Below are positions 1 through 64,000 of a stretch of 64,000 nucleotides of DNA, piece after piece. The stretch spans positions 434,001 through 498,000 of the forward strand of contig NZ_JABANC010000002.1 in NCBI RefSeq assembly GCF_012931685.1, read 5' to 3'. The first letter of the stretch is position 1. Each line of letters starts with the position of its first letter. A model generated the notes under the pieces. That model had not been told where the DNA came from. It ran no database searches and saw only the letters and a list, made by a program, of their open reading frames with translations. This DNA comes from Hanstruepera ponticola. GTDB lineage: Bacteria; Bacteroidota; Bacteroidia; Flavobacteriales; Flavobacteriaceae. The translations under genes were made by a program, and so were the position numbers.

Positions 1-96
1 GACATAGCATCAGGTTTAACACATACTGAACCTTGTGAATATGTGCCTTATTTACAAAATGCATCAGATTGGCTTCAAAACCATGTATGGAATTAA
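1..96 (+). CDS. C-terminal end of an unidentified protein (5' truncated by window edge)
   Basis: Frame 1 is open from the first base to a TAA at 94-96 and encodes 31 residues ending in LQNHVWN. The composition is that of a normal soluble protein. No start is present because the gene begins outside the window, and the fragment is too short to assign a family. It lies 25 bp before the next gene on the same strand and could belong to the same operon. Confidence 0.6.
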   Translation, partial: DIASGLTHTEPCEYVPYLQNASDWLQNHVWN

Positions 97-121
97 AAGC
101 AAAACATAATGAAACATAATT

Positions 122-1393
122 ATGATGCAGCTGCCTAAATTACAATTTAAGATTATTGCTATATTATTATTGCTTTCAGCCATCAGCTTAAATGCTCAAA
201 ACCCAACAGATTTCATTGAAATAAGAGGTTCAGTAATCGACGCTAATAATGAAGAACCTCTTGTTTTTGCTGATCTCATAGTAACCAACACCAACATAGC
301 CACAATAACAAATACCGAAGGTGAGTTTCTGTTAAAGGTGCCAAAAAATATAGTTAATGCAACCGTAAAGATACAGTATTTAGGGTATGCTGATACCGAT
401 ATGTCAGTCTCTGATTTATTAAAAAAGAGTAATATACTTTTAAAGCCATCTTTCACACAGTTAGAAGAAGTTAATATCACCAGACCCAAAAATGCTGAAG
501 CATTAATTAAATCCATGCTGAAAAGAAGTGGTGAAAATTATTTTTCTAACAAGACAACCATGACTGCTTTCTATAGGGAGACTATAAAAAAAAGAAGGCA
601 GAATGTATCTTTATCAGAAGCAGTTATTGAAATTCAGAAACAGGCTTATGCCAATAACAAAAGAGATGCAATCAATATTGTTAAAGTCAGAAAAAACACC
701 AATTACTCTAAACTCGATACTTTAGCCCTTAAACTTCAAGGTGGTCCTTTTAGTAATTTGTATGCAGACATCATTAAGTATCCGCAATATATTTTTACTG
801 AAGACAATCTATCGCAGTACATCTTTACGTTTGACAAGTCAACTCAAATTAATGATAGGTTAGTTTATGTCGTCAATTTTAAACAAAAACCAGAATTAAA
901 AATACCGCTCTATTATGGTAAATTATTTATTGACTCCAAGAACCTAGCACTTACAAGTGCTATTTATAGCTTAAATTTAGATAATAAAGTATTGGCAAGT
1001 GAGTTATTTATTCGTAAAAAACCCAATAAAGTACGCGTATATCCCACAGAGGCCAACTACCGTGTAAATTACCGAGTACATGAAGGCAAATGGTATTACA
1101 GCTATAGTAATATTCTTTTATCTTTTAAAGTCAATTGGAAAGGGCGTTTATTTAATAGTTATTATTCTCTAAATAGTGAAATGGCAGTCACTAATTGGGA
1201 AAATGCTTCAGAAAAGTTTTCTAAACCAATAGACAAGAATCTTATTTTAAAACCAACAAGCATTCTTATAGATGAAGCTACTGGTTTTTCTGATCCTGAT
1301 TTTTGGGGAGAGTATAATATCATTGAACCTGAAAAATCTATTGAATCAGCGATTAAAAAAATCAACAAACAGTTGGAAAAATCAGAATCTTAA
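122..1393 (+). CDS. Carboxypeptidase-regulatory-like domain surface protein
   Basis: A 423-residue exported protein. The N-terminus has a hydrophobic signal segment (about residues 10-25, ending near SLNAQ). A carboxypeptidase D regulatory-like beta-sandwich follows at about 33-110, with the typical phrases GSVIDANNEEPL, TNTEGEFLLKVP and VKIQYLGY. The remaining 300 residues resemble the conserved C-terminal region of many Bacteroidota outer-membrane-associated proteins of unknown function, with the typical FYRETIKKR segment. A related protein is encoded at 58416-59840 on the other strand. Two in-frame ATG codons lie side by side at the start, and the first is used here. The methyltransferase gene follows after 11 bp, so co-transcription is likely. 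Exact role unknown; envelope location is inferred from the signal peptide. Confidence 0.8.
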   Translation: MMQLPKLQFKIIAILLLLSAISLNAQNPTDFIEIRGSVIDANNEEPLVFADLIVTNTNIATITNTEGEFLLKVPKNIVNATVKIQYLGYADTDMSVSDLLKKSNILLKPSFTQLEEVNITRPKNAEALIKSMLKRSGENYFSNKTTMTAFYRETIKKRRQNVSLSEAVIEIQKQAYANNKRDAINIVKVRKNTNYSKLDTLALKLQGGPFSNLYADIIKYPQYIFTEDNLSQYIFTFDKSTQINDRLVYVVNFKQKPELKIPLYYGKLFIDSKNLALTSAIYSLNLDNKVLASELFIRKKPNKVRVYPTEANYRVNYRVHEGKWYYSYSNILLSFKVNWKGRLFNSYYSLNSEMAVTNWENASEKFSKPIDKNLILKPTSILIDEATGFSDPDFWGEYNIIEPEKSIESAIKKINKQLEKSES

Positions 1394-1404
1394 TTCAGTT
1401 ATTT

Positions 1405-2262
1405 ATGAGTTTGAAACAACTAGTAAAAAGCATAACACCAGGATTTGTAATCAAGAAAATACATGCTTCCAGAAAAGCCAAAGAAATGGCTGCTTTTCAC
1501 AAACTATCAACAGAACAGCTTGATTCAAAAAATCTAATTCATGAAAATGACGTCAACCTTTCAGAAATTTTAAACTCAAAAACTATTGGTGAATTTTGGA
1601 ATCAATCCAAGCAAGAAATAGATCAATTTATAATTCCTGATGGTACAGGAGGAGTCAATCCCGGAGACCGAAGAGCACTTTATTATTTATTGTGTCATTT
1701 TAAGCCAAAGTCTGTTTTAGAAGTGGGTACACATATAGGTGCCTCAACACTTCATATTGCCTCTGCTCTTTTTATGAGTCAGGTTAACCATGGTCTTGAA
1801 GTTGATTTTAAAACGGTAGATATTCGGGATGTTAATTGCAAGCAAAATAAACCTTGGCTCGACTATGGCACTAAATATTCTCCTTTGGAAATGATTACCA
1901 AATTTGGCTATGACAGCTTTACGACTTTTAAAGCAGGCATGTCTCTTGATTTAATAAAAACAACTTCTGAAACATTTGACTTTATTTTTTTAGATGGCGA
2001 TCATTCTGGTGGAACCGTTTACCAAGAAATTCCCGCTGCATTAAATATTTTGAATCCTAATGGTGTTATATTACTACATGATTTTTTTCCAGAAATGAAA
2101 CCACTTTGGTCTAATGGTTCTTTGGTTGAAGGACCTTATCTGGCAACCGAAAGATTAATTCAAGAAGGCGCCAACATTAAAGTTATACCTCTTGGAGATT
2201 TACCGTGGCCTACTAAACTAGGTACTAATATTACAAGTTTGGCTTTATTGGTGAGAACTTAA
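1405..2262 (+). CDS. Class I SAM-dependent methyltransferase (Methyltransf_24 type)
   Basis: A 285-residue protein. It has a SAM-binding motif I at about residues 109-120 (VLEVGTHIGASTLH), an acidic motif at about 190-200 (DFIFLDGDHSGG) and a post-motif (GVILLHDFFPEMKP). This is the class I Rossmann-fold layout found in CmcI/TylF-like and Methyltransf_24 enzymes, in which DGDH often helps bind a metal. Substrate unknown; such enzymes modify sugars, lipids or small molecules. There is no signal peptide, so it should be cytoplasmic. It is probably co-transcribed with the surface protein 11 bp upstream. The preceding partial gene may belong to the same cell-surface or glycan locus, but that is speculative. 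Confidence 0.8.
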   Translation: MSLKQLVKSITPGFVIKKIHASRKAKEMAAFHKLSTEQLDSKNLIHENDVNLSEILNSKTIGEFWNQSKQEIDQFIIPDGTGGVNPGDRRALYYLLCHFKPKSVLEVGTHIGASTLHIASALFMSQVNHGLEVDFKTVDIRDVNCKQNKPWLDYGTKYSPLEMITKFGYDSFTTFKAGMSLDLIKTTSETFDFIFLDGDHSGGTVYQEIPAALNILNPNGVILLHDFFPEMKPLWSNGSLVEGPYLATERLIQEGANIKVIPLGDLPWPTKLGTNITSLALLVRT

Positions 2263-2298
2263 GTCTTAATGAGTTCTCGAAAATAATCTAAAAAATAA

Positions 2299-2598
2299 TC
2301 TTATTTTAAGTATGTAATCAATTCGATTAGCGACCCTTATGAAAGCATAGAAGGTGCGCTTCCAGAACATGATTCTGAATACAATTACTTTGTTTACAAA
2401 GGCACTAACAATGCTATTAGTACAACAGGTCATTTGGCAATTTACGAATCGGTCTCTATAGGTTATAGGAACATTTCAGGAAATAGTGGCTGTTGGTATG
2501 CTAATGGAGATAGCAACACGCTTGATACTGAAGCTAGCACAAGTAATGCTACATTTTTATATCAAGGCTTAAGTACTACCCAAAAACAATGGGATTAA
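2299..2598 (+). pseudogene. Remnant of a gene, C-terminal part only
   Basis: After a TAA at 2296-2298 a frame stays open for 99 codons to a TAA at 2596-2598, yet it has no plausible start codon near its beginning. The translation reads like a real secreted protein (phrases such as YNYFVYKGTNNA and GNSGCWYANGDSNTL), and no other frame offers a gene here. The simplest reading is the C-terminal part of a gene whose 5' part was lost. No family recognised. It sits alone in a 490-bp gap. Confidence 0.45.
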
Positions 2599-2752
2599 AC
2601 CTAAACTATTTTATGGTTAATTATAAGGTAAGCTTGAGGCTTCCCTTTTTTATTGAATTTGTAAAAAAAATAACCGAACTTCGTTATCGACCTATATAGT
2701 CAATTAAATTAAACATATCTTGAAATTACAAGCTATTAGGAGAATATCGCAA

Positions 2753-3898
2753 ATGAAAAACATAAATTTTATATTTCTATTTATTGTTTCAGCCATAGCA
2801 TATGGACAGGAAATAGATACACTTTCGTTTTACTCGAAAGCATATGGGGATGAAAGAACTGTTTACATATACAAACCCGAATTCTACAAATACAAATCAG
2901 ATTCCGTAAAACTTCCTGTAATTTATCTACTCGATGGACAACACGAATGGTTTGCCAAACCAATCATTTCTGATATTCATTATTTACGATTTACAAAAGA
3001 AATTCCAAGTGCCTTAATAGTTGTTATTCCTTTAAAAGATAGAATTAAAGAATGTGCTATTGTAGATTTAAAAACCGAACTATCGTTAGATAAATTCATA
3101 ACCAGAGAACTTGACAAAGAATTAATAACATATAACCCAAGTGAAATAAAAGTAATTATAGGACATTCTTTTACAGCATCTTTTGCGCTTTATTCATTTT
3201 ACAATCATCCAAACTATTATACCTCTGTAATTGCGAATTCACCGTATGACCAAATGGAAATGCTTGTTGAAGGATTTGAACAATCGGAAGTTATTGATAA
3301 GTCAAAAATTTCGATTTCTATTGGCAGTAGCGTTAAGGATATCGCACATAGAAAGAAATACGACAATCTAAAAGCTCAATTCCCTTCATTTTTTGAGTCC
3401 ATTTATACATTTGAAGCTAATTACTCGACTCATAATGCTGTTCCAATAGTAGCAGTTCCAACTTTACTTACAAAAGTATTTGAAGATTATAGAAATCGCT
3501 TCTTTGAAATTGCTCAAGTTGATATGGAATATAAACTAATAAATAAACCGGGTTCAATATCTGAAGAGTTGAATAAAATAAGAGTTGCTTCAAAAATTGG
3601 AAATTATGATTATCCACCTGAAATATCTGACATTAATGGAATAGCATCTCGTTATTGGAACAATGAACTAGAAGAATATGCGGCTAACATTTATGAACTT
3701 GGAGTGAAATATTATCCCAATTATTATGACTTTTATCTCTCCCTTTATGAGTTAACGCTAGATAATGACAAAGAAACATCAAGGAAATATTTAGAAAGAG
3801 CAGAACTTCTTTTAAAAACAGTAGAAAACAACTGGGAAGGAAAACTTGAAATTATTAAAGAAATACAAGCTAAAAAAATAAAAAACGGTAGGCAATAA
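2753..3898 (+). CDS. Secreted alpha/beta-hydrolase, esterase D (Fes/EstD-like) family
   Basis: A 381-residue protein beginning MKNINFIFLFIVSAIAYGQ, a clear signal peptide. The frame is open further upstream to a TTG at 2720, but the ATG at 2753 puts the signal peptide at the N-terminus and has AGGAG about 10 bp before it. Family features are the oxyanion-side strand LPVIYLLDGQHEW (about residue 55) and the nucleophile elbow IIGHSFTAS (Ser at about 147). The C-terminal third (about 280-381) is helical and resembles TPR-like repeats (YAANIYELGVKYYPN). Putative esterase D-type enzymes act on siderophore or carboxylic esters; the substrate here is unknown. It stands alone between a gene remnant and the convergent rimO. 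Confidence 0.75.
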   Translation: MKNINFIFLFIVSAIAYGQEIDTLSFYSKAYGDERTVYIYKPEFYKYKSDSVKLPVIYLLDGQHEWFAKPIISDIHYLRFTKEIPSALIVVIPLKDRIKECAIVDLKTELSLDKFITRELDKELITYNPSEIKVIIGHSFTASFALYSFYNHPNYYTSVIANSPYDQMEMLVEGFEQSEVIDKSKISISIGSSVKDIAHRKKYDNLKAQFPSFFESIYTFEANYSTHNAVPIVAVPTLLTKVFEDYRNRFFEIAQVDMEYKLINKPGSISEELNKIRVASKIGNYDYPPEISDINGIASRYWNNELEEYAANIYELGVKYYPNYYDFYLSLYELTLDNDKETSRKYLERAELLLKTVENNWEGKLEIIKEIQAKKIKNGRQ

Positions 3899-3928
3899 TG
3901 CAAAAAACCGATATTATTTAAGCAAAAC

Positions 3929-5233
3929 TTAATTAATCACCTCACCATAAAGGTCAAAATCAGCGGCATCTGTGATTTTAACTTGGGTATATTCGCCCGT
4001 TTTTAAATAGGTTTTTGAAGCATCAATTAACACTTCATTATCTACATCTGGAGAATCATACTCGGTACGTCCCACAAAATAGTTACCTTCTTTTCTATCA
4101 ATAACCACCTTGAATTCTTGTCCAATTTTAGCTTGATTCAGCTCCCAAGAAATTTGCGATTGTATTTCCATAATTTCATTGGCGCGTTCTTGCTTGACCT
4201 CTTCAGGCACATCATCTTCTAAATTATACGCATGGGTGTTTTCTTCATGAGAATATGTGAAACAACCTAAACGTTCAAAACGCATATCTTGTACCCATTG
4301 CTTTAACTCTTGAAAATTTTCTTCGGTTTCTCCGGGATAACCCACAATCAAAGTCGTACGAATAGTCATTTCAGGAACTGCTTCCCGAAACTGTTTTATG
4401 AGTTTGGTGGTTTTTTCTTTTGTTGTACCACGACGCATACTTTTTAAAATATCATCCGAAATATGCTGTAATGGTATATCCAGATAATTACAAACTTTAG
4501 GTTCACGTTTCATGACATCTAACACATCTAACGGAAAACCTGTTGGAAACGCATAATGCAAACGAATCCACTCAATACCATCAACTTTCACCAAAGCTTC
4601 TAATAATTCAGCCAGATTACGCTTTTTGTATAAATCAAGTCCGTAATAGGTTAAATCCTGCGCAATAAGAATCAATTCTTTTACACCATTGGCAGCCAAT
4701 TTTTCAGCTTCGGTTACCAATTCTTCAATAGATGTACTTTTATGTTTGCCACGCATTAAAGGAATAGCGCAAAAACTACAAGGTCTATCACAGCCTTCGG
4801 CAATTTTTAAATAGGCATAATTTTTAGGCGTGGTTGTTAATCGTTCACCTATCAACTCATGCTTATAATCGGCACCAAGTGCTTTTAACAAATGTGGTAA
4901 TTCTGTTGTTCCAAAATAGGCATCTACATCAGGAATTTCCTTTTGCAAATCGGGTTTATAACGCTCGCTTAAACAGCCTGTAACAAAAACCTTATCGACA
5001 TCTCCTGCTTCCTTTTTCTGCATGAATTCTAAAATAGTGTTCACACTTTCTTCTTTCGCATTATTGATAAATCCACAGGTATTAATCACAACAACATTCC
5101 CTTCTTCCTCATGAGCCACGTCTTTGCCATTAGCCTTTAGCTGACCCATTAATACTTCGCTGTCGTAAACATTTTTACTACAACCAAGCGTGACCACATT
5201 AATCTTATTCTTCTTTAGTGATTTTGTTCGCAT
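3929..5233 (-). CDS. rimO: Ribosomal protein uS12 methylthiotransferase RimO
   Basis: A radical-SAM enzyme of 434 residues that adds a methylthio group to the conserved Asp of ribosomal protein S12. The N-terminal UPF0004 domain carries the cysteines of the auxiliary cluster (LGCSKNVYDSE, INTCGF, VTGCLSERY). The radical-SAM domain has the CxxxCxxC motif CDRPCSFC at about residues 146-153. The C-terminus (about 370-434) is a TRAM domain. Length matches RimO rather than the tRNA enzyme MiaB, and the opening VVTLGCSKN is typical of RimO. It follows ftsY on the same strand with 59 bp between them, so the two may share a transcript. Confidence 0.95.
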   Translation of the reverse strand: MRTKSLKKNKINVVTLGCSKNVYDSEVLMGQLKANGKDVAHEEEGNVVVINTCGFINNAKEESVNTILEFMQKKEAGDVDKVFVTGCLSERYKPDLQKEIPDVDAYFGTTELPHLLKALGADYKHELIGERLTTTPKNYAYLKIAEGCDRPCSFCAIPLMRGKHKSTSIEELVTEAEKLAANGVKELILIAQDLTYYGLDLYKKRNLAELLEALVKVDGIEWIRLHYAFPTGFPLDVLDVMKREPKVCNYLDIPLQHISDDILKSMRRGTTKEKTTKLIKQFREAVPEMTIRTTLIVGYPGETEENFQELKQWVQDMRFERLGCFTYSHEENTHAYNLEDDVPEEVKQERANEIMEIQSQISWELNQAKIGQEFKVVIDRKEGNYFVGRTEYDSPDVDNEVLIDASKTYLKTGEYTQVKITDAADFDLYGEVIN

Positions 5234-5292
5234 GAAACGTAAGTGATTAAATTATAATGATCTTTCAACAAGATCAGGATGAGCATTTATTT

Positions 5293-6246
5293 CTATTTGA
5301 AGAACGAGTCTACAAACTCGTATTTATTAAATACTTGTAAATCTTCGATACCTTCCCCGACACCTATATATTTTACAGGAATTTGAAATTGATCAGAAAT
5401 ACCAATAACCACACCACCTTTGGCTGTACCATCTAATTTGGTAACTGCCAATGACGTGACTTCGGTTGCAGCTGTAAATTGCTTAGCTTGCTCAAACGCA
5501 TTTTGACCTGTAGAGCCATCTAGCACCAAAAGCACATCATGAGGTGCGTCTCCAACTACTTTTTGCATAACGCGTTTTACTTTGGTAAGCTCGTTCATTA
5601 AGTTCACTTTATTATGTAAACGTCCTGCTGTATCAATAATGATAACATCGGCATCTTGGTTGACACCTGATTGCAAGGCATCAAAGGCAACAGAAGCTGG
5701 GTCGCTTCCCATATCTTGACGTACCATAGGTACATCTACACGATCTGCCCAAACTTGTAATTGATCTATCGCAGCAGCTCTAAATGTATCGGCTGCACCT
5801 AAAACCACTTTGAGTCCTTTCTTTTTAAACTGGTAAGCTAATTTTCCAATAGTAGTGGTTTTTCCAACACCATTCACACCAACAACCATCAATACATATG
5901 GTTTTTTATCGGTAGGAACCGTGTACTCTGTTTCTTCACCAGAATTGGTCTCACTTAATAAACCTGCTATTTCTTCACGTAGTATTTTATTAAGTTCTTC
6001 AGTTCCTAAATATTTATCTTTAGCAACACGTGCTTCTATTCGTTCAATAACTTTTAAAGTGGTATTGACACCTACATCACTGGAAACCAAAACTTCTTCT
6101 AAATTATCTAGAACATCATCATCAACTTTAGATTTCCCCGCAACTGCCTTACTTAATTTATTTAAAAACGATGTATTGGATTTTTCTAATCCCTTATCGA
6201 GTGTTTCTTTTTTTTCTGAAGAAAATATTTTTTTAAAAAAACTCAT
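5293..6246 (-). CDS. ftsY: Signal recognition particle receptor FtsY
   Basis: The SRP receptor GTPase that docks ribosome-nascent chain-SRP complexes at the inner membrane. The 317 residues comprise a short charged N-terminus (MSFFKKIFSSEKKE), a helical N domain at about 20-95 and the NG GTPase domain. The P-loop is GVNGVGKTTT (about 124-133), followed by DTAGR (about 206) and TKLDGTAKGG (about 269-278). The long acidic A domain of the E. coli protein is absent, as is usual in Bacteroidota. Upstream on the same strand lie DUF4295, rpmG and rpmB, with a terminator hairpin in between. Confidence 0.96.
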   Translation of the reverse strand: MSFFKKIFSSEKKETLDKGLEKSNTSFLNKLSKAVAGKSKVDDDVLDNLEEVLVSSDVGVNTTLKVIERIEARVAKDKYLGTEELNKILREEIAGLLSETNSGEETEYTVPTDKKPYVLMVVGVNGVGKTTTIGKLAYQFKKKGLKVVLGAADTFRAAAIDQLQVWADRVDVPMVRQDMGSDPASVAFDALQSGVNQDADVIIIDTAGRLHNKVNLMNELTKVKRVMQKVVGDAPHDVLLVLDGSTGQNAFEQAKQFTAATEVTSLAVTKLDGTAKGGVVIGISDQFQIPVKYIGVGEGIEDLQVFNKYEFVDSFFK

Positions 6247-6334
6247 AGTAACTGTTTATAACTGAATATTACTCTAGCAAAATTCTTGCCTCGTAAATTA
6301 TATCTGCACTTTTGTCATTCGTGCGTAAATATAA

Positions 6335-6370
6335 AACAAAAAGCTGCTTTCGAAAACCGAAAGCAGCTTA
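6335..6370 (-). terminator. Rho-independent terminator of rpmB-rpmG-DUF4295
   Basis: On the minus strand a perfect 12-bp stem (AAGCTGCTTTCG / CGAAAGCAGCTT) with a 5-nt loop is followed by TTTTTGTTTT. It lies 20 bp past the DUF4295 stop codon and separates this ribosomal operon from ftsY. Confidence 0.85.
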
Positions 6371-6390
6371 TATATCATAAGAATAAACTC

Positions 6391-6543
6391 TTATTGTTTG
6401 TTTAACCAATCGTTTACTAACTCTGGAGCCATAACAGATTCTACAAACATGTAAGATCCCGTTTTTGGAGATTTTACCATTTTAATAGCTTTTGTTAATC
6501 TTTTAGATCCTGTTTGTAACGATGCTACTGATTTCTTTGCCAT
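6391..6543 (-). CDS. DUF4295 family small protein
   Basis: A 50-residue basic protein, MAKKSVASLQTGSKRLTK at its start and DWLNKQ at its end. The family is widespread in Bacteroidota and nearly always lies directly behind rpmG and rpmB, as here, so a ribosome-associated role is suspected but not shown. It starts 46 bp after the rpmG stop and ends at a strong terminator, which marks it as the last gene of the operon. Confidence 0.88.
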   Translation of the reverse strand: MAKKSVASLQTGSKRLTKAIKMVKSPKTGSYMFVESVMAPELVNDWLNKQ

Positions 6544-6589
6544 GTCTAAATATGTTTTAGGACATTTTCACTTAATGAAAATCTCTTTA

Positions 6590-6772
6590 TTACTTAATCT
6601 CTTTATGAACCGTCATTCTCTTAAGAATAGGATTAAATTTCTTAATCTCCATTCTGTCTGGCGTGTTCTTTTTATTTTTAGTTGTAATATATCTAGATGT
6701 TCCTGGTTGTCCAGACTCTTTGTGCTCCGTACACTCTAATATTACTTGTATTCTGTTACCTTTCTTTGCCAT
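6590..6772 (-). CDS. rpmG: 50S ribosomal protein bL33
   Basis: A 60-residue large-subunit ribosomal protein. The sequence [18 protein letters not shown] and the C-terminal half with KNKKNTPDR followed by MEIKKFNP are typical of bL33. Only one cysteine is present, so this is the zinc-free (C-minus) form. It lies 23 bp behind rpmB and 46 bp ahead of the DUF4295 gene, all on the minus strand. Confidence 0.96.
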
Positions 6773-6795
6773 TTTACTAACTTTTTATGTAGCTA

Positions 6796-7032
6796 TTACT
6801 TAATGAAACCTTTTACTTTTGCTTGTTTTAAAGCAGCAGAAATTCCAATTTTGTTAATAGTCTTTAATGTTGACGCAGCTACTTTTAAAGTAACCCACTT
6901 ATCTTCTTCAGGGATGTAAAAACGTTTTTTAACTAAATTCGCATTGAATTTACGTTTTGTTTTATTCATTGCATGAGACACGTTGTTTCCAACCATAGCC
7001 TTCTTTCCTGTAAGTTCACAAACTCTTGACAT
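6796..7032 (-). CDS. rpmB: 50S ribosomal protein bL28
   Basis: A 78-residue large-subunit protein with the hallmark N-terminus MSRVCELTGKKAMVGNNVSH and the RFYIPEEDKWVTLKV segment. It is the first gene of the rpmB-rpmG-DUF4295 operon and is preceded by a good Bacteroidota promoter. Confidence 0.97.
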   Translation of the reverse strand: MSRVCELTGKKAMVGNNVSHAMNKTKRKFNANLVKKRFYIPEEDKWVTLKVAASTLKTINKIGISAALKQAKVKGFIK

Positions 7033-7090
7033 TGTTCTAACCTTTAAATGTTATTGTGTTCTGAATTGACGATTCTTTCAAAACAGGGTG

Positions 7091-7118
7091 CAAATTTAGT
7101 AAAACTTTGGAATATCAA
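7091..7118 (-). promoter_or_regulatory. Bacteroidota sigma-ABfr-type promoter of rpmB operon
   Basis: Read on the minus strand: TTG (7118-7116), a 17-bp spacer, then TAAATTTG (7098-7091), an exact match to TAnnTTTG. The box ends about 60 bp before the rpmB ATG. Confidence 0.7.
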
Positions 7119-7131
7119 CAAACTTAAATAA

Positions 7132-8379
7132 CTACTTTTTTAAAATTTCTTTTTGTAGCATTTCAAAAGCTTTGTTTACCGCCTTTCTAACCACTTTTTT
7201 TCGGTGGTTTCCAAAATTGAATTCTTCGGAGTAAACCGTATTTTTTGTAGCTATTGCTATAAAGACAGTACCAACTTCTGCATCCGAATCACCTTTGTCA
7301 GGTCCTGCATTTCCAGTAGTTGCAATGGCATAATCTGTTTTGAATAAATCACGGGCACTTTGTGCCATGGATTCAGCTACTTCTTTTGAAACAACCGAAT
7401 GCTCATCGATAACAGCCCTTGGAATTTTTAAGACTTCAATCTTGGCTTCAGTAGCATAACTTACCACACTTCCTTTAAAATATTTAGAAGCACCTGGAAT
7501 TGCTGTAAAACTTTCTGCAATTTTTCCACCTGTGCAACTTTCGGCAGTAGCTAATGTTTTGCCTAAATAAGTTAATTGTTTACCTAATAATGCTTCCAAA
7601 GAATCGTCCGTATCATAACCAGCAAAAATATCTTCAATTTGTGGCAGCAACACTTCAATTTGTTTTTGCATTTCGGTTTCAACCAAATCTTTATCCATTG
7701 ATTTAGCTGATAAACGCAATCGCACTCTACCCAAACCTGGCAAATAAGCCAGCTTCATGAAATTGGGTAAATTATCTTCCCATGCTTCAATGCGTTCAGC
7801 CAAAGAACTTTCTCCTAAACCATAAGTCAATAAAGTGATATGTTTAATAAAAGGGAACTTATAAGCTTTGCGCAATTTTGGTATCACCTCATTTTCCATG
7901 AGTGCTTTCATTTCATATGGCACTCCAGGTAAGGATATAAATACTTTGTCATTTTTTTCTAACCACATGCCTGGAGCACTGCCAAACCTGTTCATAAGCA
8001 CTTGACATTTTGAAGGCACCAATGCTTGATCAATGTTTACTTGTGCTAATGGCTTTTTAATGTATGTTTCCCATAAATGCTCAATATTTTTCAGTACAGC
8101 TTCGCTTTGCACTAACGTATCATTAAAATATTCAGCTAATGTCCTTTTGGTAATATCATCTTTAGTTGGGCCTAATCCACCTGTAATGACAATAATGTCA
8201 GCATTCTCTTCGGCTTCATACAGAGATTTAAGTATGTGCTCCTTATCATCTTGAACCGATGTAATTTGATATACCGAAACACCTATTCTATTAAGTTCTT
8301 TGCTTATAAAGGCTGAATTGGTGTCAACAATCTGACCAATTAGAATTTCATCTCCAATGGTTATGATTTCAGCTTGCAT
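7132..8379 (-). CDS. cinA: CinA family nicotinamide-nucleotide amidohydrolase
   Basis: A 415-residue protein with the full two-domain CinA layout. The N-terminal MoCF/COG1058 domain (about 1-170) has IITIGDEILIGQIVDTNS and the VITGGLGPTKDD loop. The C-terminal amidohydrolase domain (about 255-412) has TLATAESCTGG, GSVVSYAT and TTGNAGPDKG. The family hydrolyses nicotinamide mononucleotide to nicotinate mononucleotide in pyridine-nucleotide recycling, while the N-domain acts as an ADP-ribose-type pyrophosphatase in some members. The start codon overlaps the stop codon of the upstream Hpt gene by one base (TAATG), indicating translational coupling. Confidence 0.93.
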   Translation of the reverse strand: MQAEIITIGDEILIGQIVDTNSAFISKELNRIGVSVYQITSVQDDKEHILKSLYEAEENADIIVITGGLGPTKDDITKRTLAEYFNDTLVQSEAVLKNIEHLWETYIKKPLAQVNIDQALVPSKCQVLMNRFGSAPGMWLEKNDKVFISLPGVPYEMKALMENEVIPKLRKAYKFPFIKHITLLTYGLGESSLAERIEAWEDNLPNFMKLAYLPGLGRVRLRLSAKSMDKDLVETEMQKQIEVLLPQIEDIFAGYDTDDSLEALLGKQLTYLGKTLATAESCTGGKIAESFTAIPGASKYFKGSVVSYATEAKIEVLKIPRAVIDEHSVVSKEVAESMAQSARDLFKTDYAIATTGNAGPDKGDSDAEVGTVFIAIATKNTVYSEEFNFGNHRKKVVRKAVNKAFEMLQKEILKK

Positions 8380-8720
8380 TACAATCCAAAATCTGTTTTT
8401 ATTTCGGCAACAGCATTTTCAACAGCCACAGTAACAATTTGTAATTTTTCAGTAGGATCCATATCCGTTTTTTCAAACTTTCCCCAATCCTGAACTTCAA
8501 TTAGGTCTTGAAGTACGCCTAACTCAAATAAATCGACTGTAGGTTTCATTTTATGAGCGGCTTGATAAGCCGAATAATAATCTGTGTTGGCAACAGCCGT
8601 TTTTAATCGTTCCAAGTCTTCTGGCACTTCTTCTAAAAATGCAGCTGCTAAAGCAGCCACAAAATCTTCGTCATTATCTGCCATTTCGCGTACTCTGTAT
8701 AATTTGTAATATTGTTCCAT
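8379..8720 (-). CDS. Hpt domain protein
   Basis: A 113-residue, all-helical, acidic protein that is a stand-alone histidine phosphotransfer domain. The phosphorylatable His is in AYQAAHKMKPTVD (about residue 57), and the surrounding helix pattern fits the Hpt family. No sensor kinase or response regulator is nearby, so its partners are unknown. It is sandwiched between the FAH-family gene (adjacent, no gap) and cinA (one-base overlap), an arrangement implying one mRNA. Confidence 0.82.
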   Translation of the reverse strand: MEQYYKLYRVREMADNDEDFVAALAAAFLEEVPEDLERLKTAVANTDYYSAYQAAHKMKPTVDLFELGVLQDLIEVQDWGKFEKTDMDPTEKLQIVTVAVENAVAEIKTDFGL

Positions 8721-9332
8721 TTATTTTACTGTTATTGAAAACATTTCGTTGTCTTCTATATATCCTTTTAATCTATCGTTTGCAACTACCTTGCCAACTC
8801 CTGCAGGTGTTCCGGTAAATATAATATCTCCAATCTTTAAAGTAAAATATTTAGAGACATATTCTATTAATTCGTCAATTTTCCATAACATATGACTCGT
8901 GTTACCATCTTGAACAACCTCATCATTCTTCTGTAATGAAAAAGACAAATTGTTTAAATCTGAAAACTGTTCTTTGGGCAACCACTTTCCGATTACAGCG
9001 GCTCCATCAAAAGCTTTAGCTTTTTCCCAAGGCAATCCTTTCTCCTTGAGTTGTGCCTGAAGATCACGTGCTGTAAAATCAATACCCAAACCTATTTCAT
9101 TATAATATTTATGAGCAAACTTTTTGTCAATATGCTTACCAACACGATTAATTTTAACCAAAATTTCTACTTCATGATGGACGTCATTAGAGAAATCCGG
9201 AATAAAAAACGGTTGTTTTTTTAATAGAATGGCTGTATCCGGTTTTAAAAATACAACAGGATCTGTTGGCTTTTCATTTTCCAATTCTTCTATGTGCTTG
9301 GTGTAATTACGACCTATGCAGATTAATTTCAT
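8721..9332 (-). CDS. Fumarylacetoacetate hydrolase family protein
   Basis: A 203-residue protein of the single-domain FAH family, which cleaves or decarboxylates beta-diketo acids or acylpyruvates with a divalent metal. Visible markers are the opening CIGRNYTKHIEELEN, VVFLKPDTAIL, the metal-site HHEVEILVKI (about 50-60), DFTARDLQ and the C-terminal GDIIFTGTPAGVG. The length matches the short bacterial acylpyruvase/oxaloacetate-decarboxylase branch. It leads an operon with Hpt and cinA. Substrate not determinable from sequence. Confidence 0.9.
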   Translation of the reverse strand: MKLICIGRNYTKHIEELENEKPTDPVVFLKPDTAILLKKQPFFIPDFSNDVHHEVEILVKINRVGKHIDKKFAHKYYNEIGLGIDFTARDLQAQLKEKGLPWEKAKAFDGAAVIGKWLPKEQFSDLNNLSFSLQKNDEVVQDGNTSHMLWKIDELIEYVSKYFTLKIGDIIFTGTPAGVGKVVANDRLKGYIEDNEMFSITVK

Positions 9333-9345
9333 TTTTTTAAGATTA

Positions 9346-9425
9346 AAGAATCAAGACCGCTTTGCTTTTAGACTCAAGACTTATGTAATTGGCAGTAATG
9401 TCTTGACTCTTGGTTCTTGGTTCTA
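9346..9425. repeat. Short inverted/direct repeat cluster (TCTTGACTCT-like)
   Basis: AGAATCAAGAC at 9347-9357 and AGACTCAAGAC at 9370-9380 are followed by the complementary GTCTTGACTCT at 9400-9410, then TTGGTTCTTGGTTCT to 9424. The arms can form alternative stem-loops. The cluster fills the 90-bp gap between two minus-strand genes and overlaps the exonuclease stop codon. Confidence 0.5.
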
Positions 9426-10199
9426 TGTCAATTTATTATTAAACGCCCGTAATTTAATGGCTGTCAATACTTTTTTAGTGTACAGTGGAAAATCGGCATT
9501 AAGCAGCCATCCGAAATAGCCTGGCTCGTCATTTAAAATATCTTCAACGCGTTTGCCTTTATGCTTTCCAAATGAAAAACACTCTTCACCTTTTTTATTA
9601 TAAGTTATAAATCCAGCAAAATCGGCAAACCGTTTACGTGAACTAAACTCGGCCAAAAATTTGGAGTCATTTTCAAGTTCATCGTATTTGGCTATTTGTG
9701 CCTTTAACACTTCATACGTTGCATTTGTATCGGCTTCAGCTGTATGCGCATCTTCCAAAGTTTTATCGCAATAAAACTTATAAGCTGCACTTAAGGTACG
9801 TTGCTCCATTTTATGAAAAATGGTTTGTACATCTATTGACAACCTATTTTTCATATCAAAATCCACTTCAGCACGTAACATTTCTTCTGCCAATAAAGGA
9901 ATATCAAATCTATTAGAATTAAAACCTCCTAAATCCGAATCTTTTATCATGTTATGAATCTCTTTTGCCAATTCCTTAAAAGTCGGCTCGTTAGCAACAT
10001 CAGCATCAGAAATACCATGAATTGCGGTTACCTCTTTTGGTATCGGTCGCTCTGGATTTACCAACCAACGTTTGGATTCTTCTTTACCATCTGGATAGAC
10101 TTTAAGGATGGCAATTTCGACAATACGGTCGGATGTAATATTAACACCTGTAGTTTCTAAATCGAAAAAACAGATGGGTTTTGATAAGTTAAGATTCAT
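9423..10199 (-). CDS. DnaQ-like 3'-5' exonuclease
   Basis: A 258-residue DEDDh exonuclease. ExoI motif FFDLETTGVNITSDRIVEIA lies at about 12-31, ExoII FNSNRFDIPLLAEE at about 94-107 and ExoIII DAHTAEADTNAT at about 151-162 with the catalytic His. A short C-terminal extension (about 200-258, FGKHKGKRVEDIL) resembles the small domain found in many Bacteroidota members. It could be a proofreading epsilon-type or an RNA/DNA repair exonuclease. It stands just outside the FAH-Hpt-cinA group and is divergent from the following oxidoreductase. Confidence 0.88.
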   Translation of the reverse strand: MNLNLSKPICFFDLETTGVNITSDRIVEIAILKVYPDGKEESKRWLVNPERPIPKEVTAIHGISDADVANEPTFKELAKEIHNMIKDSDLGGFNSNRFDIPLLAEEMLRAEVDFDMKNRLSIDVQTIFHKMEQRTLSAAYKFYCDKTLEDAHTAEADTNATYEVLKAQIAKYDELENDSKFLAEFSSRKRFADFAGFITYNKKGEECFSFGKHKGKRVEDILNDEPGYFGWLLNADFPLYTKKVLTAIKLRAFNNKLT

Positions 10200-10314
10200 T
10201 AAAAAGTTGTTTTGGCAAAGGTAGTTAGAATTACTAAAACTATAAATGGATTCTAATAATTTGAATTGTTATTTGAATAAACGAAATTTACTAAAATAAA
10301 AACGGTTAATTGTT

Positions 10315-11403
10315 ATGAATAAAAACCTTTCCGACTCCATTTCCTTTTCCTGCGGACTCCAAATAAAAAACCGCTTTATGTTAGCACCACTTACCAACCA
10401 ACAAAGTCATGAAAATGGTGAATTATCTGATGATGAGTTTAATTGGCTTACTATGCGTGCCAAAGGTGGTTTTGGATTGGTAATGACCTGTGCCTCCCAC
10501 GTTCAAGAAATTGGTAAAGGGTTTCCAGGACAATTAGGGGTTTTTTCAGACGATTTAATTGAAGGGCATAAAAAGCTAGCGTCAAAAATTAAGAGTTATT
10601 GTAGTTTAGCTGTTATACAGTTGCATCATGCTGGTATGCGTTCACCTTTTGAAGTGATTAAGCAAAAAGCTGTTTGTCCTTCTGATAGTGATAAACATAG
10701 CGCTAGAGCCTTGACTTTAGACGAAGTACATCAACTTAAAGACGATTTTATTCAAGCTGCTATTCGCGCTCAAACATGTGGTTATGATGGTGTTGAAGTT
10801 CATGGTGCTCATGGTTATATTTTAACGCAGTTTTTGAGCAGTGACATCAATAAACGTCAAGACCACTATGGTGGATCACTCGACAATCGTTCTAGATTAT
10901 TATTTGAAATTGTTGAGGGCATTCGAGCAACTTGTGGCAAAGCATTTCTGTTAGGTGTTCGATTATCACCGGAACGTTTTGGCATGAAATTGTCTGAAAT
11001 AAAATCGATAAGTCAACAATTAATTGACAACTATAACATTGACTTTTTAGATTTATCTCTTTGGGATTGTTTTAAAAAGCCTGAAGAGTATCCAGATTCT
11101 GATAAAACATTGTTACAACATATAGCAGAATTAGATTTTAAAAATGTCAAACTAACCGTTGCTGGTAATATTAGAACTGGTGAGGATGTGCAAAAGGTAT
11201 TAGATTCTAGAGTAGATTTTGTGACTATTGGTCGATCAGGAATTCTACATCACGATTTCCCAAAACGTGTGATGAAAAACTCAGACTTTAAACCTATTAA
11301 CAATCCAGTTTCGGAAGCCTATTTAAAATCTGAAGGCTTAAGTGACACGTTTATTGATTATATGAGACGATGGGATGGATTTGTGGAGGAAATAAACAAG
11401 TAG
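10315..11403 (+). CDS. NADH:flavin oxidoreductase (old yellow enzyme family)
   Basis: A 362-residue FMN-binding TIM barrel. Typical motifs are RFMLAPLTNQQSHENGELSD near the N-terminus, VIQLHHAGMRSP (about 100-111), GYDGVEVHGAHGYILTQFLS (about 159-178), GGSLDNRSRLLFEI and the phosphate-binding VTIGRSGILH near 305. Family members reduce activated C=C bonds with NAD(P)H or act on xenobiotics; the exact substrate is unknown. Upstream lies a divergent gap of 115 bp, and a strong terminator follows 27 bp behind the stop. Confidence 0.92.
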   Translation: MNKNLSDSISFSCGLQIKNRFMLAPLTNQQSHENGELSDDEFNWLTMRAKGGFGLVMTCASHVQEIGKGFPGQLGVFSDDLIEGHKKLASKIKSYCSLAVIQLHHAGMRSPFEVIKQKAVCPSDSDKHSARALTLDEVHQLKDDFIQAAIRAQTCGYDGVEVHGAHGYILTQFLSSDINKRQDHYGGSLDNRSRLLFEIVEGIRATCGKAFLLGVRLSPERFGMKLSEIKSISQQLIDNYNIDFLDLSLWDCFKKPEEYPDSDKTLLQHIAELDFKNVKLTVAGNIRTGEDVQKVLDSRVDFVTIGRSGILHHDFPKRVMKNSDFKPINNPVSEAYLKSEGLSDTFIDYMRRWDGFVEEINK

Positions 11404-11430
11404 AATGTGTAAATAAAAAGTCAATGACTA

Positions 11431-11460
11431 AAAAAGCACAACTTAAAAGTTGTGCTTTTT
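11431..11460 (+). terminator. Rho-independent terminator after the flavin oxidoreductase
   Basis: AAAAAGCACAACTT-AA-AAGTTGTGCTTTTT forms a near-perfect stem with flanking A and T runs, so it can act in both directions. Confidence 0.88.
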
Positions 11461-11710
11461 GTTATATAGGGGATTAGCCTTTTTGAATCTTCGATTTCTT
11501 GCCTTCATTTCGAGAACATTTCGACAAGCCCCATGCAGAATTGCTCAACACAAGCAAAACCAATGGCCAATTCAAAACGCCATTCTTTAAAGCAAAAAAG
11601 GCACAACCCTTTGATTGCACCTTTTTCCAATTAATTAAAAATCCCTTATCAACAATATGTAGGAAATCTGAAATAATAATGGGATATTAGTGGAGAAAAA
11701 TTTTTCTAGC
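11461..11710. other. Intergenic stretch without a recognised gene
   Basis: This 250-bp AT-rich leader lies ahead of the leucine-rich-repeat protein. A short open frame at 11499-11690 has no family signature, no start signal and atypical composition. The segment CATTTCGAGAACATTTCGAC near 11508 looks like debris of a dispersed repeat. Nothing else is supported. Confidence 0.4.
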
Positions 11711-14302
11711 ATGAAACACTTTTACTTATTCCTTTTTACAGTTTTATTTTCCATTTCAACTCAATCTCAAATTGTCGATATTCCTGATGAAAACTTTAAG
11801 AATGCTTTAATTAATTCTAACTGTGTTAGTTTTGACTACAATTTTCCTTCAATTATAGATGTTGACTTAAATAATGACGGTGAAATACAACTATCCGAGG
11901 CACAATCCGTTGAACACTTAAGAATTTCAGACAACTTTGATATTAATAATATGATTGGAATCGAAAGCTTCACAAATCTTTTATCAATAAGTATTAGAAA
12001 TAATCCTATTCAAACTGTGGATTTTAGCTCTAATATTAATTTAACAGAAATAATCTGTGCTAATAACCCTCAATTGCAAATAATAAATTTTGGTAGCAAT
12101 ACAAATCTAATAGGAATAGATTGTAGCAACAATTCGCTCACATATTTAGATTTAGAATCTGTTCCTAATTTAGAATTTCTATATTGTTATAATAATCAGC
12201 TCAATTCACTAAATATATCAAGCAATTTAAGTTTACGAGATTTAACTTGTTATGAAAACCCACTTACAGATATTGATACTTCATCAAATGCTCTTTTGAC
12301 TTCTCTTGTAATAGGAGACAATCCTTTAAGCACCATTGACTTGAGCAGTAATACTGAAATTATTAGTTTGACTATAAGTGGTAATGTTCCATTATCTTCG
12401 TTGGACTTAAGTAATAATATTAATTTAACACATTTAGCACTTTATAATTCTGATATTTCCAATCTTGATTTAAGTAACAATATAAATCTCCTTCAATTTA
12501 TTATTAGTGGAAGCCAACAAATCCTATTAGACTTAACAAACAATACTAATTTAGAAGAGTTAAGATGTTCTAATATGGGATTATCAGAACTTGATTTAAG
12601 TAACAATATAAATCTTAATGAATTAATTTGTAATAATAACTCATTAACAAGTTTAGATTTGAGTCAAAATTTAAATCTTGAATACTTACAATGCAACTCC
12701 AACGAATTAGCAACTTTAGACTTAAGCAATAATTCAAGTTTGAGAAATGTTGAATTTGTATTTAACCCACTAACTTATGTGAATATTAAAAATGGTAATA
12801 ATGAGAATTTAGCTTCAACTTACGTCACTCAAGGTCTAGATAATCTAGAAGCTATTTGTGTTGATAATATGAATTCAAATATTTGGGATTATTATTCTCA
12901 ACTACCCTCCAGCCCTAATATCACTGAATATTGTTCTTTTATTCCTGGAGGGGAGTACTATATTATTGAAGGACAAGCAAATATTGATTTGGACACAAAT
13001 GGCTGTGGAGCTAGCGATGTATTTTTACCTAATCTTAATTTACAAATATCCAACAGTACTGAATCAGGTGCATTTTTCACAAATGATTCAGGTACATATT
13101 TTATGCCAGTTCCAACTGGAAACCATACAATAACTCCGTTATTAGAAAACCCAACATATTTTTCTATTAATCCTTCAGACTTTAATGTTAGTTTTCCTTC
13201 AGATGCTAGTCCTTTTATTCAAGACTTTTGCTTAACTCCCAATGGTGATTTTAACGATTTAGAAATCAGTATTGTTCCACTTGTAGTTGCTCGTCCTGGT
13301 TTTGAAGCAGAATACAAGATAATATACAAAAACAAAGGAACCACAACATTAACCGGTAGTGTTGATTTTAATTACGACGATGATTATATGGATTTGTTAA
13401 ATACATCTCCTATTGGTGACACTCAAACAATAGGAAATTTATCATGGGAATACAGCGACTTGTTACCATTTGAAACAAGGGAAATATTAGTGACCATGTC
13501 ATTAAACACTCCAACGGATTCAGAATTCCCCCTTAATGGAGATGACGTTTTAGAATTTGATGCCACCATAAATCCTTCAGGAATAGATGAAACACCTGAA
13601 GACAACAATATGATTTTAAATCAGGTTGTTGTTAATTCTTATGATCCAAATGACAAAACATGTTTACAAGGTGCCGTCGTAACTCCAGAGCAAGTTGGTA
13701 AATATGTACACTATGTTATACGGTTTGAGAATACGGGAACGGCTAATGCTGTCAATGTAGTTGTTAAAGATGTTATTGATACATTAAAATATGATTTAAA
13801 TTCATTAGTTCCCTTATATGCAAGTCATGATTTTTATACTAAAATTCGAAATGAAAGTGAAGTCGAGTTTATTTTTGAAAATATTCAACTACCTTTTGAT
13901 GATGCCAATAATGACGGCTATGTTGTATTTAAAATAAAAACACTCCCTTCGTTAGTTGTAGGTGATACTTTTAGTAATGAAGCACAAATTTATTTTGATT
14001 TTAACTATCCAATAATCACCAATAATGAAACGACCATTATTCAAGAAAGTTTAAGTATTCATGAATATAACGCTAATAACTCTTTAAATGTGTTCCCAAA
14101 TCCTACTAATGATTATTTTGAAATTTATACCCAAAACAACCTAGGCATTGAATCAATTGATTTAATTGACCTTTCAGGTAAAACAATAAAACAGTTTAAA
14201 GTTTCTGAAAAATATAGTATTGAAGAAATTGCTTCAGGTATTTATTTTGTAAAAATTAGAGCAACCAAATCTGAAACCATTAAGAAATTAATTAAGATTT
14301 AG
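11711..14302 (+). CDS. Secreted leucine-rich-repeat protein with T9SS sorting domain
   Basis: An 863-residue secreted protein. The signal peptide is MKHFYLFLFTVLFSISTQSQ; an upstream in-frame GTG at 11690 would bury it, so the ATG at 11711 is preferred. It continues with VDIPDENFKNALI, a common opening of bacterial LRR surface proteins. About residues 75-375 carry some fourteen 20-23-residue repeats of the type LDLSNNINLxxLxCxNN. A beta-sandwich stretch follows, then a conserved-repeat (DUF7619-like) domain opening at about 640 with YDPNDKTCLQG. The last 75 residues (NVFPNPTNDYFEIY to the end) are a type A T9SS C-terminal sorting domain. It is expected to be exported by the type IX system and anchored or released at the cell surface. 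It stands alone, bounded by terminators. Confidence 0.93.
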   Translation: MKHFYLFLFTVLFSISTQSQIVDIPDENFKNALINSNCVSFDYNFPSIIDVDLNNDGEIQLSEAQSVEHLRISDNFDINNMIGIESFTNLLSISIRNNPIQTVDFSSNINLTEIICANNPQLQIINFGSNTNLIGIDCSNNSLTYLDLESVPNLEFLYCYNNQLNSLNISSNLSLRDLTCYENPLTDIDTSSNALLTSLVIGDNPLSTIDLSSNTEIISLTISGNVPLSSLDLSNNINLTHLALYNSDISNLDLSNNINLLQFIISGSQQILLDLTNNTNLEELRCSNMGLSELDLSNNINLNELICNNNSLTSLDLSQNLNLEYLQCNSNELATLDLSNNSSLRNVEFVFNPLTYVNIKNGNNENLASTYVTQGLDNLEAICVDNMNSNIWDYYSQLPSSPNITEYCSFIPGGEYYIIEGQANIDLDTNGCGASDVFLPNLNLQISNSTESGAFFTNDSGTYFMPVPTGNHTITPLLENPTYFSINPSDFNVSFPSDASPFIQDFCLTPNGDFNDLEISIVPLVVARPGFEAEYKIIYKNKGTTTLTGSVDFNYDDDYMDLLNTSPIGDTQTIGNLSWEYSDLLPFETREILVTMSLNTPTDSEFPLNGDDVLEFDATINPSGIDETPEDNNMILNQVVVNSYDPNDKTCLQGAVVTPEQVGKYVHYVIRFENTGTANAVNVVVKDVIDTLKYDLNSLVPLYASHDFYTKIRNESEVEFIFENIQLPFDDANNDGYVVFKIKTLPSLVVGDTFSNEAQIYFDFNYPIITNNETTIIQESLSIHEYNANNSLNVFPNPTNDYFEIYTQNNLGIESIDLIDLSGKTIKQFKVSEKYSIEEIASGIYFVKIRATKSETIKKLIKI

Positions 14303-14316
14303 TTTTGTCTTACTAA

Positions 14317-14349
14317 ACAAAAAGCACCACAAATTGTGGTGCTTTTTGT
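14317..14349. terminator. Bidirectional terminator between convergent genes
   Basis: AAAAAGCACCACAA-ATTGTGGTGCTTTTT forms a long stem with A and T runs on both sides. It lies between the LRR gene (plus) and the E2 gene (minus) and serves both. Confidence 0.88.
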
Positions 14350-14368
14350 TATTTTATTAGGGGTCTTC

Positions 14369-15691
14369 TTAAATTTCCCTATTAGGATCCCAAGCTTCTA
14401 AATAATCTTTAACCGCTTTTACAAACTGACCACCTAAAGCACCGTTTACCACGCGATGGTCATAGGAGTGCGACATAAACATACGGTAACGGATACCTAT
14501 GAAATCGCCTTCAGGTGTTTCTACAACAGCAGGTACTTTTCTAATAGCTCCTAAAGCCAAAATGCCTACTTGTGGCTGATTGATAATTGGTGTTCCCATA
14601 ATGCTACCAAATGTTCCAACATTGGTAACTGTGTATGTTCCGCCTTGTATATCATCTGGCTTTAATTTATTCTCTCTAGCTCTTCCGGCCAAATCGTTCA
14701 CTTTTTTCGTCATCCCAACCAAGTTTAATTGGTCAGCATCTTTGATAACTGGTACAATTAAATTACCATCTGGTAAGGCAGCTGCCATTCCTAAATTGAT
14801 ATGCTTTTTCTTAATTATGTTATCACCTTGCACTGAAATATTCATCATTGGAAAATCTCGTAAAGCTTTTGCTACGGCTTCCATGAATATTGGTGTAAAG
14901 GTTAAATTTTCACCTTCTCTTGTAGCGAACTCCTTTTTAACTTTGTTACGCCAGTTCCATATTTTCGTTACATCAGCTTCAATAAAGCTTTGAACATGTG
15001 CGGACGTTTGAACTGACTCTACCATGTGGTGTGCAATCAATTTGCCCATTCTAGTCATTTCAATAATTTCGTCATCACCTGAAGCTACCACAGGTGCTGC
15101 TTTTTCTTTTGGCTGTGATTTTTCTTGAGTTGGTTGAGACTTCTCGACTGCGCTCGAAGATACAGTTGCTTGATTACCTCTATTTTCGATATATGCTAAT
15201 ATGTCATTTTTAGTAACACGTCCATCTTTACCTGTTCCTGGCATGGCGTCTAATTCGCTTTGAGAAATGCCTTCTTTTTTGGCAATATTTCTAACTAAAG
15301 GCGAATAAAAGCGATCTCCTGAAGATACTATTGGCGCAACGCTTTCTTGAGCTGCTACAACAGTATTTTGAACTTCAGCAACAGCTGGAGTTTCTGGAGC
15401 AGTTTCAGTTTTTGCAGGCTCTGGTTGTGAAGCCGATGCACTAGCCTCTCCTTCGGTTTCTATAACCGCAATAGTTTGCCCTACTTGAACCACATCATCA
15501 ACATCAAAAAGTTTTTCAACTAAAACACCTTCAACTTCACTGGGCACTTCACTATCTACTTTATCGGTTGCTATTTCTAAAACCGCTTCATCAGCTTCAA
15601 TAGTTTCACCTACTTCTTTTAACCAAGAGGTGATAGTTGCTTCTGCGACACTCTCTCCCATTTTCGGGAGTTTTAATTCAAATTTTGCCAT
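14369..15691 (-). CDS. 2-oxo acid dehydrogenase E2 (dihydrolipoamide acyltransferase)
   Basis: A 440-residue E2 core subunit with one lipoyl domain (about 1-77, lipoylated Lys in EIATDKVDSEVPS), an Ala/Pro/Glu/Gln-rich linker, a peripheral-subunit-binding domain (about 133-170, YSPLVRNIAKKEGIS), a second linker and the catalytic acyltransferase domain (about 210-440). Family membership is clear, but which complex it serves (branched-chain or another 2-oxo acid) is not settled because no E1 or E3 gene is adjacent. The catalytic motif reads HRVVNG, with Asn where most E2 enzymes have Asp. The second linker includes a copy of a dispersed palindromic DNA repeat. A TAATTTTG box lies upstream at 15736-15729. 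Confidence 0.93.
   Translation of the reverse strand: MAKFELKLPKMGESVAEATITSWLKEVGETIEADEAVLEIATDKVDSEVPSEVEGVLVEKLFDVDDVVQVGQTIAVIETEGEASASASQPEPAKTETAPETPAVAEVQNTVVAAQESVAPIVSSGDRFYSPLVRNIAKKEGISQSELDAMPGTGKDGRVTKNDILAYIENRGNQATVSSSAVEKSQPTQEKSQPKEKAAPVVASGDDEIIEMTRMGKLIAHHMVESVQTSAHVQSFIEADVTKIWNWRNKVKKEFATREGENLTFTPIFMEAVAKALRDFPMMNISVQGDNIIKKKHINLGMAAALPDGNLIVPVIKDADQLNLVGMTKKVNDLAGRARENKLKPDDIQGGTYTVTNVGTFGSIMGTPIINQPQVGILALGAIRKVPAVVETPEGDFIGIRYRMFMSHSYDHRVVNGALGGQFVKAVKDYLEAWDPNREI
15143..15157. repeat. Dispersed palindromic element inside the E2 coding region
   Basis: CTCGACTGCGCTCGA is identical to the core of the element in front of htpG (26554-26568) and differs by one or two bases from copies behind tRNA-Thr. 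Here it is translated on the minus strand as part of SSSAVEKS in the flexible linker of the E2 protein. Confidence 0.6.
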
Positions 15692-15771
15692 ATCTGTAAT
15701 GGAACACTGTTTTTTTAAATTACGACTGCAAAATTAATGAAAAATCATCGAATTGATTGCAGTTTTGTTAA

Positions 15772-16878
15772 TTAATTCTTTTCAAACAACACGATTTCGC
15801 CTCTACTCTTCGAACTATTACTACCTACCATAAAATGTGCATTATTAGGTAATATTTTAAAGGAAATAGTCCGTTGCGTCTTATAATTATCAATTAATTC
15901 TATAATGGATTTGTAACTAAAGGTATGCGCATCAAAAATAATTTCGGTGTATGGTTTTAACTCTGGTAACTCCGAAACCACTTCTATAGGTTTTTCGAAA
16001 AACGGTTTAATAAAATCGCAAGACCGTTTTGACAAAACCAAGTAAGTGTCAACACGTTTTGCTTGTTGCTTGGGCTCTGAACGCAGCAGGTAAGCTGCTT
16101 TTATTCCAAACCAAACTATGGTATTGAATAACCAATTACTTTTAAAATGTTTTTTATAGAAAATCTGCATAGCCCCATAAAACCGCTTGGCGTACTTAAC
16201 ATCCTTTAGCGTGCTTTCACCTTTATAATGGATAACACTGGTTCCTCCATTATAGTAATTTTTATAGCCTGCTTTTAAAACTTTATAGGAAGTATCCACA
16301 TCTTCACCATACATAAAATAGTCTTCGTCAAATCCGCCAACTTCATTATAAACGCTCTTTTCCATTAGCATAAACGCACCTACAAAAACAGGAACTTCTC
16401 CAATACCAAATTCATCAACTTGATTGGAATAATAGTCATACGGATTACCTAACAATTTTTTTAGAGCTACCTTAGGTTTGGGGATATTACGCTTACTTTC
16501 AGGTAAGAAGTGACCAGTTCCATCTATTAAGCGACAACCTACAATACCCGGATTTTCTTGTTGTTTGATAAATTGTAATAATTTGGAAAATGTATCTTCG
16601 CTAACAACAGTATCTGGATTCAAGATACAGATATATTCACCCTTGGCATGAGCGACGCCTAAATTATTTCCTTTTGAAAAACCATCATTGTTTTTGTTTT
16701 CAATTAAAATAACACCCGGAAACTGTGCTTTTACCATTTGACAACTGTCATCTGGCGAATTATTATCAACTACTATTATTTCGGCATCCAAATCTGATAT
16801 AGCAGCTTCTACACTTTTTAAACATAACTCCAAAAAGTAACGCACGTTATAATTTAATATGACAACGGAAAGTTTCAA
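15772..16878 (-). CDS. Glycosyltransferase family 2
   Basis: A 368-residue GT-A-fold enzyme. The start LSVVILNYNVRYFLELCLKS and IIVVDNNSPDDS (about 35-46) form the nucleotide-sugar site, and the region with ICILNPDTVV (about 89-98) occupies the DxD position. GGFDEDYFMYGEDVDTSYK (about 187-205) is the typical acceptor-side motif of rhamnosyl- and related transferases. The C-terminal 100 residues are a less conserved extension without clear membrane spans. It probably builds surface polysaccharide or glycolipid in the cytoplasm. It lies 10 bp behind recR on the same strand and likely shares its transcript. Confidence 0.88.
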   Translation of the reverse strand: MKLSVVILNYNVRYFLELCLKSVEAAISDLDAEIIVVDNNSPDDSCQMVKAQFPGVILIENKNNDGFSKGNNLGVAHAKGEYICILNPDTVVSEDTFSKLLQFIKQQENPGIVGCRLIDGTGHFLPESKRNIPKPKVALKKLLGNPYDYYSNQVDEFGIGEVPVFVGAFMLMEKSVYNEVGGFDEDYFMYGEDVDTSYKVLKAGYKNYYNGGTSVIHYKGESTLKDVKYAKRFYGAMQIFYKKHFKSNWLFNTIVWFGIKAAYLLRSEPKQQAKRVDTYLVLSKRSCDFIKPFFEKPIEVVSELPELKPYTEIIFDAHTFSYKSIIELIDNYKTQRTISFKILPNNAHFMVGSNSSKSRGEIVLFEKN

Positions 16879-16888
16879 ATAATTGAAT

Positions 16889-17506
16889 TTAAGATTTTAG
16901 GGATGCTTCAAATGGAATACGGTTAATAATGCTTCTACCTAATGTCACCTCATCTGTATATTCCAATTCGTTCCCAACCGAAATTCCTCTGGCAATAGTT
17001 GACGTTACCACATTATAGTCTTGAATTTGTCGGTAGATATAAAAGTTTGTGGTATCACCTTCCATGGTAGAGCCTAAAGCAAAAATAAGTTCTTTAACCT
17101 TACCAGTTTTTACCTTTTCAACAAGAGTTTCAATGTTTAAATCACTTGGACCAATACCATCCATTGGTGAAATTTTTCCTCCCAAAACATGATACAAACC
17201 TCTAAAAGAACTCGTATTTTCTATAGCCATTACATCACGAATATCTTCAACTACGCAAATAATTTCTTCCGTACGATGTGGATTTGAGCATATTTCGCAC
17301 ACGGCATTATCACTTATATTATGACAACTTTTGCAAAAGTTAATTTCAGAGCGCATGGTTTTTAAAGCATCAGATAACTGATTGGTTTGATTTTCAGGCT
17401 GTCCCAATAAATGCAAAACCAAACGCAATGCCGAACGTTTACCAATACCTGGCAATTGCGACATTTCGTTTACAGCACGTTCAAGTAGCTTTGATGAAAA
17501 TTCCAT
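16889..17506 (-). CDS. recR: Recombination mediator RecR
   Basis: A 205-residue protein acting with RecO/RecF to load RecA on gapped DNA. It shows the helix-hairpin-helix ([19 protein letters not shown], about 15-33), the zinc finger with C-x2-C...C-x2-C (CKSCHNI and CEICSN, about 58-73), the Toprim domain ([14 protein letters not shown], about 82-95) and the C-terminal [14 protein letters not shown]. Length and order match the family. It is the first gene of the recR-glycosyltransferase pair. Confidence 0.96.
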
Positions 17507-17584
17507 AGCTGCGAATTTACGATTTTACATTTAAGAATTGTATATACAAACGTAATTTGTATTTTGGCTAAACAATATTTTTAT

Positions 17585-19027
17585 ATGAATCCTACGCAGA
17601 TTATTCTACTTATTGCAGCATATTTTAGCTTGCTTATTTTGATTTCATATTTCACTGGAAAAAAATCTGGAAATGATGCCTTTTTTAAGGGCAACCGACA
17701 ATCCCCTTGGTATGTAGTAGCCTTTGGCATGATAGGAGCCTCATTATCTGGTGTTACCTTTATTTCTGTTCCAGGTTGGATTGAAGCTTCGCAGTTTAGT
17801 TACATGCAGGTGGTTTTGGGGTATATTGTAGGCTATCTTGTTATTGGCTTGGTACTTTTGCCTTTGTATTACAGATTAAATTTAACATCCATTTACACCT
17901 ATTTAGAAACACGATTTGGAAATTACTCGTATAAAACTGGCGCTTCCTTTTTTCTAATATCGCGTGTAATTGGAGCCAGTTTCAGACTGTATTTAGTTGC
18001 CAATGTGTTACAAATTATACTGTTTGATGAATTAGGAATTGAATTCTGGCAAACAGTTACTATTACAGTACTTTTAATTTGGCTATACACGTTTAAATCA
18101 GGTATCAAAACCATTGTTTGGACCGATACCTTACAAACTCTTTTTATGCTTATTGCTGTTGGTGTTACCATTTATTTTGTTGGTGATGAATTAGGTTTAA
18201 GCGGTAGTAATATTTTTAGTTTTGTTTTAGATAGCGATTTGAGTAAAACCTTCTTTTTTGATGATTTTAAATCTGGTAATTATTTTTGGAAACAATTTAT
18301 TTCTGGAGCATTTATAGCTATAGTTATGACCGGTTTGGATCAAGATATGATGCAAAAAAACTTGACGTGCAGAACGCTTAAAGATGCACAAAAAAACATG
18401 TTTTGGTTTACAATTGTTTTAACAATAGTGAATTTTGTTTTTTTAAGTTTAGGCTTACTATTAACGGTATATGCACAACAAAATGGAATTGACGCCCATA
18501 AAGATGACTTGTTCCCTATTCTGGCCAAAAACCATTTAGGAATTGGTGTTTTTGTATTTTTCCTATTGGGATTAATTGCTGCAGCATACAGTAGTGCTGA
18601 TTCCGCATTAACCTCTTTAACCACATCGTTTAGTATTGATATTTTAGATATTGAAAAGAAACACAATACCGAAAAACAAGTACGTATTAGAAAGCGGATT
18701 CATGTGCTTATCTCTTTAGTACTAATTTTAGTAATTATCGCATTTAAGTACATTATTAAAGATGCGAGTGTAATTGCTAAACTTTTTGTGTTTGCAGGTT
18801 ATACTTATGGACCATTGCTGGGATTATATGCTTATGGCTTATTTACAAAATGGCAGGTGAAAGATAAATGGGTTCCTGTTATTGCCATACTATCGCCTAT
18901 CTTTTCTTATATTATTAGCGTAAATAGTACCAAATGGTTTGGTTTTGAGTTTGGGTTCTTTATCTTGATTTTAAACGGATTCTTAACTTTTTTAGGCTTA
19001 ATATTGATTCGTAGACAACAATACTAA
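17585..19027 (+). CDS. Sodium:solute symporter family (SSS) transporter
   Basis: A 480-residue integral inner-membrane protein with about 12-13 hydrophobic segments, of the LeuT-fold SSS family that imports organic solutes with sodium. Typical motifs are the opening [39 protein letters not shown] (about 35-54), the region with [27 protein letters not shown] (about 252-267) and [14 protein letters not shown] (about 335-348), the sodium-site loop. The frame extends to a TTG at 17564, but the ATG at 17585 is a better start because the preceding sequence resembles a promoter. Substrate unknown. The 3' end overlaps the convergent CoA-binding gene by 30 bp. Confidence 0.92.
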
Positions 19028-19360
19028 AGTACAAGCCACTTCAAATTCAATATTATTGTCTTGCAATAATTTATAAAATTTGGGGTTTTCAGTTCCGGGA
19101 TTGAAAATAACACGTTTTGGCTTCAAGCTAATTATGTAATCGTAATATGCTTCTTGACGATTGGGATTCAAATATAATGTAACTGTGTCAATATCATTAT
19201 AGTCAACCAATTCCGTATCAATGGCTACTTCAGAAACCTCTCCTGATTTCATTCCAAAAGCAGCAACTTCATGCTTATTTGCTACCAAACGTTGAATGGC
19301 ATAATTAGAATATCTATTAGGTTTTAAAGATGCACCAAATACTAATGTTTTTTTGCTCAT
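18998..19360 (-). CDS. CoA-binding domain protein (YccU-like)
   Basis: A 120-residue single Rossmann-like domain of the CoA_binding_2 family. It opens [20 protein letters not shown] (nucleotide-binding turn), has the middle segment [11 protein letters not shown] and closes with [17 protein letters not shown] followed by an acidic helix. Members bind CoA or nucleotides in the cytoplasm, but their role is largely unknown. It converges on the symporter gene with a 30-bp overlap of coding ends. Confidence 0.88.
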
Positions 19361-19469
19361 GTGTTAAAGTGTTGTTAAGTAATGTTAAAAACAGTAACAA
19401 GCTGTAAAAATAGACGTCTGTAATAATAATAACAAAAAATAAAACATCAATCAAAAGACAACCAATCAG

Positions 19470-21968
19470 ATGAAAAAGCTATTAGCAATATGCTTGTTGT
19501 TATTATTAACTCTATTCTCACAAGCTCAAACTTCTGTAAATAATATTCCGACTCTTATTAGTGGAACTATTACAGGAACCGTAATAGACGAAACATTACA
19601 ACAACCCTTACCATATGTAACTATTATTTTAAAAAGTGAATCAGGGGAAACCATTAATGGTACTATAACTGATGACAACGGTAAGTTTGTTTTACAAAAA
19701 GTTCCAGGAGGAAAATATATAGTAACTATTCAGTTTATTGGTTATAAAAGCATAGACAAACCAATAGAAATCAATAGAGATAATAAGGATATTAATTTAG
19801 GAACTTTACCCTTACAAGAAGAAGCGACAGGTTTGGATGAAGTAACAATTATTGCTGAAGTATCTACTATTGAACAAAAAGTAGATCGTAAGGTGGTTAA
19901 TATTGGTAAAGATTTAACTACTGCTGGCGCTACCGCTTCTGACATTATGAATAATATTCCATCGGTTAGCGTCGATCAGCAAACTGGAAATATCAGCCTA
20001 CGAGGGAACGAGAATGTTCGTGTTATGATAGACGGCACATTATCAAATGTTCCTATTGCTCAACTCTTAAGACAGATTCCTTCAACATCTATTAAACAAA
20101 TAGAATTAATTACAAACCCTTCAGCAAAATACAATCCTGAAGGTATGAGCGGTCTCATTAATATCATTCTTTATAAAAATACTAATATTGGATTTAACGG
20201 TAATATTAATCTAGGTCTAACTAAAGAGATAAATGCCAGATTCAATGGATCTATAGATATGAATTACCGTAACGGGAAATTCAATTTGTATGGCAATTAC
20301 GGTAATAATGTTGGAACTAATGCTAGCTATGGGAATATATACAGAACAGACAACCTATCTAATCAAATATTTGATACTGATAGAACTGGTAGCTCCCATC
20401 TATTCAAAGTAGGTTTAGATTATTATTTAAACGAAGCCAATACCATATCCTTCTTTACTAATCAAAATGTTTTTGATGGTAAAACAGATAGTACAACTGA
20501 TGTAGAATATGAAAATAGACCTACCGAAAGTCAATTATTCAACAACACTATAGACAATATTTCGTCGCAATACAATTTGGCCTATAAACACAACTTTAAA
20601 AAAGAAGGTGAAAAATTAGATGTTGAAGTCGATTACAGTGATTTTAATCAAGAAGAAAATGCCAATTTCGATTTTGTAAATATTGCTTTTCCACCAAATT
20701 ATGAAGATTATGTTGATACTAATCGGGCGCAAGCTATTGTAAATGTTGATTATGTAAATCCTTTAAGCGATGAAGCCAAGTTAGAAGCAGGTCTAGAAGC
20801 ACGTTTGTATGATACCGAAGTTAATTATGATTCTTCTGGACTATCCACAAATCCAAATCAAGATGACATTATTGATAATGGTGACGAATTTATACCAACA
20901 CCTTCAACATTTTATGATTATAAACGGGACATCTATTCGGCCTATATTACTTATGGGAAATCATTAGAAAAATGGAGCTATCAATTTGGTGTTAGAGCTG
21001 AAACCGTAACCGTTGATGCTGTTGCAACCAACTTTTTAGAAAACGCATCTGAAGTAAATCCATTTGAAAATGATTATTTTCAGCTTTACCCTTCGGCGTT
21101 TTTAACCTACACACCTAGTGAAAAAAACACTTATCAAGTAAGTTATAGCAGACGTGTTGATAGGCCTGGTGTTGGACAGGTTAATCCTATTCGTGAATGG
21201 AGCACGCCACTACTATCCAACGTTGGTAATCCAGAATTGGAACCACAGTTTACAAACTCGATAGAAGCAAATTATATTCGAAATTTTGAAAAAGGTTCGG
21301 TAACTGCTGGTGTTTTTTACAGACTTATTGAAGACGAAATTAATCGTGCTGTTTTTGTAGACCGTTTAGATTATAACAAGTACATCCTGACCTTTGAGAA
21401 TTTTGACAACACATCAGCCTATGGTATCGAACTATCTAGTAATTACAGACCGACAAAATGGTGGAGTTTTAATGCTAGTTTTGATATGTATTCAAGACAA
21501 CAAAAAGGATTCACCGAACGTGTTATTGCACCTCCAGGTCAAGAGCCAACAGAAGATGACATCATTACTGAAGAAGTAACAGCGGATAATATTATATGGA
21601 ACTTCAGAGTTTTTAATAATTTTAAACTGGTTAAAAATTTAGATTTGTCGCTTTTTGCTTTATACCGTGGTGAAGAAGAAGGCATTCAGTTTACAAGAAA
21701 ACCTATGTATTTTGTAAATACAGGAATCAGATATAGCTTCTTGGAAGACAACAGAGCTACAGTAAGTTTTAACTACAACGATATTTTTAATACCATGGCT
21801 TTTGAATTTGACGGTGAAAATCCTGTGCCTTCTATAGGCGGATTCTATTGGGAAAGTAATACGTGGAATATTAATCTTTCTTATCGTTTTGGAGGAAATA
21901 AGTACAGAGCATTACAACGTAAAAACCGCGATGACAATGAGAAATCAGGAAGTGGTGGATTTATATAA
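19470..21968 (+). CDS. TonB-dependent receptor-like outer-membrane beta-barrel protein
   Basis: An 832-residue outer-membrane protein. A signal peptide (MKKLLAICLLLLLTLFSQAQ) is followed by a carboxypeptidase-regulatory-like domain (about 30-115, GTVIDETLQQPLPYVTI), a plug domain (about 140-240, ATASDIMNNIPSVSVDQ and SLRGNENVRVMIDG) and a C-terminal beta-barrel of the OMP_b-brl_3 type with the short turn DRPGVGQVNP. There is no SusD partner, so it belongs to the solitary receptors rather than a glycan utilisation locus. Ligand unknown. It ends in a charged tail rather than the usual aromatic terminal residue, which is common in this subgroup. Confidence 0.9.
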   Translation: MKKLLAICLLLLLTLFSQAQTSVNNIPTLISGTITGTVIDETLQQPLPYVTIILKSESGETINGTITDDNGKFVLQKVPGGKYIVTIQFIGYKSIDKPIEINRDNKDINLGTLPLQEEATGLDEVTIIAEVSTIEQKVDRKVVNIGKDLTTAGATASDIMNNIPSVSVDQQTGNISLRGNENVRVMIDGTLSNVPIAQLLRQIPSTSIKQIELITNPSAKYNPEGMSGLINIILYKNTNIGFNGNINLGLTKEINARFNGSIDMNYRNGKFNLYGNYGNNVGTNASYGNIYRTDNLSNQIFDTDRTGSSHLFKVGLDYYLNEANTISFFTNQNVFDGKTDSTTDVEYENRPTESQLFNNTIDNISSQYNLAYKHNFKKEGEKLDVEVDYSDFNQEENANFDFVNIAFPPNYEDYVDTNRAQAIVNVDYVNPLSDEAKLEAGLEARLYDTEVNYDSSGLSTNPNQDDIIDNGDEFIPTPSTFYDYKRDIYSAYITYGKSLEKWSYQFGVRAETVTVDAVATNFLENASEVNPFENDYFQLYPSAFLTYTPSEKNTYQVSYSRRVDRPGVGQVNPIREWSTPLLSNVGNPELEPQFTNSIEANYIRNFEKGSVTAGVFYRLIEDEINRAVFVDRLDYNKYILTFENFDNTSAYGIELSSNYRPTKWWSFNASFDMYSRQQKGFTERVIAPPGQEPTEDDIITEEVTADNIIWNFRVFNNFKLVKNLDLSLFALYRGEEEGIQFTRKPMYFVNTGIRYSFLEDNRATVSFNYNDIFNTMAFEFDGENPVPSIGGFYWESNTWNINLSYRFGGNKYRALQRKNRDDNEKSGSGGFI

Positions 21969-22028
21969 TATATTTGGTAGCCTTCATAATAGTTGATGGT
22001 TAGTGTTATTGTTTGGCTATTAAATAAG

Positions 22029-22060
22029 AAAACCCAAGGTGTCACTGCCTTGGGTTTTTG
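22029..22060 (+). terminator. Rho-independent terminator of the receptor gene
   Basis: AACCCAAGG-TGTCACTG-CCTTGGGTT followed by TTT lies about 60 bp past the stop codon. Confidence 0.8.
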
Positions 22061-22207
22061 AATTAAGGATGTTAAATGATAGTTAAAATCTGTTATCAAT
22101 GAAATAAAAACAGACTTTTTACGTCTATATAGATAAGTGATAAGTTTTTAAGTAATATAACTGTAAAACTTCTTACGGTTAGTGTTAGTTAAAATTGGTT
22201 AATAGCG
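22061..22207. other. Intergenic AT-rich stretch, nothing recognised
   Basis: About 150 bp between two terminators of opposite genes. No open frame, promoter box or convincing structure was seen. Confidence 0.4.
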
Positions 22208-22242
22208 AAAAAACCCGAAGCAATCTTGCCTCGGGTTTTTTT
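22208..22242. terminator. Terminator hairpin behind fabH
   Basis: An A6 tract, a stem of AACCCGA against TCGGGTT with an imperfect upper part, and a T7 tract. On the minus strand it lies about 30 bp past the fabH stop and ends in T residues. Confidence 0.7.
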
Positions 22243-22270
22243 ATTTACCCATTTCTATTATTAAAGAAGC

Positions 22271-23281
22271 TTACCACCTAATAATCACACTTCCCCAAGT
22301 AAAACCGCTTCCAAAGGCAGCCAACACAACCGTATCGCCTTCTTTTATATTGCCTTGTTCCCAAGCTTCGGTTAAAGCAATAGGAATTGAAGCTGCTGTT
22401 GTATTTCCATATTTTTGAATATTATTGAATACTTGGTCATCATTCAATTTGAATTTTTTCTGGATAAATTGAGCGATCCGTAAATTCGCTTGATGTGGAA
22501 TTAGCATATCAATATCATCAACTTGTAAATTATTTTTCTTTAAGCCTTCCATAATCACTTCGCTAAACCGTACTACTGCATTTTTAAAGACAAATTGCCC
22601 ATTCATATACGGATAGTAACTTTCATCATTTGGATCATTTTCTTCTAAAATATCATTTACCCAGCGCTTACCCATACCTGGTGCTACCAAAACTAACTCT
22701 TCAGCATGCTCACCTTGTGAATGTAAATGCGTCGATAAAATACCTTTAGAATTATCTTCTTCACGAGTCAAAACGGCTGCTCCTGCTCCATCACCAAATA
22801 TAACAGTCACACCTCGTCCTCGTGTTGTTTTATCTAATCCATGAGAATGCAATTCACTACCAATAACAAGCACATTTTTATACATGCCTGTTTTTATAAA
22901 ATTATCAGCAACAGAAAGTGCATAAACAAAACCTGAACATTGGTTTCTTACATCTAGAGCACCAACCGTTTTAATATCTAATGCATGTTGTACTTGTACA
23001 CCAGGTCCAGGAAAATACATATCCGGACTTAAGGTGGCAAATATTATAAAGTCAATATCATCTTTATCAATTCCGGCACGTTCTATAGCTACTTTAGCAG
23101 CTTTTACACCCATTGTTGCAGTAGTATCACCCGTTTCCTTTACAGCCCAACGACGTTCTTTGATTCCGGTTCGTTCTTGAATCCATTCATCATTAGTATC
23201 CATCATTTTAGACAGATCGTCATTAGTTACTACATTTTCAGGAACATAATGTCCTAAGCCAATTATCTTTGAATTGTACAT
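22271..23281 (-). CDS. fabH: Beta-ketoacyl-ACP synthase III (FabH)
   Basis: A thiolase-fold enzyme that condenses acyl-CoA with malonyl-ACP to start type II fatty acid synthesis. The catalytic triad is visible: Cys in VRNQCSGFVYA (about 112), His in LIPHQANLRIA (about 258) and Asn in YGNTTAASIP (about 289). GWI/DEWIQERTGIKERR near the N-terminus is also typical. The ATG at 23281 (MYNSKIIGLGHYVP) is chosen because it has a purine-rich stretch (AGAAGG) just before it and fits the family length. An in-frame ATG eight codons upstream (23305) is the alternative. Flavobacteria often have several FabH paralogues, and the acyl preference is unknown. Confidence 0.93.
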   Translation of the reverse strand: MYNSKIIGLGHYVPENVVTNDDLSKMMDTNDEWIQERTGIKERRWAVKETGDTTATMGVKAAKVAIERAGIDKDDIDFIIFATLSPDMYFPGPGVQVQHALDIKTVGALDVRNQCSGFVYALSVADNFIKTGMYKNVLVIGSELHSHGLDKTTRGRGVTVIFGDGAGAAVLTREEDNSKGILSTHLHSQGEHAEELVLVAPGMGKRWVNDILEENDPNDESYYPYMNGQFVFKNAVVRFSEVIMEGLKKNNLQVDDIDMLIPHQANLRIAQFIQKKFKLNDDQVFNNIQKYGNTTAASIPIALTEAWEQGNIKEGDTVVLAAFGSGFTWGSVIIRW

Positions 23282-23449
23282 GCCTTCTAGGTTTAAATAT
23301 GTCACGCAATTTAACCATTTACACCCTAATAGATTTGAATTGTCAATTGTAATCGTTATGCATGCATAACAAATAAAGTTTAAGATTTATTAACTTTTTA
23401 ACAGTATTCTTTTTAAGTATCTTTAAGGCTCTAATTAAAACCAGTTGTC

Positions 23450-25891
23450 ATGAAGCGTATTTTTACATTATGCCTATTTTTATGCATTTCTTACAGTTTT
23501 TCACAAGAAAATCTTACTTATCAAAAACCTCATCAAAATATTCTTGAATTAGCCGAAGCGCCTCTGGCACCAAGTATCCGTATGGATAGTAAAGGTGACA
23601 ACATTGTATTTTTATTCCGTAGCAACTATAAAACCATAGAAGAGCTTTCAGAAACCGAATTACGTCTCGGCGGTTTACGAATAAACCCTGTGACTAATAT
23701 TGGCAGTAGAACACGCTATTACACTGATATAAAAGTTAAAAATGGTAAAGGCAGTGAACCACAAACCATAACAGGGCTGCCAGAAAACGGGCGATATGCA
23801 AACTTCTCTTGGTCGCCAGATCAAAAGTATATGACGTTTACCAATACAGTTTCCAATGGTGCGGAACTGTGGTTGTTAGATGTTTTAAATGCTTCGACTA
23901 AAAAAATTACTAATGCCAATTTAAATGCTAATATGGGTGATCCTGTTACTTGGTTTAAGGACAGTGAATCAATGCTAGTTAAAATGCTTCCAAAAGACCG
24001 AGAACCTTTAATTAACACAAAAGAAGCAATCCCAACAGGTCCAACCGTTTCTGTTAGCGAAGCTGGTGTTAAAGCTCAAAACAGAACTTACCAAGATTTG
24101 CTAAAAAATAAAAATGACGAACATAATTTTGAACAATTAGCCAAGTCTGAAATCTATAAGATTAATCTTGATGGATCAAAAACATTATGGAAAACAAGCG
24201 ATATGTATCGAGGTTTATCATTTTCTCCTAATGGAAAATATATTATGATAACCACTATCAACAAGCCATTTTCATATTTAGTTCCTTATTATAGATTTCC
24301 ATCGGCTTCAACTATTTATAAAAGTAATGGTGATAAAGTTAAGACTGTTCTAGAGGTTCCTTTGATTGAAGATTTACCAAAAGGCTTTATGGCTGAGCGT
24401 AAAGGTAAAAGAGACTTTACTTGGAGAAATGACAAACCAGCCACATTGGTTTGGGCCGAAGTGCTGGATGGTGGTGATCCTGCCAATGAAGTTCCTTATC
24501 GCGATGAAGTATTCCAACAAGAAGCGCCATTTGATGGCCCAGCAAAATCCATTTTAAAAACCAAGGATAGGTTTAGCGGAATTATTTGGGGAAATGACAA
24601 CATTGCTGTAGCATACGATTATTGGTGGAATACCAGAAATTCCAGAACCTACGTTTTTAACCCATCTAAACCGAATGATGTAAAAATTTTGTTTGACAGG
24701 AATTATCAAGATAGATATAATGATCCTGGAAGTTTTGTAACTACTAAAAATGAATTTAATGAGTACGTTTTAGATCTTGACAATAATTCTGCTTACCTCA
24801 TTGGTGATGGATACAGTAATGAAGGTAAGTTTCCTTTTGTTGATGAATTAAATTTAGAAACAAAAAAAACCAATCGGTTGTATCAGTCGCAACTTACTGA
24901 TAAAGTTGAAGATATCTCAAGTGCTTTAGATGCTAAAAAGGGTGAATTTGTAGTTAGAATAGAATCAAAAAATGAATATCCTAACTATTATATCCGAAAC
25001 ATTAAAAAACGTATCGGATTAATTCCATTAACGCAATTTGAAAATCCGTTCAAAAGTATTCAAGATGTTGAAAAGCAAGTTATAAATTACAAACGTGATG
25101 ATGGTTTAGATTTAAGTGCCACACTCTATTTACCTACCGATTATGAAGCTGGTAAAAAATATCCTATGATTATGTGGGCTTATCCACGTGAGTATAAAGA
25201 CAAAAATAGCGCAGGTCAAAATACCTCTAGTTCAAATGAGTTTACCTATCCGTATTATGGTTCACCAATTTATTGGGTAACACGTGGTTATGTGGTTTTA
25301 GATGATGCGGCATTCCCTATTGTTGGCGAAGGTGACGAAGAACCAAATGACAGTTTCATTAAACAATTAGTTGCAAACGGCAAAGCTGCTATTGATGCTG
25401 TAGATGATATGGGTTATATTGACCGAGATCGTGTTGCGGTTGGTGGTCATAGTTATGGTGCCTTTATGACAGCCAATTTGCTATCACACTCTAACTTGTT
25501 TGCGGCAGGTATTGCCAGAAGTGGTGCATACAACAGAACATTGACGCCTTTTGGTTTCCAAAGCGAAGAACGGAATTATTGGGAAGCTCCAGAAATATAT
25601 TATAACATGTCACCGTTTATGCATGCCGATACTATGAAAACACCGTTATTATTAATTCATGGTGAAGCCGATAATAATTCAGGAACCTATCCATTACAAA
25701 GTGAACGTTACTTTAATGCTTTAAAAGGTCTAGGCGCTCCAGTGCGTTTGGTTATGTTGCCTAAAGAAAGTCATGGTTACGCTGCAAAAGAGTCCATAAT
25801 GCACATGCTTTGGGAACAAGATCAATGGCTAGAGCAACATGTTAAAAACAAAGCTGAAGTAAAAGCACCTGAAGAATCAATGAAAGATTAA
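23450..25891 (+). CDS. S9 family prolyl-oligopeptidase-type peptidase
   Basis: An 813-residue exported serine peptidase. The signal peptide is MKRIFTLCLFLCISYSFSQ. Residues about 30-530 form a beta-propeller-like region, and about 540-800 the alpha/beta-hydrolase catalytic domain. The nucleophile is in VGGHSYGAFMTAN, the Asp in LIHGEADNNSGTY and the His in KESHGYAAKES. The sequence is closest in pattern to the glutamyl endopeptidase/acylaminoacyl-peptidase branch, with RLGGLRINP near the N-terminus. It should degrade peptides in the periplasm or be surface-attached. A TATCTTTA box (23418-23425) precedes it. The small exported protein gene follows after 17 bp. Confidence 0.9.
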   Translation: MKRIFTLCLFLCISYSFSQENLTYQKPHQNILELAEAPLAPSIRMDSKGDNIVFLFRSNYKTIEELSETELRLGGLRINPVTNIGSRTRYYTDIKVKNGKGSEPQTITGLPENGRYANFSWSPDQKYMTFTNTVSNGAELWLLDVLNASTKKITNANLNANMGDPVTWFKDSESMLVKMLPKDREPLINTKEAIPTGPTVSVSEAGVKAQNRTYQDLLKNKNDEHNFEQLAKSEIYKINLDGSKTLWKTSDMYRGLSFSPNGKYIMITTINKPFSYLVPYYRFPSASTIYKSNGDKVKTVLEVPLIEDLPKGFMAERKGKRDFTWRNDKPATLVWAEVLDGGDPANEVPYRDEVFQQEAPFDGPAKSILKTKDRFSGIIWGNDNIAVAYDYWWNTRNSRTYVFNPSKPNDVKILFDRNYQDRYNDPGSFVTTKNEFNEYVLDLDNNSAYLIGDGYSNEGKFPFVDELNLETKKTNRLYQSQLTDKVEDISSALDAKKGEFVVRIESKNEYPNYYIRNIKKRIGLIPLTQFENPFKSIQDVEKQVINYKRDDGLDLSATLYLPTDYEAGKKYPMIMWAYPREYKDKNSAGQNTSSSNEFTYPYYGSPIYWVTRGYVVLDDAAFPIVGEGDEEPNDSFIKQLVANGKAAIDAVDDMGYIDRDRVAVGGHSYGAFMTANLLSHSNLFAAGIARSGAYNRTLTPFGFQSEERNYWEAPEIYYNMSPFMHADTMKTPLLLIHGEADNNSGTYPLQSERYFNALKGLGAPVRLVMLPKESHGYAAKESIMHMLWEQDQWLEQHVKNKAEVKAPEESMKD

Positions 25892-25908
25892 TATTCAAGA
25901 AGTATTAC

Positions 25909-26397
25909 ATGAAAAAGCTATTTTTTTTATTCTTATGTTTTCATTTCACATACTCTTGTTTTACTCAAAATGACAAGCAAACCATTGAATATGATTTCAC
26001 GGGAAAGCTTAATGAAGGTCAAATGAAATTTATGAACAATTATTACAATTGGGATTCTAAAGAAATATTAATTATTAATTTCTCTCAACCACGTTCAGAT
26101 TGTCATTTTGATAATCATATTCATAAAACAGGATATACTAAATGGTGGAAAGATTTCTATGAGAAAATCGACATAAAAGATTGTTCAAATATTTTCGTGT
26201 GTTCTGAAAAACACAACAGAGATAAAACTCTTTTTTATGATAAGGCTAATTTTCTATATGATAATTTTTTCAGTCGAAAAGAAAGCTGTTATGGAGTTCT
26301 AGTCTTAAATAAAAATGGTGACTATTTGCAATTTAATGGTCATTATACTGAAAAACAAGTTTCTAAATTTAAAGAAAATTTAAAGTCAATAATTTAA
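25909..26397 (+). CDS. Small exported protein of unknown function
   Basis: A 162-residue protein with a signal sequence (MKKLFFLFLCFHFTYSCF). The cysteine in TYSCF sits close to a lipobox position, so a lipoprotein cannot be excluded. The mature part is rich in Asn, Lys and aromatic residues and has three further cysteines (SDCHFD, KDCSNIF, ESCYGVL) that could form disulfides. No family recognised. It is probably co-transcribed with the S9 peptidase 17 bp upstream and ends at a terminator-like palindrome. Confidence 0.65.
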   Translation: MKKLFFLFLCFHFTYSCFTQNDKQTIEYDFTGKLNEGQMKFMNNYYNWDSKEILIINFSQPRSDCHFDNHIHKTGYTKWWKDFYEKIDIKDCSNIFVCSEKHNRDKTLFYDKANFLYDNFFSRKESCYGVLVLNKNGDYLQFNGHYTEKQVSKFKENLKSII

Positions 26398-26405
26398 AAT
26401 CTTCA

Positions 26406-26434
26406 ATATGCCATTCAATTGAATGGCATATTTT
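26406..26434 (+). terminator. Perfect 26-bp palindrome with T tail
   Basis: ATATGCCATTCAA and its exact complement form a 26-bp palindrome, followed by TTT. It lies just behind the small exported protein gene and ahead of the htpG control region. Confidence 0.7.
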
Positions 26435-26444
26435 GTATTCGAAA

Positions 26445-26484
26445 TGTCAGTTTGTCACATTTTATTTCTTGGTACTTTTTTTGT
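26445..26484 (+). promoter_or_regulatory. Sigma-54-like promoter with two upstream TGTCA boxes, ahead of htpG
   Basis: TGTCA occurs at 26445-26449 and 26453-26457, 8 bp apart. Twelve bases further begins TTGGTACTTTTTTTGTC, which fits the -24/-12 pattern TGGCAC-N5-TTGC with two mismatches: GG at 26471-26472, then ten bases, then GT. No TAnnTTTG box with proper spacing was seen here. Assignment to sigma-54 is inference. Confidence 0.45.
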
Positions 26485-26525
26485 CTATTCTGTTTGCAGA
26501 ACAAATATTTAATTAATCTGTCTGT

Positions 26526-26568
26526 TCGAGTACAGTCGAGAACTAAAAGACCTCTCGACTGCGCTCGA
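26526..26568. repeat. Long palindromic repeat element in the htpG leader
   Basis: TCGAGTACAGTCGAGA (26526-26541) and TCTCGACTGCGCTCGA (26553-26568) pair at 14 of 16 positions around an 11-nt loop. The right arm is the dispersed element also found at 15143 and behind tRNA-Thr. It ends 24 bp before the htpG ATG and is expected to lie in the 5' untranslated region. Confidence 0.7.
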
Positions 26569-26592
26569 GGTGACAAAATAAAATAACAAATC

Positions 26593-28503
26593 ATGACAAA
26601 AGGAAATATTAATGTTTCGGTTGAAAACATTTTCCCACTCATTAAAAAATTCTTGTATAGTGACCACGAAATATTTTTACGTGAGTTAATAAGTAATGCA
26701 ACAGATGCTACACTAAAGCTGAAGCATTTAACCAGTATTGGTGAAGCCAATGTAGAATATGGCAACCCACAGATTGAAGTTAAAATAGACAAAAAAGGCA
26801 AGAGACTTCACATTATTGACCAAGGTATTGGTATGACAGCCGAAGAAGTTGAAAAATACATCAATCAGGTGGCTTTTTCTGGTGCTGAAGAATTTTTAGA
26901 TAAGTATAAAGATGCAGCTAAAGATTCTGGAATTATTGGTCATTTTGGATTAGGATTCTATTCTGCTTTTATGGTAGCAAATAAGGTAGAAATCATTACT
27001 AAATCTTACAAAGATGAACCTGCTGCTCACTGGACTTGTGATGGTTCACCAGAATTCACACTAGAACCAGCTGATAAAAAAGACCGAGGAACCGAAATCA
27101 TTCTTCATATAACAGATGATGACAAGGAGTTTTTAGAGGAATCAAGAATTCGTGAGTTGTTGGTTAAGTATAATAAGTTTATGCCAGTGCCAATTAAATT
27201 TGGAACTAAAGAAGTAAATGATCCAGACTTCACGCCAAAAACCACAAAAGACAAAGACGGCAAAGAAACAACCGAACCTCACAAACAGATTACGGTTGAC
27301 AATATCATCAACAACCCGAATCCTGCCTGGACAAAACAACCAGCAGATTTAAAGGATCAAGATTATAATGATTTTTATCGCGAATTGTACCCTATGCAAT
27401 TCGAAGAGCCTTTATTCCACATTCACTTAAATGTAGATTATCCGTTCAACTTAACTGGGGTTTTATATTTCCCGAAAATGACGAATGATTTAAACATTCA
27501 AAAGGATAAAATTCAGCTATACCAAAATCAGGTTTTTGTAACGGATAATGTAGAAGGTATTGTACCAGAATTCTTAACGATGTTGCGTGGTGTAATCGAT
27601 TCTCCAGATATTCCATTAAACGTTTCGCGTTCCTATTTACAAGCCGATGGTGCAGTAAAGAAAATTTCATCGTACATCACACGTAAAGTTGCCGATAAAT
27701 TGAAGTCACTTTTTAATAACAATCGTGAAGATTTCGAAAAGAAATGGGATGATATTAAAATCGTTATTGAATATGGTATGCTATCAGAGGAAAAATTCTT
27801 CGAAAAGGCAGATGCTTTTGCTCTGTATCCAACAGTAGATGGTAAATACTTTACCTACGACGAGTTATACAATGCTATAAAAGCGAAGCAAACCGATAAA
27901 GATGATAAACTTGTTATTTTATACGCATCAGATAAAGATGCGCAACACAGTTACATTGAAGCCGCTAAAGGTAAAGGTTACGAGGTGTTATTATTAGATT
28001 CGCCAATCGTTTCTCACTTGATGCAAAAACTAGAAGGTAACAAGGAAAATATCTCATTTGCTCGTGTAGATGCAGATCATATTGACAACTTAATCAAGAA
28101 AGACGATACCAAAATTTCTAAATTGTCTGATGACGAAAAGAAGACGTTAGATGAATTATTAAAAGAAATCATTCCTTCAGAAAAGTTTATGGTGCAATTA
28201 GAAACTATGGATAGTGATGCAGCTCCTTTCATGATTACGCAACCAGAATTTATGCGTCGTATGAAAGAGATGCAACAAACTGGCGGAGGCGGTATGTTTG
28301 GCATGGGTAATATGCCGGAAATGTACAACTTGGTGGTCAATACAAACTCTGATTTGGTTGGAGAGATATTAAATACCAAAACCAAGAAAAAACAAGAGCG
28401 TCTAATTAATCAAAGTTTAGATTTAGCCCGATTGAGTCAAGGTTTACTAAAAGGTCAAGAGTTAACGAACTTCATTAAACGAAGCTATGACATGATTAAG
28501 TAG
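26593..28503 (+). CDS. htpG: Molecular chaperone HtpG (Hsp90)
   Basis: A 636-residue cytoplasmic Hsp90. The GHKL ATPase domain at about 1-215 shows LRELISNATDA (Glu and Asn for ATP/Mg), IDQGIGM and GHFGLGFYSAFMV. The middle domain follows (about 240-490), with LNVSRSYLQ near 344. A C-terminal dimerisation domain includes a Gly/Met-rich stretch (about 559-573, QTGGGGMFGMGN). A lysine- and aspartate-rich insertion (TPKTTKDKDGKE, about 214-225) is typical of Bacteroidota homologues. It is the only gene in its unit, between a putative sigma-54-like promoter and a strong terminator. Confidence 0.97.
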   Translation: MTKGNINVSVENIFPLIKKFLYSDHEIFLRELISNATDATLKLKHLTSIGEANVEYGNPQIEVKIDKKGKRLHIIDQGIGMTAEEVEKYINQVAFSGAEEFLDKYKDAAKDSGIIGHFGLGFYSAFMVANKVEIITKSYKDEPAAHWTCDGSPEFTLEPADKKDRGTEIILHITDDDKEFLEESRIRELLVKYNKFMPVPIKFGTKEVNDPDFTPKTTKDKDGKETTEPHKQITVDNIINNPNPAWTKQPADLKDQDYNDFYRELYPMQFEEPLFHIHLNVDYPFNLTGVLYFPKMTNDLNIQKDKIQLYQNQVFVTDNVEGIVPEFLTMLRGVIDSPDIPLNVSRSYLQADGAVKKISSYITRKVADKLKSLFNNNREDFEKKWDDIKIVIEYGMLSEEKFFEKADAFALYPTVDGKYFTYDELYNAIKAKQTDKDDKLVILYASDKDAQHSYIEAAKGKGYEVLLLDSPIVSHLMQKLEGNKENISFARVDADHIDNLIKKDDTKISKLSDDEKKTLDELLKEIIPSEKFMVQLETMDSDAAPFMITQPEFMRRMKEMQQTGGGGMFGMGNMPEMYNLVVNTNSDLVGEILNTKTKKKQERLINQSLDLARLSQGLLKGQELTNFIKRSYDMIK

Positions 28504-28540
28504 TTGAAACGCTGAATTTTTCAGCATCCTACATATATTC

Positions 28541-28573
28541 AAAACCACTTCCTTACCGAAGTGGTTTTTTTGT
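28541..28573 (+). terminator. Rho-independent terminator of htpG
   Basis: AACCACTTC-CTTACC-GAAGTGGTT with a T7 tail, about 40 bp past the stop codon. Confidence 0.9.
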
Positions 28574-28640
28574 AACCAATTGGTCATTTGGGCGTCATAT
28601 TATAAAATCGTACATTTCTAAAAACCAATATAACCAACTT

Positions 28641-30299
28641 ATGAAAAACACAAAAACTCACTTTTTCGGAATCTCCTTTCTTATATTATTCCTACTCACC
28701 TTTTCATTACAAGCTCAAAGTTTAGATCAAAAAATTGATGCAATGGCATCAGAAATGTATCCAGAAGATGGTCCTGGTGTATCCATTTTAATAGCGAAAG
28801 ACGGAAAACCTATTTATCAAAAGGCTTTTGGTTTAGCGAGTTTAGAATTGAATGTTCCAATGACAACAGAAAATGTATTTGAAATAGGTTCTATAACCAA
28901 ACAATTTACTGCAGTTGCCATTTTAATGTTAGAAGAACAAGGAAAGCTTAATATATCTGACGACATGTTAAAATACATTCCAGATTATCCAACTAAAGGA
29001 AAAACAATTACCATCCATAATTTATTAAACCATACCTCTGGAATTAAAAGTTATACAGGAATGCCAAGTTTTCAAAAGTTTGCAGCGCAAGATATGACAC
29101 CTACTGAACTAATTGATCATTTTAAAAACGAACCTATGGATTTTGATCCAGGTGAAGAATTTCGTTATAATAATTCTGGTTATATCCTACTCGGCTATAT
29201 CATTGAAGTGGTTTCAAAAATGACATATGAAGATTTTATTGAAAAGAACATTTTTGAAAAACTAGGCATGTCTAATTCCTATTATGGCAATAACAATCAA
29301 ATTATTCCTAATCGAGCTGATGGTTATCAAAAAGGTCCAAATGGGTTTGAAAATTCAAATTATTTAAGCATGACTTTACCGTATGCGGCAGGTTCACTCA
29401 TGTCTACTACGAACGATTTATTAATTTGGCAAAACGCACTGAATAACCATAAATTAATCAGTAAAGAGAGTTATGAAAAAGCCATTCATGGTTCTACCTT
29501 GAATAATGGCGAGCACATTACTTATGGTTATGGTTTAGGTGAAGAAAAAATTAGTGGTTCAAGAACCATACAACATGGAGGTGGTATTTTTGGCTATACT
29601 ACTATGGGAATTTATTTTCCAGAAGAAAAAATATTTGTTTCTGCATTAAGTAATTGTAACTGCAAAAATGTAACTGGTTTAGCAACACAAATTGGTGCTT
29701 TAGCAATTGGTAAACCTATTCCAACCAAAGACGATGCAATTACCTTAACCAACGAGCAGCTAAATGCTTGGACTGGCACATACGAATTTGAGGGCAATGT
29801 ATTACGCTATGTTACTGTTGAAGATGGAAAAATATTCAGTCAGCGAGAAGGTAGTACGAAAATGGAGGTTTACCCGTTGTCACCTAACAAATTTATATTT
29901 GATGCTAATAATACAAGTTACGAATTTTCAAAAGACTCTAATGGATTAAAACAAGTAACCATGCAATTAAGTGGAAAAGAAATAATAGGAAGAATAACAG
30001 ATAAGAAAGCACCTGTTGAGAAACCAAGCATTACAGTTTCTCAAGAAATACTTGATACATATGTTGGTAAATATGAATTACAACCCGGTTTTATTATTGA
30101 AGTAACTACAGCTAATGGACAACTTTTTGGTCAATTAACAGGTCAACCTCAATTTGAAATTTTTGCCGAAGACGAAGACACCTTCTTTTTAAAAGTAGTA
30201 ACAGCAAGTATTGACTTTAATAAAGATGATTCAGGTGTTGTTACCAGTTTAGTTTTACATCAAGGTGGTCGTGACATGCCTGCTAAAAAAATAGAATAG
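28641..30299 (+). CDS. Serine hydrolase, class C beta-lactamase-like
   Basis: A 552-residue exported protein. A signal peptide (about residues 1-26, ending SLQAQ) precedes a serine beta-lactamase-like domain at about 30-360. The active-site SxxK is SITKQF (about 77-82), the YxN motif is YNNSGYILLGY (about 178), and HGGGIFG (about 313) replaces KTG. Two C-terminal lipocalin-like DUF3471-type repeats follow (about 370-455 and 465-550, each starting near AWTGTYEFEGN or TYVGKYELQPG). Relatives are mostly D-aminopeptidases or esterases rather than true beta-lactamases. It is a monocistronic unit between two terminators. Confidence 0.9.
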   Translation: MKNTKTHFFGISFLILFLLTFSLQAQSLDQKIDAMASEMYPEDGPGVSILIAKDGKPIYQKAFGLASLELNVPMTTENVFEIGSITKQFTAVAILMLEEQGKLNISDDMLKYIPDYPTKGKTITIHNLLNHTSGIKSYTGMPSFQKFAAQDMTPTELIDHFKNEPMDFDPGEEFRYNNSGYILLGYIIEVVSKMTYEDFIEKNIFEKLGMSNSYYGNNNQIIPNRADGYQKGPNGFENSNYLSMTLPYAAGSLMSTTNDLLIWQNALNNHKLISKESYEKAIHGSTLNNGEHITYGYGLGEEKISGSRTIQHGGGIFGYTTMGIYFPEEKIFVSALSNCNCKNVTGLATQIGALAIGKPIPTKDDAITLTNEQLNAWTGTYEFEGNVLRYVTVEDGKIFSQREGSTKMEVYPLSPNKFIFDANNTSYEFSKDSNGLKQVTMQLSGKEIIGRITDKKAPVEKPSITVSQEILDTYVGKYELQPGFIIEVTTANGQLFGQLTGQPQFEIFAEDEDTFFLKVVTASIDFNKDDSGVVTSLVLHQGGRDMPAKKIE

Positions 30300-30321
30300 T
30301 CTGCTCCAGGTGTCATGAAAT

Positions 30322-30356
30322 TAAAAACCCACTTCCTGACTGAAGTGGTTTTTTTG
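30322..30356 (+). terminator. Rho-independent terminator of the serine hydrolase gene
   Basis: A5CCCACTTC-CTGACT-GAAGTGGTTTTTTT. The stem is almost the same sequence as the htpG terminator, which suggests duplication of a terminator module. Confidence 0.88.
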
Positions 30357-30449
30357 TATTTAAAAAATCAATAGCATCATTGGTATTTGAAATAAAGAGC
30401 AAGTTATGTTCGTTTATAATATCATTATCTTTAAACAAAAAGAAAAATT

Positions 30450-31082
30450 ATGAAACATTTAAAATCAATTTCGTTTTTATTACTATTGTTTATTTCGAGC
30501 GCGTTATTCGCTCAAGAAACTGAAGAAACCAGTTATTCCAAGTTTAGTGTCATTGCATACGGAGGTATTGGTTATGGTATTGTTGACAATGACAATGAAG
30601 CAAATTACAATCTAAATAGTAATTCAGGAGATTTGGTTCTTAACTACAAATTTTCCCAAAACTATGGTATTGCTACTGGTGTTGGATTAAATCAGTTAAG
30701 TGGTAACGGATTTAATTCAGCTGGGCAATTTTACCACGAACGTAACTTTATTAAAATTCCACTATTATTAAGTATTGACAAAAATGTAGGAGATAATTTT
30801 AAAGTATTTGCTTATTTAGGCCCTTACGCCCAAACTATTATCAATGATGAATATACTTTTGTAAATGGAAAAGTAGAAGATGTCTATGAAGGTTGGAATT
30901 TTGGATTTCAATTAGGTTTAGGATTCTTATATGAAGTGAGCGATAGATTTAGCCTAGGTTTGAATTATTTAGGTCAATCTGACTTTTCAAAATTAGAAAC
31001 CAATAATAATCAGATTATTGTTGATGAACAAAAAATGAAAAATCTTAATACTGTTGGATTGATGTTTATTTTAGGCTTTTAG
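30450..31082 (+). CDS. Outer-membrane beta-barrel protein (porin-like, OMP_b-brl)
   Basis: A 210-residue protein with a signal peptide (MKHLKSISFLLLLFISSALF, cut after AQ) and alternating hydrophobic strands compatible with an eight-stranded barrel: VIAYGGIGYGI, NYGIATGVGLNQLS, FKVFAYLGPYAQ, WNFGFQLGLGF and LGLNYLG. The last strand ends VGLMFILGF, with the terminal Phe preferred by the BAM machinery. Probable small outer-membrane protein; ligand or function unknown. A TATCTTTA box lies at 30426-30433. Confidence 0.85.
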   Translation: MKHLKSISFLLLLFISSALFAQETEETSYSKFSVIAYGGIGYGIVDNDNEANYNLNSNSGDLVLNYKFSQNYGIATGVGLNQLSGNGFNSAGQFYHERNFIKIPLLLSIDKNVGDNFKVFAYLGPYAQTIINDEYTFVNGKVEDVYEGWNFGFQLGLGFLYEVSDRFSLGLNYLGQSDFSKLETNNNQIIVDEQKMKNLNTVGLMFILGF

Positions 31083-31100
31083 TTCATAAGAAACCCTAAA

Positions 31101-31775
31101 CTATTTAATTTCGAAATCAAAATATGTATCAGGAAATGGCTCATTTCGTAAAGTGAAATGCCACCATTCTTTGGGATAGTTTCTAAAACCATGTTTTAAC
31201 ATAACCGTCTGCAATAGTTGACGGTTTTGTTTTTGCTTTTCTGAAATTTCAGCATAATCAACCCAAGATTCTTCACCAAAAAAATCATAAGGACTTCCCA
31301 TGTCTAAAGGCTCTAATGTATTAGCATCAATTATGGTTAAATCCAATGTACTCCCTCGACTATGTCCTGATTGTGAGGCTATATATCCATCTCTAAATAA
31401 ATGTCTTTTAACAACATCAGGATAAAATTGCTGTTTATTGATAGTATCGCTCAAATCCCTTGCCCAATGTATAAAATGATTTACAGCCCTTTGCGGTCTA
31501 TAACCATCATAAACCAACAAGCATAAGTTTTGTTGCTGTAGTTCTGCTTGAACTAATTTAAGAGCTTGGGCTGTTGGTTTAGTAATTATAAGCCTGTTAG
31601 CATGATATCCATCAATAGTGTCGCCCACAAAATTATTGCTCCCATAGTAGCGTAATTCTACTTCCAGATCAGGAATAATGGATTTGGCGTACACAAAATT
31701 ATCAGGTAAGTGATTTTGTCTCACTAATGCAAGTGTACCAAAAACAATAAGAAGTAGAATTACTTTGATTTTCAT
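31101..31775 (-). CDS. D-alanyl-D-alanine dipeptidase, M15 family (VanX/DdpX-like)
   Basis: A 224-residue zinc dipeptidase with an N-terminal hydrophobic export segment (KIKVILLLIVFGTLAL). The zinc ligands and catalytic residues are present: SGHSRGSTLDL (His and Asp, about 158-168) and EWWHF (Glu and His, about 205-209). YDGYRPQRAV (about 90-99) provides the catalytic Arg. The enzyme splits D-Ala-D-Ala, here most likely to recycle peptidoglycan fragments in the periplasm; the lack of vanHA-type neighbours argues against a resistance role. Its start codon and the alternative upstream start of alkB lie back to back in CATATG. Confidence 0.9.
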   Translation of the reverse strand: MKIKVILLLIVFGTLALVRQNHLPDNFVYAKSIIPDLEVELRYYGSNNFVGDTIDGYHANRLIITKPTAQALKLVQAELQQQNLCLLVYDGYRPQRAVNHFIHWARDLSDTINKQQFYPDVVKRHLFRDGYIASQSGHSRGSTLDLTIIDANTLEPLDMGSPYDFFGEESWVDYAEISEKQKQNRQLLQTVMLKHGFRNYPKEWWHFTLRNEPFPDTYFDFEIK

Positions 31776-31808
31776 ATGCTAACTGCTAATTTAGAAAAAA
31801 AATCGCCT

Positions 31809-32408
31809 ATGGATTTGTTTTCAAGTCAAAAAACCGTTCTTGAATTACCTGATGCTCATATCACATATGTTACTGATTTTCTAAAAACCGATGAAGCTCA
31901 TAAACTTTTTGAACACTTGAAGCATAAAACCAATTGGCATCATGATGATATAACCCTTTTTGGAAAAACCTACAAACAACCTAGATTAACAGCTTTATAT
32001 GCTGAAACAAACAAAACATATACCTATTCAAATGTCAACATGCATCCTGAACCAATGTCTTCAGAATTATTTAGCATCAAGAAGAAAATAGAAATAACCG
32101 TAGAGTCAGAATTTAATTCGGTACTCTTAAACTTGTATCGCCACGGGCAAGATAGTAATGGCTGGCATGCCGACAATGAAAAAGAGTTAGGAACTAATCC
32201 CATTATAGCTTCCTTAAGTTTGGGAGCGGAAAGAATGTTTCATTTTAAACATCGAAATATAAAAACTGCAAGACATAAACTATTATTAAAAAATGGCAGT
32301 TTATTAATTATGTCAGGTGCTATGCAACATCATTGGTTGCATCAAATACCTAAAACACAAAAACCAATTAGCGAGCGCATTAATTTAACATTTAGGAATA
32401 TCTATTAA
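31809..32408 (+). CDS. alkB: Alpha-ketoglutarate-dependent dioxygenase AlkB
   Basis: A 199-residue Fe(II)/2-oxoglutarate oxygenase that removes alkyl lesions from DNA or RNA. The metal triad is His and Asp in NGWHADNEKELG (about 115-120) with the distal His in MQHHWLH (about 175-180). The 2-oxoglutarate-binding Arg lies in SERINLTFR at the C-terminus. PRLTALYAE matches the substrate loop. The frame extends to an ATG at 31776 at the divergent start, but the ATG at 31809 gives the usual family N-terminus (MDLFSSQKTVLELPDA). It ends at a strong terminator. Confidence 0.92.
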   Translation: MDLFSSQKTVLELPDAHITYVTDFLKTDEAHKLFEHLKHKTNWHHDDITLFGKTYKQPRLTALYAETNKTYTYSNVNMHPEPMSSELFSIKKKIEITVESEFNSVLLNLYRHGQDSNGWHADNEKELGTNPIIASLSLGAERMFHFKHRNIKTARHKLLLKNGSLLIMSGAMQHHWLHQIPKTQKPISERINLTFRNIY

Positions 32409-32412
32409 AAAA

Positions 32413-32440
32413 AAAAACCGAGGTCCCTCAACCTCGGTTT
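32413..32440 (+). terminator. Rho-independent terminator of alkB
   Basis: AAACCGAGGT-CCCTCA-ACCTCGGTTT begins a few bases after the stop, with an A tract before it. The T tail is weak, so efficiency is uncertain. Confidence 0.75.
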
Positions 32441-32771
32441 AGTTTAATTTGCATTTTTATTATGCTGTTAGATTTAGGGTCTCTAGTATCAACGACATAA
32501 TGCAAATATTAATTAATTAATCCATTGAACTAAAAAGTATGTCTTTTAGTACATATCAAATGTAAAATTATATTTTAAAAATAACGTTTAAATACATTTA
32601 TTTTCGATGAAATGCATCTTTTTTTAACATTTGTAGTTGAAATATTGTATTTTATCGATGAAATGCACGATTTAATTTTGTGATTTTGATAATTATCGTA
32701 AACTCATTTACATAATAAAAACCTATTTTTACGTTAGTAAAATGTAATTTGATTTTTATAATCTGAATAAT
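32441..32771. other. Long AT-rich control region ahead of an alpha/beta-hydrolase gene
   Basis: About 330 bp without a gene. ATTTGCAT near 32449 and ATGCAAAT near 32500 form a widely spaced inverted repeat, and TCGATGAAATGCA occurs twice further down. TAATTTGA at 32744-32751 could be a weak -7 element. No RNA family was recognised. Confidence 0.45.
32604..32667. repeat. Direct repeat pair TCGATGAAATGCA
   Basis: Exact 13-bp copies lie at 32604-32616 and 32655-32667, 51 bp apart start to start (about five helical turns). They sit 105-165 bp before the hydrolase start and look like paired regulator sites. Confidence 0.5.
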
Positions 32772-33698
32772 ATGAGAGCTTCCTTTTTAATTTTTTTACT
32801 CACTTTTCATTTTATTAGTTTTTCTCAAGAAGATAATCCAATGGAAACTAGCATTGTGATCAATGAACACATTGAAGGGTCCCTACTATTACCTGAAAAT
32901 GCTAATTCAGATTATTTAGCAATCATTATTGCTGGATCTGGACCAACAGATAGAGATGGTAATCAGAATTTCCTAAAAAGTAATAACCTAAAAAAGTTAG
33001 CGCAAGCTTTAACTAAAGAGGGTATCGCAACCTTTCGTTACGATAAACGTATAGTTAAACAAATAAGGAAAGGTAATGTAGATAAAAATATCATGTTTGA
33101 TGATTTTGTTACAGATGCTTCATCAGTTGTTGATTATTTTCATAATCAAGCTCAATTTAAATCCATTTACATCATTGGACACAGTCAAGGTAGTTTAGTT
33201 GGTATGCTGGCTTTATCTGAAAAGGTAAACGGTTTCATTTCATTGGCTGGTGCTGGTCAAACCATTGACGAGGTTATTACTGAACAAATTCAAAAAATGG
33301 CACCAGGATTAACTGAAGATGCACAAAAAACATTTGAAATCCTTAAAAAAGGGGAAACTACAACCGACTACCCTCCTGCCTTAGCATCTGTTTTTAATAT
33401 TGATACACAACCCTTTATTTCCAATTGGATGCAATATAAACCCAAAGAAATTATTTCAGAAGTCGAGATTCCTATTCTAATTGTAAATGGCACAAAAGAT
33501 CTTCAGGTTTCAGTTGAAGAGGCAAATCAGCTAAAGGAAGCCAATACAAATGCTGAATTAAAAATTATTGAGAATATGAATCATGTACTTTTCATTATTG
33601 AAGGCGACGATTTAGAAAACTCAAAATCTTATAACGAATCTTTCAGATCAATTTCTTCAGAACTTGTTGAAGCTCTTTCTAGTTTCATTAAGAAATAA
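32772..33698 (+). CDS. Exported alpha/beta-hydrolase
   Basis: A 308-residue protein with a signal peptide (MRASFLIFLLTFHFISFSQ). Alpha/beta-hydrolase features are IIAGSGPTDRDGNQ (oxyanion region, about 57-70), the nucleophile elbow IIGHSQGSLVGM (Ser about 139), Asp in PILIVNGTKDLQVS (about 240) and His in MNHVLFI (about 267). The pattern GSGPTDRDGN is shared with a group of Bacteroidota esterases and peptidases. Substrate unknown. It is monocistronic, with a long regulatory region upstream and a terminator downstream. Confidence 0.87.
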   Translation: MRASFLIFLLTFHFISFSQEDNPMETSIVINEHIEGSLLLPENANSDYLAIIIAGSGPTDRDGNQNFLKSNNLKKLAQALTKEGIATFRYDKRIVKQIRKGNVDKNIMFDDFVTDASSVVDYFHNQAQFKSIYIIGHSQGSLVGMLALSEKVNGFISLAGAGQTIDEVITEQIQKMAPGLTEDAQKTFEILKKGETTTDYPPALASVFNIDTQPFISNWMQYKPKEIISEVEIPILIVNGTKDLQVSVEEANQLKEANTNAELKIIENMNHVLFIIEGDDLENSKSYNESFRSISSELVEALSSFIKK

Positions 33699-33721
33699 AT
33701 TCCTGTTACATATAAAAAAAG

Positions 33722-33748
33722 AAAAGCATCCCGAGAGGGATGCTTTTA
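33722..33748 (+). terminator. Rho-independent terminator of the alpha/beta-hydrolase gene
   Basis: AAAAGCATCCC-GAGA-GGGATGCTTTT forms an 11-bp stem directly behind an A-rich stretch, 24 bp past the stop. Confidence 0.85.
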
Positions 33749-33865
33749 CTTACTAACCAACCAAAAATATGAAATGTTATTGTCTTTAATTAAGGTAACC
33801 ACACTTTAATTAAAGTTAAGTTACAATAACACTATTTATAATTCAATTAGCGTGCCAAACTCAAT

Positions 33866-33916
33866 TTGCAGGATAATTATTTTAATGATATATTTGTGAT
33901 ATCATTTTAATATCAT
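33866..33916 (+). promoter_or_regulatory. Promoter with embedded inverted-repeat operator, SPFH operon
   Basis: TTG at 33866-33868, a 20-bp spacer and TATATTTG at 33889-33896 match the Bacteroidota promoter consensus. The -7 element is covered by a perfect inverted repeat, ATGATAT (33885-33891), seven bases, ATATCAT (33899-33905), and a third half-site ATATCAT lies at 33910-33916. The geometry is that of a repressor operator. The operon itself encodes an Arc-type ribbon-helix-helix protein. Confidence 0.6.
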
Positions 33917-33932
33917 AATAAATTTTATAATC

Positions 33933-34793
33933 ATGAAAGAAGAGAAACTCATAGTACCTGCAAACGGCTACATCATGTTGTTCGTATTTTTAATACTGTT
34001 TTTTGGCACCATTGTTTTTGCCATTACTACAGGAAATCCTGAATATCTACCTATTATTATTGCTGCAATTCTTATTGCTCCGGGATTTATTATGGTTCAA
34101 CCAAATGGTTCACGAGTACTGCTACTATTTGGTAAATATGTTGGTACTGTTAAAAAAAATGGTTTCTATTGGGTAAATCCATTTTACACGAAAAAGAAAA
34201 TCTCTTTACGAGCTAGTAATTTTGATAGTGAACGTTTAAAAGTTAATGACAAACTCGGTAACCCAGTAATGATAAGTACTATTTTGGTGTGGCGTGTTCA
34301 AAACACTTACAAAGCAGCTTTTGATGTTGATAATTATGAAAATTTTGTGCGTGTACAAACCGATGCAGCAGTTAGAAAATTAGCGAGTATGTATCCTTAT
34401 GACAACTTTGCTGACGAAGGTCTTGATGAAGACATTACACTACGCTCAAGTGTTAATGAAGTAAGTAATGCTCTAGAAAGAGAAATTGATGAGCGTCTTT
34501 CTATTGCTGGTATTGAAGTGCTTGAAGCCCGAATAGGTTATTTAGCTTATGCTCAAGAAATTGCAAATGCCATGCTGAAACGTCAACAAGCAACAGCAAT
34601 CGTAGCTGCAAGACATAAAATTGTAGAAGGAGCTGTAAGCATGGTCGAAATGGCTTTAGAAGAATTAGGCAAAAAACAAATTGTAGACCTAGATGAAGAG
34701 CGTAAAGCAGCTATGGTGAGTAACCTGATGGTGATACTCTGTGGTGATAAAGATGCTTCACCTATAGTTAATGCTGGAACTTTAAATCATTAA
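33933..34793 (+). CDS. SPFH (band 7/stomatin-like) domain membrane protein
   Basis: A 286-residue protein with two hydrophobic segments near the N-terminus (about 13-31 and 38-54), followed by the SPFH fold (about 55-235): PNGSRVLLLFGKYVGTV, NPFYTKKKISLRASN, NPVMISTILVWRVQ and EIDERLSIAGIEVLEARIG. The C-terminal helix (ANAMLKRQQATAIVAARHKI) is the usual oligomerisation segment. SPFH proteins form ring- or cage-like assemblies organising membrane microdomains or proteases. It is the first gene of a five-gene operon that ends with an Arc-type regulator. Confidence 0.9.
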   Translation: MKEEKLIVPANGYIMLFVFLILFFGTIVFAITTGNPEYLPIIIAAILIAPGFIMVQPNGSRVLLLFGKYVGTVKKNGFYWVNPFYTKKKISLRASNFDSERLKVNDKLGNPVMISTILVWRVQNTYKAAFDVDNYENFVRVQTDAAVRKLASMYPYDNFADEGLDEDITLRSSVNEVSNALEREIDERLSIAGIEVLEARIGYLAYAQEIANAMLKRQQATAIVAARHKIVEGAVSMVEMALEELGKKQIVDLDEERKAAMVSNLMVILCGDKDASPIVNAGTLNH

Positions 34794-34794
34794 A

Positions 34795-34980
34795 ATGAGT
34801 AAGAATCAAATATACAGTATTGCAATAGGAAGTGCGTTAGGAACTAGTATAGGCACTACAATTGGAGCTGTGGCGGGAGATGTTGCTATAAGCCTAATAT
34901 ATGGATCAATGATTGGAACATTAATAGGGATAGTAATAGCTCTCACCGTCTTTAAAAAGGATAAAAAACAAGAAAATTAA
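34795..34980 (+). CDS. Small glycine-zipper membrane protein
   Basis: A 61-residue protein with two hydrophobic helices and regularly spaced glycines (IGSALGTSIGTTIGAVAG and YGSMIGTLIGIVIA), then a Lys-rich tail (FKKDKKQEN). The GxxxG spacing is characteristic of tightly packed transmembrane helices. It begins one base behind the SPFH gene and six bases ahead of the next gene, so it is clearly part of the operon. No named family recognised. It may insert alongside the SPFH assembly, which is inference from position. Confidence 0.75.
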   Translation: MSKNQIYSIAIGSALGTSIGTTIGAVAGDVAISLIYGSMIGTLIGIVIALTVFKKDKKQEN

Positions 34981-34986
34981 TTAGAT

Positions 34987-35145
34987 ATGAAGGAATATAA
35001 AGTGGTAAACTGGAAAATGGGATTATCTAACAACAATAAAAAATTAGAAATGACCTTAAATGAACATGCCATTTCTGGTTGGAGAGTGATTCACATTGGT
35101 GAACAAACAACAAGGATTGTTTTTGAACGTGATAAAAATAGATAG
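34987..35145 (+). CDS. DUF4177-like small protein
   Basis: A 52-residue protein, too short for many gene finders. It opens MKEYKVVNWKMG and has LNEHAISGWRVIHIGEQ followed by a strand ending IVFERDKNR. The pattern of a YKVV strand, a LNE helix, GW and a terminal strand ending in R matches the DUF4177 fold. Its TAG overlaps a GTG of the next gene by one base, and the next ATG follows directly. Function unknown; the tight packing within the SPFH operon supports that it is real. Confidence 0.78.
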   Translation: MKEYKVVNWKMGLSNNNKKLEMTLNEHAISGWRVIHIGEQTTRIVFERDKNR

Positions 35146-35147
35146 TG

Positions 35148-35657
35148 ATGATGAGTAATGATAGACCGCGAATAAAAGTTCCATTAGAAAGTTTTGATGT
35201 GGTATTAGAATTAATATCTATTACCCTTATAATACTAATGTGGGTTTACTTAATTGTAGAATATCAAGAATTACCCGAAACCATTGCATCACATTTTAAC
35301 GCTAAAGGTGAAGCAGATGGTTATAGCAGTAAAAATTATTTATGGTTTTTACCAATAATATCAACAGTAATGTATGTTAGTTTGTTTATGATTAATAAAT
35401 TTCCGCATACACATAATTACATGGTTAATATTACAGAAGAAAATGCTTTAAAAAATTACCGATTTAGCACGCGGATTGTTCGCGTCGTAAACACCTTAAC
35501 AGTTATTATGTTTGCCTATATTATTTATTATATTGTACAAAATGCCAAAGAACATGACATGCAATTTAGCTCTTGGTTTATTCCCTCTGTTATTAGTTTT
35601 AGTATATTATTACCTATTGGTATTTACTTATACTACAAAAAAATAAACAAGTCTTAA
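35148..35657 (+). CDS. DUF1648 domain membrane protein
   Basis: A 169-residue integral membrane protein with four likely transmembrane segments (about 20-40, 62-80, 108-128 and 140-160). The DUF1648 signature lies between the first two: LPETIASHFNAKGEADGYSS. DUF1648 proteins accompany regulators or transporters in Firmicutes and Bacteroidota, and some (SdpI-like) give immunity to membrane-active toxins. This one is the fourth gene of the SPFH operon and is followed after 4 bp by the Arc-type gene. ATG codons at 35148 and 35151 are both possible starts, and a GTG at 35145 overlaps the previous stop codon. Confidence 0.85.
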   Translation: MMSNDRPRIKVPLESFDVVLELISITLIILMWVYLIVEYQELPETIASHFNAKGEADGYSSKNYLWFLPIISTVMYVSLFMINKFPHTHNYMVNITEENALKNYRFSTRIVRVVNTLTVIMFAYIIYYIVQNAKEHDMQFSSWFIPSVISFSILLPIGIYLYYKKINKS

Positions 35658-35661
35658 GAAC

Positions 35662-35847
35662 ATGTCAAAAAAGAAAGCCTTTGCATTACGAATAAATGAA
35701 GAGATGCTCAAAGCCATCGAGAAATGGGCTTCTGATGAGTTCAGGAGTACTAATGGGCAAATTGAGTGGATGCTAATGCAATATTTAAAGGATAATAAAC
35801 GTGAACCCAAAACCAAAAAGAACAACAATAAAGACAGCGACCAATAA
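35662..35847 (+). CDS. Arc-type ribbon-helix-helix DNA-binding protein
   Basis: A 61-residue protein. FALRINEEMLKAIEKWA followed by the segment RSTNGQIEWMLMQYL matches the Arc/MetJ fold, in which a beta-strand (KAFALRI) is followed by two helices and the conserved Arg-Ser-x-Asn turn starts the second helix. The Lys-rich tail (KREPKTKKNNNKD) is disordered. It is the last gene of the SPFH operon, 4 bp behind the DUF1648 gene, and its stop codon lies in the loop of the terminator. It probably binds the inverted repeat at the operon promoter, which is inference. Confidence 0.83.
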   Translation: MSKKKAFALRINEEMLKAIEKWASDEFRSTNGQIEWMLMQYLKDNKREPKTKKNNNKDSDQ

Positions 35848-35860
35848 GGTCGCTTTTTTT
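35836..35860 (+). terminator. Terminator of the SPFH operon, overlapping the last stop codon
   Basis: AGCGACC-AATAA-GGTCGCT plus T6. The loop contains the TAA stop of the Arc-type gene (35845-35847), so translation termination and the hairpin share bases. Confidence 0.88.
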
Positions 35861-35902
35861 AACCCATTTATTTTGGTATTTTGCGGTTCTAATTAAACTA
35901 AC

Positions 35903-37213
35903 ATGCAAGAAGCACCACTTTTTACAGACGATACTATTGTTTTTGGACTCCTAATGTTAACGTTAGGTTTTATTTTTTATACTGAATCTATAAAGACAGG
36001 GTTTTGGCCTAAATTTTACAAAATTGTCCCTGGACTATTTATGGCCTATATGCTACCTGCAGTATTAACGACTGCCGGACTTATTGCTCCTGAATGGGAA
36101 ACTACGTCAGAGTCGGGTGAGGTAGCTAAACATAGTACAAATCTATATTATGTAGCTAGTCGGTATTTACTACCTGCAGCATTGGTTCTTATGACATTGA
36201 GCATCGACTTAAAAGCTGTTTTTAATCTAGGTTGGAAAGCACTTGTGATGTTTCTTACTGGTACTTTAGGTATTGTGATTGGTGGTCCAATAGCCATTTT
36301 ATTAGTTTCCATGGTGTCACCAGAAACTGTTGGAGGTGTTGGTCCTGATGCTGTCTGGAGAGGTTTATCCACTTTAGCTGGTAGCTGGATTGGTGGTGGA
36401 GCCAACCAAACTGCTATGCTAGAAATTTATGGCTATAATCAATCTGAATACGGTAAAATGGTATTTGTAGATATTGTTGTTGCCAATATTTGGATGGCTA
36501 TTATTTTAATTGGAATTGGACGTTCCAAAGCTATTGATAAATGGCTACGAGCAGATAATTCAGCTATTGAAAGCTTAAAAGAAAAAGTAACCTCCTTCGC
36601 CAAAAGCGTTAAACGTAATCCATCGTTAACTGATATCATGATTATTGTTGCTATTGCCTTTGGAACAGTAAGTCTTGCACATATAGGAGCAAATCTACTT
36701 GCACCATATTTTGAAGGTGTTATAAGTAATATTGAATCTGCAACAACGCGAAACACATTTACATTTCTAGGCTCTCAATTCTTTTGGATGATAAGTATTG
36801 CAACTCTTATTGCTATTTTATTATCATTTACAAAAGCTAAAAACTATGAAGGTGCTGGTGCAAGTAAATTTGGAAGCGTCTTTATTTATATACTTGTGGC
36901 TTCAATTGGTATGAAAATAGACTTAGGTTCTATTTTCGATAACCCTGGACTCATTGCAGTAGGCCTAATTTGGATGACCATTCATGCTGTATTATTAATC
37001 ATTATCGCTAAAATTATAAAAGCACCATATTTCTTTTTAGCCGTAGGAAGTCAAGCCAATGTTGGAGGTGCAGCCTCTGCTCCTATTGTAGCATCTGCAT
37101 TCCATCCATCATTAGCTACTGTTGGTGTGTTATTAGCTGTCTTTGGATATGCCATTGGGACTATCGCAGCTATTGGCTGTACAATTCTTATGGAATTAGC
37201 AGCCGTTAGCTAG
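35903..37213 (+). CDS. DUF819 family membrane protein
   Basis: A 436-residue polytopic inner-membrane protein with about ten to eleven hydrophobic segments. DUF819 hallmarks are YYVASRYLLPAALVLMTLS (about 83-101), LAGSWIGGGANQTAMLEIYG (about 157-176) and SQANVGGAASAPIVASAFHP (about 383-402), where Gly-Gly-x-Ala repeats suggest an inverted-repeat transporter fold. The family has no firmly known substrate, but the architecture suggests transport. TATTTTGC (35877-35884) just upstream resembles a -7 element. A DUF4369 lipoprotein follows after 51 bp. Confidence 0.88.
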   Translation: MQEAPLFTDDTIVFGLLMLTLGFIFYTESIKTGFWPKFYKIVPGLFMAYMLPAVLTTAGLIAPEWETTSESGEVAKHSTNLYYVASRYLLPAALVLMTLSIDLKAVFNLGWKALVMFLTGTLGIVIGGPIAILLVSMVSPETVGGVGPDAVWRGLSTLAGSWIGGGANQTAMLEIYGYNQSEYGKMVFVDIVVANIWMAIILIGIGRSKAIDKWLRADNSAIESLKEKVTSFAKSVKRNPSLTDIMIIVAIAFGTVSLAHIGANLLAPYFEGVISNIESATTRNTFTFLGSQFFWMISIATLIAILLSFTKAKNYEGAGASKFGSVFIYILVASIGMKIDLGSIFDNPGLIAVGLIWMTIHAVLLIIIAKIIKAPYFFLAVGSQANVGGAASAPIVASAFHPSLATVGVLLAVFGYAIGTIAAIGCTILMELAAVS

Positions 37214-37264
37214 TATTTAATCATTTTTTATAAGATATTTGCCCTCTTAATTTTTATAATGTAA

Positions 37265-37966
37265 ATGAGAAATTTAATCCCAATTATAATTGCCTTATTA
37301 ATTGTTTCATGTGCGAATGAGAAACAACACGACCTAACTGTTAAAGGAACAATTAAAGACCTTAAGAAAGGAACTGTTTATTTACAAAAAGTTGAAGATT
37401 CTACACTGATAAATGTTGACTCTATGACCATTACAGGTCAAAAAGAATTTATACTTCATTCCGATTTAGAATCACCAGAGGTTTTTTATTTACACCTGAA
37501 CAAAACAAACGAAGATAGTGATCGAAAAATAGTTTTCTTCGCAGATAAAGGCACTACTGAAATACATACTACCCTAAAGGATTTTGCTTTCAATGCAGAG
37601 ATTAAAGGTTCCTCTCAACAGGAAAAATTAGAAGAATATTTAAAAATGATGGAGCGCTTTAATGACAAGAATTTAGATTTAATTAAAACTGAATATGACG
37701 CCAAAGCTGTTAATGATTCTACCCTAATTGAAGAAAACCAAAAAGCTTTTGAAAATTTATTGAAAAGTAAATACCTCTACACGGTCAATTTTGCAGTTAC
37801 TAATAATGATAGTGAATTGGCTCCTTATTTAGCTCTAACGGAGATTTATGACGCTCAAATTAAATGGTTGGATACTATTAATAATGCATTGACTCCCAAA
37901 ATTAAAAACTCAAAATACGGCAGGGAACTCGAGTCCTTTATTAATAAAAGAAAAAATGAACAATAA
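37265..37966 (+). CDS. DUF4369 domain lipoprotein
   Basis: A 233-residue exported lipoprotein: MRNLIPIIIALLIVSCANEK has a lipobox with Cys at about 16. The DUF4369 region follows (about 24-120, LTVKGTIKDLKKGTVYLQK and KIVFFADKGTTEIHT), then a helical part. DUF4369 often lies in front of a thioredoxin-like domain in Bacteroidota proteins, but no CxxC or thioredoxin fold is present here, so this is the short form without the redox domain. Expected in the periplasm or outer membrane. It ends in an overlapping terminator. Confidence 0.85.
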   Translation: MRNLIPIIIALLIVSCANEKQHDLTVKGTIKDLKKGTVYLQKVEDSTLINVDSMTITGQKEFILHSDLESPEVFYLHLNKTNEDSDRKIVFFADKGTTEIHTTLKDFAFNAEIKGSSQQEKLEEYLKMMERFNDKNLDLIKTEYDAKAVNDSTLIEENQKAFENLLKSKYLYTVNFAVTNNDSELAPYLALTEIYDAQIKWLDTINNALTPKIKNSKYGRELESFINKRKNEQ

Positions 37967-37997
37967 AAAAAGCCTCTCAAAATTGAGAGGCTTTTTT
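37965..37997 (+). terminator. Rho-independent terminator of the DUF4369 gene
   Basis: A6-GCCTCTCAA-AA-TTGAGAGGC-T6 starts in the stop codon. The flanking A run also allows it to stop transcripts entering from the minus strand, where it lies behind the tRNA-Thr repeat array. Confidence 0.9.
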
Positions 37998-38005
37998 ATG
38001 ATTAT

Positions 38006-38353
38006 TGAGCCAATGGAGGGACTCTCTTCGACTGCGTTCAGGATAAACTTCTCGCCCTATTTCATAATTTCAAAAACCCTTTGTAAACAAAAAAGTCCAG
38101 TATCAAACTGAACTTTCATTTTGAGCCGATGGAGGGACTCCCTTCGACTGCGCTCAGGATAAACTTCTCGCCCTATTTCATAATTTCAAAACCCTTTGTA
38201 AACAAAAAAAGTCCAGTGTTAAACTGAACTTTCATTTTGAGCCGATGGAGGGACTCCCTTCGACTGCGCTCAGGATAAACTTCTCGCCCTATTTCATAAT
38301 TTCAAAAACCCTTTGTAAACAAAAAAGTCCAGTGTTAAACTGAACTTTCATTT
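38006..38353 (-). repeat. Three tandem 116-bp repeats carrying the 3' end of tRNA-Thr
   Basis: Units start at 38006, 38122 and 38238, each exactly 116 bp, and the next register (38354) is the real tRNA gene. In transcript order each unit holds a hairpin with T6, a spacer, the palindromic element CCTGAGCGCAGTCGAAG and a copy of the last 16-19 nt of tRNA-Thr (plus-strand TGAGCCGATGGAGGGACTC). The unit farthest from the tRNA has the most changes (CCAATGG for CCGATGG, GCGTTCA for GCGCTCA). Confidence 0.95.
38321..38347 (-). terminator. Terminator behind tRNA-Thr, present in each of the three repeat units
   Basis: On the minus strand AAGTTCAGT-TTAAC-ACTGGACTT forms a 9-bp stem with one G-T pair, followed by six T. 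It begins 9 bp past the tRNA. Further copies lie at about 38208-38232 and 38089-38115 in the next units, giving three terminators in series. Confidence 0.8.
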
Positions 38354-38355
38354 TG

Positions 38356-38429
38356 AGCCGATGGAGGGACTCGAACCCACGACCTGCTGATTACAAATCA
38401 GCTGCTCTAGCCAGCTGAGCTACATCGGC
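38356..38429 (-). tRNA. tRNA-Thr (anticodon TGT)
   Basis: A 74-nt cloverleaf on the minus strand with acceptor GCCGATG/CATCGGC, D arm AGCTCAGCTGGCTAGAGC, anticodon stem GCTGA/TCAGC with loop TTTGTAA (anticodon TGT) and T arm GTGGGTTCGAGTCCC. Discriminator base is T and CCA is not encoded. It has its own promoter and is identical to the tRNA at 56612-56685. Its 3' end is copied three times in the adjacent array. Confidence 0.97.
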
Positions 38430-38440
38430 AAAACAGTTCG

Positions 38441-38470
38441 CAAATATAATCTTGTAAATTATAATTGCAA
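38441..38470 (-). promoter_or_regulatory. Promoter of the solitary tRNA-Thr gene
   Basis: On the minus strand TTG (38470-38468), a 19-bp spacer and TATATTTG (38448-38441) give an exact consensus match, ending 11 bp before the tRNA 5' end. Confidence 0.75.
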
Positions 38471-38485
38471 ATTATTTTTTAAAAA

Positions 38486-38755
38486 TTAACCTAACTTGTT
38501 TATTTTTTCGATTAACTCACGACCTTTAGATTCAAGCTCCTGATTAATTGCTTTAAAGTGTGCTTTTTTATCTTCAACTTTTCTATCATTTACTTTTTCA
38601 ATTAAAGTGTCAAAAGTCTCAATAGCCTCGTCAATAATAGCTTCACTTTTTTTTGTGTCTTTGTCTGTATTTGAATATTCCCAAACATAAACAGCTTCAA
38701 TAATATCACCTAATACGTAATTAATATCTTTTTTTAGGTCTCTTTTATTTGCCAT
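38486..38755 (-). CDS. Conserved small helical protein of unknown function
   Basis: An 89-residue, strongly charged, mostly helical protein (MANKRDLKKDINYVLGDIIE at the start, GRELIEKINKLG at the end). It has heptad-like spacing of hydrophobic residues and may form a coiled coil or a four-helix bundle. No signal peptide, so presumably cytoplasmic. No named family recognised. It is preceded by manA on the same strand with 27 bp between, so it may be the last gene of the idi-queD-manA group. Confidence 0.75.
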   Translation of the reverse strand: MANKRDLKKDINYVLGDIIEAVYVWEYSNTDKDTKKSEAIIDEAIETFDTLIEKVNDRKVEDKKAHFKAINQELESKGRELIEKINKLG

Positions 38756-38782
38756 AATTTTATAATTTATTTTGCCACAAAA

Positions 38783-39754
38783 TTACACATAAACTTCTAA
38801 TAGTATGGCATTTTTAGAACTAATTTCGAAGTCTTTAATAGCTGCTGGCAATAGAATTGTTTCTCCCAATTTAATAGTTTCATGCATACTATTTGTCATG
38901 ATATTTGCTTCTCCTTCAACACACATATAAATTAAGAAAGAATCATGTATATTTTGCTTCTTTATGGGACGTGTTACTTTTAAATAATTAGTTGTAAAAT
39001 AAGGACATTTAACCATTTCATTTGAAATGTTTTGTTCCCTCTCATATGAAATTCTAAAATTATCAGGCATATTAAAATCGAACGCATCAATAGCTAAATC
39101 GTTATGTAATTCACGTTCATTGCCATTAGCATCAACACGATCCCAATCATAAACACGATAAGTTATATCGCTAGTTTGCTGTATTTCAGCTAATAAAACA
39201 CCAGATCCAATTGCATGTACACGACCAACCTCAATAAAATAAGTGTCTCCCGTTTTTACTTTGTCAAAATTTAAAATTTTTGTGAGCGTTTTATCATTAA
39301 GGTGCTTGAGGTACTTTTCAGCTGTCATTTCCTGATTAAAACCAACAATTAGGTTTGATCCTTCATCTGCCTGCATAACATACCACATTTCGGTTTTACC
39401 AAAAGAATTATGACGTTTAGAAGCTAATTCGTCATTAGGATGTAACTGAATAGATAAATCTTCTTTGGCGTCAATAAACTTGATAAGTAATGGAAATTTG
39501 TCTCCAAATTGGTTATAATTTTTCTTACCAATTAAATCCGACTTAAATACTCTTAAAATATCCTGCAATGATTTTCCTTGAAGGTTTCCATTGCTAACAA
39601 CTGATGTATCACCTTTAACATCACTAATTTCCCAGCTTTCACCAATATTTGGCAAACTCGAAGCTTTGTTTAATAGTTTTTTCAATTTATTTCCACCCCA
39701 AATTTTTTCTTTTAGAATAGGGTGAAATTTTAAAGGATACAGATTACTACTCAT
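38783..39754 (-). CDS. manA: Mannose-6-phosphate isomerase, class I
   Basis: A 323-residue cupin enzyme that interconverts mannose-6-phosphate and fructose-6-phosphate. Zinc-site motifs are LSIQLHPNDELASKR (about 98-112, Gln and His), GKTEMWYVM (Glu, about 116) and VGRVHAIGSG (His, about 175-184). The opening YPLKFHPILKEKIWGGNKL is typical of the short Bacillus-type ManA. The product feeds GDP-mannose and hence surface glycan synthesis. Its start overlaps the queD stop by one base, so the two are translationally coupled. Confidence 0.94.
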   Translation of the reverse strand: MSSNLYPLKFHPILKEKIWGGNKLKKLLNKASSLPNIGESWEISDVKGDTSVVSNGNLQGKSLQDILRVFKSDLIGKKNYNQFGDKFPLLIKFIDAKEDLSIQLHPNDELASKRHNSFGKTEMWYVMQADEGSNLIVGFNQEMTAEKYLKHLNDKTLTKILNFDKVKTGDTYFIEVGRVHAIGSGVLLAEIQQTSDITYRVYDWDRVDANGNERELHNDLAIDAFDFNMPDNFRISYEREQNISNEMVKCPYFTTNYLKVTRPIKKQNIHDSFLIYMCVEGEANIMTNSMHETIKLGETILLPAAIKDFEISSKNAILLEVYV

Positions 39755-40164
39755 TAATTTCCGTTATAACTAACAAAGTTCCTTGGTGTTTCATAAAGTG
39801 TCACTTCAAGATCTAAATTAGCAGGTAGCTTTGTTTTCATTTTATCAAAAATAACAACTACAATGTTTTCCGCTGTTGGATTTAACTCTTTAAATTCTGG
39901 CACCTCAACATTTAAGTTTTTATGGTCAAAAGCATCCTCAACTTCACTCTTTATAATATCTTTCAACACCTTCATATCAATTACATAACCAGTTTCCTTA
40001 TCAATTTCACCAGTAACGCTAACTATTAACTCATAGTTGTGGCCATGATAATTAGGATTATTGCATTTACCAAAAACAGCATCATTTTTTTCAAAATCCC
40101 ATTCTTTTCTATAAAGTCTATGAGCCGCATTAAAATGTGCCTTTCTACTAACCGTTACTTTCAT
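39754..40164 (-). CDS. queD: 6-carboxytetrahydropterin synthase family (QueD)
   Basis: A 136-residue zinc enzyme of the 6-pyruvoyl-tetrahydropterin synthase family that makes the queuosine precursor 6-carboxytetrahydropterin. Zinc ligands are His in HFNAAHRLY (about 8-16) and the two His in NPNYHGHNYEL (about 42), with the catalytic Cys just before (FGKCN). The frame opens further upstream at 40200, but [17 protein letters not shown] is the standard family start; it begins 17 bp inside the end of idi. Gene order idi-queD-manA implies one transcript. Confidence 0.92.
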   Translation of the reverse strand: MKVTVSRKAHFNAAHRLYRKEWDFEKNDAVFGKCNNPNYHGHNYELIVSVTGEIDKETGYVIDMKVLKDIIKSEVEDAFDHKNLNVEVPEFKELNPTAENIVVVIFDKMKTKLPANLDLEVTLYETPRNFVSYNGN

Positions 40165-40687
40165 TTTGTGGTATGTTAATATAATTATAGAATTTATCAA
40201 ATATTATTTTAAACCAAGCCGTATAAATTTCAGGGTTCAGCTTGATATCTTCTTTCACAGCGTTTAAAGACATCCATTTCCAGTCGGCTACTTCATCAGG
40301 ATTAATATTAGGAGCGTCATGATATCTTCCAACTAAAATATGATCATATTCATGTTCCGTGAGTCCATTATCAAAAGGGGCTTTATAGATAAATGAAGTT
40401 GTTTCTGTTAAGTCTGTGACAAAACCCATTTCTTCTTGTAAACGTCGCTTTCCAGCTTCAATATTGGTTTCTCCTGCACGTTGATGGCTACAGCAAGTAT
40501 TTGTCCACAAGCCTGGAGAATGGTATTTGTGTAATGCGCGTTGCTGAAGCATAAGTTCATTTTTGTCATTAAATACAAAAACCGAAAAGGCACGATGTAA
40601 ACGTGCTTTTTCATGAGCTTCCATTTTGGGCATCAATCCAATTTGTTCATCGTTTTCATTAACGAGAATGACTAGTTCTTCTTCCAT
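40148..40687 (-). CDS. idi: Isopentenyl-diphosphate delta-isomerase, type 1
   Basis: A 179-residue Nudix-fold enzyme that interconverts isopentenyl and dimethylallyl diphosphate for isoprenoid synthesis. The active-site Cys lies in [14 protein letters not shown] (about 66-79), next to the Nudix-type helix [11 protein letters not shown], and the conserved Glu lies in [10 protein letters not shown]. Length fits the family. It is the first gene of the idi-queD-manA group and divergent from prfC (120 bp apart). Confidence 0.94.
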
Positions 40688-40776
40688 AGTATCACAAAAA
40701 TACCAAGATATACATTAATAATATCATTCTTAATTATAAAATGTGTTAAGGCTTTAAAAAATGACAATTTAAAAAG

Positions 40777-40784
40777 TATCTTTG
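40777..40784 (+). promoter_or_regulatory. -7 element of the prfC promoter
   Basis: TATCTTTG followed by C matches TAnnTTTG and lies 23 bp before the prfC ATG. No good TTG was found at the usual -33 distance, so the call rests on the -7 box and position. Confidence 0.5.
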
Positions 40785-40807
40785 CATCCCATATTTCAAA
40801 GCATATT

Positions 40808-42397
40808 ATGAGTTTTAAAAGTGAAATAGAAAGACGAAGAACCTTTGGTATTATATCGCATCCAGATGCTGGTAAAACCACCTTAACAGAAAAGTTATTA
40901 TTGTTTGGTGGAGCCATACAAGAAGCTGGTGCCGTAAAAAGTAATAAAATAAAAAAAGGTGCCACAAGTGACTTTATGGAAATTGAACGCCAAAGAGGTA
41001 TCTCTGTAGCGACTTCTGTTCTAGCTTTTGAATATGATGGCATTAAAATCAATATTCTTGATACGCCTGGACACAAGGATTTTGCTGAAGATACATTCAG
41101 AACGCTTACAGCTGTAGATAGCGTTATTGTTGTGATTGATGTTGCCAAGGGTGTTGAGGAACAAACCGAGAAATTGGTTGAAGTGTGCCGCATGCGTAAT
41201 ATTCCAATGATTGTGTTTATTAATAAACTAGATCGTGAAGGTAAAGACGCTTTTGATTTATTAGATGAAGTAGAACAAAAATTAGGGTTGAGTGTGGTTC
41301 CATTGAGTTTCCCTATTGGAATGGGTTACGATTTTAAAGGTATTTACAACCTTTGGGAAAAGAACGTAAATTTATTCAGTGGTGATAGTAGGAAAAATAT
41401 TGAAGAAACCATAGAAATTTCTGATTTAAGTTCTCCTGAATTAAATAAGCTTGTTGGAGAAAAAGCTGCAGACACTTTACGCGAAGAGATTGAATTAGTT
41501 GAAGGTATTTATCCAGATTTCAATAAAGAAGAATATTTAAATGGCAAGCAACAACCTGTGTTTTTTGGTTCTGCATTAAACAATTTTGGTGTTCGTGAAT
41601 TATTGGATTGCTTTGTTGAAATAGCTCCAAAACCAAGGCCAAAGCAAAGTGAAGAACGTCTGGTAAAACCAGATGAAAATAAATTCACTGGCTTTGTATT
41701 TAAAATACATGCCAATATGGATCCTAATCATCGTGATAGATTAGCATTCGTCAAAATTGTTTCAGGTAAGTTTGAACGTAATAAACCCTATTTACATGTA
41801 AGAAACAATAAGAAACTTAAGTTCTCAAGCCCCAATGCTTTCTTTGCAGAAAAAAAGGAAATTGTAGATATATCTTATCCTGGTGATATTGTGGGATTAC
41901 ATGACACCGGAAATTTTAAAATTGGTGACACTTTAACGGAAGGTGAAACCATTAATTACAAGGGCGTTCCGAGTTTTTCGCCTGAACATTTTAGGTATAT
42001 TAACAATGCTGATCCTCTAAAATCAAAACAACTTTTTAAGGGTATTGATCAATTAATGGACGAAGGTGTAGCGCAATTATTTACATTGGAACTTAATGGT
42101 CGAAAAGTAATTGGAACTGTTGGTGCATTGCAATATGAAGTAATTCAATACCGATTAGAGCATGAATATGGTGCCAAATGTACTTACGAAAACCTAAATG
42201 TGCATAAGGCATGTTGGGTAGATCCTGAAGATGAGAAGAGTGAAGAATTTAAAGAGTTTTTAAGAGTAAAACAACGATTTTTGGCTAAAGACAAGCAAAA
42301 TCAATTGGTGTTTTTAGCAGATTCGGCTTTTTCATTACAGATGACTCAACAGAAATACCCCAGTATTACCTTTCATTTTACTTCAGAATTCAATTAA
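40808..42397 (+). CDS. prfC: Peptide chain release factor 3 (RF3)
   Basis: A 529-residue translational GTPase that removes RF1/RF2 from the ribosome. G motifs are [14 protein letters not shown] (G1, about 19-32), GISVATS (G2), [12 protein letters not shown] (G3, about 86-97) and NKLDREGKD (G4, about 141-149). A beta-barrel domain 2 (about 290-390) and a C-terminal RF3 domain follow. The [17 protein letters not shown] opening and the insertion of lysines near [12 protein letters not shown] are typical. Length matches E. coli RF3. Divergent from idi. Confidence 0.96.
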
Positions 42398-42537
42398 AAG
42401 CATGTCATTCATCTAATATTTGTGTAAATATTTGCTTTTTACCGAATATTTCATACTTTTAATCGATAATTTTAAGTGTGGTAAAACTTGGATAGATACA
42501 TTTAAAATAGATTATAACCCCAAATAATGATCTACTT

Positions 42538-42768
42538 ATGGAAACAAATGACAATGTTTTCAGTAATAATGATATTACTGTAACTTACAACCCAAGTGCT
42601 TGCATCAATGCCGAACGATGCGCTCGCGAACTTTCAAATGTCTTTAGAAACTCTGTAATTCCTTGGATAGACCTAGATGGTGCTTCAAGTGATGAGATTA
42701 TTAGACAAGTAAAAAAATGCCCATCTGGTGCATTACAATATTGTATAAATAAAAAAGAGGCTTGTTAA
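42538..42768 (+). CDS. Ferredoxin-like (4Fe-4S) mono-cluster protein, YjdI-like
   Basis: A 76-residue protein. The motif TVTYNPSACINAERCARE (about 14-31) with the segment KKCPSGALQYC (about 59-69) gives the cysteine spacing of the divergent 4Fe-4S mono-cluster (Fer4_19) family, whose members are often fused to or next to CDGSH proteins. It is probably cytoplasmic with electron-transfer or sensing function. The frame ends in a terminator whose stem includes the last codons. Confidence 0.88.
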   Translation: METNDNVFSNNDITVTYNPSACINAERCARELSNVFRNSVIPWIDLDGASSDEIIRQVKKCPSGALQYCINKKEAC

Positions 42769-42789
42769 TTAAGCACAAGCCTCTTTTTT
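42751..42789 (+). terminator. Terminator overlapping the 3' end of the ferredoxin-like gene
   Basis: AAAAAAGAGGCTTGT pairs perfectly with ACAAGCCTCTTTTTT (15 bp) around a 9-nt loop. The left arm encodes the last residues (KKEAC) and the TAA lies in or next to the loop. Confidence 0.9.
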
Positions 42790-42815
42790 ATTTATCGCAA
42801 TTTATGCTGCATTAC

Positions 42816-43069
42816 GCTTGACCAATGGGTCCGAAATTCAAAGGAATTGGTGGTTGCTACATGGAAACATGTCGAGCAACCTTTCTCAAATTTAATTTAG
42901 GCCTGACCAGTGGGTCTAAAATTCAAAGGAATTGGTGGTTGCTACATGTAAACATGTCGAGCAACTTCAACCAATTAAATTTAGGCCTGACCAGTGGGTC
43001 CAAAATTCAAAGGAATTGGTGGTTGCTACATGGAAACATGTCGAGCAACCTTTCTCAAATTTAATTTAG
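42816..43069 (-). repeat. Three tandem 84-85-bp repeats of the 3' end of the DUF3467 gene
   Basis: Units begin at 42816 (85 bp), 42901 (84 bp) and 42985 (85 bp), and the next register at 43070 is the real gene. Each contains the 43-nt gene end (plus-strand 43070-43112, encoding the C-terminal PPIPLNFGPTGQA) with its stop, then a new sequence that completes a hairpin GGTTGCT-ACATG-GAAA-CATGT-CG-AGCAACC, and a spacer. Unit 1 has changes in the gene-end part, and unit 2 has changes mainly in the spacer. Confidence 0.95.
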
Positions 43070-43383
43070 GCCTGACCAGTGGGTCCGAAATTCAAAGGAA
43101 TTGGTGGTTGCTCGTAATCTTTGATTTCACCATGTGCATTTTCAAATCGCGTTACATTTTCACCTAAAGCCTTTAACAAGCGTTTAGCATGTTGCGGTGT
43201 TAAAATAATACGAGATTTAACCTTACTTTTAGGTGTACCAGGCATAATACTAACAAAATCCACTACAAATTCAGAAACCGAATGGTTAATAATTGCTAAA
43301 TTAGAATAAGTTCCTTCAGCAACTTTTTCATCAATCTCAATATTTATCTGACCTTGCTTTTTTTGATTTTTATTTTCACTCAT
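43066..43383 (-). CDS. DUF3467 domain protein
   Basis: A 105-residue cytoplasmic protein. INIEIDEKVAEGTYSNLAII and the end PPIPLNFGPTG are typical of DUF3467, which is widespread in Bacteroidota and commonly found behind rpoC as here. Middle segment: GTPKSKVKSRIILTPQHAKR. Function unknown; the gene context suggests a link to transcription or translation. It starts 51 bp behind the rpoC stop with a terminator in between, so part of its expression may come from read-through. Three tandem copies of its 3' end follow. Confidence 0.93.
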   Translation of the reverse strand: MSENKNQKKQGQINIEIDEKVAEGTYSNLAIINHSVSEFVVDFVSIMPGTPKSKVKSRIILTPQHAKRLLKALGENVTRFENAHGEIKDYEQPPIPLNFGPTGQA

Positions 43384-43396
43384 AATAATATGTTAT

Positions 43397-43430
43397 AAAA
43401 AAATAGCGTGAATTTCTTCACGCTATTTTT
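43397..43430 (-). terminator. Terminator behind rpoC
   Basis: On the minus strand AAAAATAGCGTGAA-GAAA-TTCACGCTATTTTT is a 14-bp stem with A and T runs, beginning 5 bp past the rpoC stop. It likely ends or attenuates the rpoBC operon before the DUF3467 gene. Confidence 0.85.
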
Positions 43431-43434
43431 AGTA

Positions 43435-46400
43435 TTAGTTATAATTAACTTCTTGTTTAGCTTGCATCATCTCGTCAAACTCTTCTTTGGATCCTACTAT
43501 GATGTTTTCGTAAGCTCTCATACCAGTACCAGCTGGTATTCTATGTCCTACAATAACATTCTCTTTCAGTCCTTCTAGAGTATCAACCTTTCCATTTACT
43601 GCAGCTTCGTTAAGAACTTTAGTAGTTTCTTGGAATGATGCAGCCGAAATAAATGACTTAGTTTGAAGCGATGCTCTTGTAATACCTTGAAGTATAGGTG
43701 TTGCTGTAGCAGGTTGTGCATCACGTGCTTCAACCAACTTCTTATCCTCACGACGTAATAATGAATTCTCATCACGTAAATCTCGTGGTGAAATTATTTG
43801 ACCAGCTTTGATGTTGACAGAATCGCCAGCATCTTCAACAACCTTCATTCCAAAGATTTCATCATTTTCTTCAATAAAATCAGCTTTATGAACCAATTGG
43901 TTTTCAAGGAATGTCGTATCACCAGAATCCATGATTCTAACTTTACGCATCATCTGTCTTACAACAACCTCGAAGTGCTTATCATTAATTTTCACACCTT
44001 GTAAACGATATACCTCTTGTACTTCATTTACCAAATATTGCTGTACAGCTGATGGTCCTTTGATATTCAAGATATCATTTGGTGTTACAGAACCATCCGA
44101 CAACGGCATACCTGCTTTTACAAAATCATTCTCTTGAACAAGAATTTGATTAGATAATTTAACCAAATATTTCTTGATATCTCCTAATTTGGATTCAACA
44201 ATAATCTCACGATTACCTCTCTTAATTTTACCAAATGAAACAACACCATCAATATCACTTACTACTGCTGGATTAGATGGGTTACGTGCTTCAAATAATT
44301 CTGTTACACGAGGTAAACCACCTGTAATATCACCAGATTTCGCAGATTTACGAGGTATTTTAACTAAAATCTTACCGACTTTAATTTTCTCACCATCATC
44401 AATCATAAGGTGAGCTCCCACTGGTAAGTTGTAAGAACGTATTACATTTCCTTTAGCATCATCAATATGCAATGTTGGAATTAACTTCTTATTTCTAGAT
44501 TCAGAAATCACTTTTTCTTGGAAACCTGTTTGCTCATCTATCTCAACTTGGTAGGTAACACCTTGCTCAATATTTTCATAACGAACTTTACCTGCAAATT
44601 CAGAAATAATCACGCCATTATACGGATCCCATTGACAAACAACATCACCTTTCTTAAGTTCATCACCATTCTTAATGAATATTGTTGAACCATAAGGAAT
44701 GTTATTAGTACTTAACGTAATTCCTGTTTTCTTATCTATTAATTTTAATTCAGATGTACGAGAAATAACAATATTTGCTGTTTTTCCTTCAGAATCTTCA
44801 CCTTTTACAGTTTTCAATTCATCAATTTCAGCAATACCGTCAAACTTAACAGCTAATTTATTTTCTTCTGAAATGTTTCCAGCAATACCACCTACGTGGA
44901 ATGTACGTAAGGTAAGCTGTGTACCAGGCTCTCCAATAGATTGAGCTGCAACCACACCAACTGCTTCACCACGTTGTACCATTTTTCCAGTGGCTAAATT
45001 ACGTCCGTAACATTTTGCACAGATACCTTTTTTAGCTTCACAACTTAATGGCGAACGTACTTCAACAGATTCAATTGGCGAATTTTCAATTGATTTAGCA
45101 ACTACTTCATCAATCATATCACCACTAGCGACTAACAATTCATCAGATTGAGGATTGTAAACATCGTTAAGTGAAATACGACCAACAATACGATCACCAA
45201 GTGTTTCTACAATTTCGTCATTTTTCTTAAGTGGTGTAACTTCAACACCTCGTAATGTTCCACAATCTTCACTGTTTACAATAACATCTTGAGAAACATC
45301 AACTAAACGACGCGTTAAGTAACCAGCATCGGCTGTTTTAAGAGCCGTATCGGCAAGACCTTTACGAGCACCGTGAGTAGAGATAAAGTATTCTAAAATT
45401 GAAAGACCTTCCTTAAAGTTAGAAAGAATTGGGTTTTCAATAATCTCTCCACCACCAGCAGTCGATTTTTTAGGTTTAGCCATTAATCCACGCATACCTG
45501 TAAGCTGACGAATCTGTTCTTTAGATCCACGAGCTCCAGAATCAAGCATCATATATACCGAGTTAAATCCTTGTTGATCTTCGCGAATACGCTTCATAGA
45601 CAACTCTGTCAATTCTGCATTTGTTGAAGTCCAAATATCAATAACTTGATTATATCGTTCGTTATTAGTAATAAGTCCCATGTTATAGTTAGCAGTAATA
45701 CCATCAACTAATCCATTGGCTTTATCAATCATATCATGCTTCTCTGGTGGTATAATAATATCACCTAAACTAAATGATAATCCACCTTGGAATGCGAAAT
45801 TGTATCCTTGTGTTTTAATTTCATCAAGGAATGCCGCAGTTTCAGGTACACTGGTAACTTTTAAAATATCACCAATAATGTTACGTAGTGATTTTTTAGT
45901 TAATACCTGATTAATGAATCCTGCTTGTTGTGGTACTTTTTCATTAAATAGCACACGACCTACAGTTGTTTCTATAATTTGAAGTGTTAACTTACCTTCT
46001 TCATTAAAGTCCCAAGTTCTTACTTTGATAGCTGCATTTAAATCAACACGCTTTTCATTGTAAGCAATAACAACTTCTTCTGGAGAATAAAAGGTTAAAC
46101 CTTCACCTTTGATTTTTACTTCATCAGTAGATTTACGCTCTTTAGTCATGTAGTATAATCCAAGTACCATATCTTGAGAAGGTACTGCTACTGGCGAACC
46201 ATTAGCTGGATTTAAGATATTATGAGAAGCTAACATTAATAATTGTGCTTCTAAAATAGCTTCTGGACCTAAAGGTAAATGCACTGCCATTTGGTCACCA
46301 TCAAAATCGGCGTTGAATGCCGTAGTAACTAATGGGTGTAATTGGATAGCTTTTCCTTCAATTAATTTTGGTTGAAAAGCTTGAATACCCAATCTGTGAA

Positions 46401-47736
46401 GAGTAGGCGCACGGTTTAGTAATACTGGATGTCCTTTAAGAACATTTTCCAAGATATCCCAAACCACTGGCTCTCTTTTATCTATAATTTTCTTTGCAGA
46501 TTTTACAGTCTTAACAATACCTCTTTCAATTAATTTTCTAATTACGAAAGGCTTGTATAATTCTGCTGCCATATTTTTTGGCAATCCACATTCAAATAAT
46601 TTTAATTCTGGTCCAACAACAATTACCGAACGTGCAGAATAATCAACACGCTTACCTAGTAAGTTTTGACGGAAACGACCTTGCTTACCTTTTAATGAAT
46701 CAGATAATGATTTCAAAGGTCTATTAGAATCTGTTTTTACCGCAGAAGACTTACGTGTATTATCGAATAACGAATCTACAGATTCCTGTAGCATACGTTT
46801 TTCATTACGTAAAATTACCTCTGGAGCTTTTATTTCAACAAGTCTCTTAAGACGATTGTTACGAATAATAACACGACGGTATAAATCATTTAAATCTGAA
46901 GTCGCAAAACGACCACCATCTAATGGCACTAACGGACGTAATTCTGGTGGAATGATTGGAATAACTTTCATTATCATCCATTCAGCACGATTCTCACGAT
47001 TCTCGTTAGATTCACGCAACGCTTCAACAACTTGTAAACGCTTTAACGCTTCTGTCTTACGTTGTTTAGATGTTTCGGTATTTGCTTTGTGACGCAATTC
47101 AAATGATAATTCATCTAAATTTATACGCGATAACAATTCGATCAAACATTCTGCTCCCATTTTAGCCAAGAATTTATTTGGATCTGTATCGTCCAAATAT
47201 TGATTCTCTTGAGGAAGTGTTTCTAAAATGTTTAAGTATTCTTCTTCTGTAAGGAAATCCATTTTTTGAACTGGTTCCCCTTCAGCATTTTTAGCTATTC
47301 CTGGTTGAATTACTACGTAACGTTCGTAGTAAATAATCATATCTAATTTTTTAGATGGTAACCCAAGTAAATAACCTATTTTATTTGGTAACGAACGGAA
47401 GTACCAAATGTGAGCCACAGGAACTACTAAATTAATGTGTCCTACTCGATCACGACGTACTTTCTTTTCTGTTACTTCAACACCACAACGGTCACATACA
47501 ATACCTTTGTATCGTATACGTTTGTATTTTCCACAAGCACATTCGTAATCCTTTACAGGACCAAAAATACGCTCACAAAACAAACCATCACGTTCTGGTT
47601 TATGAGTTCGATAATTGATAGTTTCTGGTTTTAATACTTCACCACGAGATTCTGCTAAAATAGATTCTGGTGATGCTAAACCAATTGAGATTTTATTGAA
47701 TCTCTGTACTGTATTCTTATCTTGTTTTCTTGCCAT
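43435..47736 (-). CDS. rpoC: RNA polymerase subunit beta-prime
   Basis: A 1433-residue catalytic subunit. The N-terminal zinc ribbon is [20 protein letters not shown] (about 66-85). [12 protein letters not shown] (about 468-479) holds the three Asp that chelate the active-site Mg, and a second zinc site lies in the region with [13 protein letters not shown] (about 902-914). The trigger-loop region includes [16 protein letters not shown]. Length is usual for Bacteroidota, which carry a lineage-specific insertion relative to E. coli. It lies 29 bp behind rpoB and is the last gene before a terminator. Confidence 0.99.
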
Positions 47737-47765
47737 AATATATGGTTGAAATGATTTTTAATTAA

Positions 47766-50700
47766 CTACTCCTCTAATCTGATATCTAAACCTAAACCTT
47801 TCAATTCGTGCATAAGTACGTTGAATGATTCTGGTAATCCAGGTTCTGGCATTGGTTCACCCTTAACAATACTTTCGTATGTTTTAGCACGACCAATTAC
47901 ATCATCAGATTTAACTGTCAATATTTCTCTTAATGTTGCAGACGCTCCATAAGCTTCAAGAGCCCAAACCTCCATTTCACCAAAACGCTGACCACCAAAT
48001 TGTGCTTTACCACCTAATGGCTGTTGCGTAATTAATGAGTAAGGTCCAATAGAACGTGCGTGCATCTTATCGTCAACCATATGACCTAATTTCAGCATGT
48101 AGATTACACCTACTGTTGCTGGTTGGTCAAAGCGGTCACCAGTACCACCATCATAAAGATATGTGTGTCCAAATCTTGGAATTCCAGCTTCATCTGTAAA
48201 TTCGTTAATTTGATCCAAGGTAGCACCATCAAAAATTGGCGTTGCATAAGTACGATCTAATTTTTGACCTGCCCAACCAAGAACAGTTTCATAAATCTGA
48301 CCAATATTCATACGTGACGGTACACCAAGTGGATTTAATACAATATCAACAGGTGTTCCATCTTCAAGGAAAGGCATATCTTCTTGACGAACAATACGAG
48401 CAACAATACCTTTGTTACCGTGACGACCTGCCATTTTATCACCAACTTTAAGTTTACGCTTTTTAGCAATATAAACTTTAGCTAATTTGATAATTCCTGC
48501 TGGCAACTCATCACCTACAGAGATTGTAAACTTCTCACGACGTAAAGAACCTTGTAAGTCGTTTTCTTTAATCTTGTAATTGTGAATTAAATCGGCAACA
48601 AGTTTATTAGTAGCATCATCAGTTGTCCATTGACCACTAGTTAAGTGAACATAATCATCAACAGCATTTAACATTTTAAGTGTGTATTTTTTACCTTTTG
48701 GTAAAACTTCTTCGCCTAAATCATTAAATACACCTTGAGCTGTTTTTCCACCTACAATAGCAAATAGTTTTTCAACTAAAATACTTTGTAAGTCATCAAA
48801 CTTCTTGTTATATAATGCTTCTAATTGGGCAATATCCTCTTTATCTTGAGCACGCTTGCGTTTATCTTTTACTGCACGAGCAAATAATTTTTTATCAATT
48901 ACAACACCATTTAATGAAGGGGATGCTTTCAATGATGCATCTTTAACATCACCCGCTTTATCACCAAAAATAGCACGTAATAATTTCTCTTCAGGAGTAG
49001 GATCTGATTCACCTTTAGGTGTAATCTTACCAATAAGAATATCACCAGGCTTAACTTCAGCTCCAACGCGAATCATACCATGTTCATCTAAATCTTTTGT
49101 AGCCTCCTCAGATACGTTTGGAATATCATTAGTCAACTCTTCGTTACCTAACTTTGTATCACGTACTTCTAAAGAATACTCATCAATATGAATAGATGTA
49201 AATATATCTTCGCGAACAACTTTTTCAGAAATTACAATAGCATCCTCAAAGTTATACCCTTTCCAAGGCATAAAGGCTACTTTCATATTTCTACCTAAAG
49301 CTAATTCACCATTTTGTGTAGCATAACCTTCACAAAGTACTTGCCCTTTAGTTACTTTATCACCTTTCTTAACAATTGGCTTTAAGTTAATGGATGTACC
49401 CTGATTTGTTTTTCTAAACTTAACTAAAGGATAGGATTTTGTATCGCTATCAAAGCTAACTTTAGCTTCATCTTCAGTTCTATCGTATTTGATTACAATT
49501 TCGTTAGCATCAACATATTCTACAACACCACTACCTTCTGCATTTATTAAAACACGAGAATCAGATGCAACTTGTCTTTCTAATCCGGTACCAACAATTG
49601 GAGCTTGCGGACGTAATAACGGTACAGCCTGACGCATCATGTTAGATCCCATTAATGCACGGTTTGCATCATCATGTTCCAAAAATGGAATTAAGGATGC
49701 AGAAATAGAAGCAATTTGGTTTGGCGCAACATCAGTATAGTGTACTTGACTTGGTTCAATTACTGGGAAGTCACCTTCCATTCTTGCAATTACCTTATCA
49801 TGAACAATTTTACCTTTTTCATCAACTTCAACCGTAGCTTGAGCAATTAATTGCTCTTCTTCTTCTTCAGCACTTAAGTAAATTGGATCGCCTTTAATAT
49901 CAACAACACCATTTTCAACTTTTCTATAAGGCGTTTCAATGAATCCCATTGAGTTTACTTTAGCGTAAACTGATAATGAAGAAATTAAACCAATGTTTGG
50001 TCCTTCAGGTGTTTCAATAGGACACAAACGACCATAATGTGTATAGTGAACGTCACGAACCTCGAAACCTGCTCTTTCTCTTGAAAGACCACCTGGTCCT
50101 AAAGCTGATAAACGACGTTTGTGAGTAATCTCAGCTAATGGATTAGTTTGATCCATAAATTGAGATAACTGGTTTGTACCAAAAAATGAATTAATAACTG
50201 ACGATAAGGTCTTGGCATTAATCAAATCAATTGGCGTAAATACTTCGTTGTCACGAACATTCATACGTTCACGAATTGTACGTGCCATACGTGCTAAACC
50301 AACTCCAAACTGTTGAGACAATTGCTCACCTACAGTACGTACACGACGGTTAGACAGGTGATCAATATCATCAATCTCTGCTTTTGAGTTGATCAGTTCG
50401 ATTAAGTATTTTATAATAGTTATGATATCTTCTTTAGTAAGCACTTGCTTATCCATTCCAATATCAAGACCTAATTTTTTGTTCATTCTATAACGACCTA
50501 CTTCACCTAAAGAGTAACGTTGGTCTGAAAAGAATAATTTGTCAATAATACCACGAGCAGTTTCCTCATCTGGCGGCTCGGCATTACGTAATTGACGGTA
50601 TATGTGTTCAACAGCCTCTTTTTCAGAGTTTGTTGGATCTTTTTGTAATGTGTTGTGAATTATTGCGTAGTCACCTTGTTGTGCACTTTCTTTGTGTAAA

Positions 50701-51578
50701 AGAATTGTTTTTACACTAGTTTCAAGGATTTCTTCAATATTATCTTTATCTAGAACCGTATCACGATCTAAAACAATTTCGTTACGTTCAATAGATACTA
50801 CTTCACCAGTATCTTCATCAACAAAATCCTCATGCCATGTGTTAAGTACACGTGCAGCAAGTTTACGTCCTAATACTTTTTTCAATCCAGCTTTAGATAC
50901 TTTTATTTCTTCAGCTAAATCAAATATTTCTAAAATATCTTTATCGCGCTCAAAACCAATAGCTCTGAATAAGGTAGTTACAGGTAACTTTTTCTTACGA
51001 TCAATATAGGCATACATAACACTATTAATGTCTGTAGCGAATTCAATCCAAGATCCTTTAAAAGGAATTACTCTAGCGGAATATAGTTTTGTTCCATTAG
51101 CGTGAAATGATTGACCAAAGAAAACACCAGGTGAACGGTGTAATTGTGATACAACAACACGTTCAGCACCATTTATTACAAAGGTACCACTAGGCGTCAT
51201 GTAAGGAATTGTGCCTAAATACACATCTTGAACAATGGTCTCGAAATCCTCATGTTCAGGGTCTGTACAGTACAATTTCAACCTAGCCTTTAGCGGAACG
51301 CTATATGTAAGTCCACGCTCTATGCATTCTTCAATGGTATAACGTGGTGGGTCAATAAAGTAATCTAAAAATTCTAAAACAAATTGATTACGTGTGTCTG
51401 TTATTGGGAAGTTTTCCATGAAGGTGTTGTATAACCCTTCATCTCCTCGTTCTTCAGATTTAGTTTCTAGCTGGAAAAAATCCTGAAAGGATTTAATCTG
51501 AATATCCATAAAATCTGGATATTCTGTTCTATTGACTATAGATGAGAAATTTAATCTTTCAGCTTGTTTTGCTAACAT
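47766..51578 (-). CDS. rpoB: RNA polymerase subunit beta
   Basis: A 1270-residue subunit. Hallmarks are the fork loop/rifampicin region ([20 protein letters not shown] and [20 protein letters not shown], about 465-505), [17 protein letters not shown], the [17 protein letters not shown] segment and the C-terminal clamp motif [20 protein letters not shown]. All rifampicin-contact residues seen are wild type. The frame extends one codon upstream to a TTG; the ATG at 51578 ([13 protein letters not shown]) is the standard start. It follows rplL after 127 bp, which holds hairpins. Confidence 0.99.
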
Positions 51579-51607
51579 CAATGGACGGAATTTTGATTAA
51601 AAAAAAT

Positions 51608-51682
51608 GTGACTGCGTAGTATGTCACGGTTATATACGCAAAATGGTCTAGGCCCAAAAGCGATTAACTTCAGGCCTAAACC
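51608..51682 (-). promoter_or_regulatory. Hairpins in the rplL-rpoB spacer (possible attenuator/processing site)
   Basis: Two stems are possible: GTGAC...GTCAC (51608-51627) and GGTTTAGGCC against GGTCTAGGCC with mismatch (51646-51682). There is no T tail, so they are more likely RNA-processing or stability elements than terminators. In other bacteria this spacer sets the ratio of ribosomal protein to polymerase expression. Confidence 0.45.
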
Positions 51683-51705
51683 GTTATGTGTTTGAGGTGT
51701 TAAGC

Positions 51706-52083
51706 TTACTTAAGCTCAACCTCTGCTCCTGCTTCTTCTAAAGAAGTTTTTAAGCCTTCAGCTTCATCTTTAGAAACACCTTCTTTAATTGCGCTAGGTG
51801 CACTATCAACTAATTCTTTAGCTTCTTTTAATCCTAAACCAGTTAATTCCTTAACTAATTTTACAACTGCTAATTTAGAACCACCAGCGGCTTTAAGGAT
51901 AACATCGAATTCTGATTTTTCTTCAGCAGCTTCACCACCACCAGCACCAGGGCCAGCAGCAACAGCAACTGCAGCAGCAGCTGGTTCGATACCATACTCA
52001 TCTTTTAAAATAGTAGCTAACTCATTAACTTCTTTTACTGATAAGTTAACTAATTGTTCTGCGAAATCTTTTAAATCTGCCAT
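51706..52083 (-). CDS. rplL: 50S ribosomal protein bL7/L12
   Basis: A 125-residue stalk protein. The helical N-terminal dimerisation domain ([20 protein letters not shown]) is followed by an Ala/Gly-rich hinge and the globular C-domain with [37 protein letters not shown] and the ending AGAEVELK. It lies 66 bp behind rplJ. Confidence 0.98.
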
Positions 52084-52149
52084 TTTTCTATCGTTTTAAT
52101 AAATTTTTAATTTTAATATAATTGTGTAAAAAGTGCGTACTTTTTTGGA

Positions 52150-52671
52150 TTATCCTTCTTTTTCGGATAATGTTTTAATAATACCTGCAAGCTTACCACC
52201 ACTAGATTGAAGTGCTGAAATAACACTTTTAGCTGGTGATTGTAATAAGCCAATAATATCGCCAATAACTTCTTCTTTAGATTTGATATCAACTAAAGCG
52301 TCCAATTGTTCGTCACCAATATAAATAGCTTCCTCAATAAAAGCACCTTTTAAAAGAGGCTTATCTGATTTTTTACGGAAGTTTTTAATTACTTTGGCTG
52401 GCGCATTACCAGTTTCAGCATACATGACTGAAGTATTTCCTTTTAATGTTGAAGGAAGGTCTCCAAAATCTTTATCTGATGCTTCCATTGCTTTTTCAAG
52501 CAAGGTATTTTTAACAACTGCTAATTTAATGTTAGCCTTAAAACAAGCACGACGTAAATCTGAAGTCGTACCAGCATTTAATCCTGAAATATCTGCTAAA
52601 TAGATATTTGAACTATTGGCCAATTGTGCAGTTAAGTCTTCAATTACTTGTGATTTTTCTTCTCTTGTCAT
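52150..52671 (-). CDS. rplJ: 50S ribosomal protein uL10
   Basis: A 173-residue protein that anchors L7/L12 dimers to the stalk base. MTREEKSQVIEDLTAQLAN, the segment ISGLNAGTTSDLRRACFKA and VVKNTLLEKAM are typical of uL10. The C-terminal helix binding L7/L12 is present. It is the third gene of rplKAJL, 19 bp behind rplA. Confidence 0.97.
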   Translation of the reverse strand: MTREEKSQVIEDLTAQLANSSNIYLADISGLNAGTTSDLRRACFKANIKLAVVKNTLLEKAMEASDKDFGDLPSTLKGNTSVMYAETGNAPAKVIKNFRKKSDKPLLKGAFIEEAIYIGDEQLDALVDIKSKEEVIGDIIGLLQSPAKSVISALQSSGGKLAGIIKTLSEKEG

Positions 52672-52690
52672 AATAAAAGTTTTAAACTAC

Positions 52691-53380
52691 TTAACCAATT
52701 TTTGGATCAACGGCTAAACTTGGACTCATAGTACTAGACATATAAATGCTCTTTACATAAGTTCCTTTAGCTGCAGTTGGCTTAAGTTTCATTAATGTTT
52801 GTAATAATTCATTTGCGTTACCCGCAATTTTATCAGCACTAAAAGATGCTTTACCTATTGAAGCATGTACAATACCTGTTTTATCAACTTTAAAGTCAAT
52901 TTTACCAGCTTTCACATCGCTTACAGCTTTAGCAACATCCATAGTTACTGTACCTGTTTTAGGGTTTGGCATTAAGCCACGAGGACCTAACACACGTCCT
53001 AAAGGACCTAATTTACCCATAACACTTGGCATAGTTATAATTACATCAACGTCTGTCCAACCACCTTTAATTTTATCAAGGTACTCGTCTAAACCAACAT
53101 AATCTGCTCCAGCTTCTTTAGCTTCTGCTTCTTTATCTGGAGTTACTAATGCTAAAACTTTCACGTCTTTACCAGTACCATGAGGAAGTGTTACAACTCC
53201 TCTCACCATTTGATTTGCCTTTCGTGGATCTACACCTAAACGTACAGCTAAATCTACAGATGCATCAAATTTTGTATTGGTAATTTCTTTAACTAATGAA
53301 GAAGCTTCTTCAACAGAATAAAGTCTCCCTTTTTCTATTTTTGCTAAAGCCTCCTTTTGTTTTCTTGTTAATCTTGCCAT
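52691..53380 (-). CDS. rplA: 50S ribosomal protein uL1
   Basis: A 229-residue two-domain protein of the L1 stalk. [20 protein letters not shown] near the N-terminus, and [20 protein letters not shown] with PKTGTVT in the middle, are the family hallmarks. uL1 often represses its own mRNA by binding near rplK; no such site could be confirmed here. It lies 17 bp behind rplK. Confidence 0.98.
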
Positions 53381-53397
53381 TTTAAAAATTTTTTAGA

Positions 53398-53838
53398 TTA
53401 ATTAGGGGCTTGGCCTCCTTTTACAGTTATACCCATAGATCTTGCAGTACCAGCTACCATTGTCATGGCAGACTCTACTGTAAATGCATTTAAATCTTGC
53501 ATTTTATCTTCAGCTATGGTTCTAATCTGATCCCAAGAAACTTTAGCTACTTTTTTAATGTGAGGTTCACCTGAACCCTTCTTCACCTTGGCCGCTTCTA
53601 ATAATTGTACTGCTGCAGGAGGAGTTTTGATTACAAAGTCAAATGATTTGTCTTTATAAACAGAAATCACAACAGGTAAAACTTTACCTGGTTTATCTTG
53701 GGTTCTCGCATTAAACTGCTTACAGAACTCCATGATATTAACTCCAGCGGCACCTAAAGCGGGTCCAACCGGTGGCGACGGATTCGCTGCACCTCCCCTA
53801 ACTTGTAGTTTAACTACTTTACTTAATTCTTTTGCCAT
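53398..53838 (-). CDS. rplK: 50S ribosomal protein uL11
   Basis: A 146-residue protein of the GTPase-associated centre. [20 protein letters not shown] is the standard start; the open frame extends eight codons upstream to 53862 without support. [20 protein letters not shown] and the C-terminal [11 protein letters not shown] are family hallmarks. It leads the rplKAJL group, 72 bp behind nusG. Confidence 0.98.
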
Positions 53839-53910
53839 TTTTAATAATTTAGTTTCATACAATACTTATGATTGGAAGCGTAAGATTGTATTTTTATCTT
53901 GTAACAATTA

Positions 53911-54465
53911 TTATACTTTTTCAACTTGCATATAACTTAACTCTAATGGTGTTTTTCTTCCAAAAATCTTTACCATTACTTCAAGTTTACGCTTTTCTTC
54001 ATTTATCTTTTCAATAGTACCATCAAAACCATTAAAAGGACCATCAATAACTTTAACAGTTTCCCCTTTTGTAAATGGAATAGCCACATTAGAATCTGCC
54101 TCTAATGATAACTCATCTACTTTACCTAACATTCTGTTTACTTCAGACTGTCTTAATGGCACCGGGTCTCCTCCTTTTGTTTCTCCTAAAAAACCTATAA
54201 CATTAGTTACCGATTTTATAATGTGAGGGATCTCTCCAGTTAAATTTGCTTTTATCATGATGTAGCCAGGAAAATAAACTTTCTCTTTATTTATTTTCTT
54301 ACCATTTCTAATTTGAATAACCTTTTCTGTAGGCACCAACACCTCATCAACATAATCTCCAAATCCTAAACGGGCAATTTCGTTTTCAATGTAAGTTTTG
54401 ATCTTGTTTTCTTGACCGCTTACAGCTCTAACTACATACCATTTTTTTTCGTTTCCTTCAGACAT
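53911..54465 (-). CDS. nusG: Transcription termination/antitermination factor NusG
   Basis: A 184-residue factor that binds RNA polymerase and couples it to the ribosome or Rho. The NGN domain (WYVVRAVSGQENKIKTYIEN, region with FPGYIMIKANL) is followed by a KOW domain (FTKGETVKVIDGPFNGFDGT). It lies 11 bp behind secE, the usual arrangement. Confidence 0.98.
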   Translation of the reverse strand: MSEGNEKKWYVVRAVSGQENKIKTYIENEIARLGFGDYVDEVLVPTEKVIQIRNGKKINKEKVYFPGYIMIKANLTGEIPHIIKSVTNVIGFLGETKGGDPVPLRQSEVNRMLGKVDELSLEADSNVAIPFTKGETVKVIDGPFNGFDGTIEKINEEKRKLEVMVKIFGRKTPLELSYMQVEKV

Positions 54466-54476
54466 ACAATTTTATT

Positions 54477-54674
54477 TTAACCGTTAATCCATTTAAAGTA
54501 AAATCCTATGGCTTTGCTGAACACTGTATCTACTCCCCAAATTGCTAACGAGAATATAATTGAAAACACTGCTACAAGCACTGTTAAACTTTGTGCTTCT
54601 GCCCAAGTTGGCCAAGACACATTATTTTTTAACTCTCCGAACGATTCTTTTATATAGTTTACAATTCCAGCCAT
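54477..54674 (-). CDS. secE: Preprotein translocase subunit SecE
   Basis: A 65-residue single-span SecE with the amphipathic helix FGELKNNVSWPTWAEAQS and the membrane span SLTVLVAVFSIIFSLAIWGV. It lies between tRNA-Trp and nusG, standard for the cluster. Confidence 0.96.
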   Translation of the reverse strand: MAGIVNYIKESFGELKNNVSWPTWAEAQSLTVLVAVFSIIFSLAIWGVDTVFSKAIGFYFKWING

Positions 54675-54738
54675 TATATGTTTTATTTACAATTTTAGAG
54701 CATCAAACTATTGATTACTCACTGTTTTGTTTTACTTC

Positions 54739-54793
54739 CACGAGTTGAGAGACTTCCCTTGGGTCAGGCTACTCGCCTCGTTTACTCTATTAG
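54739..54793 (-). repeat. Degenerate 55-bp unit carrying the 3' end of tRNA-Trp
   Basis: Plus-strand CACGAGTTGAGAGACTT at 54739-54755 matches CACGGGTTGAGAGGCTC at the 3' end of tRNA-Trp (54794-54810) with three differences, exactly 55 bp away. The remaining unit contains CTTGGGTCAGGCTACTCG, a relative of the dispersed element. It lies between tRNA-Trp and secE and mirrors the tRNA-Thr array. Confidence 0.6.
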
Positions 54794-54866
54794 CACGGGT
54801 TGAGAGGCTCGAACTCCCGACACCTGGTTTTGGAGACCAGTGCTCTACCAACTGAGCTAAACCCGT
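54794..54866 (-). tRNA. tRNA-Trp (anticodon CCA)
   Basis: A 73-nt cloverleaf on the minus strand with acceptor ACGGGTT/AACCCGT, anticodon stem CTGGT/ACCAG with loop CTCCAAA (anticodon CCA), T arm GGGAGTTCGAGCCTC and discriminator G. It lies between tuf and secE. Confidence 0.97.
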
Positions 54867-54927
54867 AAATACAAGTCAAGGTATTCCGAAAAACGGAATA
54901 CCTTAACTTACTATTTATTGAATTTTA

Positions 54928-56115
54928 TTAGTCTAAAATTTCAGTTACCTGACCAGCACCAACTGTTCTACCTCCTTCACGGATAGCGAAACGTAAACCT
55001 ACGTTCATTGCAATTGGTTGGATTAACTCAACAGTAATAGTTAAGTTGTCACCTGGCATTACCATTTCAACTCCATCAGGAAGCGCAATGTTTCCAGTTA
55101 CGTCAGTTGTACGAACGTAGAACTGTGGACGGTAGTTATTATGGAATGGTGTGTGACGACCACCTTCTTCTTTTTTCAAGATATAAACCTCTGCTTTAAA
55201 TTTAGCGTGAGGTGTTACAGAACCAGGTTTAGTGATTACCATACCTCTAGAGATTTGAGTTTTCTCAATACCTCTTAATAAGATACCTGCGTTATCTCCA
55301 GCTTCACCTCTATCAAGAATTTGACGGAACATTTCAATACCAGTAATAGTAGAAGTTAACTTCTCTGCACCCATACCGATAATTTCAACTGGGTCACCTG
55401 TATTAGCAACACCAGTTTCTATACGACCTGTAGCAACAGTTCCACGACCAGTAATTGAGAATACATCTTCTATTGGCATTAAAAAAGGCTTATCCATATC
55501 ACGAACTGGCTCTTCAATCCAAGTATCACAAGCTTCCATTAATTCTAATACTGTATCAACCCACTTTTGCTCACCATTAAGTGCACCTAAAGCAGAACCA
55601 GATACTACTGGTCCATTATCTCCATCGTACTCATAGAAGTTTAATAAATCTCTAACTTCCATGTCTACTAATTCTAATAATTCCTCATCATCAACCATAT
55701 CCACCTTGTTTAAGAAAACAACGATTCTTGGAATACCTACCTGACGACCTAATAAGATGTGCTCACGAGTTTGTGGCATAGGACCATCTGTTGCAGCAAC
55801 AACTAAAATAGCGCCATCCATTTGAGCAGCACCAGTTACCATGTTCTTTACGTAATCCGCGTGACCTGGACAGTCAACGTGAGCATAGTGACGATTTGCT
55901 GTTTGATATTCTACGTGAGATGTATTAATTGTAATACCTCTTTCCTTCTCTTCTGGAGCGTTATCAATTTGATCGAATGATCTTGCTTCTGAAAAACCTG
56001 CATCAGCTAATACTTTAGTAATAGCAGCAGTTAAAGTTGTTTTACCGTGATCTACGTGTCCAATAGTACCAATATTTAAGTGTGGTTTTGAACGATCGAA
56101 AGTTGCCTTTGCCAT
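54928..56115 (-). CDS. tuf: Translation elongation factor EF-Tu
   Basis: A 395-residue GTPase that delivers aminoacyl-tRNA to the ribosome. G motifs are GHVDHGKTT (about 18-26), DCPGHADYV (about 81-89), [10 protein letters not shown] (about 136-145) and SGSALGAL (about 174). The C-terminal barrels follow with [13 protein letters not shown] and [14 protein letters not shown]. Placed between tRNA-Thr(GGT) and tRNA-Trp, as is typical of Bacteroidota. Confidence 0.99.
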
Positions 56116-56173
56116 GTTTAATTTATTTAATCTTATTTATATTAGTGTTCAATTTAATTCTATCTTGAAAAAG

Positions 56174-56245
56174 AGCCAATGACGAGATTTGAACTCGTGA
56201 CCTCTTCCTTACCAAGGAAACGCTCTACCCCTGAGCTACACCGGC
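56174..56245 (-). tRNA. tRNA-Thr (anticodon GGT)
   Basis: A 72-nt cloverleaf on the minus strand with acceptor GCCGGTG/CATTGGC (two G-T pairs), anticodon loop TTGGTAA (anticodon GGT) and T arm CACGAGTTCAAATCTCG. Discriminator T. It is the last tRNA before tuf. Confidence 0.96.
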
Positions 56246-56259
56246 GTAAAGGTTTTTAA

Positions 56260-56299
56260 CTTGTTCTTCAAACAAGACCTGCCGTGGCAGGATTTTTTT
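56260..56299. other. Two hairpins inside the tRNA cluster
   Basis: CTTGT-TCTTCAA-ACAAG (56260-56276) is followed at once by CCTGCC-GT-GGCAGG (56278-56291) and T7 on the plus strand. Transcription of the cluster is on the minus strand, where the tail is A7 before the stem, so termination is unlikely. The second stem resembles a dispersed flavobacterial repeat; a role in tRNA processing is possible. Confidence 0.45.
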
Positions 56300-56300
56300 G

Positions 56301-56373
56301 AGCGGGAGACCGGGTTCGAACCGGCGACATTCAGCTTGGAAGGCTGACGCTCTACCAACTGAGCTACTCCCGC
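56301..56373 (-). tRNA. tRNA-Gly (anticodon TCC)
   Basis: A 73-nt cloverleaf with acceptor GCGGGAG/CTCCCGC, anticodon stem TCAGC/GCTGA with loop CTTCCAA (anticodon TCC) and T arm GCCGGTTCGAACCCGG. Second to last of the four-tRNA group. Confidence 0.97.
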
Positions 56374-56494
56374 GATTTCATGTTTTTAGGATTACCTCGT
56401 TTTACTTAGTGATCCGTGAAGGTGACCCTTCACTAAAAATTCTTATTGCAGTCTTACAAAATCAAGCTTTTGACAACTACTATAACAATTTTTG

Positions 56495-56577
56495 TGGGGA
56501 GAGCAGGATTCGAACCTGCGAAGTTAAAAAACAACAGATTTACAGTCTGTCCTCGTTGGCCGCTTGAGTATCTCCCC
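56495..56577 (-). tRNA. tRNA-Tyr (anticodon GTA)
   Basis: An 83-nt class II tRNA with acceptor GGGGAGA/TCTCCCC, anticodon stem ACAGA/TCTGT with loop CTGTAAA (anticodon GTA), a long variable arm and T arm GCAGGTTCGAATCCTGC. Discriminator A. Confidence 0.96.
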
Positions 56578-56611
56578 AATAAAATTTAATCCAGTCTTTT
56601 AAAGAACTTTG

Positions 56612-56685
56612 AGCCGATGGAGGGACTCGAACCCACGACCTGCTGATTACAAATCAGCTGCTCTAGCCAGCTGAGCTACATCGGC
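56612..56685 (-). tRNA. tRNA-Thr (anticodon TGT), second copy
   Basis: Identical over 74 nt to the gene at 38356-38429. It is the first tRNA of the cluster and lies behind a terminator and promoter. No repeat array accompanies it. Confidence 0.97.
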
Positions 56686-56706
56686 TTTTCACTTACTTTT
56701 TTAGCT

Positions 56707-56735
56707 AAAAAAAAGCCCGCTATTTCTAACGGACT
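56707..56735 (-). terminator. Terminator behind raiA
   Basis: On the minus strand AGTCCG-TTAGAAATAG-CGGGCT followed by T8. It separates raiA from the tRNA-tuf supercluster. The 5' arm is only 2 bp behind a promoter box. Confidence 0.8.
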
Positions 56736-56736
56736 G

Positions 56737-56765
56737 CAAATGTAAATATTTATTTTCTTATTCAA
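56737..56765 (-). promoter_or_regulatory. Promoter of the tRNA-tuf-secE-nusG-rpl-rpo supercluster
   Basis: On the minus strand TTG (56765-56763), an 18-bp spacer and TACATTTG (56744-56737), an exact consensus match. The predicted start point (about 56730-56733) falls in the 5' arm of the raiA terminator. Confidence 0.65.
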
Positions 56766-56786
56766 AACATTTTTCGAAAAATTTTA

Positions 56787-57089
56787 TCATAAATATGCTC
56801 GTAATTTTTCTTTACGCTTTTTTAATTGTCTTTCTAACGATGCCACAGCACTATCAGTTCCTTCTTCAAATGTTTTACATTGCTTCTTTACAACAAAACT
56901 ATCGCCTGGAACACTTAACCTTGCTTCAAAAATCTTATTGGCTTTATCACTGGTATTCTCAACTTTTAAAAAAACATCTGATTGGATGACCTTATCATAA
57001 AACAAATCTAACTTATCCATTCTTCGCTGAATAAAGTCTATCAACTTTTTGTCTGCATTAAAATTGACTGATTGCGTGTTTACTTTCAT
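56787..57089 (-). CDS. raiA: Ribosome hibernation/ribosome-associated factor (RaiA/HPF, short form)
   Basis: A 100-residue protein of the HPF/YfiA fold that binds the decoding centre of idle ribosomes. MKVNTQSVNFNADKKLIDFI and the basic end LERQLKKRKEKLRAYL are typical. It lacks the C-terminal extension of long HPF. It lies 37 bp behind the recombinase gene and ends at the terminator ahead of the tRNA cluster. Confidence 0.92.
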   Translation of the reverse strand: MKVNTQSVNFNADKKLIDFIQRRMDKLDLFYDKVIQSDVFLKVENTSDKANKIFEARLSVPGDSFVVKKQCKTFEEGTDSAVASLERQLKKRKEKLRAYL

Positions 57090-57126
57090 ACTCTACTAAT
57101 TTTTATTAAACAATAGATTTACTCTT

Positions 57127-58017
57127 TCATTTGTCACTTCGTGGATGCGATTTTAAGTAAACTTTTTTAAGTTCTGATATACTATTATGGGTGTAAACTT
57201 GTGTCGCAGCCAAACTTGAATGACCTAGCAGCTCTTTAACTGCATTTAAATCGGCACCTTGATTGAGTAAATGAGTCGCAAATGAATGTCTTAAAATATG
57301 AGGACTCTTTTTTACTTTTGAAGATGCTAAACTAAAATACTCATTTATTATTCGGTAAACAAGCGTTTCATAAATTTTAACGCCTTTTTTTGTTAAAAAT
57401 AAATGTTCAGAATCTTTTATAATCTCCAACTTATCTCTATTATTTAAATAAGATTTTAGAGTTTCAATCACAGATTGAAGTAACGGAATAAATCGTTCTT
57501 TATTGCGCTTCCCTAAAACTTTTAATATTTTTGTTGAAAAATCAATATCAGCAATTTTTAACTGCACTAATTCTATGCGCCTTATTCCTGTAGAGTAAAA
57601 CAACTCAATTATTAGCTTATCGCGAACCCCCTCAAAACTATCATCGAAGTGCCAGTTATCTAAAACTGCAGTAACTTCTTTTTCAGAAAAGGGAATCTGA
57701 ACCTTTTTACTTGTTTTTAAGGCTTTATGCTTGGCTAGGGGATTTAAACTAACATCACCTACTTTCAATAAAAATTTATAATATGAATTGAGCGATGATA
57801 TTTTTCTGTTAATAGTTCTATTGCTAATGCCTTTTTCAACAAGTGATACTATCCAACTCCTTATTTGGGAATAGTTTATTGACAATATGTTATCAGACTG
57901 ATATTCTTCCTTAATAAAACTTGAGAATTCAGCTAAATCTCTTTCATAAGCCTTAAGAGTGAGCTTTGAATAGTTTTTTTCTAACAGCAAATAATCTAAA
58001 AAAGATTGTATTGGCAT
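57127..58017 (-). CDS. xerC: Tyrosine recombinase, XerC-like
   Basis: A 296-residue tyrosine recombinase. The N-terminal SAM-like core-binding domain (about 1-85, FLDYLLLEKNYSKLTLKAYE) precedes the catalytic domain with STGIRRIELVQL (Arg, about 145), ILRHSFATHLL (His-x-x-Arg, about 243-247), LGHSSLAATQVYTH (His about 266, nucleophile Tyr about 275). Length and motifs match chromosome-dimer-resolving XerC/D. Its position between rpsU and raiA is usual for flavobacteria and argues for the housekeeping enzyme rather than an integrase; which Xer type is not certain. Confidence 0.87.
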   Translation of the reverse strand: MPIQSFLDYLLLEKNYSKLTLKAYERDLAEFSSFIKEEYQSDNILSINYSQIRSWIVSLVEKGISNRTINRKISSLNSYYKFLLKVGDVSLNPLAKHKALKTSKKVQIPFSEKEVTAVLDNWHFDDSFEGVRDKLIIELFYSTGIRRIELVQLKIADIDFSTKILKVLGKRNKERFIPLLQSVIETLKSYLNNRDKLEIIKDSEHLFLTKKGVKIYETLVYRIINEYFSLASSKVKKSPHILRHSFATHLLNQGADLNAVKELLGHSSLAATQVYTHNSISELKKVYLKSHPRSDK

Positions 58018-58088
58018 TTATAAAAGTTACTTTGTTGTTTTCATAAAATTACAACCTTTTGATGAGTTTTGGTTTTATTTCAAAAAAA

Positions 58089-58120
58089 AATCCTGTTATT
58101 TCTAAATAACAGGATTGATT
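58089..58120 (-). terminator. Terminator behind rpsU
   Basis: On the minus strand AATCCTGTTATTT-AGAAATAACAGGATT forms a long stem followed by T9. It begins about 17 bp past the rpsU stop, so rpsU is mainly monocistronic. Confidence 0.88.
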
Positions 58121-58136
58121 ATAAATACTTCAACAA

Positions 58137-58331
58137 TTAAATATCTTCGTGGTCTCTTAAACGCTGAATATACTGCGCTTTTTGGATTTGAGCTCTGCGA
58201 GCTACGGAAGGTTTTGTAAACTGCTTACGCGTTTGTAAAGCACGTTTTGTTCCCGTTCTATCAAACTTACGTTTGTAACGCTTTAATGCTCTATCTATAT
58301 TTTCTCCGTCTTTAATTGGTATAATTAACAT
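58137..58331 (-). CDS. rpsU: 30S ribosomal protein bS21
   Basis: A 64-residue small-subunit protein: MLIIPIKDGENIDRALKRYK, followed by FDRTGTKRALQTRKQF and the basic C-terminal half. In Bacteroidota bS21 helps hide the anti-Shine-Dalgarno end of 16S rRNA. Its own mRNA carries a strong Shine-Dalgarno sequence, which fits autoregulation through free anti-SD. It has its own promoter and terminator. Confidence 0.96.
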   Translation of the reverse strand: MLIIPIKDGENIDRALKRYKRKFDRTGTKRALQTRKQFTKPSVARRAQIQKAQYIQRLRDHEDI

Positions 58332-58340
58332 AGTCCTTAA

Positions 58341-58350
58341 CCTCCTCTCT
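58341..58350 (-). promoter_or_regulatory. Strong Shine-Dalgarno sequence of rpsU
   Basis: On the minus strand AGAGAGGAGG, ending nine bases before the ATG, with AGGAGGT complementary to the 16S rRNA end. The other genes of the window lack a comparable site. Confidence 0.8.
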
Positions 58351-58368
58351 TTTAGAATTTTCAGGCTG

Positions 58369-58398
58369 CAAAAATAATAACAAATTTAAATTTTGCAA
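58369..58398 (-). promoter_or_regulatory. Promoter of rpsU
   Basis: On the minus strand TTG (58398-58396), a 19-bp spacer and TATTTTTG (58376-58369), an exact match to TTG-N19-TAnnTTTG. The box ends 37 bp before the ATG. Confidence 0.75.
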
Positions 58399-58415
58399 TT
58401 AAAAAAATAAAAAAA

Positions 58416-59840
58416 TTACTCTTTGAATAAGGAATATCTTTTGGTTAGGTCCTGAATGAGTTTTTCTTCTTCTTCACTCTCCAATAATGTATTGTAATTT
58501 TCCCAGAAAGCTTTATCATAAGGTTTAGGCGAAAACATATCAGCATCCCAGGGTTTAGATAAAGCTTCATCAACAGTTTCTTGATCAGTAATGATTTCAG
58601 TAAATAAGATTTCTTGAACTGTGTAATAAAAACGTTCGTCCTTGTTTACTGCTGATTCATCAATTTCTGTTCTTGGATCATCTTCAGCAACACCAACATT
58701 TACCAATTTTGGTGTTTCGTAATAAATATAATTTAAATACATTTTATCTTGATACTCTTTGTATGAAATCACCAATTTATGATTCAAATAGGTGTCAAAA
58801 AGTGTCTTACTACGACTTCGTTGCGCTTGAGAAGCTGCATGTAATTCATATTCAATTTTTTTAATAGCGTATGTATCCCAATAAATATAAATCCATCCTT
58901 TTGGCTGGAAGCCATCATTAAAAACGCCCTTGGTTTCTAGGTTTACATGTTCAAAACTTTCAGAGATTTCTATTTTATAAATCTTCCTGTCGTTTTCTAC
59001 CAAAACGGTATCCAATTTAAATTGATGTTTGCTTAAAATATCCTCAATATCAAATAAGGCCTTTGGATTAGATGAATTTCTTACCATGTTCAACTTTCCT
59101 CCAAACAAGGTTTCCAAACCATTTATACGATTATCATTCCACTTGATTGCTTTTATAAGCGATGCCGTTTCTATAGTGTCTCGAATTAAATTTCTAGATC
59201 TTAGCTTAACGTTCTTGGCCTTATTTTTTAGGTAAGATGTATAAGTCAGTAAACTATCTACATCTCTCAAATCATAACTCTTACGTACTTGATCTACATT
59301 TATTCTCATCTTCTCACCTGGAATGGTATCATAACCAGGATCATAAAATGTAATCGCACTTTCAATAAGCCACTTAAATTCTTTTTTATTACGTTCTTTA
59401 TGTCGTAAAAACCCTTTTTGCAAATAGGAAGAATCAGGTAGGTTTACAGGTAACTCCTCTAAAGCACGCAGCATGATATCATTTCCCGTTTTGGGCCGAG
59501 TTTCAGCAACAAGTAACACCTCATCCAACGATGCAACATCTGGATCTAAATACACATCGAAAGAACTATCAAATTCACCAACGGGAATTTTATAACTTTT
59601 AAAACCAATAGATGAAATAACTAATGTATCCTTTAGATGCTTATTAGGTACAACCAACACAAATTTACCATCAGTATTGGTTATGGTCCCTATGGTGGTA
59701 TTTTGAATATAAACACTGGCGCTTTCTAATGGCTGAAATGTTTCGCCATCAAGAACGGTATTCATTAATTCGGTTTGAGAAAAAACACCTGACGTATAAA
59801 TTGTTAGGGTTATACTAAATAAGCATTTAGTCAATTTCAT
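58416..59840 (-). CDS. Carboxypeptidase-regulatory-like domain surface protein
   Basis: A 474-residue exported protein: signal segment MKLTKCLFSITLTIYTSGVFS, then a carboxypeptidase D regulatory-like domain (about 25-110, VLDGETFQPLESASVYI and GTITNTDGKFVLVVP), then a long C-terminal region with an IMLRALEELPVNLP helix. It shares this layout with the gene at 122-1393 and belongs to the same broad group of Bacteroidota envelope proteins. Role unknown. It lies 12 bp downstream of the acyl-CoA dehydrogenase gene, which suggests one transcript. Confidence 0.82.
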   Translation of the reverse strand: MKLTKCLFSITLTIYTSGVFSQTELMNTVLDGETFQPLESASVYIQNTTIGTITNTDGKFVLVVPNKHLKDTLVISSIGFKSYKIPVGEFDSSFDVYLDPDVASLDEVLLVAETRPKTGNDIMLRALEELPVNLPDSSYLQKGFLRHKERNKKEFKWLIESAITFYDPGYDTIPGEKMRINVDQVRKSYDLRDVDSLLTYTSYLKNKAKNVKLRSRNLIRDTIETASLIKAIKWNDNRINGLETLFGGKLNMVRNSSNPKALFDIEDILSKHQFKLDTVLVENDRKIYKIEISESFEHVNLETKGVFNDGFQPKGWIYIYWDTYAIKKIEYELHAASQAQRSRSKTLFDTYLNHKLVISYKEYQDKMYLNYIYYETPKLVNVGVAEDDPRTEIDESAVNKDERFYYTVQEILFTEIITDQETVDEALSKPWDADMFSPKPYDKAFWENYNTLLESEEEEKLIQDLTKRYSLFKE

Positions 59841-59852
59841 TTTTGTTATTTT

Positions 59853-61019
59853 TTAGGTAGCAGGCTTATAATCTTTACCATCTAAAGTCATTTTCGCAAT
59901 AATCTCACGTAGTATTTCGGAAGTTCCTCCACCTATAGGGCCTAAACGACTATCACGTAAAAGCCTAGCCATAGGATACTCTTCCATATAACCATAACCT
60001 CCCAAAAATTGAAGACATTGGTAAATAACCTCATCAGCCATCTTGGTGGATTGCAATTTAGAAATCGTAGCTTCTTTCACTACATATTCTCCTTTGTCCA
60101 TTCTATGGGTTACAGAATAATTAAACTCCTTACAGATTTCCATGTAACTGTAAGCGTCTGCAAAGGCATGCCGCAAAGCTTGGAAGTTGTTTATGGTTTT
60201 ACCAAAAGCCTGACGCTCACTCATATATTGTTTAGCATAATCCAAAGCATATTCTGCTCTTGCATGTGCATTGACACCCATAATTAAACGCTCAAATGCA
60301 AAATGCTGCATAATGTAAGGGAATCCTTTATTCTCCTCTCCCATTAAATTTTCTGCAGGAATGGTCACATTATCAAAAGCAATTTCAGCTGTATCGCTTG
60401 CTCGCCATCCCAACTTATCTAATTTTGTTGATGTTATACCAGGTGTATCACGATCAATAATAAACATGCTGATTCCTTTGTTTCCTAACTCCGGATTAGT
60501 TTTAGCAGCTACCACTAAATAGTCACTGTAAACACCATTGGTTATAAATGTTTTTGAGCCATTAATTACGTAGTTATCACCTTGCTTAACTGCTGTACTT
60601 CGCATTCCAGCAACATCACTACCACCAAAAGGCTCTGTAACACAAAGACAACCTATCATATCTCCGGAAACACTTGCCGTTAAATATTTTTGTTTAATAG
60701 CGTCACTTCCTTCAGCATTCAGATGTGTCATTGCTAAATAAGCATGAGCCCACATATTGGCCGCAAAACCACCCGAATTTATTTTTTGCAATTCTTCAAG
60801 GAAGATAACTGTATAAAATAAGTCTAAATTTAAACCACCATAGACTTCTGGATAATTCACCCCAAAAAATCCCATCTCACCAAACTTCTTCCAAATAAAG
60901 CGTTCTACGTTTCCATCTTTCTCCCATTTTTCAATATGTGGAACCACTTCCTTTTGCAAGAAATCTTTTAAACTCTGCCTAAACATGTTATGTTCTTCAG
61001 TGAAATACATGCTATTCAT
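59853..61019 (-). CDS. Acyl-CoA dehydrogenase
   Basis: A 388-residue flavoprotein oxidising acyl-CoA to enoyl-CoA. The FAD-binding region is CLCVTEPFGGSDVAGM (about 131-146) and KTFITNGVYSDYLVVAAK. The catalytic base at the MCAD position is replaced (IGGGTSEI near the C-terminus), whereas a Glu is present in AFERLIMG (about 243), the position used by long-chain and isovaleryl-type enzymes. Hence a long- or branched-chain substrate is favoured. It is the upstream neighbour of the surface protein gene and follows the HhH gene on the same strand. Confidence 0.92.
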   Translation of the reverse strand: MNSMYFTEEHNMFRQSLKDFLQKEVVPHIEKWEKDGNVERFIWKKFGEMGFFGVNYPEVYGGLNLDLFYTVIFLEELQKINSGGFAANMWAHAYLAMTHLNAEGSDAIKQKYLTASVSGDMIGCLCVTEPFGGSDVAGMRSTAVKQGDNYVINGSKTFITNGVYSDYLVVAAKTNPELGNKGISMFIIDRDTPGITSTKLDKLGWRASDTAEIAFDNVTIPAENLMGEENKGFPYIMQHFAFERLIMGVNAHARAEYALDYAKQYMSERQAFGKTINNFQALRHAFADAYSYMEICKEFNYSVTHRMDKGEYVVKEATISKLQSTKMADEVIYQCLQFLGGYGYMEEYPMARLLRDSRLGPIGGGTSEILREIIAKMTLDGKDYKPAT

Positions 61020-61038
61020 ACCTTCTATTTTTTAGCAA

Positions 61039-61917
61039 TTAATTGAGAGTCAAATATAACTTAATTATCTCAATTTTGTGAACTGGGAAGTCTTTAACTT
61101 TTGTTAATTCGTCTAACGATTTGAAGCCATCTCGAAGTATGCGTTCTTCAATTATGTTATAAGCTATTTCGTAATCTATATACTTGATAGTAACCAATTG
61201 ATCCTTTGAAGCCGTATTCAAATTAACTTTTTGAATGGTTCTTGGTGTTTTTACTGTAAACTTTCTGGTGATATTCTCAATAACATCTGGTTTCAGCCCA
61301 TATACTTCAGATAATTCTACGTCAGAAGCAAAACCACCTTCCTGTCGGTTTCTGTATTTTACAATATTTTCAGACAACTTTTCACCTATACCGTAAACAC
61401 TTTGTAATTGACTTGCAGTAGCTTTGTTTAAGTCAATTTTTTCTTCGTAAGTCTTTGGACTATTATTAAAATCTGTTTTTTGATAGGTTTTAGGTTTAGG
61501 GTTTATCACCCATTCAGGAAATTTAAAATAAGGTGATAAGGATTTAAGCAATGAATCTGACACTTGAGTGACTTGCTGAAACTCGGCAGCTGAATTCACC
61601 CATTTGTCACGTGCTCTAAATTCTAATAATCTATCAATTTCTTCATTACTCATTCCAAGGGTGTAACCTTTGTAATCTGTAATGAAATTAGGGTTAAAAG
61701 GATATATTTTGGGTTTAGAGGATGCTAACTTTACTTGCTTTAAGGAATCAACTTCTCTTTGAAAAGCTATTAATTCGGAATTGTTTTCAAGAGGCTTATC
61801 TTTCGAAAAATCAATAAAATAAAATGCACATTGCACAATAAGAATCAAGAAAAGCAATAAAAAAATCCCATTTCGTTGTTTTTTAGTAAACGTAAAATGG
61901 GATTTTATATGTTTCAT
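61039..61917 (-). CDS. Helix-hairpin-helix protein (ComEA-like)
   Basis: A 292-residue protein with one N-terminal membrane span (about 16-34, GIFLLLFLILIVQCAFYF) and several helix-hairpin-helix segments: KIDLNKATASQLQSVYGIGE (about 155-175), VNLNTASKDQLVTIKYIDYE (about 235-255) and FKSLDELTKVKDFP at the end. In addition an N-terminal copy GMSNEEIDRLLEFRARDKWV is present. HhH proteins of this type bind DNA without sequence specificity; the ComEA group works in DNA uptake. Its cytoplasmic or periplasmic side cannot be read with certainty. Confidence 0.85.
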   Translation of the reverse strand: MKHIKSHFTFTKKQRNGIFLLLFLILIVQCAFYFIDFSKDKPLENNSELIAFQREVDSLKQVKLASSKPKIYPFNPNFITDYKGYTLGMSNEEIDRLLEFRARDKWVNSAAEFQQVTQVSDSLLKSLSPYFKFPEWVINPKPKTYQKTDFNNSPKTYEEKIDLNKATASQLQSVYGIGEKLSENIVKYRNRQEGGFASDVELSEVYGLKPDVIENITRKFTVKTPRTIQKVNLNTASKDQLVTIKYIDYEIAYNIIEERILRDGFKSLDELTKVKDFPVHKIEIIKLYLTLN

Positions 61918-61931
61918 TTTAAAGGTATTTT

Positions 61932-63602
61932 CTACATGTGCTTTGTAATATCTTCATGACCTTCTTCTAGTGCTTCTTTTTTAATAGCTATGGCATCTAA
62001 ATAACGCTTCATTTCTTCACGCACTTTCGGGAATAGCAATAATAGTCCAATCATATTTGGAAATACGAGTGCTAGTATCATAGCATCAGAGAATTTAATC
62101 ACAGCATCTAATGTTGCTGCCGCACCAATAACTACAAATAATAGGAATAATATTTTATAAACCATATCTGCAGTTTTTCCTCTTCCAAATAAATACTTCC
62201 ACGATTGTAGACCGTAATAAGACCATGAAATCATTGTTGAGAATGCAAATAATACAATCGCTATTGTTAATACATAAGAGAATCCTGGTATCACAGAATC
62301 GAAAGCTATAGATGTTAAATCAACACCGCCTATTTGTTCTCCAGTTGCATTAATCATGACATTACTACCTTCAACGGCTCCATAAGTAAATACACTTTGC
62401 ATGTTAGCTCCATCAATATTAAAAAAGATAATTACCAATGCAGTCATTGTACAAATTACAACTGTATCAATAAATGGCTCTAAAAGTGCTACCACACCTT
62501 CAGAAGCTGGGTATTTTGTACGCACAGCTGAATGAGCAATAGCTGCAGAACCTGCACCTGCCTCATTGGAAAATGCTGCACGTTGGAAACCTACAATAAG
62601 TACTCCCATAAAGCCACCTAGCCCAGCCATTGGCGTGAAAGCTCCTTCAATTATCAAACCAAATGCATCATCAATATATTGATAGTTTGCAAAAATAATT
62701 ACTAATGCTGCCAAGATGTATATACCAGCCATAAAAGGCACTACTTTTTCAGTAATTTTAGCAATACGTTTAATACCACCAATAATAACAATTCCAACAA
62801 GTACCGCCATAATAACACCAATAATTGTTCCTGAAGCTCCACCTTCTAGACCCATTAGAGATGAAATTTGCACAGTCGCCTGATTAGATTGAAAAGCATT
62901 TCCTCCACCAAACGATGCACCAACACATAAAATAGCAAACAACACCGCAAGAACTTTACCTAGTCCAGCTTTTCCAGTCGCTTTAAGCCCTTTAGATAAA
63001 TAATACATTGGACCACCATAAATTGTTCCATCATCACCAACATCTCTGTACTTAACACCTAATGTACATTCTACAAATTTGGTGGACATCCCAAGAAGAC
63101 CACAGATTATCATCCAAAACGTAGCTCCGGGACCACCCATAGCAATTGCGACAGCAACACCTGCAATGTTACCCAAACCAACAGTTCCAGAAACCGCAGT
63201 TGCTAAAGCCTGAAAATGCGATACTTCACCATGAGCACTTTCATCACGAATAGTATCCAGAATATCTTCTTCTGCTAACGCCTCATCATTATCGTATAAT
63301 TTATCAACACCATGTTTTTCAATATCAACATACTTTCCTCTAACTGTATTAATAGCAGTTGGGAACTTTGTAATACTTGGTACTTTAAAATATAATGTAA
63401 AAAATGTTGCTCCAATAACCAATAGAATTACAACTATAGGCACATCAAGTCCCGCAATAGGAACAGAAGTTAAAATAAAACCTTCCCACCACGTTGCAAT
63501 TGGCATGAAAGCATCATTTACTTTTTCATCAATTCCTTTGTCTTGAGCAAACCCAATTATTGGTAGCAATACTGCTAGTAAAGAAAATAAGTATTTTCTC
63601 AT
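61932..63602 (-). CDS. Sodium:alanine symporter family (AgcS)
   Basis: A 556-residue inner-membrane transporter with about ten to eleven spans and a signal-like first hydrophobic segment (MRKYLFSLLAVLLPIIGFAQ), unusual for the family. AgcS hallmarks are AVSGTVGLGNIAGVAVAIA (about 134-152), PGATFWMIICGLLGMSTKF, YGGPMYYLSKGL and FSNEAGAGSAAIAHSA (about 342-357). It imports alanine or glycine with sodium. The extra N-terminal region of about 70 residues before the core is seen in other Bacteroidota members. It is 14 bp upstream of the HhH gene, suggesting co-transcription. Confidence 0.92.
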   Translation of the reverse strand: MRKYLFSLLAVLLPIIGFAQDKGIDEKVNDAFMPIATWWEGFILTSVPIAGLDVPIVVILLVIGATFFTLYFKVPSITKFPTAINTVRGKYVDIEKHGVDKLYDNDEALAEEDILDTIRDESAHGEVSHFQALATAVSGTVGLGNIAGVAVAIAMGGPGATFWMIICGLLGMSTKFVECTLGVKYRDVGDDGTIYGGPMYYLSKGLKATGKAGLGKVLAVLFAILCVGASFGGGNAFQSNQATVQISSLMGLEGGASGTIIGVIMAVLVGIVIIGGIKRIAKITEKVVPFMAGIYILAALVIIFANYQYIDDAFGLIIEGAFTPMAGLGGFMGVLIVGFQRAAFSNEAGAGSAAIAHSAVRTKYPASEGVVALLEPFIDTVVICTMTALVIIFFNIDGANMQSVFTYGAVEGSNVMINATGEQIGGVDLTSIAFDSVIPGFSYVLTIAIVLFAFSTMISWSYYGLQSWKYLFGRGKTADMVYKILFLLFVVIGAAATLDAVIKFSDAMILALVFPNMIGLLLLFPKVREEMKRYLDAIAIKKEALEEGHEDITKHM

Positions 63603-63700
63603 AATAATATATTTCGTTAGTTTAGTTTAAGTAATAAAGTCAGCAAGATGCTAAAAAAAAATGAGTTTTTAAAACATCTGTTGTTAAAACAAAAGAAGCT

Positions 63701-64000
63701 TTAATTTATATTATACTCTGAATTTAATTTTTGGATTTGTTCAGGTCTTCCCAAAACTATAATTTTTGAATTTGGCATGAGTTGTTGTTCGGCTTCAGGG
63801 TTAACAATATATTCGCCATCTCCATTTTTATAACCTATAACATTACAACCTGTTTTTTTTCGTAAATCTAAATCTTTGATGGTTCTGGTTTGAGATACGT
63901 CATACAATTTATTCACAGGTATTTCTTCAATATTAATGTTGGATTTTCCAACTATAGATAAGTTATCAATAAATTCAATTAAATCAGGTACCACAACTAG
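63701..64000 (-). CDS. TrkA C-terminal domain protein, probably K+ channel regulatory region (partial)
   Basis: The frame stays open to the window edge, so this is the C-terminal 99 residues of a longer protein; a GTG near 63994 is not a real start. Residues FIDNLSIVGKSNINIEEIP, with GCNVIGYKNGDGEYIVNP and the SKIIVLGRPEQIQKL end, are the RCK-C/TrkA-C fold of potassium uptake or channel proteins. In flavobacteria such a domain commonly ends a single protein with an ion-channel pore and a TrkA-N domain. The whole architecture is outside the window. Confidence 0.85.
   Translation of the reverse strand, partial: LVVVPDLIEFIDNLSIVGKSNINIEEIPVNKLYDVSQTRTIKDLDLRKKTGCNVIGYKNGDGEYIVNPEAEQQLMPNSKIIVLGRPEQIQKLNSEYNIN

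Follow-up and report, generated by a model that had tools for sequence, protein, structure and literature searches.

The window, a stretch of 64,000 nucleotides of Hanstruepera ponticola (genome G000 below), carries on its reverse strand an intact tRNA-Thr(TGT) gene behind which three tandem units are stacked, designated A to C with increasing distance from the tRNA (Table 1). The three 116-bp units proposed in the initial annotation were recovered both by Tandem Repeats Finder (38005-38372; period 116, 3.2 copies, 96% matches) and by a repeat search of the window, which returned three copies at spacings of 116 and 116. Every unit also contains, as had been proposed, the 3' end of the tRNA, copied as a 17-nt tail (A58-C74) with 0, 0 and 1 mismatches in units A, B and C, respectively, and the arm of the window units, GGGC, can form four pairs with this tail, one of which is G-U. 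The element described there as palindromic, CCTGAGCGCAGTCGAAG, is present, yet it forms an imperfect hairpin and no simple palindrome. The serial terminators held as well, with hairpins followed by T-runs in each unit and another beyond the array; a scan of both strands found six terminator-like sites with T-runs versus a shuffle mean of 0.5, one of the six lying inside the tRNA and two being both strands of the distal terminator. The outermost unit is indeed the most diverged, C differing from A by five substitutions and A from B by two one-base gaps, and the divergence of C means that the array is no assembly artefact in which a single sequence was duplicated. An ORF check revealed no endonuclease ORF in the 116-bp units of the window. 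In an Rfam search of the window the tRNA was the sole match at gathering score, and the RtT covariance model was unmatched in 37900-38500 up to an E value of 10. A second tRNA-Thr(TGT) gene at 56611-56685, identical to that of the array, is followed by no array. Elsewhere in the window, a further tandem repeat occupies 42812-43112 (period 85, 3.6 copies, 90% matches).

Table 1. Features of the array behind tRNA-Thr(TGT), in coordinates of the window.
Feature	Coordinates	Strand	Evidence
Intact tRNA-Thr(TGT), source of the copied 3' tail	38355-38429	-	ARAGORN; Rfam RF00005, 70.2 bits
Unit A, closest to the tRNA: terminator, spacer, arm, GAGAAG hairpin, tail copy	38239-38354	-	Repeat search, unit alignment
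Unit B; 0 substitutions and two 1-base gaps versus A	38123-38238	-	Repeat search, unit alignment
Unit C, outermost and most diverged; 5 substitutions versus A	38007-38122	-	Repeat search, unit alignment
Terminator-like hairpin of unit A	38323-38349	-	Terminator scan
Terminator-like hairpin of unit B	38207-38233	-	Terminator scan
Terminator-like hairpin of unit C	38091-38117	-	Terminator scan
Arm, GAGAAGTTTAT and hairpin module of unit A	38256-38290	-	Core pattern match (G000:C7:472258-472286), pairs as in the family
Arm, GAGAAGTTTAT and hairpin module of unit B	38140-38174	-	Core pattern match
Arm, GAGAAGTTTAT and hairpin module of unit C, core with one substitution	38024-38058	-	Core pattern match
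Tail copy of unit A (A58-C74 of tRNA-Thr), exact	38239-38255	-	Tail comparison
Tail copy of unit B (A58-C74 of tRNA-Thr), exact	38123-38139	-	Tail comparison
Tail copy of unit C (A58-C74 of tRNA-Thr), 1 mismatch; would be the oldest displaced tail in the proposed reading	38007-38023	-	Tail comparison
Terminator beyond the array; a similar one directly behind the tRNA at the empty sites of congeners G001 and G003	37966-37997	-	Terminator scan, congener comparison

Comparison with related genomes had been put forward as a check. In all four congeners compared (G001-G004) the site corresponding to the window array is empty and a terminator lies directly behind the tRNA. Units are present in 4 of the 5 genomes of the genus, at partly different tRNAs. 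Within G000 the core pattern (at most three mismatches) occurs in this array only, three times, and the covariance model R1 adds two weaker copies behind tRNA-Leu(TAG) on contig C6. At that locus (L197; G000:C6:1120300-1122900) the tRNA is followed by two units 112 bp apart, the spacers of which differ. A core-independent scan for tail copies, which covered the 32 distinct tRNA genes (34 hits) of the one genome G000, located a copy with at most three mismatches within 600 nt downstream of five of the 32 (Thr, Leu, Trp, Pro and Ala), against 20 of 982 for non-cognate tails, a control that includes the tails of adjacent tRNA genes. The tRNA-Trp copy has three mismatches and a degenerate module. 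Behind tRNA-Pro(GGG) (L252) and tRNA-Ala(GGC) (L240) of the same genome, tail copies with other loops stand behind T-arm-like hairpins, and the GAGAAG module is missing.

The window units belong to a wider family that follows one plan, in which an arm complementary to the tail from base 59 onward is succeeded by GAGAAG(TTTAT), a hairpin of variable tip, A58 and the tail of the cognate tRNA. A DNA search of 60 relatives found the module behind tRNA-Thr in other genera, and the core pattern was present in 96 of 397 family genomes, where a reversed-pattern control gave 0 among the matches listed; some core-pattern matches are other repeats without a tRNA tail. The loci studied here are those of the core-pattern matches listed. 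Among these, 123 of 153 element hits (at most four mismatches) are preceded on their own strand by a tRNA of the locus, and 106 of 153 match the tail of a locus tRNA, those without a tail match lying in some cases at contig ends or behind displaced tRNA pieces and in others being unrelated repeats (e.g., L031, L045, L075). The cognate tRNAs represent eleven amino acids (Thr, Gln, Trp, Gly, Leu, Met, Ile, Lys, Asn, His and Arg), and weak R1 matches that were read individually place the module, with other tips, also behind tmRNA (e.g., L179) and behind tRNA-Leu(CAA) (L173). Unit length is 60-140 bp in 230 of 251 units. The spacer ahead of the module holds a terminator where the tRNA ends its transcript, and measures only 13-28 nt behind Trp and Ile tRNAs, which we take to be in operons. 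In L061, L065, L102, L131 and L132 the module stands behind displaced tRNA 3' parts, several of which start at the anticodon loop, as island integration leaves them.

The spread of the family is wide and patchy. Model R1 matches 43 of 120 family genomes and 15 of 247 phylum genomes, the strong matches being inside the family. A scan of GTDB contigs with an exact 17-mer gave at least 118 loci, 63 of which (of the 118) hold a tRNA and a tail copy with at most two mismatches, the remainder being truncated at contig edges, having no tRNA found or, in part, matching coding sequence by chance. By their record titles, the 63 include Flavobacteriia, Bacteroidales, Chitinophagaceae, Saprospiraceae, a Chlorobiota bin (L262) and two Patescibacteria bins (L272, Magasanikbacteria, and L285); a Neomarinimicrobiota locus (L330) has a copy with three mismatches and falls outside this count. 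Bins can be contaminated, and the cases from outer phyla therefore call for caution. Judged from these sequence matches, the family appears to be mostly one of Bacteroidota, with a few Chlorobiota and Patescibacteria bins. Spacers are common to different genera at the Thr-cluster and Gln sites, and to G000 and G004 at Leu, which shows that many units are inherited, over long times at some loci, and not newly inserted. Among the literature matches listed, in the portions of text available, no description of these elements was found, and the motif string occurred in no paper.

Both the arm and the hairpin show covariation. After removal of the 47 hits without a tail match and of same-sequence repeats, 94 distinct elements remained of the 153, and in these the pairs -1:59 and -2:60 are formed in 97% each, versus 85% and 72%, respectively, when arms are swapped between tRNA types. 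Pair -3:61 stands at 93% both real and swapped, without an excess because those bases hardly vary. Bases 59 and 60 of a tRNA are unpaired in the T-loop, and the arm is thus more than a copy of the T-stem. The inner stem covaries as well and shows G-U pairs on the sense strand, and the hairpin tip is free to vary in sequence and length. In an alignment of 45 sequences, 92.7% of the cells of the named structure are paired and its covariation is 0.454 versus 0.246 shuffled (0 of 500 as high), and RNAalifold returned, unprompted, 9 of its 11 pairs. This alignment was built from 48 of the 94 elements (at most six per tRNA, at least four differences), less three with a shifted tail register (one of L054, L111 and L114) that were removed by hand, a removal that favors the pairing figures of the 45-sequence set; the arm-swap test used all 94. 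Minimum-energy folds of the 94 elements contain both helices in 15, the outer in 60 and the inner in 22, and that of the window unit alone differs from the consensus (z -0.36). The arm and hairpin may prevent pairing between the tRNA and the displaced tail, or may constitute the end of the element.

The tyrT repeats of E. coli have been a local oddity for decades. The likeness of the window array to these repeats (rtT), drawn in the initial annotation, is correct and goes deeper than was proposed, as the A58 tail start, the arm and GAGAAG all recur in strain MG1655. Downstream of tyrV in that strain, tail copies at +160, +338 and +516 are each identical to A58-A76, with no identity continuing 5' of A58 and a period of 178 bp. 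All three units also have GAGAAG immediately behind a 10-bp arm that is complementary to bases 59-68 of the tail. When an MG1655 unit was shuffled by mononucleotides, an arm arose anywhere in 32 of 20000 shuffles and an arm with GAGAAG in 0 of 20000. The tyrT/tyrV repeats (RtT RNA) resemble the window array in their tandem units (of 178 bp), the A58 tail start, the arm from base 59 followed by GAGAAG, a structured stretch and the position of A58 outside the arm pairing, but differ in a longer GC-rich middle, the 10-bp arm and a CCA encoded in the tail. The accompanying claim of unrelated sequence and convergent origin was not supported, since rtT and the window family have plan, register and motif in common. 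On sequence grounds, and despite unlike middle parts, a common origin would be the most economical explanation. Of 5426 E. coli genomes, 4692 contain the rtT middle sequence, with 1 to 10 places per genome; in the stretch of E. coli SK1144 examined, no tail was found besides those of the two tRNA-Tyr genes.

Units of the same kind also reside together with genes of GIY-YIG nucleases. In L133 and L172, a long unit between tRNA-Asn and its tail copy contains a GIY-YIG ORF (Pfam E 2.1e-12 and 8.6e-10, respectively). A search of 16 genomes, mostly picked as unit carriers, gave at least 115 short hits, those of 370 aa or more being left out. For 26 of the 115 listed, an intact tRNA or tmRNA gene is no more than 400 nt away, and for 34 no more than 850 nt; about one would be expected by chance within 400 nt, an expectation estimated from the 34 tRNA genes of G000, and tandem copies do not count as independent cases. 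Beyond the ORF, a 5' or 3' part of that tRNA recurs, in most cases with a palindrome inside it. The score of this displaced part exceeds 11 in 26 of the 34 (best 40), and in six it is above 22, the maximum of a control of 980 non-cognate comparisons (median 8, 95% point 11); it is at control level in eight of the 34, namely all five tmRNA cases and one each of Arg, Cys and His. In the tRNA-Asn array of genome G366, ORF-less GAGAAG units alternate with GIY-YIG units, the terminators being alike, and in L461, L040 and L070 a single tRNA is flanked 5' by a GIY-YIG unit and 3' by an ORF-less one, the GIY-YIG ORF of L070 reading as interrupted. Genome G201 holds eight tandem GIY-YIG copies with tRNA-Met 3' parts. 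In L458, L468 and L473, a displaced tRNA-Arg 5' part with palindromes precedes a GIY-YIG ORF; the ORFs of L458 and L468 extend into the 5' end of the intact tRNA gene.

Several clades of the tRNA-associated nucleases follow their targets. In a tree of 103 GIY-YIG domains, which has few columns and long branches and in which near-copies help the label to cluster, the label of tRNA association required 5 changes versus 30 when shuffled (0 of 500); this label was given to 40 proteins, counted before identical ones were merged, that lie within 850 nt of a tRNA or in the G201 array. Grouping by target across genera was seen for five tmRNA, three Leu(CAA), three Arg(TCG) and three Arg(ACG) cases, support for Arg(ACG) being weak. 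All 40 tRNA-associated domains have Y, Y, R, H and E at the expected positions, which we take to be the active-site residues of GIY-YIG domains. GIY-YIG ORFs occur in only 8 loci among 305 motif-bearing locus-strands, repeat fetches included, and in G000 no GIY-YIG gene lies within 400 nt of a tRNA (seven short hits among the matches listed). As the window units have no endonuclease ORF and G000 has no tRNA-linked GIY-YIG gene among these hits, the window array can represent a satellite at most, and not an autonomous member.

Taken together, these data make it probable that the array consists of tandem ORF-less satellites of a family of mobile elements that targets tRNA genes. We infer active insertion, cutting of the tRNA gene by the nuclease and movement of the ORF-less units with its help. 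In the model that we propose, a new unit would enter the T-loop between bases 57 and 58 and supply a fresh 3' tail, leaving the tRNA intact, and the older tail, preceded by the arm and hairpin module, would be pushed downstream. As the tRNA gene is rebuilt, the target would remain open and units could stack, the newest next to the tRNA and the oldest outermost. The GIY-YIG gene of related units lies between the intact tRNA and the displaced part, an arrangement like that of mobile ORFs of fungal mitochondria. Insertion with replacement of the gene end would account for a single T-loop start, a cognate copy, an intact tRNA, the old terminator beyond the last copy and an outermost copy that tends to be the worst. 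The distal tail is worse than the proximal one in 16 arrays and the reverse holds in 3, with 27 ties (at most three mismatches), and the ratio is 14 to 3 at two mismatches or fewer; at five or fewer it is 27 to 3, and the stricter figures (16:3 and 14:3) are relied upon. Present-day copies would, on the mobile-element reading, be a mix of old and newer units, and no change from an empty to a filled site was caught in action. A fusion in L094 (G028:C2:482000-485200) was considered as an insertion end and set aside as a single event; here, a module with Leu tails is fused to a manA-like 5' end at an arm-like TTTGGGGAGGC, the remaining manA being absent from the stretch examined. Transport by phages or plasmids was rejected, as a 41-nt query gave no match in plasmid sequences and, of 46 viral contigs with the two 16-mer motifs, only one (L411, near a contig edge) held a true element by eye.

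The covariation and the sense-strand G-U pairs could also be expected of a conserved structured RNA or 3'-processing element under selection, its tandem copies arising through slippage between tails. Such an element would be kept across genera at the same tRNA, as is observed, though direct repeats of 17 bp about 100 bp apart should, we would expect, be easily lost, and E. coli annotations list RtT among the sRNAs. However, the occurrence is patchy (43 of 120 family genomes; partly different tRNAs in the 4 of 5 genomes of the genus), and a terminator stands ahead of the module where the tRNA ends the transcript; the window unit, too, lies behind a terminator. The minimum-energy fold of the window unit also departs from the consensus and both helices form in 15 of the 94 folds only, and the GIY-YIG units in the same arrays are left unexplained. 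A structured RNA is therefore an unlikely reading of the whole. Integrases that target tRNAs leave behind a copy that matches the tRNA from its T-loop through to its 3' terminus, and each tail copy might on this basis be the attR of a decayed integrative element; L061, L102, L131 and L132, in which displaced tRNA 3' halves from the anticodon loop are followed by the same module, point the same way. We nevertheless regard such island footprints as decidedly improbable, since the great majority of units (230 of 251) are only 60-140 bp long, with one conserved module in most, and the distance from arm to tail is set by a hairpin of variable length with no fixed short overlap. Passive tandem duplication at the tRNA 3' end, free of mobility or function, is the most doubtful account of all: it would fit the near-identity of the units of one array, terminator included, and the 1 to 10 places that the rtT sequence occupies in an E. 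coli genome, but local duplication alone cannot have set one motif, its arm and tail matched to the tRNA, behind many tRNA types in distant phyla. It is still likely for the growth of copy number inside an array, and replication slippage, named in the initial annotation as a possible source, may act there in the same manner, but it does not explain one motif with cognate arm and tail behind many tRNAs of distant taxa.

The mobile-element reading would make the family a bacterial counterpart of the fungal mitochondrial mobile ORFs. According to PMC3630166, mobile ORFs of fungal mitochondria (Allomyces atp6; Glomus atp6, atp9, cox2 and nad3) insert with a new gene end and displace the native end downstream, the endonuclease of the Glomus atp9 mobile ORF is of the GIY-YIG type, and an endonuclease was shown biochemically to be responsible for mobility. 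The likeness lies in the displaced gene end beyond the insert (tail copies in the window, cognate parts beyond GIY-YIG ORFs elsewhere), whereas the mobile ORFs reside in mitochondrial protein genes and the elements described here in bacterial tRNA or tmRNA genes, at 5' or 3' ends, with tandem arrays, a palindrome within the displaced part and ORF-less satellites. Casposons, as described in PMC4046053, target tRNA 3' ends with direct repeats but are gene-rich (Cas1 and PolB), with a target overlap of only four to seven tRNA bases; the window units share with them the tRNA 3'-end target and the direct repeats, but neither this gene content nor this overlap is seen. Likeness to the hairpin ribozyme and to integron attC sites was dropped on reading, as changes at base 59 are compensated in the arm and the known signature of crossover is missing.

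The rtT plan, down to its base register, recurs behind many tRNAs of Bacteroidota and of a few bins outside that phylum, and some arrays physically link it to GIY-YIG genes, several clades of which follow their tRNA. With chances that we would put at about even, the family could comprise bacterial mobile elements that span phyla and are driven by small, target-specific GIY-YIG nucleases; homing to tRNA and tmRNA genes, the elements would exchange one gene end for their own and move the native end, with a hairpin, out of place. Their commonest remains would be satellites without an ORF, among them the window array and E. coli rtT. The origin of the rtT repeats is now directly testable by a simple nuclease assay. 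Annotators are thereby warned that what looks like a tRNA fragment or a "small RNA" behind a tRNA gene may be a gene end that was displaced.

Like REP elements and their RAYT partners, as presented in PMC3733652, the family consists of short hairpin repeats, and the hairpin core GAGCGNAGTCGA stands beside some GIY-YIG genes distant from tRNAs. Spread of REP type driven by a RAYT was rejected, as the Y1 (TnpA REP) transposase PF01797 was unmatched in G000-G004 and, where it occurs (12 of 40 relatives), showed no visible link to the units. Among the tRNA-distant GIY-YIG genes, the GAGCGNAGTCGA core (at most one mismatch) lies within 300 nt in 12 of 67 loci, one of the 12 (L480) being in G000, and its density near these genes is 0.65 versus 0.07 per kb farther away. 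In L113, a GAGAAGTTTAT module stands just upstream of one such gene, and in L480 (G000:C11:21400-23800) a GIY-YIG gene is flanked on both sides by REP-like hairpins in opposite orientation, which have the GAGCGNAGTCGA core in common with the array.
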